Shown: in pieces, positions 1-32,242 of the stretch
Layout of the letters: each line of letters opens with the position of its first letter
Numbering within the stretch: the stretch's first letter is position 1
DNA from: Planctomycetaceae bacterium
GTDB lineage: Bacteria; Planctomycetota; Planctomycetia; Pirellulales; UBA1268
Direction: 5' to 3'
NCBI GenBank assembly: GCA_027486095.1
Contig: JAIXPT010000095.1
Location: forward strand, 1 to 32,242
Length of the DNA: 32,242 bases
Notes under the pieces: generated by a model
Seen by the model: the letters and a program-made list of their open reading frames with translations, nothing else
What the model was told of the DNA's origin: nothing
Database searches by the model: none
Translations under genes and position numbers: made by a program

Positions 1-215
1 CCTGTCCTCCGTACGGCAAGCGAGCCGATTGCTCCACGAGATGCGGTACGCAACCCGGAGTCCCATCGCTTCCGCTCCGGGCTTCTAGGCCAGCGGCAAC
101 CGCGTGCCGAACAGGATTGGCGTGCCGGTGCGGATCGAATGCGCCGCCCGCGATGGCGAGCCGCTGCCCTGGTGCGAGCTGCAGGTGATCACCCGCGGCG
201 TGCCGCACGTTCTCG

Positions 216-602
216 CTACCAGATAACGCTTAAACCAGGATACCGGGGAAGCACAGCGTCTTTGGATAACAGATCGAGCCGCTGAACAAGCGCCGTCGCC
301 GCGAGAATCCGATCGAAGGGGTCGTTGTGGATGTCTGGAAGCGTAGCCGCCGCCATGGCGATCGTTGAATCCACAGGGATTTCGTTGATGCCATGGTGCC
401 GCAGGGTCTCGGCGACAAATCGCTCGGGCGGCAACGGCAATTGCAGGCGGTTGCGTTTCACCAAGAGCGCGATTTCCAGGCTCGAAATCGATGACACGAA
501 GAGCCTGCCGGCGGACTCGCGGATTGCAGCCTTTCCGCGTTTGGTGAACTGGTCCTGGTCTGATGCGAGCCAGACAAACGCATGGGTATCGAGCAACAGC
601 AT
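216..602 (-). CDS. vapC: Type II toxin VapC, PIN domain
   Basis: 128 aa; MLLLDTHAFVWL start, SSISSLEIALL, HNDPFDRILAATAL motifs typical of PIN toxins; 1-nt overlap with the upstream antitoxin. Confidence 0.9.
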   Translation of the reverse strand: MLLLDTHAFVWLASDQDQFTKRGKAAIRESAGRLFVSSISSLEIALLVKRNRLQLPLPPERFVAETLRHHGINEIPVDSTIAMAAATLPDIHNDPFDRILAATALVQRLDLLSKDAVLPRYPGLSVIW

Positions 603-838
603 CAGCGGGCCGACTCCGGCCAGTCTTCAGCGGAAGCCGGTGCGCACGGATCTCCCAGAAACCGAGCGCCCTCGAGTTGCGGAGCCGGTTCGAGTGGATC
701 GCGGGGCTCCCGGTGGGGCACGATGTCCACAACGGGGCGATTGTTGCGACAGATCGTCACAGGGGTCCCGGTCTTCTGCACCTCGGCGATCAGCCGGGAG
801 AGGTGGGCTTTGGCCTCATAGGTACTCACGCTTCTCAT
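602..838 (-). CDS. Phd/YefM-family antitoxin
   Basis: 78 aa; MRSVSTYEAKAHLSRLIAEVQKTGTPVTICRNNRPVVDIVP matches the Phd/YefM N-terminal pattern; directly upstream of the PIN toxin. Confidence 0.88.
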   Translation of the reverse strand: MRSVSTYEAKAHLSRLIAEVQKTGTPVTICRNNRPVVDIVPHREPRDPLEPAPQLEGARFLGDPCAPASAEDWPESAR

Positions 839-873
839 GTCTGGATAGTATTCAATCTAGTCTGGCTAGTCAA
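839..873 (-). promoter_or_regulatory. Promoter/operator of the phd-vapC operon
   Basis: Minus strand: TTGACT (873-868), 17-bp spacer, TACTAT (850-845), 6 nt, ATG at 838. Direct repeats GTCTGGATAGT (839-849) and GTCTGGCTAGT (860-870) overlap the -10 and -35 regions. Confidence 0.7.
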
Positions 874-1060
874 CATCGTGAACCATCTCGTGCTCAACTG
901 CGATTGCTACAACAACGACGACCCCAATGCGGGCGCTGGCCCCGGCCAGAATGCCGACGGGTTTGGCTGCCATTACCAGAGGCCTGGCCCGAGCACCGTG
1001 TTTCGCGGCTGTCGCGCCTGGTGGAACTCCGACGACGGCTGCCCGATCTCGAGTTTTTGA
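874..1060 (+). pseudogene. Fragment of pectate-lyase-like (PL9-type) right-handed parallel beta-helix protein
   Basis: Frame reads IVNHLVLNCDCYNNDDPNAGAGPGQNADGFGCHYQRPGPSTVFRGCRAWWNSDDGCPISSF*; resembles the NADGFGC...FRGCRAWWNSDDG core, with no start or flanking domains. Confidence 0.7.
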
Positions 1061-1130
1061 AACGGGGCTCCTCACGGCTGCCGGCCAGGCGCCCTTGAGC
1101 GAGATCGCGTCCACCGTGGTCGCCCATACA

Positions 1131-1394
1131 TCAGCCGAGAAGCGTGTCGTAGTCCGCATGGGAGCCAATCCATGTCCACACGATACGGTCGTTGTGAAAG
1201 GCTCCGACAGCGCGATGGTTACGACCGACACGAACTGACCAGAGATCCCCACCCACTTTCTTGAAGTGCAACGACGGATGAAACGCATCCTGCTGCCAGA
1301 TTCGGTAGGCCTTGGTCGCGGCCGCGCGCACGTCACGGGATAATTGGCGGTATGCCCGCCAGAACTGCCGGCTGGCGACGCTCGGGATCCTCAC
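1131..1394 (-). CDS. RelE/ParE-like toxin
   Basis: 87 aa; HPSLHFKKVGGDLWSVRVGRNHRAVGAFHNDRIVWTWIGSHADYDTLL matches the RelE/ParE toxin pattern. Confidence 0.82.
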   Translation of the reverse strand: MRIPSVASRQFWRAYRQLSRDVRAAATKAYRIWQQDAFHPSLHFKKVGGDLWSVRVGRNHRAVGAFHNDRIVWTWIGSHADYDTLLG

Positions 1395-1633
1395 GGCCGT
1401 CCCTCGGCCCGCTCTTCCTCGGCGAGGAGCATCTCGAGCGGCTCGGCGCGGCCCGCGGCGACGTCGGCCCGTGCTTCAGCGATGATGCCATCAAGCCGCC
1501 CTGCGGCGTGATCGGCCGCGATCTGGCGATCCCAATCGTCATCGGCGAGCGGATGAAGCATGCCCATCAACTCGCAGTATTCCTGCGGCGAAAGCCTGTC
1601 GATTGCCGCCTTGATTTCGAGAAGTGTCGTCAT
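1391..1633 (-). CDS. Antitoxin partner of the RelE/ParE-like toxin
   Basis: 80 aa; IKAAIDRLSPQEYCELMGML...DDDWDRQIAADHAAGRLDGIIAEARADVAAGRAEPL; 4-nt overlap with the toxin gene. Confidence 0.75.
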   Translation of the reverse strand: MTTLLEIKAAIDRLSPQEYCELMGMLHPLADDDWDRQIAADHAAGRLDGIIAEARADVAAGRAEPLEMLLAEEERAEGRP

Positions 1634-1640
1634 TGCCAGG

Positions 1641-1670
1641 ATTGTACTTTTTTTTAGCAGCCCGCGACAA
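1641..1670 (-). promoter_or_regulatory. Putative promoter of the relE-type TA operon
   Basis: Minus strand: TTGTCG (1670-1665), 18 bp including A8 tract, TACAAT (1646-1641), 7 nt, ATG at 1633. Confidence 0.5.
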
Positions 1671-1790
1671 CGATTGTTCTTCGTGGCTCACCGGGCCTCG
1701 CGCAGACAAGGGTCTGCCATTCACCGGCCCGGCCCCCGACCTCGGCGTTGCCTCCCGCTGAACCAGCGACCGCACGGGGCTTTCCTATCG

Positions 1791-1826
1791 ACTCAGCCAT
1801 TGAGCAAAATTACTCAGCGATTGAGT
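1791..1826. promoter_or_regulatory. Pair of short palindromes upstream of the AAA/DUF4143 gene
   Basis: ACTCAGCCATTGAG (1791-1804) and ACTCAGCGATTGAGT (1812-1826), each with CTCA/TGAG arms, start points 21 bp apart. Confidence 0.5.
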
Positions 1827-1836
1827 AGTTAAACAT

Positions 1837-3039
1837 TTGGCAGGATTCACGCCCGTGCCTTTCAGTCGGAGCACCGTCGCGGAAGTGGCCGCGGGCCTGC
1901 GCTCCCGGCACACCGCGATCCAGGTCGTCATCGGGCCGCGGCAAGTCGGCAAGAGTACGGCAGCCGCCGAGATCGAAGCCCTGCTCGGCTGGCCGACACG
2001 GTCGGCCGCCGCCGACGACGCCCTGCCGCCAGGGCCGGAATGGATCGAGACGCACTGGCAGGCGGCGCGGTCGCTCCCCGGCCGGCGGGTGCTCTTGGTG
2101 CTCGACGAGATTCAAAAGGTGGTCGGCTGGAGCGGCGTGGTGAAGCGGCTCTGGGATGAGGAGACCAAAACCGGCGGCAAGGTCCGCGTTCTGCTCCTGG
2201 GGGCATCGGCGCTGCTCGTGCAGAAGGGTCTTTCGGAGAGCCTGGCCGGACGCTTCTTCCTCCACCGCTGCATGCACTGGGGATGGCAGGAATGCCGCGA
2301 CGCGTTTGGCTGGACCTTGCCGCAGTGGATTTTTTTTGGCGGCTATCCCGGAGCCGCCCCCTGGGTTCGCCGCGAGGAGCAGTGGCGACGCTACGTGGCC
2401 GACAGCCTCGTGGAGACGGCCATCAGCCGCGACGTGCTCCAGATGCAAACGGTTGCGAAGCCGGCGCTCCTCCGGCACCTCTTCGGGCTGAGCGCCGCCT
2501 TTCCCGCGCAGATTCTCTCCTACAACAAGATGCTGGGCCAGCTGCACGATGCGGGCAACACGACCACGCTCGCTGGCTACCTGCAACTGCTCGGCACGGC
2601 GTTTCTCGTGTCGGGGCTCGAGCTGTACTCCGCCGGCCAGGGCCGCAAGCGGGGCAGCAGCCCCAAGTTTGTGCACTGGAACAACGCGCTGGTGTCGGCA
2701 CTGGCGAGGCGGCCCTTTTCTCAGGCCCGCGCCGACGCCGCCTGGTGGGGGCGGCTCGTCGAGAATGCGGTCGGTGGCTGGCTTTTGAACAGCTTGTCGC
2801 CGACGGAATGGGAGGTCGGCTACTGGAGGAAGGCCAATGCGGAAGTGGACTTCGTTGTCAGCCGGGGCCGCGAAGCGGTGGCGATCGAGGTCAAGTCTGG
2901 CCGGCCAGGCAAACCCGATGGGATGGCCACCTTCTGCCGGACGTATCCACGGGCTCGGCCGCTGGTCATCGGGGGCAGTGGACTGCCGCTCGAGGAGTTT
3001 TTTTCGTCATCGCCCGAGCGGTGGCTCGATCAGCGCTGA
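1837..3039 (+). CDS. AAA family ATPase with DUF4143-like C-terminus
   Basis: 400 aa; Walker A-like GPRQVGKST, Walker B-like RVLLVLDEIQK, SLAGRFFLHR, WGRLVENAVGGWLL, ANAEVDFVVSRGREAVAIEVKSG. TTG start; in-frame stop just upstream at 1822. Confidence 0.88.
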   Translation: MAGFTPVPFSRSTVAEVAAGLRSRHTAIQVVIGPRQVGKSTAAAEIEALLGWPTRSAAADDALPPGPEWIETHWQAARSLPGRRVLLVLDEIQKVVGWSGVVKRLWDEETKTGGKVRVLLLGASALLVQKGLSESLAGRFFLHRCMHWGWQECRDAFGWTLPQWIFFGGYPGAAPWVRREEQWRRYVADSLVETAISRDVLQMQTVAKPALLRHLFGLSAAFPAQILSYNKMLGQLHDAGNTTTLAGYLQLLGTAFLVSGLELYSAGQGRKRGSSPKFVHWNNALVSALARRPFSQARADAAWWGRLVENAVGGWLLNSLSPTEWEVGYWRKANAEVDFVVSRGREAVAIEVKSGRPGKPDGMATFCRTYPRARPLVIGGSGLPLEEFFSSSPERWLDQR

Positions 3040-3137
3040 GAAACCGAGTCGAGGAAACAGCATCATGAAGCGGTCCGGCCCCATCACCGCCCGGCGTTCG
3101 TATCTCCACCGACCAGCGTGAAATGAAAGGGTGTTCG

Positions 3138-3895
3138 ATGAAACGAGCCTTTGTTCTCCTGGCCGTCGCCCTCTTCGCCGCCGTCCGTCGCGTGCTCCCT
3201 GCCGCGCGGGTGGGCGGCCCCGACACGGCCGGCGACGGCGGCGCATTCATGGACGAGTTTCTCGACCACTGCCTCCGCGGCACCAACTTCGCCACGGGAG
3301 CCCGTGGCACGCCGCTCGACTTCGTCTCGTTTCACGCCAAGGGGCAGGATCCCGAGGGCTGCGCGGCCTGCCAGGGGCCGCAGTTGGCATGCCGCAACGG
3401 CATGATGTATTCGAGCTACACCTCGGCGAGCTTTCCACGAAGGCTCGCCCTCGCGGAGCGGGTCGGCGGCTGCCGGTCGAGAGCGATGGCGAAGTGCCGC
3501 TCGACACGCTGCTCGCGGGCGGCGTCCGTGACCGGCCCGACGTGGCCGCGATCGCCAGCCGTGACGGCGACAGCCTGTGGGTGATGGCCTGGCACTACCA
3601 CGACGACGACGTGCCGGGGCGGGAAGCTCGCGTGACGCTGGCGATCCCCGGCTGGAATGGCGGCCCCGTCCAGCCGACCCACTACCGGATCGACGAAGAC
3701 CACTCCAACGCCTTCGCCGTGTGGAAGCGGATGGGATCACTGCAGGAGCCGACGACCGAGCAGGTGGCTGAAATGGATCGCCGCGACGGGCTCGAGGAGG
3801 CTGCGGCGCCGGAGGTGCGGCTCGATGGCAAGACGCTCGTCGTCATGTTTCCGCTGCCTCGTGCCGCCGTAAGCCTGCTCGAATGGCGGCGGTAA
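3138..3895 (+). pseudogene. Decayed GH39-like (beta-xylosidase) gene with internal deletions and a frameshift
   Basis: Signal peptide MKRAFVLLAVALFAAV, then FLDHCLRGTNFATGARGTPLDFVSFHAKGQ joined directly to DPEGCAACQGP...MMYSSYTSASF, then a frame change into GRRLPVESDGEVPLDTLLAGGV...DGDSLWVMAWHYHDDDVP...GWNGGPVQPTHYRIDEDHSNAFAVWKRMG. Confidence 0.75.
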
Positions 3896-3958
3896 CGCTG
3901 GCTCGCGCGACGACCGTGTTCGCGGCCGATCGCTGTTCACAGGCCGGCAGACGGCGTT

Positions 3959-3985
3959 TTTACCGGTAGGTGGACTACCGGTAAA
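3959..3985. repeat. Perfect inverted repeat
   Basis: TTTACCGGTAG-GTGGA-CTACCGGTAAA, 11-bp arms; each arm contains the palindrome TACCGGTA. Confidence 0.85.
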
Positions 3986-4162
3986 TGTGCGATCGGTGCT
4001 GGAAAACAGGCCTGCCACAAAGGCGTTGCTCAGCCCGGGTTTTGGTTTGACGGCAACGTGACGAGCGTTAAGTTTAACTGTAGTGGGGGCTGGGCTTTTC
4101 TCGCCTGCACAATCACCGCCCTTTGATCAGGGGTTCGCGATCTTTTTCGGAGGCAAGTCGTG

Positions 4163-7100
4163 ATGAACTCGTGCGAGCAGTATGGCCCGTTCAGTCGCAC
4201 CGTCGTGTTCATGCGGGGGTATTGCGTTTCAGCACGGCTTGTTCATGGCATCCTCGCCGCCCTTTTTGCGATGTGTGCCGCGCCGGCGCTCGCCGCCAAC
4301 GGCACGTGGAGCGGGGGCGCGGGCGCCACGTGGAGCACGGGCACGACGAACTGGCTCAACCTCACGGGCACCCCGTGGGACATCACCAACGGCGGCACGA
4401 ACGCGGCGATCTTCAACACTGCCAACGCCACGCCGACAGTGAGCGGCACTGTGTGGGCGAACGGTATTACGTTTGCAAACGCGGCCACGATCTCGGGCGG
4501 CGTGATCAATCTGGCCGGCACGACACCAACGATCACCAACACTGCCAGCGGCACCATCTCGTCGGTCCTCGACGGCTCTGCGGGCCTGACCAAAGCCGGC
4601 GCGGGCACGCTCGTGCTTTCGGGCTCGAATTCGTTCGGTGGCGGCGTGACGCTGACGGGCGGCCAAGTGCAGATCAACAACGCAAACGCGCTGGGCACGG
4701 GCACGTTCACGACCAACGTCGATGCTGCCACGACAATCCCGTTCAGCCTGCCGACGAGCGGCACGGTGGCCAACGCGATCACGGTCACCAGGCCCGGCGT
4801 GGCTCGCACCTACACGTTCCAGCAGAACCAGGCTGGTAACGTGACGCTTGCCGGCAACATCACCGTGGCGGCCGGCAACGCCAACAGATTCCAACTCGCC
4901 ACGGGCGTGAGTTCCGGCACGTTCACGCTTACCGGCAGCAACTCGTGGGGGGCGGACCTTTTTACGGGTGCCAACATCACGTTTCGGTTCAGCGGTACGA
5001 ACGCCGCGGGCGGCACCGTGTGGCGGCCCGACGCCACGACAAACTTTGTTCTCCTCGACGGAGCGGTGTTCAGGTCAACGATCGGCAACACCATCGCCTC
5101 GTATGGCATGGAAGCGTCGGGGACGGCCTCGGTGACGGGTGACGTATTCGGCGCCGGCCCATATGCGATCAACACCCCTGCCGGTGCGCAACTTTCCTTC
5201 ACTGGGGTCTTACGCGGGGGAGCGACCTACAACAAAACTGGCGCCGGGACGTGGATCATGACCGCCGCTAACGATCCGCTGACGGTCAATCTTCTCGATG
5301 GGGCGTTGCGGGTCTCAGTTTTCTCAGCGCTTGGCGGCTCGTCCGGAGCGTCGTACCTGGTGCTCAACGGCGGCACGCTGCGGTATACGGGCGCCGCCAC
5401 AAGCACGGCCAAGCAGTTCACGCTCGGGGCGAACGGCGGCAGCCTCGACGCCTCGGGTTCAGGGGCTGCGAACTTCACGTCGGGCTCGGCAGTGGTGTTT
5501 GCCGGCAGTGGCAATCGCACGCTCACGCTTACGGGCACCAACACCGGCGCCAACACACTCGCGGCGGCGCTCAATGACAACGGCTCCGACAAGGTGAGCC
5601 TGGTGAAGACCGGTGCCGGCATATGGGTGGTTTCCGGCTCGAATGCCTATAGCGGTGGCACAACGCTTTCGGCCGGCCAGCTCACCATCAACAGTGCAAG
5701 CGTTATCGGCACGGGCACGTTCACGATCTCGAGCGGCACGCTCGACAACGGCTCCGGTGCGGCCGTCACGCTCGCGACGAACAATCCGCAGGTGTGGAAT
5801 GGCGACTTCGGGTTCGTCGGCTCAAACGCCCTCAATCTGGGCGCGGGCGCGGTAACGCTCGGCGCGAACCGCCAGGTGACGGTGACGTCGAGCACACTGA
5901 CGGTTGGCGGCTCCATCGGCGACGGCGGCAGCGGCTTCGGCCTAACCAAGGCGGGCGCGGGCACGCTCGTGCTTGCGGGTTCCAACTCGTTCAGTGGCGG
6001 CGTAACGCTGACAAGCGGCCAGCTTCAGATTGCCAACGCAAGCGCCCTGGGCACAGGCACGCTCACAACGAATGTCGATGCCGATACGACGATTCCGTTC
6101 AATCTGCCGACAAGCGGCACGGTGCCCAATGCGATCACGATCACCAGGCCCGGCGTCGCGCGCACGTACACCTTTCAACAGAATCAGGCTGGTAACGTGA
6201 CGCTTGCCGGCAACATCACCGTGGCGGCCGGCAACGCCAGCAGATTCCAACTCGCCACGGGTGTGAGTTCCGGCACGTTCACGCTCACCGGCAGCAACAC
6301 GTTTGGGGGAGACGTGGGGACGGGAGCAAACGTCACGTTTCGGATCGGCGGCACGAATGCCGCAGGTGGCCAGGTGTGGCGGCCAGACGCTACGGCAAGC
6401 ATTATCCTCCTCGACGGGGCGTCATTCAGAACGACCATTGGCAACGCGATCGCCTCGTATGGCATGGAAGCGTCGGGGACGGCCTCCGTGACGGGTGATG
6501 TGAACGCAGCGAGCGCCTCCACTCTCGCGATCAACACCCCTGCCGGTGCGCAACTCTCGTTTGCCGGCGTCGTTCGCGGCGGAGCGACCTACAACAAGAC
6601 TGGCGCCGGGACGTGGATTCTGGCAAATACGTTCAACGACGCGACGAGGGCCAATCTCCTCGAAGGTACGTTGCAGGTTCCGCTGTTCTCAGCGCTTGGC
6701 GGCTCATCGGGAGCGTCGTACCTGGTGCTCAATGGTGGCACGCTGCGGTATGCGGGCGCCGCCGCAAGCACGGCCAAGCAGTTCACGCTCGGAGCGAACG
6801 GCGGCAGCCTCGATGCCTCGGGATCGGGGGCTGCAAACTTCACGTCGGGCTCGGCGGTGGTGTTTGCCGGCGGCGGCAACCGCACGCTCACACTCACGGG
6901 CACCAACACCGGCGCTAACACACTCGCGGCGGTGCTCAACGACAACGGGGCCGACAAGTTTAGTCTGGCGAAGACCGGCGCCGGCCGATGGGTGCTTTCC
7001 GGCTCAAGCAGCTATACGGGGGGCACCTACATCGCGGCCGGCACGCTCGCCGTGAATGGCAGCATCGGCGGGGCGGTCAACGTGGCAAGCGGGGCCGCTC

Positions 7101-7576
7101 TCGGTGGATCAGGCGTGCTCAATGGCCTCGTAACCGTGGCAGCGGGTGGTATCCTCGCCCCGGGCAACAGCCCCGGCACACTCACGATGAATTCAGGCCT
7201 GTCGCTCGACGCCGCCTCGATTCTCAACTTCGAACTCAACGCCACGGACAGTACGGCCGGTGGCGGCATCAACGACCTCGTGAATGTCGGCGGCAACCTG
7301 GCGCTCGCCGGCATCTTGAACGTGGCCGGCATCGGTGACTTCTCGAATGCAGCCGATTTCACGACCTGGCGGTTGTTCAGCTACACAGGCACGCTCACCA
7401 ACAACGGCCTCACGCTCGGCTCGATGCCGTCGGTGGGTGCGTCCGGCAAGTCCTTCCAGATCAATACCGCGACGACGGGCCAAGTAAACCTCGTGATCGT
7501 GCCCGAGCCGGGCTCGCTCGCCTTGGCCGGGCTCGGCATCGGCCTCGCCGGCTGGCTTGCGATCCGCCGAAAGTAA
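4163..7576 (+). CDS. PEP-CTERM protein with autotransporter-associated beta-strand repeats
   Basis: Signal peptide ending ALAA; repeated [35 protein letters not shown] units; C-terminus [30 protein letters not shown] about 9 nt before ATG. Confidence 0.92.
4576..5665 (+). repeat. Internal duplicated module, copy 1
   Basis: Aligns with about 5932-7027 at an offset of about 1356 bp; GGCTGGTAACGTGACGCTTGCCGGCAACATCACCGTGGCGGCCGGCAACGCC is identical in both. Confidence 0.85.
5932..7027 (+). repeat. Internal duplicated module, copy 2
   Basis: See copy 1. Confidence 0.85.
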
Positions 7577-7605
7577 GGCAGGCTTCAGCCTGTCAGTCAC
7601 ACGCC

Positions 7606-8712
7606 ATGAAACAACGCCGCGCGTTCACGCTCGTGGAACTGCTCGTGGTGATCGCGATCATCGGTGTGCTCGTGGGGCTCCTGCTGCCGGCCATTCAGAG
7701 CGCCCGTGAGTCTGCCCGCCAGAGTCGTTGCAAGAGCAACCTGAAGCAGCTCGGGCTCGCGGCGCTGAATTACGAAGCCGTGAGGAAAAGACTGCCGGGG
7801 CATCACTACCCGTATGAATTGCGACGGTTGATCAATTCGGGCATCACCATAACCTACGGCGACAGCGTGGGCTGCTTTCTCTGGCTGCTTCCGTTCGCCG
7901 AGGAGCAGCAGCTGTACGACCGCGTTTTCAACGAGTTCACGAAGAACAACGCCAGCGGTCGCGGGGGGATTTTTGCCATTCCCATCGGTGTGTTCCTCTG
8001 CCCTTCGGAACAATTTCGCAGGCTCGCACCTCTCGGTTATGCCACCATCAACTATCGTGCGAATCGGGGCGACGTCTACACCGCCAACCACGCTAAATGC
8101 CGCGGTGTCTTCTCACCTGGCTCGACCTGGACCGGGAGCCCCCCAACAGCCGAGACGAAAATTGCGAGCACGTCGCTGAAGGAAATCACTGATGGGCTGG
8201 CGAACACGCTGATGTTCAGTGAAGCCATCATTGCGGATTCATCCAGACTGAGTGCCTTGCCGTCCGGCGTGGGCAGGTTCGGCAGCAGTATCAGCGCCTC
8301 GACTGCGCCCGCATCGTGCTGGGCGCTCGTCGTCGGCAACGACTACTTGGCGATTCCCTCCGACGTGCGATATCCGCCCGGGGGCTGCTGGTGGAGTTCT
8401 GGTGATTCCGACACCGCGTTCTACGCGAACGCCTCGCCGAACACGCCCCGTTGTGTCAACGACTACAACTGGGGGGCGATGGTCATGCCTGCGAGTAGTT
8501 ATCACCAAGGCGGTGTGTTTGCGACGATGTGCGACGCTTCGGTGCGGTTTGTGTCGGATGGGGTGGATGCCGGCGACCCGACGCAGCAGCAATACAATAA
8601 TCAAGGTGCCCCGAACTACGCGAATGCTTGGACGTATTCAGGGGCCAGCATTCGAGGCGTTTGGGGGGCGATGAGCACCATCAAGCAGGGCGAGACGGCA
8701 CGGATGGAGTGA
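7606..8712 (+). CDS. DUF1559 prepilin-like protein
   Basis: [57 protein letters not shown] prepilin N-terminus; [24 protein letters not shown] near the C-terminus. Confidence 0.95.
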
Positions 8713-8756
8713 GTTGCGTGACGGGATCAAGGTAGGGATTCATGGAAGTACGTTCG

Positions 8757-9260
8757 ATGAACAGCAATCTCAGCGTGGCGATGTGCTGCAAGGGGATGGT
8801 CGCGGCGGGCCTCATCGTGGCAGCAATCACCGGCTGTGGCCGTCGTGGTCCGGCCGTGGAGATGGTGGAGGGAACCGTCCTGCTCGACGGCGAGCCTGTG
8901 GAAGGGGCAACGGTGCTGTTTTCGCCGGAATCCAGCGGTGCCGAACGCGGCCTTCCCGCGGGAGGACGAACGGGCCGCGACGGAGTTTTCCATCTGAATG
9001 CGGCCGGCGGCGCGAAGTTCGGGGCAGGCACGAAGATGGGCGACTACGTTGTCACGATCATCAAGCAGGACCACGATCCGGTACCGCCCCCGGATCCAGA
9101 CAAACCTCCCAGTGGACCGCCGGACGTCAAGGTGTGGGATGTGCTTCCCGTGGTCTACAAGCACGCGATCACGACTCCGTTGCGGGCCACGGTCAAGAAG
9201 GGCAAGAACACCTTTCGGTTCGAGCTCGATTCGTCAGCGACGGAAACGACGCCGAAATGA
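8757..9260 (+). CDS. Putative lipoprotein with carboxypeptidase-regulatory/transthyretin-like domain
   Basis: Lipobox-like VAAITGCGRR; VEGTVLLDGEPVEGATVLFSPE...GRTGRDGVFHL...GAGTKMGDYVVTI. Confidence 0.82.
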   Translation: MNSNLSVAMCCKGMVAAGLIVAAITGCGRRGPAVEMVEGTVLLDGEPVEGATVLFSPESSGAERGLPAGGRTGRDGVFHLNAAGGAKFGAGTKMGDYVVTIIKQDHDPVPPPDPDKPPSGPPDVKVWDVLPVVYKHAITTPLRATVKKGKNTFRFELDSSATETTPK

Positions 9261-9324
9261 GCGGTGGTCGATTGCCATGCTGATGCATACGTCGATCGTC
9301 GCCCGTTTTCGATCAGGGGCGAAT

Positions 9325-9509
9325 CCAGCGGAAGTTCGCAAACAATACCTTCGTGAGATCCGAGCCTACCTTGGGCCATGATTTCCTCGCGGAAGTCTCC
9401 GGCCACGGAATCATAGGCTGCCCATAGATCCATCGGGCCGGGGCCTGCAGTTTCAGCGGCCGCTGAGACCAGTCCACCGATCATGCCGAGGATCTGCAGC
9501 ACGCGCATT
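9325..9509 (-). pseudogene. Possible 5' remnant of an esterase-like secreted protein
   Basis: Minus strand MRVLQILGMIGGLVSAAAETAGPGPMDLWAAYDSVAGDFREEIMAQ; the xLWxxYDxxxxxxxxE pattern resembles the N-termini of the esterases at 12733 and 18043, but no hydrolase core follows. Confidence 0.3.
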
Positions 9510-9761
9510 GTCGCAGCCCCGCCTTTATTCAATGAGAGCCGCGCACGACGGCGACGTACGGGCCTCATAGCCTCGCTTGAAGTTGCCATGGTTCGTTTTC
9601 ACCCGCACGCTGAGGAGTCGCTATCATTGAAGATATCGTTGACAAACGTTAATATAAACAAATGTGGGAAACGCGGCACCGTCGTGTGCTCCCATCACGC
9701 AGGCGTGCGGCGGCGGGCTCGCGCCACCCTCGAGTGAGCCATCTTCATCGGCAGCTAAGGC

Positions 9762-12725
9762 ATGCGACAAACAATCAACCAGCGGCGTGCGAGCCACGTG
9801 CTGCTCGCGGTGATCGTCGTCGGGCTGCTGGGGCTCAGGCACCCGTGCCTTGCGTCTGAGCCCGTGGAGATCGGCGCGGGCAGGGTCGTCTTGAAATTCG
9901 CCGCCGACGGCCGGCCGAAGTCGCTGCTCGCGGACGGCAAGGAGCTGCTCAATGAGCAGGATCCGGGCCCAGGCTTCGAGCTCATGGGCTTCGCTTTCGA
10001 CGAGAGGCGGCCCGTCTCCTTTTTGTTCAAAGACCTGCGCTGGGACGGGCGGCAGCTCGTGGCCGCGATCAAGGACAACATTCGCATCACGTTCGACGTG
10101 ACGGCGGCCGACCGCTATCTCGCCTTCCGAATCAGCCGCGTGGAGGGCGTGCCGAAAAGCAACCTGCTCTGGCTGCGATTCAAGATGAACACGGACTGGA
10201 AGATGAAGACGCTGCCGCTCGACTTCATGACGCGGGCCGCCAACTGGGGATGCGATGTGAGTTGGCCCTGGCTGTGGGCCAGGGGTTCGGGTACGCCGCT
10301 TGGCAGTTTCGCTCTCTACGTGCCCTCCGATGCCGCCGACGAAGACGAGACGCTCCTGCACCTGTGGGCGAACGAGGGCTTGCCGCACCCCAGGGTTGAG
10401 GGCGAGTGGACGGTCGAGCGAGCGCGGGCCTGGCTCGCGGAGTGGCAACGGGAGTTTGCCGATCAGAGCCAGCTCTTGATCACGGCAACCACGAATGCAG
10501 AGCTCTTTGAACTCGCCGACTTCGCCGCGAAGCTGGACATCAAACGCATCTACATGCACACCGATACCTGGCACGGCGAATACTGGCCCCGGAAGTACAG
10601 CTTCCTGCACCTCAACCCGAGCACGTTCCCCGATGGCGAGAAAGACTTCCAGAAGTTCGCTGCCTATGCACGAAGCAAGGGCATCGGCCTGGCGATCCAC
10701 ACAGTGAGCTGCCCGATCGCCAACGCGGATCCCGACTACGTGGTCGGCAGGATCGACCCGCGGCTGGCGAAGTGGATCGAAGGCACGCTCGCCCGCCCTG
10801 CGGCCCCGACGGACACCACTCTCCTGTTCAAGCCCGCGCCCGGCGGCGAGATGCCGGAGAGCCTGGGTCGGCCGATCACCGGTCCTGAGCACGTCGATCC
10901 TTGGAACAACATTCGGGTGATCCGCCTCGGCGACGAGTTCGTGGAAGTGGGGAAGTTTGGTGATACCGACCGTGACGTATGGACTCTCGAGGGATGCCGA
11001 CGCGGGCTGTTTGGCACCGCCGCGGTCGCCCACATGGAGCACGCGCCGCTGATCGGCCTGATTCGGCCCTACGGCCAGGTCTTCACGGCCGACAGCGACA
11101 GCACGCTCGTCGAGGAACTTGGCCGCCGAATCGCTGAGTTCTACAACCGCACCGGCATCAATCATTGCGAACAGGATGCCGGCGAGATCCACACGGTCAA
11201 CAGGCCATGGGGCTACGCCAAGTTTGCAGAGTTCGTCTACACGAACGTTGATCACCCGATCACCAGCAATAACTCTGGCGGCTCGCACATGCCTTGCCAG
11301 TTCGAGTATCGCTTCAACAGCTCGAAGGCGGCCGTGGCGGCACGAAAGCAAGCAACTGTGCCGCTGATGCTTCCCCGCAACGGCCGGCTGGCAACGGGAC
11401 CGTATGAGCTGTGCTCCGGGATGGGCAAGGCGATCGCCTCGGGCGTGAGAAGCGTGGGCATGCATAAGCCGGAGCCGATGTTTGGAGTGTCGCAGGAGAT
11501 CCTGCGCACGCATGGTCTGGCTGGCCATGCCGCAGAGACGGTGCTGGCCTGGAAGCGGGTCGCGCCGCTGCTTTCAGACGAGCAGCGCAAGACGATCCTC
11601 GCGGCCGACGAGAACGTGTTGTTTCGGGCGGCCAAGACCGCGGTCGGCTACGAGGTGGTTCCGCTGCGGATGCTCTTCCGACCAGGCATCGACATCGGCT
11701 GGAAGAGTGGGTCGGAGTTTGGGCCCATCGTGCCCCGGCAGTATTTCCAGGCGGGCACCCGCCTGGCTGTGGAAAACCCCTACGGCGAACAGGAGCCGGA
11801 ACTCCTGATCCGCGTCATGAGTGGGTTCGGTGGCCCGGCGTTGGCGAACGTGCCCGACGACGCCCGAGCCCCTCAGGCCGCTGCTGCCGAAAAGGCGCTC
11901 GTGGAGTCGTACAACATCGGGGCTGGCATCAAGCCAACTGACGCGTCATCGCCGAAGGCATCGCAGTCCGATCCGGCAAAAATGGTTCTCCAGCCAAAGG
12001 CGGGGCAGATTCGGAACATCGGCGACCATCTGCTCACCGACGACGGCGCCGCGCTCGCGATTCGCTTCGAGAACAAGCGCGGCGAGGCGATCCGCAACGA
12101 AGCGAATCTTCCCGTCTTCGAGTGCTCGGCAGACATGGAGCGGGCGCGGGGTATCGCCGTCACCGTCACGGGGGACGGCAGCGGGGCGGTGCTCGTGCTG
12201 CAGGCGCACTGCCATGGCCCGCGGGATTACGTGATCCCGCTCGACTTCAAAGGCCCGCGTGACGTCGTCATCCCGTGCGGGGAAGTGTCGTGGAGCGATG
12301 CCCGCTGGGGCTGGCGGTTTGAGACCAAAAACTCAAAGTATGGCCCCCTGCGCAGGATGTCGCTTGGACTGGGGCAGGTGCCGCCGAAGACGACGGTCAA
12401 TATTTCGATCGCCAATCTGCGGCTGCTGCCGGAAACACCGGCCGCATTGATCGTCCCAGTGATCAGCGTTGGGGCAGGCACGCTCGAGATTACGGGCACG
12501 ATCGCGAGCGATTCGTATGCCTGGTATCGGGGCGGCGAGACGCTCGGCGTCTACGATGCGAACTGGCAGTTGATTGCCACGCTACCCGTGGTCAAGAAAA
12601 ACTTTGTGGCACCGCACGGCCCGCTGGAGATCGGTGTCGAAAGCAAAGGCCCTGGCCCCATGCCATGGCTCGAGAGCCAGTTTTTTGTCAAGGATGAGCC
12701 GCTGCGCGTCCAGCACCCAGAGTGA
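9762..12725 (+). CDS. Large secreted protein, putative TIM-barrel glycoside-hydrolase-like with C-terminal beta domains
   Basis: 987 aa; signal peptide; LLITATTNAELFELADFAAKLDIKRIYMHTDTWHGEYWP...; acidic NRTGINHCEQDAGEI; repetitive beta-rich C-terminus. Specific family not recognised. Confidence 0.7.
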   Translation: MRQTINQRRASHVLLAVIVVGLLGLRHPCLASEPVEIGAGRVVLKFAADGRPKSLLADGKELLNEQDPGPGFELMGFAFDERRPVSFLFKDLRWDGRQLVAAIKDNIRITFDVTAADRYLAFRISRVEGVPKSNLLWLRFKMNTDWKMKTLPLDFMTRAANWGCDVSWPWLWARGSGTPLGSFALYVPSDAADEDETLLHLWANEGLPHPRVEGEWTVERARAWLAEWQREFADQSQLLITATTNAELFELADFAAKLDIKRIYMHTDTWHGEYWPRKYSFLHLNPSTFPDGEKDFQKFAAYARSKGIGLAIHTVSCPIANADPDYVVGRIDPRLAKWIEGTLARPAAPTDTTLLFKPAPGGEMPESLGRPITGPEHVDPWNNIRVIRLGDEFVEVGKFGDTDRDVWTLEGCRRGLFGTAAVAHMEHAPLIGLIRPYGQVFTADSDSTLVEELGRRIAEFYNRTGINHCEQDAGEIHTVNRPWGYAKFAEFVYTNVDHPITSNNSGGSHMPCQFEYRFNSSKAAVAARKQATVPLMLPRNGRLATGPYELCSGMGKAIASGVRSVGMHKPEPMFGVSQEILRTHGLAGHAAETVLAWKRVAPLLSDEQRKTILAADENVLFRAAKTAVGYEVVPLRMLFRPGIDIGWKSGSEFGPIVPRQYFQAGTRLAVENPYGEQEPELLIRVMSGFGGPALANVPDDARAPQAAAAEKALVESYNIGAGIKPTDASSPKASQSDPAKMVLQPKAGQIRNIGDHLLTDDGAALAIRFENKRGEAIRNEANLPVFECSADMERARGIAVTVTGDGSGAVLVLQAHCHGPRDYVIPLDFKGPRDVVIPCGEVSWSDARWGWRFETKNSKYGPLRRMSLGLGQVPPKTTVNISIANLRLLPETPAALIVPVISVGAGTLEITGTIASDSYAWYRGGETLGVYDANWQLIATLPVVKKNFVAPHGPLEIGVESKGPGPMPWLESQFFVKDEPLRVQHPE

Positions 12726-12732
12726 GGAAACC

Positions 12733-14718
12733 ATGAGACAGTGCATAATGCATTTCGTTGGTGTGCTAAGTCTGACGGCTGCGACGGCCGCCGCGGACCA
12801 GGAGTCGCTCCCGCCCCTGCAAGACGGCAAGGCACCGACGAACCTCACCGAACTATGGGGCAATTACGACCCGGGCGTTGAACCGCTCGACACGCAGGTG
12901 GTGCGGGAGTGGGAGGAGAATGGCATCACGCTGCGGCATGTCGTCTTTACGGTGGGCGTGTTCAAGGGAAAGCCCGCGCGACTCGCCGGCTTCTACGGCT
13001 TTGTTAAAGGAGCCGAGCGATTGCCGGGGATTCTTCAGGTGCACGGAGGCGGGCAGAGCGCCTCCCTCGACGAGGTCCGCGGATTCGCCCGCAACGGCTA
13101 CGCCTGCCTCTCCATCAACTGGGGTGGCAACAAGATGGAGGGTGTGAAAGACGACGAGCCAAACACCGATTGGGGCGCACTCGACGCCACACAGCGGCAC
13201 AACAGCCACTACTCCGGCGGCAAGCCCGACTCGAAAACGCTCGATGACGTCGAGTCGCCGCGAAACAACAACTGGTTTCTGCTCGTGCTCGCGGCGCGGC
13301 GGGGCCTCACGTTTCTGGAGCAGCAGCCCGAGGTCGATCCAGACAGGCTGGGCGTGACCGGCCATTCGATGGGGGGCAAGATCACGGTCAACGTGGCCGG
13401 CATCGACCGCCGCGTGAAGGCGGCCGTGCCCTCCTGCGGCGGCTCAGGAGGTGCAGGCGGAAAGCTGAGCGGCATGCCGGGGGCGGGGGTCGGGGCCGAG
13501 AAGCCGAGCATCTACGACGCGACGATCGACGACCGCGCGTACATCCCGGGCATCACCTGCCCGATCCTCTTCATGTCGCCCACCAACGATTTCGCCGGCC
13601 CGTTCGACAACATGACGGAAAACTGGCGGAAGATCGGCAGTCGGATCGTGGGCTTCACGGTCGCGCCGCATTTCAATCACCGCGCACTCCCCGAGACCTC
13701 CATCTGTGGCGTCCTCTGGTTCGACCAGCATCTCAAGGGGGGCTTTCGGTTTCCTGCAACGCCCGAGCTGACCGTCACACTCGAGACGGCGAGCGGTGTG
13801 CCACGGGCGACGGTGAAGCCGGACCGGGTGGCCGACGTCGCGAAGGTGGACCTCTATTATTCGATCGATCCCCACTGCATCACCCGGTTTTGGCGAGACG
13901 CGGAAGCGAAACGGGACGGTGATGCCTGGACCGCCGACCTGCCGGTGCTGAGCACCGACCAGCCGCTCTTCGTGTATGCCAACGTCAGCTATCCGCTGAC
14001 GACCGAGCGGCTCGGCTTCCGGGGATCAAAGCCACCCGCGACGTTCATGATCTCTTCCCGCGAGGCGATTCTCCTGCCCGAAGACCTACAGACGGTGGGC
14101 GTGAAGGCGACCGACGCGCCCACGCGATTGATCGACGACTTTGGCCGCGGCTGGCACGATTGGTGTCGGCTCGAATGGGCCAACCCGCACCATTGGTCTG
14201 TCACCACCCACAAGATCAAGGATCCCAAGTGGCGCGGGCCCGACGGGGCGAGGCTCGTCTTCGACCTCAAGTGCCCGACCGACATCGTCCTCAGGGTGAC
14301 GGTCACGTCGAACGGCTGGGGGGCATTCCCTGGTTTGCCCTGGGGCCGCACCTACCAGGTCCGCAAGCCGATCAAGGGCTCGCCCGACTGGCAGACCATA
14401 TCCGTGTCGCTCGACGAGCTGGTTGCCATCAAGAAAGACGACGCGTCGAGGAAAGACGATCCGTCCACGCTCACGTCGTGGGCGACGGCGACGGAGCTGA
14501 ACTTTGGCTGGGCACCGACGTACATTCAGGATGGGCAGGAAGTGCCGTTCGGACCGGAAAACTCGCAGCGCAACGGCTGGCATGAGCCCCGTGAGTTCAG
14601 GAACCTGCGTTGGGAAGGGGGCAGCGACGCAGCTGCATCAGTCGCTCCCGCCCCCGCCGCCCCGGCCCCCGGCGAACTCGATGCGACGATCCAATCAGAG
14701 ATCAAGAATTCGCTCTGA
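12733..14718 (+). CDS. Secreted alpha/beta-hydrolase, acetylxylan-esterase-like, with C-terminal beta domain
   Basis: ILQVHGGGQSAS oxyanion region, GVTGHSMGGKIT nucleophile elbow, APHFNHRALPE histidine region; GAGGAAACC upstream of ATG. Confidence 0.85.
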   Translation: MRQCIMHFVGVLSLTAATAAADQESLPPLQDGKAPTNLTELWGNYDPGVEPLDTQVVREWEENGITLRHVVFTVGVFKGKPARLAGFYGFVKGAERLPGILQVHGGGQSASLDEVRGFARNGYACLSINWGGNKMEGVKDDEPNTDWGALDATQRHNSHYSGGKPDSKTLDDVESPRNNNWFLLVLAARRGLTFLEQQPEVDPDRLGVTGHSMGGKITVNVAGIDRRVKAAVPSCGGSGGAGGKLSGMPGAGVGAEKPSIYDATIDDRAYIPGITCPILFMSPTNDFAGPFDNMTENWRKIGSRIVGFTVAPHFNHRALPETSICGVLWFDQHLKGGFRFPATPELTVTLETASGVPRATVKPDRVADVAKVDLYYSIDPHCITRFWRDAEAKRDGDAWTADLPVLSTDQPLFVYANVSYPLTTERLGFRGSKPPATFMISSREAILLPEDLQTVGVKATDAPTRLIDDFGRGWHDWCRLEWANPHHWSVTTHKIKDPKWRGPDGARLVFDLKCPTDIVLRVTVTSNGWGAFPGLPWGRTYQVRKPIKGSPDWQTISVSLDELVAIKKDDASRKDDPSTLTSWATATELNFGWAPTYIQDGQEVPFGPENSQRNGWHEPREFRNLRWEGGSDAAASVAPAPAAPAPGELDATIQSEIKNSL

Positions 14719-14755
14719 CTCCGGCCGCAGTGGGTCTCGGGGCCATCTCTCCACC

Positions 14756-17700
14756 ATGCTCAGACCGCTGCCAACATTCGCGATTCTTGCCGCCGCAGTG
14801 ACGCCCCTGCCGGCCGGGTGGCTTCGTGCCGACACGCTCACCGAACAGTTGACGCGGGCAGGCACGCAGGCGGTCGCTGCCGCAGCGACGGCGTCGGGCG
14901 ACGCTGCCCGTGGCGCGGTTGTGTTTCACACGGCCCACCTCACGTGCACCAAGTGCCATGTGGCCGGTGAGGGCGACTCGCCGCTGGGGCCGAATCTCGC
15001 CGGGCCGCGTGTCGGGCCCAATGGCGCCCTTGCAGGCGCCGCCCTGACGGAACACCTCGTCGAGTCGCTTCTCCAGCCTTCGAAGTCGATCCGGCCCGAG
15101 TACCGGGCCGTGACGATCCTCACCACCGAGGGCCAATCGGTGTCGGGGCTGATCGCCCGGGAAACCGACGCAACGATCGTGCTCCGCGATGCCGGTGCGG
15201 GCGGGAAGGAGATCGACATCGCCGCTGACGACATCGACGAGCGGACCAATCTCGCAGCGTCGCTGATGCCCGCGGGCCTCGTGAATCTCCTGGCCGACCG
15301 GCAGCAATTTCTCGATCTCGTGAAGTATCTCGACGAGATCGCCCGCGGAGGGGCTGACCGGGCGGCGGCCCTGCGACCCGATCCAACGCTGCTCGCCTCA
15401 GCCGGGCCGGCTGCCTACGAGGCCACGATCGACCACGCGGGGTTCATTACCGAGTGGGATGATCCGCACAAAGCCGCGGCGGCATTCAAGCGGGGTGAGG
15501 CGATCTATGGCCGGGTCTGCGCCAACTGCCACGGCACACACGCGGCGGCGGGATCGCTCCCCACGGCGCTGCGGTTTGCCGAAGGAACGTTCAAGGCCGG
15601 GGCCGATCCGTATGCCATGTATCGCACGCTCACGAGCGGCACTGGGCAAATGGTGGCGCAGTCGTGGATGGTGCCGAGCCAGAAGTACGACGTGATTCAC
15701 TACATCCGCGAGGCGTATCTCAAGGATCGCAATCCGAACTTCTACACGGCCGTCACGCCCGACTATCTGGCCGGGCTGCCTAAAGGCACGGGCCGCGGGC
15801 CGGAGCCTTCGAACATCGAGCCGTGGCGGCTCCACGATTACGGGCCGTTCCTCGCCGCGAGCATCGAGGTGGGTGGCGACGGCACGAACGTGGCCCGCAA
15901 GGGGCTGGCCGTGCGGCTCGATGCCGGCCCAGGGGGCATCGGCCGCGGCCGCGTGTGGATTCTCTACGAACTCGATACGCTCCGCGCCGCTGCGATCTGG
16001 AGCGGCGATGCGTTCATCGACTGGCGCGGGATCAACTTCGACGGCAGCCACGGCACGCATCCGCGGGTCGCAGGCACCGTGCTTGCGCAGATGCCGACGC
16101 TCCCCGGCTGGGCCGATCCAGACACAGGCTCGTTCACCGACCCACGGCCGCTCGGTCGCGACCACAAGCCGTATGGCCCACTGCCGCGGGCACACGCACA
16201 ATTCAAGGCCCTGCACCACGCGGGCGACTCCGTCGTACTCGAATACACCGTGGGCGACACGCGCATCCTGGAGACCGCGCGGCTCGAGCAGGCCGCTGGC
16301 GAGCCGGCTCCCAAAGCCGTGCCGATCGTCACCCGAATCTGGTCGGTCGCGCCGCACGATGGCGAGCTGGCCGTGCGGATCGCGGCGGTCGGCAAGGGCA
16401 GGGCGACGACGGCCGCGGCCGTCATCGGGCAGCCGACGGCGGCAGCGCGGCTCGAAACGCGCGACGGGTTTCACGTGCTCATCCTCCCGGCGAGTGAGGC
16501 GGCCACGACGATCGGTGTCGCGCTGGCCTCAGGCGATCAGGCCGCCCTGGCCGCAAATGCCGCCCGGCTGCCGGCTGTCGAGCCACTCGACACGCTCGTG
16601 GGCACGCCGGCCCGCGATCCCTGGACCGTGCCGCTCGAAAACCGCGTTGTTCGCGGTGCCGACGGCGGCCCGTTCGCCACCGACGTGCTGACCCCGCCGG
16701 TAGCAAACCCGTGGAACGCCCAACTGCGGTTCAGCGGGATCGACTTTCTGTCTGCCGACACTGCCGTGCTCTGCACGTGGGATGGCGATGTGTGGACCGT
16801 CCGCGGGCTTGCCGACCCCGACGGAAGGCTTGCATGGAAACGCATCGCATCGGGGCTCTACCAGCCGCTCGGCATCAAGGTGGTCGAGGGGGCGATCCTC
16901 GTCGGCTGCCGCGACCGGATTGCGATCCTGCGCGACCTCGACGGCGACGGCTGCACCGATCGCTACGACACGTTCAACTCCGACCACCAGGTGACGGAGC
17001 ATTTTCACGAGTTTGCAATGGGGCTGGAGGCCGACGCAGCGGGCAACCTGTACTACGCCAAGAGTGCGCGGCATGCACTGCCCGCCGTCGTGCCTCACCA
17101 TGGCACGCTGCTCGAGGTGGCGAAGGACGGCTCCACGACCGAGATCCTCGCCACGGGCTTCCGCGCGGCCAACGGCGTTTGTGTGGAGCCCGAAGGCACG
17201 TTCTTCGTCACTGATCAGGAAGGTCACTGGTGTCCGAAGAACAGGATCAACCACGTCCGCCGTGGCGGTTTCTACGGCAACATGTTTGGCTATCACGACC
17301 GGACCGACTTCAGCGACGCGGCCATGCAGCAGCCGCTGGCCTGGCTGACGAATGCGTTTGACCGCTCGCCGGCTGAGCTGCTCCGCGTGCCACCGGATGC
17401 GTGGCCGCCGCTCTCTGGCGGGCTGCTCGAACTCTCCTACGGCGAGGGGCGGATTCATCTTGTGTTGCCGCAGCCGATTTCAGCTGCGGCCGCGACCGGG
17501 CCGCAGCTACAAGGAGGGCTCGTGGCCCTGCCGATGCCCGACCTTCCCACCGGCATCATGCGGGGCCGATTCTCTCCGCATGATCACGCCCTCTACGCAT
17601 GCGGATTATTCGCCTGGGCGGGCAACAAGACGTCTCCCGGCGGCTTCTTTCGCGTGCGTCGCACGGCTGAGCCCGTGCACATGCCGATCGCACTTGCCGC

Positions 17701-18004
17701 CACTGCCCACGGGTTCACGATCACGTTCTCCACGCCGCTCGACTGCGGGAAGGCCGTCGATCTGCGCAGCTGGTCCTGCCGGTCATGGCGGCTCAAGCGG
17801 ACGGAAAAGTATGGCTCCGCGCACGTGGATGAGCAGGGTCTGAACATCGCAGGCGTCGAAGTGTCGAGCGACGGCCGCACGGCGACCGTTCGGATCGACG
17901 AGTTCGGCCCGCTCCAATGCTATGAGCTCGCCTGGAGACTGGTCACAACCGATGGCAAGCCCGTCGTCGGCCGGATCGACGGCACCGTCCACGTCGCTCG
18001 ATAA
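14756..18004 (+). CDS. Di-heme c-type cytochrome/propeller protein, DUF6797-like
   Basis: Signal peptide; CTKCH and CANCH heme motifs in the N-terminal third; DLDGDGCTDRYDTFNSDHQVTEHFHEFAMGLEADAAGNLYYAKSARHA and GFRAANGVCVEPEGTFFVTDQEGHWCPKNRINHV propeller region. Confidence 0.82.
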   Translation: MLRPLPTFAILAAAVTPLPAGWLRADTLTEQLTRAGTQAVAAAATASGDAARGAVVFHTAHLTCTKCHVAGEGDSPLGPNLAGPRVGPNGALAGAALTEHLVESLLQPSKSIRPEYRAVTILTTEGQSVSGLIARETDATIVLRDAGAGGKEIDIAADDIDERTNLAASLMPAGLVNLLADRQQFLDLVKYLDEIARGGADRAAALRPDPTLLASAGPAAYEATIDHAGFITEWDDPHKAAAAFKRGEAIYGRVCANCHGTHAAAGSLPTALRFAEGTFKAGADPYAMYRTLTSGTGQMVAQSWMVPSQKYDVIHYIREAYLKDRNPNFYTAVTPDYLAGLPKGTGRGPEPSNIEPWRLHDYGPFLAASIEVGGDGTNVARKGLAVRLDAGPGGIGRGRVWILYELDTLRAAAIWSGDAFIDWRGINFDGSHGTHPRVAGTVLAQMPTLPGWADPDTGSFTDPRPLGRDHKPYGPLPRAHAQFKALHHAGDSVVLEYTVGDTRILETARLEQAAGEPAPKAVPIVTRIWSVAPHDGELAVRIAAVGKGRATTAAAVIGQPTAAARLETRDGFHVLILPASEAATTIGVALASGDQAALAANAARLPAVEPLDTLVGTPARDPWTVPLENRVVRGADGGPFATDVLTPPVANPWNAQLRFSGIDFLSADTAVLCTWDGDVWTVRGLADPDGRLAWKRIASGLYQPLGIKVVEGAILVGCRDRIAILRDLDGDGCTDRYDTFNSDHQVTEHFHEFAMGLEADAAGNLYYAKSARHALPAVVPHHGTLLEVAKDGSTTEILATGFRAANGVCVEPEGTFFVTDQEGHWCPKNRINHVRRGGFYGNMFGYHDRTDFSDAAMQQPLAWLTNAFDRSPAELLRVPPDAWPPLSGGLLELSYGEGRIHLVLPQPISAAAATGPQLQGGLVALPMPDLPTGIMRGRFSPHDHALYACGLFAWAGNKTSPGGFFRVRRTAEPVHMPIALAATAHGFTITFSTPLDCGKAVDLRSWSCRSWRLKRTEKYGSAHVDEQGLNIAGVEVSSDGRTATVRIDEFGPLQCYELAWRLVTTDGKPVVGRIDGTVHVAR

Positions 18005-18042
18005 ATTCCTAAGTCGCCCGCCGGTCAGAAGTCAGTATTGCC

Positions 18043-21000
18043 ATGGTGTTTGCCCGCATGCCCAAAACACAGTTCGGAGTGGTTCTCGCGTGTGCGGCCT
18101 GCCTGACGGCTGGGACAGTCACTTGTGCCTCCGCAGCCTCGCCGCTGCTCGACGTGTTTCCGCCGTCGGTGGCGGACGTGCCGGCCGCGGAACGCGGTGC
18201 GACCACGATCACGCTCGACTACACGCCCAGCGGCAGCGTGTGGGCCGAAGGGCTCGATGAGCGGCAGGTGTTTCTCGCCCAGCTTGTTCATGCGCAGGGC
18301 CAAGACGATTCGTTCGCCCTACGGGTGGGGCAGGGGGGGCAGATCTATTCGCTCCGCGGAGCCTTTGGCGAGAGCGTGCCGCCGTCGTGGCGATTTCCCC
18401 GCGATGAGCGCTCCCCGTGGAACGACGAAGTATGGCAGTTCGTGGCGGTGTGCGGCCGATACAACGGCATCGACCCGCTGCTGCGGGCGGGCAAGGTGCC
18501 AGACGACGTGCAGGCGCGGTGGAAGACGCTTCCCTACAAGACGTCGTTCTTCATCCACAACTCGGGGGCCTACATTCCCGGCGAGTCCGCCGTGCAGAGC
18601 CTCTATTGCCCGCTCCTCGCCTTCGAGGCTGATGCCGAGGCCCGCACCGTCCGCACGCTCAACTGGGGCCTCGTGCCGCAGGTGCGCACGATCCACCGTT
18701 CGCCGATCCTGTTTTCCTGCCAGACCCGTGACGTGGGCGATGGCATCGTCGAACTCACCTGGGTCGTTCACAACTTCAGCACACGCGACGATATCGTCTT
18801 CGACTTCCTGAACGCGCCGTGGGGCGGCACCCGGCTCACGAGCCTGCCAGTGCATGCGATCAGCGGGCCCGACGGCCAGCCGCGGCCGCGGGCGAAGATG
18901 TTTCCGGCGGACCGGCCCGATAAGGAAATCGCCGTCGCCAAGACCGGCGGCTGGCGGGTGGCAAGCGCGAGCGACGCCGCCGACGCCGCCAGCCTGGCCC
19001 TCGTCTTTGGCCGCGATCGCCACCTGGAGGAAGAGCGGGCAAAGGCGGCGCGGGGCGAACCGCACTGCCAGCAGGGCCCGAGCGTGCTTCGCGACTATCT
19101 GGCCCACGCGCCGCAGCTCTACGAGAAGCTCTGGGAAGACTGGCGAACGCGGCCGGAGAATTCGTTTCGCAACTACGACGTGATCGAGTTCATCCCCAAG
19201 CTCCGGCTCGCGCCCGAGACCTCGATCTGGTATCGCGTGTTTCTGGTGGTGAATCGCCGCGATCGGGCGATCGAACTGGCCCGCTCGCTCGTTGACAAGG
19301 TCGATTACGGCCTGCTCACGTTCGACCCGGCCACCACGCCGCGAATGCCGGTGCATGTGCGCGACGGCCGCGTCGTCGATCCCGCCGCGGCTAAGGGCCC
19401 GCCTGCGTTCGAGGTCTACGCCAAGCCCGTGCCCGGCTCGCTGCCGCTCTTTCTGCTCGAAGACACAGCCACCGGCCGGGAGGTCGTGTCCACCGATCCC
19501 TATCGCTTTGTGCCGCAGGAGCCGCTCGACCTCGGCGTGCCCGCGGATCATCCGCACCACGACTACTACGCGCAGGTGAAGGGCATCGCCCTCGACCGCC
19601 ACACGACGAAGTGGAAGCGGCTCCTGGGCTACGGCCTCCGGGTCAGGCCTGATCACGATAGCGATCGCTTCAAGCCGGTCTCTTCAGCAACTGGGCCAGA
19701 GCTTTTCCCCGCCGCCGATGCGCACCACGTGGACGTATGGGTGCGGGCCGAGCGAAGTGGTGCCGCCGCCGTGCCGCAGTCGGTCGAGGAACTGTGGGCC
19801 GACTTCGACCCGCGGCTCGATCCGCTCGAAACGGAGGTGATTCGCGAGTGGCGGGAGGATGGCGGTGTGTTTCGTCACGTGCGGTTTTTCGTGGGCACGT
19901 TCAAGAGCAAGCCGGCGCGGATGACGGCGATCTACGGCTTCCCGGAGAAGGCCGAGAGCAAGGTACCGGCCGTGATGCACATCCACGGCGGCGGCCAGCG
20001 AGGCTCGCTGTCGGAGGTGAAGTTTCTGGTGCAACGCGGCTATGCCGCGTTGTCGGTGAACTGGGGCGGCGACGGTGACGGCAAGCCACCGTTCAACACC
20101 GTGGAGGGGGCAGAGCCCGGCGATCCAAACACCGACTGGGGTGCCGTCGATCCCTCGCAGTGCAATGCTCAGGGCTATTCCACGCTCCTCCCGGGACCGC
20201 TGCAGGTGTTCGACGGCGATGAGCAGCCCCCGAGAAGTCATCCGAAGAACAACAACTGGTATCTCCTCGCGATCGGCTGCCGCCGCGGGCTCACATTCCT
20301 GGAGCAGCAGCCGGAGGTCGATCCAGCGCGGCTCGGCGTGCACGGCTACTCGATGGGGGGCAACCTCACGATGTATGTGGCTGGCACCGACGACCGCGTC
20401 AAGGCGGCTGTGCCCGCGGTGGGCGGCCAGGGCTGGCGGTGGGAGCCGCACGTGTTTTCAAGCGGCACCGTGCCGCCGCAAGACCGCGTGAAAGGCGATG
20501 TGGATCTCTTTCGCCGCACGATCTCGTTTGAGAGCTACGCGCCGCGTATTCGCTGCCCCGTCCTGCATCGCAGCGCCACGAACGACTTCCACGGCTGGAT
20601 GGACGACGTCTATCGCACGAGCGCGCTCATTGAGGGGCAGCCGCTGCGGTATTCCTGGGCACCGCACTTCAACCACCGGCTCACCCCTGAGGTGGCCGTG
20701 ACGATGCCGCTCTGGCTCGATCAGTTCCTCAAGGGCGGCCCGGTGTTGCCCGAGACGCCCAAGGTGACCCTCGATCTAAAAGCCGGCGACGGCGTCCCCC
20801 GGCTCACCGTGCGGCCCGATGGTTGCTGGCCGGCAGCTCGCTGCGAGATCTTTTATTCCATCGACTCCGATCCGCGGGCCCGGTTTTGGCGAAGCGCCGA
20901 CGTCGTCCGCGAGGGTGAATCGTTCACAGCAGCCCTGCCGCTCGAATCGACCGCGCGGCCGCTCTTTGCGTTCGCGAACGTGTATCACACGCTGCCGGAG

Positions 21001-21609
21001 CCCGTGCCGATGAAGGCGTTGCCCGGCAACGGCGATCTCGTGCGCGAGGTGTGCCTGAGCAGCGAGATTCGCTCGGCCACGCCCGCCGAACTTGCAGCCG
21101 CGGGCGTGCGTGAGCACCCGGTGGCCGTGCGGTCCGGGAGTCCTTCTGGCAGCCTGTTGATCGACGATTTTTCGAACGGCTGGCGCGACTGGTATCTGCT
21201 GAACGCCGGCAACCCCGTGCACTGGCAGCACTGGACCCGAAAGATCACCGATCCGGCGTGGCGGGGGCCGAACGGCGCGGCGCTAGCGATTACGCTCACG
21301 ATGCCGAAGACGAACACGCTCACGGTCGTCGTCGTGGAAAACGAGTGGCGCAGTGAGCGCGGCCGCCGCCGCACGTTCACCTGCACCCGCGAGGTTCAGG
21401 GCAATACCGAGCCCCAGACGCTCCTCCTCACGCCCGCTGACTTCGTGCCCACCGACGAGAAGCTCGGGCCCCTCGCCTCGTGGGCCCAGCTCGATGTGCT
21501 CGGCCTGTGCGGCTTTCACCCCGATGAGAAGCCCGCACGACAGCCCACCTGGGACGGCCCACTTCCTGAGTTCCAACGGGTCGAGTGGATCATCGCGACG
21601 GGGCCGTGA
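18043..21609 (+). CDS. Secreted fusion: unknown N-terminal domain plus acetylxylan-esterase-like alpha/beta-hydrolase
   Basis: 1188 aa; the C-terminal about 620 aa parallel the 12733 gene (ELWADFDPRLDPLETEVIREWRED, VMHIHGGGQRGS, GVHGYSMGGNLT, APHFNHRLTPE, LLIDDFSNGWRDW); N-terminal about 560 aa unassigned. Confidence 0.82.
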   Translation: MVFARMPKTQFGVVLACAACLTAGTVTCASAASPLLDVFPPSVADVPAAERGATTITLDYTPSGSVWAEGLDERQVFLAQLVHAQGQDDSFALRVGQGGQIYSLRGAFGESVPPSWRFPRDERSPWNDEVWQFVAVCGRYNGIDPLLRAGKVPDDVQARWKTLPYKTSFFIHNSGAYIPGESAVQSLYCPLLAFEADAEARTVRTLNWGLVPQVRTIHRSPILFSCQTRDVGDGIVELTWVVHNFSTRDDIVFDFLNAPWGGTRLTSLPVHAISGPDGQPRPRAKMFPADRPDKEIAVAKTGGWRVASASDAADAASLALVFGRDRHLEEERAKAARGEPHCQQGPSVLRDYLAHAPQLYEKLWEDWRTRPENSFRNYDVIEFIPKLRLAPETSIWYRVFLVVNRRDRAIELARSLVDKVDYGLLTFDPATTPRMPVHVRDGRVVDPAAAKGPPAFEVYAKPVPGSLPLFLLEDTATGREVVSTDPYRFVPQEPLDLGVPADHPHHDYYAQVKGIALDRHTTKWKRLLGYGLRVRPDHDSDRFKPVSSATGPELFPAADAHHVDVWVRAERSGAAAVPQSVEELWADFDPRLDPLETEVIREWREDGGVFRHVRFFVGTFKSKPARMTAIYGFPEKAESKVPAVMHIHGGGQRGSLSEVKFLVQRGYAALSVNWGGDGDGKPPFNTVEGAEPGDPNTDWGAVDPSQCNAQGYSTLLPGPLQVFDGDEQPPRSHPKNNNWYLLAIGCRRGLTFLEQQPEVDPARLGVHGYSMGGNLTMYVAGTDDRVKAAVPAVGGQGWRWEPHVFSSGTVPPQDRVKGDVDLFRRTISFESYAPRIRCPVLHRSATNDFHGWMDDVYRTSALIEGQPLRYSWAPHFNHRLTPEVAVTMPLWLDQFLKGGPVLPETPKVTLDLKAGDGVPRLTVRPDGCWPAARCEIFYSIDSDPRARFWRSADVVREGESFTAALPLESTARPLFAFANVYHTLPEPVPMKALPGNGDLVREVCLSSEIRSATPAELAAAGVREHPVAVRSGSPSGSLLIDDFSNGWRDWYLLNAGNPVHWQHWTRKITDPAWRGPNGAALAITLTMPKTNTLTVVVVENEWRSERGRRRTFTCTREVQGNTEPQTLLLTPADFVPTDEKLGPLASWAQLDVLGLCGFHPDEKPARQPTWDGPLPEFQRVEWIIATGP

Positions 21610-21610
21610 C

Positions 21611-21826
21611 TCACGCCCGCGCCACTCTGAGCCGCGCGGCGATCCGCCGGAGGCCCCGGTCATGGGTCCAGAGCCGATGTGATCCCGCGACGGCTCCAAT
21701 TCCGCACGCCAGTTCCCCGATGACCAGCGGATGGCAGACGACATCGCCCGCCTCCAGGAGGCTCGCAAGTTGGGCGTTAGCGCGCCGCAGATGCTCGATC
21801 CAGACGGACGTATCAACGAGCACCAC
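21611..21826 (-). pseudogene. VapC-like PIN toxin with a large internal deletion
   Basis: 71 aa; intact N-terminus MVLVDTSVWIEHLRRANAQLASLLEAGDVVCHPLVIGELACG runs straight into C-terminal-like HRLWTHDRGLRRIAARLRVARA. Confidence 0.7.
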
Positions 21827-22018
21827 TCAACCCGGCCTCCGCCGGGGGATCGGCCGTGCCTTTGGGTCAGAGCCACCCAACGCCGCGAGTTTGCGGGCCG
21901 ACTCGCGGGCAATCAAGGCGTCCAGTCCCATGCGGACGAGCTTCGTCTTCACGCGCACCCCGGTCAGCCGGGCTGCCTTGGCGAGGGCATCTGCATCGAT
22001 TTCGAGGGTCGTTCGCAT
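21827..22018 (-). CDS. vapB: VapB-type antitoxin
   Basis: 63 aa; MRTTLEIDADALAKAARLTGVRVKTKLVRMGLDALIARESARKLAALGG; abuts the VapC remnant. Confidence 0.85.
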   Translation of the reverse strand: MRTTLEIDADALAKAARLTGVRVKTKLVRMGLDALIARESARKLAALGGSDPKARPIPRRRPG

Positions 22019-22029
22019 GCATATGATCG

Positions 22030-22053
22030 TTGAAAAACGTATGCATTTTTCAA
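22030..22053. promoter_or_regulatory. Candidate VapB operator
   Basis: TTGAAAAA-CGTATGCA-TTTTTCAA, perfect 8-bp arms, 11 nt upstream of the vapB ATG; related copy at 23134-23160. Confidence 0.6.
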
Positions 22054-22054
22054 G

Positions 22055-22175
22055 CCCGGACCCTCACCGCGCGGCCCTAGCTCGATGTGCTTGGCCTGTG
22101 TGGTTACCATCCCGACGAGAAGCCCGCGCGACAGCCCGCCGGGACGGCCCGCTTTCTGAGTTCGACCGCGTGGAG
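22055..22175 (+). pseudogene. Duplicated 3'-end fragment of the esterase gene 18043-21609
   Basis: 22079-22127 aligns with 21488-21536, about 42 of 49 positions identical by eye; encodes LDVLGLCGYHPDEKPARQP versus LDVLGLCGFHPDEKPARQP. Confidence 0.85.
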
Positions 22176-22242
22176 TGGGCAGCCTCGCGTGCCTCGCTCG
22201 TAGGACTGCGCACCGGCGTTCGTCGGAGCGTATCATTTCGGC

Positions 22243-22569
22243 ATGTGGCTGTTGATCGAAGAACGAGAGCGGCAGAAGCAGCGAGATGCACGGCTCGCCG
22301 GCCACACGCGTGGTCTCCTCCGAGCGGCGCTTGCGCGGCATGTGCCCGGCACGGCAGTCTGGGTCTACGGATCGCTCGTCAAGCCCGGGCGGTTTCACGA
22401 ATGGTCCGACGTCGATCTCGCCTTTGAGTCGCTGCCGCCGGGCATGAGCCTCGAATATCTGCAGAGCCTGCTCTCCGCCGACGTGGGCCGCGAGGTCGAT
22501 GTCTGCCGCTTGGATCGCACCCGGCTGCGGACAGCCATCGAACACGAGGGAGAGCGATGGATCGCATAG
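22243..22569 (+). CDS. mntA: MntA-type nucleotidyltransferase antitoxin
   Basis: 108 aa; VWVYGSLVKPGRFHEWSDVDLAFE nucleotidyltransferase motif; overlaps the HEPN gene. Confidence 0.82.
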   Translation: MWLLIEERERQKQRDARLAGHTRGLLRAALARHVPGTAVWVYGSLVKPGRFHEWSDVDLAFESLPPGMSLEYLQSLLSADVGREVDVCRLDRTRLRTAIEHEGERWIA

Positions 22570-23039
22570 CGCTCCAGATCCTCAAAGACGGTTGGGAGCA
22601 AGACGCTCGGGTCATGCGTCGTGCGGCTGAGATCCTGGAGCGTCGCCTCCGAGAGTCGGCCGAGAGCCGCTGGGCTGCCGCCGCTTTCGAGATCAATCGC
22701 ATCTACAACATTCTCAAGAAGGCCTTTGAACGGCTCTGCGAGACGTTTGAAAACCATCTGGGGAAGACCGGCCGCTATCACGACACCTTGATCGAGCGGG
22801 TCACGCTCGACCTCAAGGGCATTCGGCCGGCTTTTCTGCCGACCGACGCGGTCCGGGACGTCCGCGAACTGAAGGGCTTTCGCCACCTGTTTCGCCACGC
22901 CTACGATCTGGATCTCGACCCGGTGCGAATTGAAGAAGCCGCGGAGATCGCATCGCGGACAGTGGCCCACTTCGACGGCTGGTGCAAGGCGTTTCTCGCC
23001 ACCGTCCGCGACAGGTATCGGGGTGAAGTGGACCTCTGA
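22557..23039 (+). CDS. hepT: HepT-like (HEPN) toxin
   Basis: 160 aa; FEINRIYNILKKAFERLCETFENHL...LKGIRPAFL...KGFRHLFRHAYDLDLDPVRIEE with Rx4HxY motif; 13-nt overlap with mntA. Confidence 0.83.
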   Translation: MDRIALQILKDGWEQDARVMRRAAEILERRLRESAESRWAAAAFEINRIYNILKKAFERLCETFENHLGKTGRYHDTLIERVTLDLKGIRPAFLPTDAVRDVRELKGFRHLFRHAYDLDLDPVRIEEAAEIASRTVAHFDGWCKAFLATVRDRYRGEVDL

Positions 23040-23063
23040 GCTGGCCGTTTTGTGACGGCTCTG

Positions 23064-23160
23064 TCACGCCCGCGTCACTCTGAGCCGTGCGGCGATCCGC
23101 CGGAGGTCCCGGACACGGCTCTGGAGCCGACTTTTGAAAAAGGCAAGCATTTGTCAAGCC
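23064..23160 (-). pseudogene. Second, collapsed VapBC copy: vapC 3' end fused to operator remnant
   Basis: Minus strand RLQSRVRDLRRIAARLRVTRA* versus LRRIAARLRVARA* in copy 1; operator-like TTGAAAAAGGCAAGCATTTGTCAAGCC at 23134-23160 (23/27 versus 22030-22056). Confidence 0.8.
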
Positions 23161-23297
23161 GGGGTGGTGTCTGGAATCGCTCGGCGTTCATGTCCGCGGC
23201 TTCAACCGCAGGGGCCGCCCCGCATTTTTCTGGACGGATCAGCAGGGGGAACGTTTGCTCACCATATAGCACCACCGGAGCAAGGCTCGTGACCGAC

Positions 23298-24287
23298 ATG
23301 GCGGATGTGAAAAATCGGATCGGCAGATGGAGCCAATGGAGGGCGACCTCCGCTGGCTGCCTTGGGGTCGCCTTCGGGGCCGCAGTCGTCCTGCTGCAGC
23401 CAGCCATCGCGCGGGCGAACGACCCGAGTTACATCTACGGCATCGCCGACAACAACGACATCTACCAGATCAATCCTGTTCCCGGGCAACAGAGCTTCAA
23501 CCTCGTCTACAACACGGGGCTCACTGGCCAGTCGAATGCGTTCGCCTTCGATCGCGAGCGCGATCAGATGTTCTTCATCAACCCTTCCGGCACATTCAGT
23601 GGCACGCCCTACTCGAACGGCCTCTTTCTCTGGAACAAGCCGGCCGGCACGTTTTCGCTCTTGGCGACGACGGGCTCATCGTATGGTGCCGGCGGAACCG
23701 TTCCTGCAAACGCAGCCTACGAAGACAATGCCTTTTGGTTTTTCAACGAGGTTTCGCTGGACCTGAAGAAAGTCAGTTTGGCCTACTCAGGCACGGGCGC
23801 GGCAGCGGTGCCGACCGGGGTGAGCGGCGTCGAGGTTTTCTCGATGGATACCGGAGGGGCGTTGACGGCGACACAGAATCGGTTTGGCGATATCGCGATC
23901 AACGTCGATACGAACATGCTCTACGGCTACACAGCCCAGGCCCAGGGAGGCAAGTTCTACTCGCTCAACCTCAACAATCCGACAGCGGCCGCGAGCTTCA
24001 CACTGATCTCGGGTAGCTCGCCGATCGGCCTGCAGCTGTCGTTCAACGAGGACTACACCAAGCTCTACGGCCACAACTATGCCGATAGCAAGTGGTATGA
24101 GGTCAGCACCACGACGGGCGCCCTCACGGACCTCAACTTTCAGACCAAGGTCATCGGCAACACGGGCTTCCGCGATCTCGGCGGGGCCTCGATCGTGGCC
24201 GTGCCGGAGCCGACCGCGATCACGTTGCTCGTGGCTGGGGCCGCGGCCGCCGGATGTGCAGCGTTCGCCCGCCGCCGCCGAGCCTGA
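23298..24287 (+). CDS. PEP-CTERM sorting-domain protein
   Basis: Signal peptide; SYIYGIADNNDIYQINPVPGQ; C-terminus VPEPTAITLLVAGAAAAGCAAFARRRRA. Confidence 0.9.
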   Translation: MADVKNRIGRWSQWRATSAGCLGVAFGAAVVLLQPAIARANDPSYIYGIADNNDIYQINPVPGQQSFNLVYNTGLTGQSNAFAFDRERDQMFFINPSGTFSGTPYSNGLFLWNKPAGTFSLLATTGSSYGAGGTVPANAAYEDNAFWFFNEVSLDLKKVSLAYSGTGAAAVPTGVSGVEVFSMDTGGALTATQNRFGDIAINVDTNMLYGYTAQAQGGKFYSLNLNNPTAAASFTLISGSSPIGLQLSFNEDYTKLYGHNYADSKWYEVSTTTGALTDLNFQTKVIGNTGFRDLGGASIVAVPEPTAITLLVAGAAAAGCAAFARRRRA

Positions 24288-24389
24288 GCGCCGCATTGTG
24301 CTCGCGTTGCAGCCTCGAACGGGGGCATGGCAGACTGAACGCTGGTAGAGGGCATGTGCCGCTCTTGGTGTTCCTGTGAGGTCTGCGCC

Positions 24390-25163
24390 ATGGCCGTTCG
24401 TGTGTGTTTTCTTGGTGCTGCCCTGCTGTGGGCGGGGCTGTGGGCGGGGCTGGCTCTTGCCCAGCCGGCCGAGGTGATCGCGCCGCCGGCCGCGCGGGCC
24501 GATGAGGCTCCCAAGCTCGACACGCCCGAGGCCGAGCTTGGCTATGCGCTTGGCCTCCGGATCGGCTCGCGGATCGCCGCCGACTTTCGGGCCCAGGAGG
24601 CGCCGCTCGATCCGGCGGCCCTCGCCCGCGGCTTGGCCGACGCGGCGATCGGCGCCAAGCCGCGGCTCGGCGAGAAGACGATCGCCGCCGCGCTCGAGCG
24701 GTTCGAGGCACGCATGCGCGAGCGCGAGCGCGATTTCGCCGCCCGGATGGCCGAGGTGGGGAAGGCAAACAAGATCAAGGCGGCAGAATTCATGAAGACC
24801 AACGCCGCGAAGCCCGGCGTGAAGACGCTGCCGAGCGGGCTGCAGGTTGAGGTGCTCAAGGCAGGGGAGGGGCCGCGGCCCACGGCCGACGACACCGTCT
24901 CCACGCACTACCGGGGCACGCACCTCGACGGCAGCGAGTTCGACGCCACCGACCCCGCAGGTGAGCCGGCCACGTTTCCGCTGCGGGGCGTGGTGCCGGG
25001 CTGGCAGGAGGCGTTGCCCTTGATGGGGGTCGGCGCGAAGTGGCGGCTCTATGTGCCCCCCGAGCTCGGCTACGGCGAAGAGGGCTCGCCGCCGGTGATC
25101 GAGCCCAATGAAGTGCTGATTTTCGAGATCGAGCTCGTGCAGATCGTGCCTTCGCAGAAGTGA
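24390..25163 (+). CDS. Exported FKBP-type peptidyl-prolyl isomerase
   Basis: Signal peptide; FKBP N-terminal dimerisation-like ELGYALGLRIGSRIA; LPSGLQVEVLKAGEGPRPTADDTVSTHYRGTHLDGSEFDAT...PGWQEALPLMGVGAKWRLYVPPELGYGEEG. Confidence 0.95.
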   Translation: MAVRVCFLGAALLWAGLWAGLALAQPAEVIAPPAARADEAPKLDTPEAELGYALGLRIGSRIAADFRAQEAPLDPAALARGLADAAIGAKPRLGEKTIAAALERFEARMRERERDFAARMAEVGKANKIKAAEFMKTNAAKPGVKTLPSGLQVEVLKAGEGPRPTADDTVSTHYRGTHLDGSEFDATDPAGEPATFPLRGVVPGWQEALPLMGVGAKWRLYVPPELGYGEEGSPPVIEPNEVLIFEIELVQIVPSQK

Positions 25164-26404
25164 TGCCGATGACGCGATCTTGTGCAGTGTGGGTGATGCT
25201 GGTGGCAGCCCTCGCGGCCGGCGTGTCGGCCGCACAGCCCCCGACGCCCCGGCAAAAGCCTGATCCCACCGAGGCGGCCCGCGAGCGCATGGTGCGCGAC
25301 GACATCTCGGCCGGCGGCGTGGCCGACGAGCGTGTTTTGGCCGCCATGCGCGCCACGCCGCGGCACGAGTTCGTGCCCGGGCCGCAGCGAAGCATGGCCT
25401 ATTTCGACATGGCGCTGCCGATCGGCGAGGCGCAGACGATCTCCGGCCCGTTCGTCGTGGCCTACATGACCGAGAAGCTCGAGCCCAAGCCCACCGACAA
25501 GGTGCTCGAGATCGGCACGGGCAGCGGCTACCAGGCGGCGGTGCTCGCGCCACTCGTGCGCACCGTGTACTCGATCGAGATCCACGACAAGCTCGGTGAG
25601 AAGGCCGCGAAGACGCTCGCCCGGCTCGGCTATAAAAACGTGGTCACGAAGATCGGCGATGGATTCCGCGGCTGGCCGGAGCACGCCCCCTTCGACAAGA
25701 TCATCGTCACGTGTTCTCCGGAAGACGTGCCGCGGCCGCTCGTCGAGCAGCTCGCCGAAGGGGGCCGGATGGTGATCCCGGTGGGCGAGCGCTACGACCA
25801 GACGCTCGTCTTGCTCACGAAGCGCGAGGGGAGGCTCGAGCGCGAGGCGCTCGTGCCGAGCCTGTTCGTGCCGATGACGGGCACGGCGGAGCAGGGGAGG
25901 CGGGTGCAGCCCGATGGCGCGCGGCCGGCGATCGACAACGGCGGCTTCGAGACGCTGTTGCCCGAGTCGAGCGTGCCAACAGCGTGGTATTACCCCCGGC
26001 AGATGACGGTGGTGGAGGCCGACGACGCCCCTGAAGGCCGTCGCTATCTGCAGCTCGACAATGCCGACCCGGGCCGGCCGGCGCAGGTGTTTCAGGGGTT
26101 TCCGGTCGATGGCCGGCAGGTGTCGCGGCTGGCCATCGCGGGCCGTGTGCGGGCCGAAGCGGTGCGGCCGGGCATCGAGCCAGACGAGCTGCCGGCGTTC
26201 GTCGTCAAGTTTTTCGACGAGAGCCGGGCCCGTTCGGCTCGCAGCGTGGTCGGGCAGTGGTCGGGCACGTTTCCGTGGAAAGACGTCTCGGGCACGGTGC
26301 CCGTACCCACCTGGGCGCGAGAGGCGATTCTGCAGGTCGGCCTGCTCGGGGCCACCGGGCGCGTCGAGATCGATGCCGTCGTCGTGTCGGGCATCGCCCG
26401 CTAG
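25163..26404 (+). CDS. pcm: Exported protein-L-isoaspartate O-methyltransferase with C-terminal extension
   Basis: VADERVLAAMRATPRHEFVP, ALPIGEAQTISGPFVVAYMTEKL, VLEIGTGSGYQAAVLAPL, GGRMVIPVGERYDQTLVLLTK; N-terminal signal peptide; about 170-aa beta-rich C-terminal extension; TGATG overlap with the FKBP stop. Confidence 0.92.
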   Translation: MPMTRSCAVWVMLVAALAAGVSAAQPPTPRQKPDPTEAARERMVRDDISAGGVADERVLAAMRATPRHEFVPGPQRSMAYFDMALPIGEAQTISGPFVVAYMTEKLEPKPTDKVLEIGTGSGYQAAVLAPLVRTVYSIEIHDKLGEKAAKTLARLGYKNVVTKIGDGFRGWPEHAPFDKIIVTCSPEDVPRPLVEQLAEGGRMVIPVGERYDQTLVLLTKREGRLEREALVPSLFVPMTGTAEQGRRVQPDGARPAIDNGGFETLLPESSVPTAWYYPRQMTVVEADDAPEGRRYLQLDNADPGRPAQVFQGFPVDGRQVSRLAIAGRVRAEAVRPGIEPDELPAFVVKFFDESRARSARSVVGQWSGTFPWKDVSGTVPVPTWAREAILQVGLLGATGRVEIDAVVVSGIAR

Positions 26405-26606
26405 CCGTGCTGAAACACCGGTTTTGCCCGCTCTTTCGGGGCCTTGCCGGGGATGGTCGGCAAAGTCTGCGCAATCCGCGCTTTCTGCTTGCTTTACCCA
26501 GGCATCCAACTATCCTTGGCGACCGTAAGGCCAGCGGCGGTCTCGAAACCGGTTCGAGGCTCAGCCGCCCGTCACGAAGAATCAACTTTTTTGGAGTACG
26601 ACTGAG

Positions 26607-27767
26607 ATGGTGGCGAAGCGTCGCTGGTCGGGAATCGTGGGTGCTCTCACTCTGATGGCCGTGGTCGCATCGGCGTGCGATGTGCACGCGGGCTGGAATC
26701 ACCGCTACCGTGCCGCGGGCGGATCCTCGGGTGGCTCGTCCGGCGGTAGCTCGGGCGGGTCTTCGGGCGGCTCATCCGGCGGCAGCTCGGGCGGCTACGC
26801 CTCGTCTGGCTCGTCGGGTGGTAGCTACGGCAGCTACGGGTCGTCTGGCTCGCACGGCTCGTCTGGCGGCAGCTGGGGCTCGCACCACGCCCACAAGCGC
26901 GCGATGCGTGCGTATCGTCACTCCAGCCACGGCTCGTCTGGCGGCAGCTCGGGCGGCTCATCGGGCGGCTCGTATTCCTACGGCGGTTCGTCGGGCGGCT
27001 CCTCGGGCGGCGGTTCGTCGGGCGGCGGTTCGTATGGCGGCGGTTCCTACGGCTCGTACGGTGGCTATTCCTCGGCTGCCTACTCGGCCGGCTATTCCTC
27101 GATCTCCGGCATGTCGAGCAGCATGCCTGTCGAGTCGTATCGCGTGATCGACGCGGCCCCGAGCACCGGCGGCGAAGTGATCTCCACGCCGACTCCGGCC
27201 GCCACCGATTCGACGGCCCTCCCGGCCGATGCGGCGCTCTTGGTGGTGAAGCTCCCGGCCGACGCAAAGGTGTTTGTGAATGGCTCGAAGACGGCCGCCA
27301 CGGGCGGTCTGCGGCGGTATGTGTCGCGCGGCCTCGAGGCCGGCAAGAGCTATGAGTATGTGGTGCGGATGGTCGTCGATCGCGACGGCGTGGAGCAGGA
27401 GGAGACGAAGGTCGTCTCGCTCGCCGCGGGTGTTCAAAAGACGGTGAACTTCGCCGCCGTGGCCGCCGAGAAGTCAGCCCAGCCGGCCCCGAAGACGAGC
27501 CTCACGCTCCGCGTTCCCGCCGACGCGAAGGTGTTTCTCGCGGGCAACGAAACCTCGTCGCAGGGGGAAACCCGGCTCTTCGAGACGACCACCCTTCGCG
27601 AAGGTCAGGCCTGGAAGAACTACGAAGTGCGGGTGACGCACGTGGTGGACGGCCAGGAGCAGTCGATCGTGAAGACGATCGAACTCGCTGCCGGCGCGAG
27701 TCTTGAGCTCACGCTCGACCCGGCCGCCCGGACGGCGGCCGTCGATGCCACCGCGTCGATTCGCTGA
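26607..27767 (+). CDS. Secreted Ser/Gly-rich protein with two TIGR03000-like domains
   Basis: GSSGGSSGG low-complexity tract; LVVKLPADAKVFVNGSKTAATGGLRRYVSRGLEAGKSYEYVVR and LTLRVPADAKVFLAGNETSSQGETRLFETTTLREGQAWKNYEVRV. Confidence 0.88.
   Translation: MVAKRRWSGIVGALTLMAVVASACDVHAGWNHRYRAAGGSSGGSSGGSSGGSSGGSSGGSSGGYASSGSSGGSYGSYGSSGSHGSSGGSWGSHHAHKRAMRAYRHSSHGSSGGSSGGSSGGSYSYGGSSGGSSGGGSSGGGSYGGGSYGSYGGYSSAAYSAGYSSISGMSSSMPVESYRVIDAAPSTGGEVISTPTPAATDSTALPADAALLVVKLPADAKVFVNGSKTAATGGLRRYVSRGLEAGKSYEYVVRMVVDRDGVEQEETKVVSLAAGVQKTVNFAAVAAEKSAQPAPKTSLTLRVPADAKVFLAGNETSSQGETRLFETTTLREGQAWKNYEVRVTHVVDGQEQSIVKTIELAAGASLELTLDPAARTAAVDATASIR
26718..27075 (+). repeat. Low-complexity Gly/Ser coding repeat
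   Basis: Reiterated ggcggctcgtcc/ggcagctcgggc-type units encoding (GSSG)n. Confidence 0.9.
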
Positions 27768-27804
27768 GCACACAGGCCGCGGACGCCCAAGACCGTGGTC
27801 CACG

Positions 27805-27843
27805 AACCCCCGCGCGACAGCCGGTCGCGCGGGGGTTTTTTTT
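27805..27843 (+). terminator. Rho-independent terminator
   Basis: AACCCCCGCGCGAC-AGCCG-GTCGCGCGGGGGTT followed by T tract; perfect 14-bp stem. Confidence 0.95.
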
Positions 27844-27873
27844 GCGCGATGGTAGAGTTGATGGCGAGCCATC

Positions 27874-28485
27874 ATGCCAGCTGTCGCCTCCTCAACCCCC
27901 GCCGTCCTCCGCGCATGGAGCCCCGCCGCCCGCGTCGCCGCATCCCTGCTGATCGCAGGGTATCTCGCGGCGGTCGTCCTGCCGCCCCTTGCCGGCCCGC
28001 CGCCGGCGAGTGAGCTCGCCACCCGCCTCTTGCAGCCCCTCCGCCCGCTCGTAGGCGCGGTCTACCTCGGCCACGGCTACCGCTTCTTCGCGCCCGACCC
28101 GGGGCCGGGCCACTCGATCCGCTGGACGGTGGAGCAGGCCGACGGCACGCGGCTCTCCGGCAGCCTGCCCGACCGCGAGGCCGATTGGCCGCGGCTGCTC
28201 TACCACCGCCGCTTCATGATCGCGGAGAAGATCGCCCCGCTCGTGCCGCCCGCCGATGCGCCGGCCGAGGTGCGCCGCGCCGCTCGGGCCGATTGGCTGC
28301 CGCTCGTGAAGGGCGTGGCCGGGCAGTTGCTCGAGCGACACGCCGGCGCGCGGGTGGAGCTCGCGCTCGTGGAGCACTATCTGCCGGCGCCCGAGGAGCT
28401 CACCGCGGCCGAGCCGGGCCCGATGGCAGATCTCGTCACGCCGCTCGGGGCCTATGCGCGGGCCGGGGAGGGCAGGGGGCCATGA
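27874..28485 (+). CDS. Hypothetical membrane-anchored protein encoded next to HTTM protein
   Basis: N-terminal hydrophobic segment; GHGYRFFAPDPGPGHSIRW; stop overlaps start of the next gene (ATGA). Confidence 0.78.
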   Translation: MPAVASSTPAVLRAWSPAARVAASLLIAGYLAAVVLPPLAGPPPASELATRLLQPLRPLVGAVYLGHGYRFFAPDPGPGHSIRWTVEQADGTRLSGSLPDREADWPRLLYHRRFMIAEKIAPLVPPADAPAEVRRAARADWLPLVKGVAGQLLERHAGARVELALVEHYLPAPEELTAAEPGPMADLVTPLGAYARAGEGRGP

Positions 28486-29438
28486 TCTCATCGTCTTCTG
28501 GCGTCCGCAGCCCGCGCGGCTGGTGTGCCGAGTGTCTCGCCGGCTGGAACGGCTTCTGGTTTACGCCGGCCGATCCGCTGCCGCTGGCCGTGATCAGGAT
28601 CTGCACCGGCTTCCTACTCGCGTGGACGGCGCTTATCTGGCTGCTCGACGCCCCGGCGTTTTTCGGCACCGACGGCTGGCTGCGGCCGGCCGACGTGTGG
28701 CGGATGAACGATCAGCCCTGGCAGTGGAGCTGGTATTTCGCGGCCCCGCAGGCGGCGTGGCTGCTCACGGCGGGCCTGCTCGTGGCTGCCGTGTGCCTCG
28801 CGCTCGGCCTCGCCACGCCGCTCGCGGCGATCGTGTCGCTCGCCGGGCTCGTGAGCGCGGCCAATCGCACACCGCTCACCACGTTCGGTCTCGACGACAC
28901 GCTCGGCCTGTTGCTCGTGCCGCTCGCGATCGGCCCGGCCGGCGCCGTGCTCTCGCTCGATGCGCTCTTCGGCCGCCGCGCTCCGCAGCCGAGCGTGCGG
29001 GCCAACATCGCCCTGCGGCTTCTGCAGGTGCATCTGTGCGTCGTCTATCTCTTCTCGGGCACCGGCAAGCTGCTCGGGGCGAGCTGGTGGGAGGGCACGG
29101 CCCTGTGGGGCGCGATCGCCAACCGCCAATACCGCACGCTCGACCTCACCGGCCTCGCCCGCCATCCGCTCGCCGTCAACGCTCTCACGCTCGCCACCCT
29201 GTGGTGGGAGGTGGGCTATGCCGCCCTCGTCTGGCCGCGGCTCACGCGGCCCGCGATTCTCGCGATGGCGGCGCCGGTGCACTTGGGAATCGGCCTCGCG
29301 ATGGGCATGATGGAGTTTGGCCTGGCGATGCTCGTGGCGAACCTCGCGTTTGTCGAGGCCGACACCTTCCGGGCCCTGCTCGCTCCAGTCACGAACCGTT
29401 CGTTCCGTTCCTCCGCACCTTCCGAAAGACTCGCATGA
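28482..29438 (+). CDS. HTTM-domain membrane protein
   Basis: Multiple hydrophobic helices; PLAVIRICTGFLLAWTALIWL, FFGTDGWL, HLCVVYLFSGTGKLLGASWWEGTALWGAI. Confidence 0.88.
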   Translation: MISSSSGVRSPRGWCAECLAGWNGFWFTPADPLPLAVIRICTGFLLAWTALIWLLDAPAFFGTDGWLRPADVWRMNDQPWQWSWYFAAPQAAWLLTAGLLVAAVCLALGLATPLAAIVSLAGLVSAANRTPLTTFGLDDTLGLLLVPLAIGPAGAVLSLDALFGRRAPQPSVRANIALRLLQVHLCVVYLFSGTGKLLGASWWEGTALWGAIANRQYRTLDLTGLARHPLAVNALTLATLWWEVGYAALVWPRLTRPAILAMAAPVHLGIGLAMGMMEFGLAMLVANLAFVEADTFRALLAPVTNRSFRSSAPSERLA

Positions 29439-30439
29439 TCGACACGCTGGCAGTCGTCGGCGCCACCGGCGCCGTGGGCCGAATCATCGTCACGATGCTC
29501 CTCGACCGAAAGTTCCCGGCGCGGCGCATCAAGCTGCTCGCCTCGGCCCGTTCGGCCGGCAGGCCGCTCGAGATCGCCGGCACGTCGCTGCCTGTCGAGG
29601 AACTGAAGCCCGAGTCGTTCGCGGGCGTCGAGATCGCGATCGGCAGCACGCCCGACGAGGTGGCCGCGGAGTTCGTGCCCTGGGCGGTGGCGCGGGGCAC
29701 CGTGGTGGTCGATGAGAGCGCGTTTTACCGCATGGATCCCGACGTGCCGCTCGTGATTCCCGAGGTCAACCCCGAAGCCCTCGCCGCCCACAAAGGCATC
29801 ATCGCCAGCCCCAACTGCTCGACCACGCAGATGGTGATGGTGATGAAGCCGCTGCACGATGCCGCCCGCGTGCGCCGCGTGATCGTGAGCACCTATCAGG
29901 CCGTGAGCGGCGCGGGGCTGCCGGCCACGAAGGAACTCGAGCAGGGGGCCGCGGCCTGGCTCGCCGGCGACGCCCCCAAGCCGGCGATCTTTCCGCATCC
30001 GATCGCCGCCAACCTGATTCCACAGATCGGCTCGCCCAAGCCCAACGGCTTCACGAGCGAAGAGATGAAGATGGTGCTCGAGACACGGAAGATCCTGGGC
30101 GACGAATCGATCGCGGTGAGCGCCACCTGCGTGCGGGTGCCGGTGGCCAACGGCCACAGCGAATCGATCCTGATCGAGACCGAGAAGAAGCTCTCGGCCG
30201 CCGAGGCCCGCCGGCTGCTCGCCGGCTTTCCCGGGATCGTGGTCGTCGATGACCTCGGCGCGAAACGGTATCCCATGCCGCGCGATTCGAGCGGCCGCGA
30301 CGAAGTGTTCGTGGGCCGGATTCGCGAAGACATCTCGTGCCCGAATGGCATCGCGCTGTGGTGCGTGTCGGACAATCTCCGGAAGGGCGCCGCGACCAAC
30401 GCCGTGCAGATTGCCGAACACCTCGCGAAGCGGTCATGA
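29435..30439 (+). CDS. asd: Aspartate-semialdehyde dehydrogenase
   Basis: VVGATGAVGRIIVTML, SPNCSTTQMVMVMKPLHD, VSTYQAVSGAG, SATCVRVPVANGHSESI. Confidence 0.96.
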   Translation: MIDTLAVVGATGAVGRIIVTMLLDRKFPARRIKLLASARSAGRPLEIAGTSLPVEELKPESFAGVEIAIGSTPDEVAAEFVPWAVARGTVVVDESAFYRMDPDVPLVIPEVNPEALAAHKGIIASPNCSTTQMVMVMKPLHDAARVRRVIVSTYQAVSGAGLPATKELEQGAAAWLAGDAPKPAIFPHPIAANLIPQIGSPKPNGFTSEEMKMVLETRKILGDESIAVSATCVRVPVANGHSESILIETEKKLSAAEARRLLAGFPGIVVVDDLGAKRYPMPRDSSGRDEVFVGRIREDISCPNGIALWCVSDNLRKGAATNAVQIAEHLAKRS

Positions 30440-31239
30440 CGCGCACGATCTGCCTGCGGCTGGCCTACGAGGGCACGCGCTACTCGGGGTGGCAGATGCA
30501 GCCGGGGCGGATGACGGTGCAGGGGACGCTCGCCGCGGCGATCACAGCGATCAGCGGCGAAGAGATCATGCCGCGTGGATCGAGCCGCACCGATGCGGGC
30601 GTGCACGCGCTCGATCAGGTGGTGTGTTTTTCAAGTGAGAAAGATCTCTCGGCCGCCGTGTGGGTGCGGGCCCTGAATGCGAAATTGCCCCCGGACATCA
30701 CCGTGCTCTCCGGCCGCGAGGCGGCCCCGGGCTCCGACCCCACGCGGGCGGCGGTCAAAAAACGCTACCGCTACCGGATCCACGACGCCCCGTGGCGGCC
30801 CGTGTTCGCGCGGCATCTAGTGTGGCGCTGGAAGTCACGGCTCGACGCGGCGGCCATGCAGGCCGCGGCCGACGTGCTCGTGGGGGAGCACGACTTCACG
30901 AGCTTCGAGACGACCCCCTCCCAACGCCTCTCAAAAGTGCGCACAATTCACAGGCTCGAAGTCTGTCGGCCACCGCTCCACGACGACGCCCCCGGGGCCG
31001 AACTCTGGATCGAGGTCGAGGGAAATGGCTTCCTGTACAACATGGTGCGGATCATCGCGGGCTCGCTCGTGATGATCGGCAGCGGCCGCCGGACGCGCGA
31101 CTGGCTGGCAGCCGCGCTCGCCGCGCAGAGCCGGCCGGCCGCCGGGCCGACGGCCCCGCCGGAAGGCCTCGTGCTTCTCGAGACGACCCTCAGCCCCGAC
31201 ATCGCATGGCAAAACTCCCCGACCGCCTCGGACCGCTGA
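30436..31239 (+). CDS. truA: tRNA pseudouridine(38-40) synthase
   Basis: LRLAYEGTRYSGWQMQPGRMTVQG, GSSRTDAGVHALDQV, RYRYRIHDAPWRPVFARHLVW, GNGFLYNMVRIIAGSLVMIG. Confidence 0.96.
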   Translation: MTRTICLRLAYEGTRYSGWQMQPGRMTVQGTLAAAITAISGEEIMPRGSSRTDAGVHALDQVVCFSSEKDLSAAVWVRALNAKLPPDITVLSGREAAPGSDPTRAAVKKRYRYRIHDAPWRPVFARHLVWRWKSRLDAAAMQAAADVLVGEHDFTSFETTPSQRLSKVRTIHRLEVCRPPLHDDAPGAELWIEVEGNGFLYNMVRIIAGSLVMIGSGRRTRDWLAAALAAQSRPAAGPTAPPEGLVLLETTLSPDIAWQNSPTASDR

Positions 31240-32051
31240 AGCTCGAAGCCCAGCTCGGGCTCGGCCGCCACTGCCAGATCTGGGAGGCGCTGGACACCGG
31301 TTCGAAAGCCCGCGTGGCCGTGAAGCTGATCGTGCCGGAAAAGGCCCGCGATGCCGGGCAGCGGCAGCTGCTCGAGCACGAGCTCAAGGTGGCGAAGTCC
31401 GTCTCGCACCCGACGATCATTCGCATCGACCGGCTCTCCGACGAGGGCGGCCTGCCGCACCTCGTGATGGAGCTGTTTCCGCATCCGAATCTCAAGAAGC
31501 AGATCGCCGGCGGCGTCGAGCAGCTCGCCCCGCGGCTCCAGCGGATCGTCACGGAGACGGCGCTCGCCCTCGATCATCTCCACGGCCGGGGCTGGATCCA
31601 TCGCGACGTGAAGCCCGACAATATCCTCGCCGCGTCCGACGGCCAGTTGAAGCTCATCGATCTCGCGATCGCCAAGCGGAAGCCGGGCCTGCTCGGCCGG
31701 CTCATGGGAGGCAAGGGGCCCGTGCAGGGCTCGCCGAGCTACATGAGCCCCGAGCAGATCCGCGGCGAGCCGCTCGACGCCCGGGCCGATATCTATTCGC
31801 TCGGCTGCGTGCTCTTCGAGCTGCTCGCCGGCAAGCCGCCGTTCGCCTCGCCGAATGCCAACGACCTGCTCAACAAGCAGGTGTCGGCCACGCCGCCCGC
31901 GGTGGAATCGCTCAACCCCAACGCCACCACGAGCGTCTCGAAGCTGATCCGCCAGATGCTCGCCAAGAAGCCGGCCGACCGCCCCGCGAGCATGCAAGAC
32001 GTGCTCACGCAGCTCAGGTCGATCCGATTCCTCGAACGCGCGGTGGGGTAA
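31206..32051 (+). CDS. Serine/threonine protein kinase
   Basis: 281 aa; ARVAVKLI, WIHRDVKPDNILAA, GSPSYMSPEQIRGEPLDARADIYSLGCVLFELLAGKPPF; DLA in place of DFG. Confidence 0.92.
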   Translation: MAKLPDRLGPLKLEAQLGLGRHCQIWEALDTGSKARVAVKLIVPEKARDAGQRQLLEHELKVAKSVSHPTIIRIDRLSDEGGLPHLVMELFPHPNLKKQIAGGVEQLAPRLQRIVTETALALDHLHGRGWIHRDVKPDNILAASDGQLKLIDLAIAKRKPGLLGRLMGGKGPVQGSPSYMSPEQIRGEPLDARADIYSLGCVLFELLAGKPPFASPNANDLLNKQVSATPPAVESLNPNATTSVSKLIRQMLAKKPADRPASMQDVLTQLRSIRFLERAVG

Positions 32052-32053
32052 AG

Positions 32054-32242
32054 ATCCCTTCGGCTTACGCCTCGGGCTTCCGGAAGTGTGGCAGGGGGAT
32101 TTGCAGGAAGCCCGAGGCGTGAGCCGAAGGGAATCCGGAAGTGTGGCAGGGGGATTCGCAGGAAGCCCGAGGCGTGAGCCGAAGGGAATCCGGAAGTGTG
32201 GCAGGAGGATTTGCAGGAAGCCCGAGGCGTGAGCCGAAGGGA
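32054..32242. repeat. 55-bp tandem repeat with inverted leading half-unit
   Basis: CGGAAGTGTGGCAGG begins at 32081, 32136 and 32191 (period 55). TCCCTTCGGCTTACGCCTCGGGCTTCC at 32054-32080 is the reverse complement, with one mismatch, of GGAAGCCCGAGGCGTGAGCCGAAGGGA at 32106-32132. Array runs off the window end. Confidence 0.93.

Follow-up and report, generated by a model that had tools for sequence, protein, structure and literature searches.

An mntA-hepT module within one of two diverged copies of an esterase–vapBC segment in a planctomycete contig

The analysed window consisted of an entire 32-kb contig (32,242 nucleotides) from a planctomycete metagenome bin. It contained two tandem copies of a segment made up of the 3' end of an esterase-like gene and a convergent vapBC toxin–antitoxin (TA) module, and an mntA-hepT TA module was located in the second copy only. 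The anatomy given in a preliminary description of this DNA could be confirmed, with duplication and insertion as its best reading; tandem duplication, later insertion of the MNT-HEPN module and subsequent losses in vapC probably explain the locus best. Only VapB, the operator of copy 1 and mntA-hepT look intact, while the toxin VapC appears broken in both copies.

The bin consisted of 3.77 Mb in 456 contigs (77% complete, 3.2% contaminated), and the relatives recovered belonged mainly to Planctomycetota and Verrucomicrobiota. The locus lies between the esterase-like gene and an ORF from about 23307 that encodes a PEP-CTERM protein; on this right-hand flank, the relatives searched provided no orthologue of the PEP-CTERM gene within the genus. 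E2 was the single esterase remnant of its type in a search of the same binned genome, which revealed no further copy or remnant of this kind for either the esterase or vapBC. A scan for promoters and terminators gave nothing above chance. The esterase-like gene also has a neighbouring paralogue at 12574–14718 (45% identity over 559 aa), and the two are similar in DNA at 13714–14250 and 20710–21279. Positions of the features are listed in Table 1.

Table 1. Features of the duplicated locus in the window, ordered by position
Feature	Position	Strand	Basis or remark
Esterase-like gene, 1188 aa, AXE1/DLH-type hydrolase in C-terminal half	18043..21609	+	ORF, Pfam, orthologues; 3' end opens copy 1
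E1, esterase 3' end block of copy 1	21460..21588	+	local alignment to 22052-22178, about 82%
C1, vapC 3' end block of copy 1	21611..21677	-	88% to 23064-23130
vapC of copy 1, 71 aa, internally deleted	21611..21826	-	Pfam, NCBIfam, alignment to L132
vapB, 63 aa, looks intact	21827..22018	-	Pfam VapB_antitoxin PF09957 6e-12; homologues L131, L132
O1, vapBC promoter/operator palindrome, TTGAAAAA-N8-TTTTTCAA	22030..22053		sequence; position common to L131 up to 22054
Duplication joint	22052..22059		AAGCCCGG, common to the operator and esterase sides
E2, esterase 3' end remnant	22052..22178	+	TAG at 22078-22080; 1-base deletion(s) relative to E1
Inserted module, minimum extent	22220..23036	+	81% over 818 bp to same-genus copy L117; no shared flanks
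mntA-like antitoxin gene, MNT domain, GSX11DXD	22243..22569	+	Pfam Polbeta 2.6e-4; NCBIfam MntA 9.8e-8, below cut-off
hepT-like toxin gene, HepT-like_2, RX4HXY motif RHLFRHAY	22557..23039	+	Pfam PF20797 9.3e-23
C2, remnant of the vapC 3' end in copy 2, final 22 codons	23064..23130	-	self-comparison, alignment
O2, decayed operator of copy 2, TTGAAAAA-N8-TTTGTCAA	23134..23157		local alignment

Repeated blocks and the duplication joint

BLASTN self-comparison recovered the three matching blocks in the order originally claimed. The esterase block E was detected at 21467–21588 versus 22058–22178 (E 2.6e-28), and its local alignment could be extended to 21460–21597 and 22052–22189. Block C, the vapC 3' end, showed an E value of 1.5e-18, and block O, the vapBC operator (22030–22059 and 23134–23163; 83%), one of 0.03 across the window. 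The local scores of E, C and O were 135, 94 and 35, compared with maxima of 28, 27 and 22 among 300 dinucleotide shuffles per block, and each block scored above every shuffle. Blocks E and C are significant standing alone; block O alone is weak and was accepted because its position closes both copies. The module lies between blocks E and C in copy 2 and is absent from that position in copy 1, and only 3 bases separate C from O in copy 2 versus about 350 in copy 1, with nothing else of the copies left. Both the confinement of mntA-hepT to the second copy and the disappearance of the vapBC interior from it were thus described correctly at the outset.

The operator palindrome is perfect in copy 1 and carries one mismatch in copy 2. 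The word at the joint, AAGCCCGG, recurs at the start of E1 (AAGCTCGGG, 21460) and after O2 (AAGCCGGGG, 23156), and the microhomology is AAGC(Y)CGG. Such an overlap is the pattern expected if a tandem duplication had started from a short word present at both ends, which it would support without proving it. A segment of approximately 600–740 bp, comprising the last ~130 bp of the esterase, the convergent vapC, vapB and the operator, was likely duplicated in tandem, probably by illegitimate recombination at this word.

The native esterase stop, as present in the more distant relative L028, is kept by E1 and not by E2. When E1, E2 and the same-genus relative L029 (88% in the esterase) were compared, changes at codon positions 1/2/3 were 2/0/6 for E1 only and 1/0/6 for L029 only, both favouring third positions, versus 5/2/6 for E2 only. 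The E2-only changes are spread over the codon positions, and thus E2 appears to have decayed without constraint. Pairwise distances were 17% (E1–E2), 16.5% (E2–L029) and 12% (E1–L029), which would put the copying event near the split from L029.

These distances also bear on another origin of the repeat, namely diverged homologous DNA integrated by a single crossover, such as a sister-lineage circle carrying an esterase tail and vapBC; the 17% difference between the copies would then predate the repeat. In line with this, E2 is as near to L029 (83.5%) as to the window's own esterase (82.7%), and among the three topologies of the 129-bp block (AU 0.40, 0.09 and 0.74) the best one pairs E2 with L029 (0.74 versus 0.40). 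However, neither the distances nor the topologies of this short alignment differ significantly, the E2-only changes look neutral, as for a remnant decaying in place, and the joint lies at a microhomology and not at a long homologous stretch. Integration of diverged DNA is considered rather unlikely. An assembly artefact, in which strains were joined into a chimera, might be suspected in a bin so fragmented, incomplete and partly contaminated, but the copies differ by 12–18% and carry remnant-like lesions, and two strains and precise joins would be required; this origin is regarded as highly improbable.

The inserted mntA-hepT module

The mntA-like and hepT-like genes overlap by 13 bp with the antitoxin gene first, the gene order of MntA-HepT modules. 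Pfam matches were weak for MntA (Polbeta/NTP_transf_2) and strong for HepT (HepT-like_2). A fold search with a predicted MntA model of medium confidence matched HI0073 and MntA structures, and sequence search against solved structures gave one weak match for MntA and no significant match for HepT. The HepT structure predicted without an alignment was a poor model (pLDDT 47), and its best fold match, an AMPylated HEPN toxin, was therefore given no weight. The HepT motif RX4HXY (FRHLFRHAY) is kept in the relatives read. The MntA motif GSLVKPGRFHEWSDVD has the form GSX11DXD, not GSX10DXD, with a loop one residue longer. This form is shared by all relatives read, so the protein represents a divergent MntA subfamily.

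In the type VII system of Shewanella oneidensis (HEPN/MNT; SO_3165/SO_3166), the HepT toxin acts as an RNase and is neutralised by MntA, which attaches AMP residues to the tyrosine within the RX4HXY motif (PMC7641770). The module in the window resembles this pair (PMC7641770) in its overlapping genes with the antitoxin first, in an MNT protein with GS...DXD and in a HEPN toxin with RX4HXY. It differs from it in the MntA spacing, GSX11DXD against the published GSX10DXD, and in an MntA score below the NCBIfam MntA cut-off; its toxin falls into Pfam HepT-like_2, whereas the classes named for the published system are PF01934, PF08780 and PF05168 (PMC7641770). By analogy, the GSX11DXD subfamily probably, though not demonstrably, works like published MntA-HepT.

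Comparison with L117 gave dN/dS values of 0.12 for mntA and 0.095 for hepT, indicating purifying selection on both genes. The neighbours of mntA-hepT differ in the L117 genome and in six more genomes, where the loci are unrelated, and homology to L117 stops at 22220 and 23036, so mntA-hepT is a separate module, a small and mobile unit that is being maintained and brings along an upstream region of its own. Most likely it is the live TA module of the locus today. Among its relatives, L119 and L128 lie on one contig, on which an intact mntA-hepT is accompanied, no more than about 2 kb away, by a second, broken copy; a further MNT-domain ORF, with GSX10DXD, lies nearby. The hepT relatives L125 and L127 are truncated or interrupted, so decay of the module seems common in its family.

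The module had been described as sitting exactly at the esterase/vapC joint. It does occupy this place in copy 2, but its ends are not sharp: approximately 40 bp (22179–22219) on the left and 27 bp (23037–23063) on the right have no counterpart in the module or in copy 1. Repeat search and flank comparison revealed no terminal inverted repeats or target duplication around 22178–23064, and no transposase could be found among the ORFs around the insert. After the duplication, an MNT-HEPN module of about 820–870 bp, complete from promoter to stop, probably settled between the esterase and vapC ends of the right-hand copy and would have stayed functional there.

Since one genome gives no direct reading of the order of events, mntA-hepT could also have stood at the joint before the duplication and been deleted later from copy 1. 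The esterase end and stop of copy 1 are, however, in register with L028 (83% through 21609) with the vapC stop 1 base later, and a deletion of about 870 bp would need to re-create the esterase/vapC joint exactly, which makes this order very unlikely. Tandem duplication followed by insertion of the MNT-HEPN module at the joint appears to be the most economical reading. Of this earlier proposal, the insertion agrees with relatives in which mntA-hepT stands at other places and the flanks are not shared; the order of duplication, insertion and deletion is one that we infer, because none of the relatives compared showed the duplicated locus still unoccupied, or any other intermediate state.

Decay of the vapBC copies

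The resident module resembles type II VapBC systems (PF09957 and PIN PF01850) in its single operon, in which a complete VapB gene precedes vapC and a palindromic operator lies upstream. Unlike those systems, its VapC is incomplete in both copies. The protein of copy 1 has 71 aa versus 119 aa in L132; both ends align, and an in-frame gap has removed 48 residues from the middle, among them the conserved D of LIDAHLL. Pfam detected the N-terminal half of the PIN domain only, and the score against the NCBIfam VapC model was 27 bits with a cut-off of 80. Given the internal deletion, the half PIN domain and this score, copy 1 very probably no longer encodes a working toxin. Copy 2 retains the last 22 codons of vapC, the rest being gone, and a PIN toxin with a complete acidic active-site set was found in neither copy. 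The differences between the C1 and C2 tails at codon positions 1/2/3 were 2/5/1, therefore at least one tail has diverged without protein constraint.

Copy 1 as a working vapBC could be ruled out by the absence of the 48 central residues, which the preliminary description did not mention. The decay of the older TA module in copy 2 held, but it had been described incompletely, with the loss in copy 1 overlooked. The right-hand vapBC lost its interior and the left-hand vapC its 48 central codons, perhaps after the arrival of mntA-hepT. Most likely the vapBC remnants have no toxin function, and the leftover VapB is probably an orphan, able at most to repress its own operator.

The esterase 3' site and TA module turnover

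The sequence behind the esterase varies among relatives. In L029, the 217 bp from the esterase to the contig end are unrelated and contain no vapBC; an inverted repeat of the type ACAGGCT...AGCCTGT is present directly behind the esterase (3780–3840). L028 carries a convergent PIN-domain gene with a FitA-like RHH gene within 20 bp of the esterase (6754–7409, minus strand), a TA pair of a different family from vapBC. A convergent PIN-like ORF follows the esterase in L042 (motif match only), and other genes follow it in L027 and L030 (by eye). The esterase 3' end could be imagined as a recurrent landing site for convergent TA modules, where a new module would relax selection on the resident and modules would replace each other; VapB, which has survived, might then persist together with both operators as a small orphan regulator. 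The cases are few (vapBC then mntA-hepT here, PIN/RHH in L028 and the PIN gene in L042), and these three claims taken jointly are unlikely.

As a small two-gene unit with no transposase and with differing sites in relatives, mntA-hepT resembles the patchily distributed mobile TA modules (Makarova et al. 2009, PMC2701414). Unlike the general cases in that account (PMC2701414), layers of duplication, arrival and decay seem still readable here at one site. The pattern of copy 1, in which the toxin would have been lost first and the antitoxin kept, is a prediction of addiction models. As a rule, replacement of TA modules is deduced by comparing which genomes have them and which do not. As a single case from one binned genome, this locus illustrates such replacement without proving the process, and a resident vapBC, its duplication, the arrival of another module and toxin loss may be legible as several stages at one site. 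The modules are of known kinds, and the locus is a clear, fairly ordinary record of TA arrival, movement and decay.
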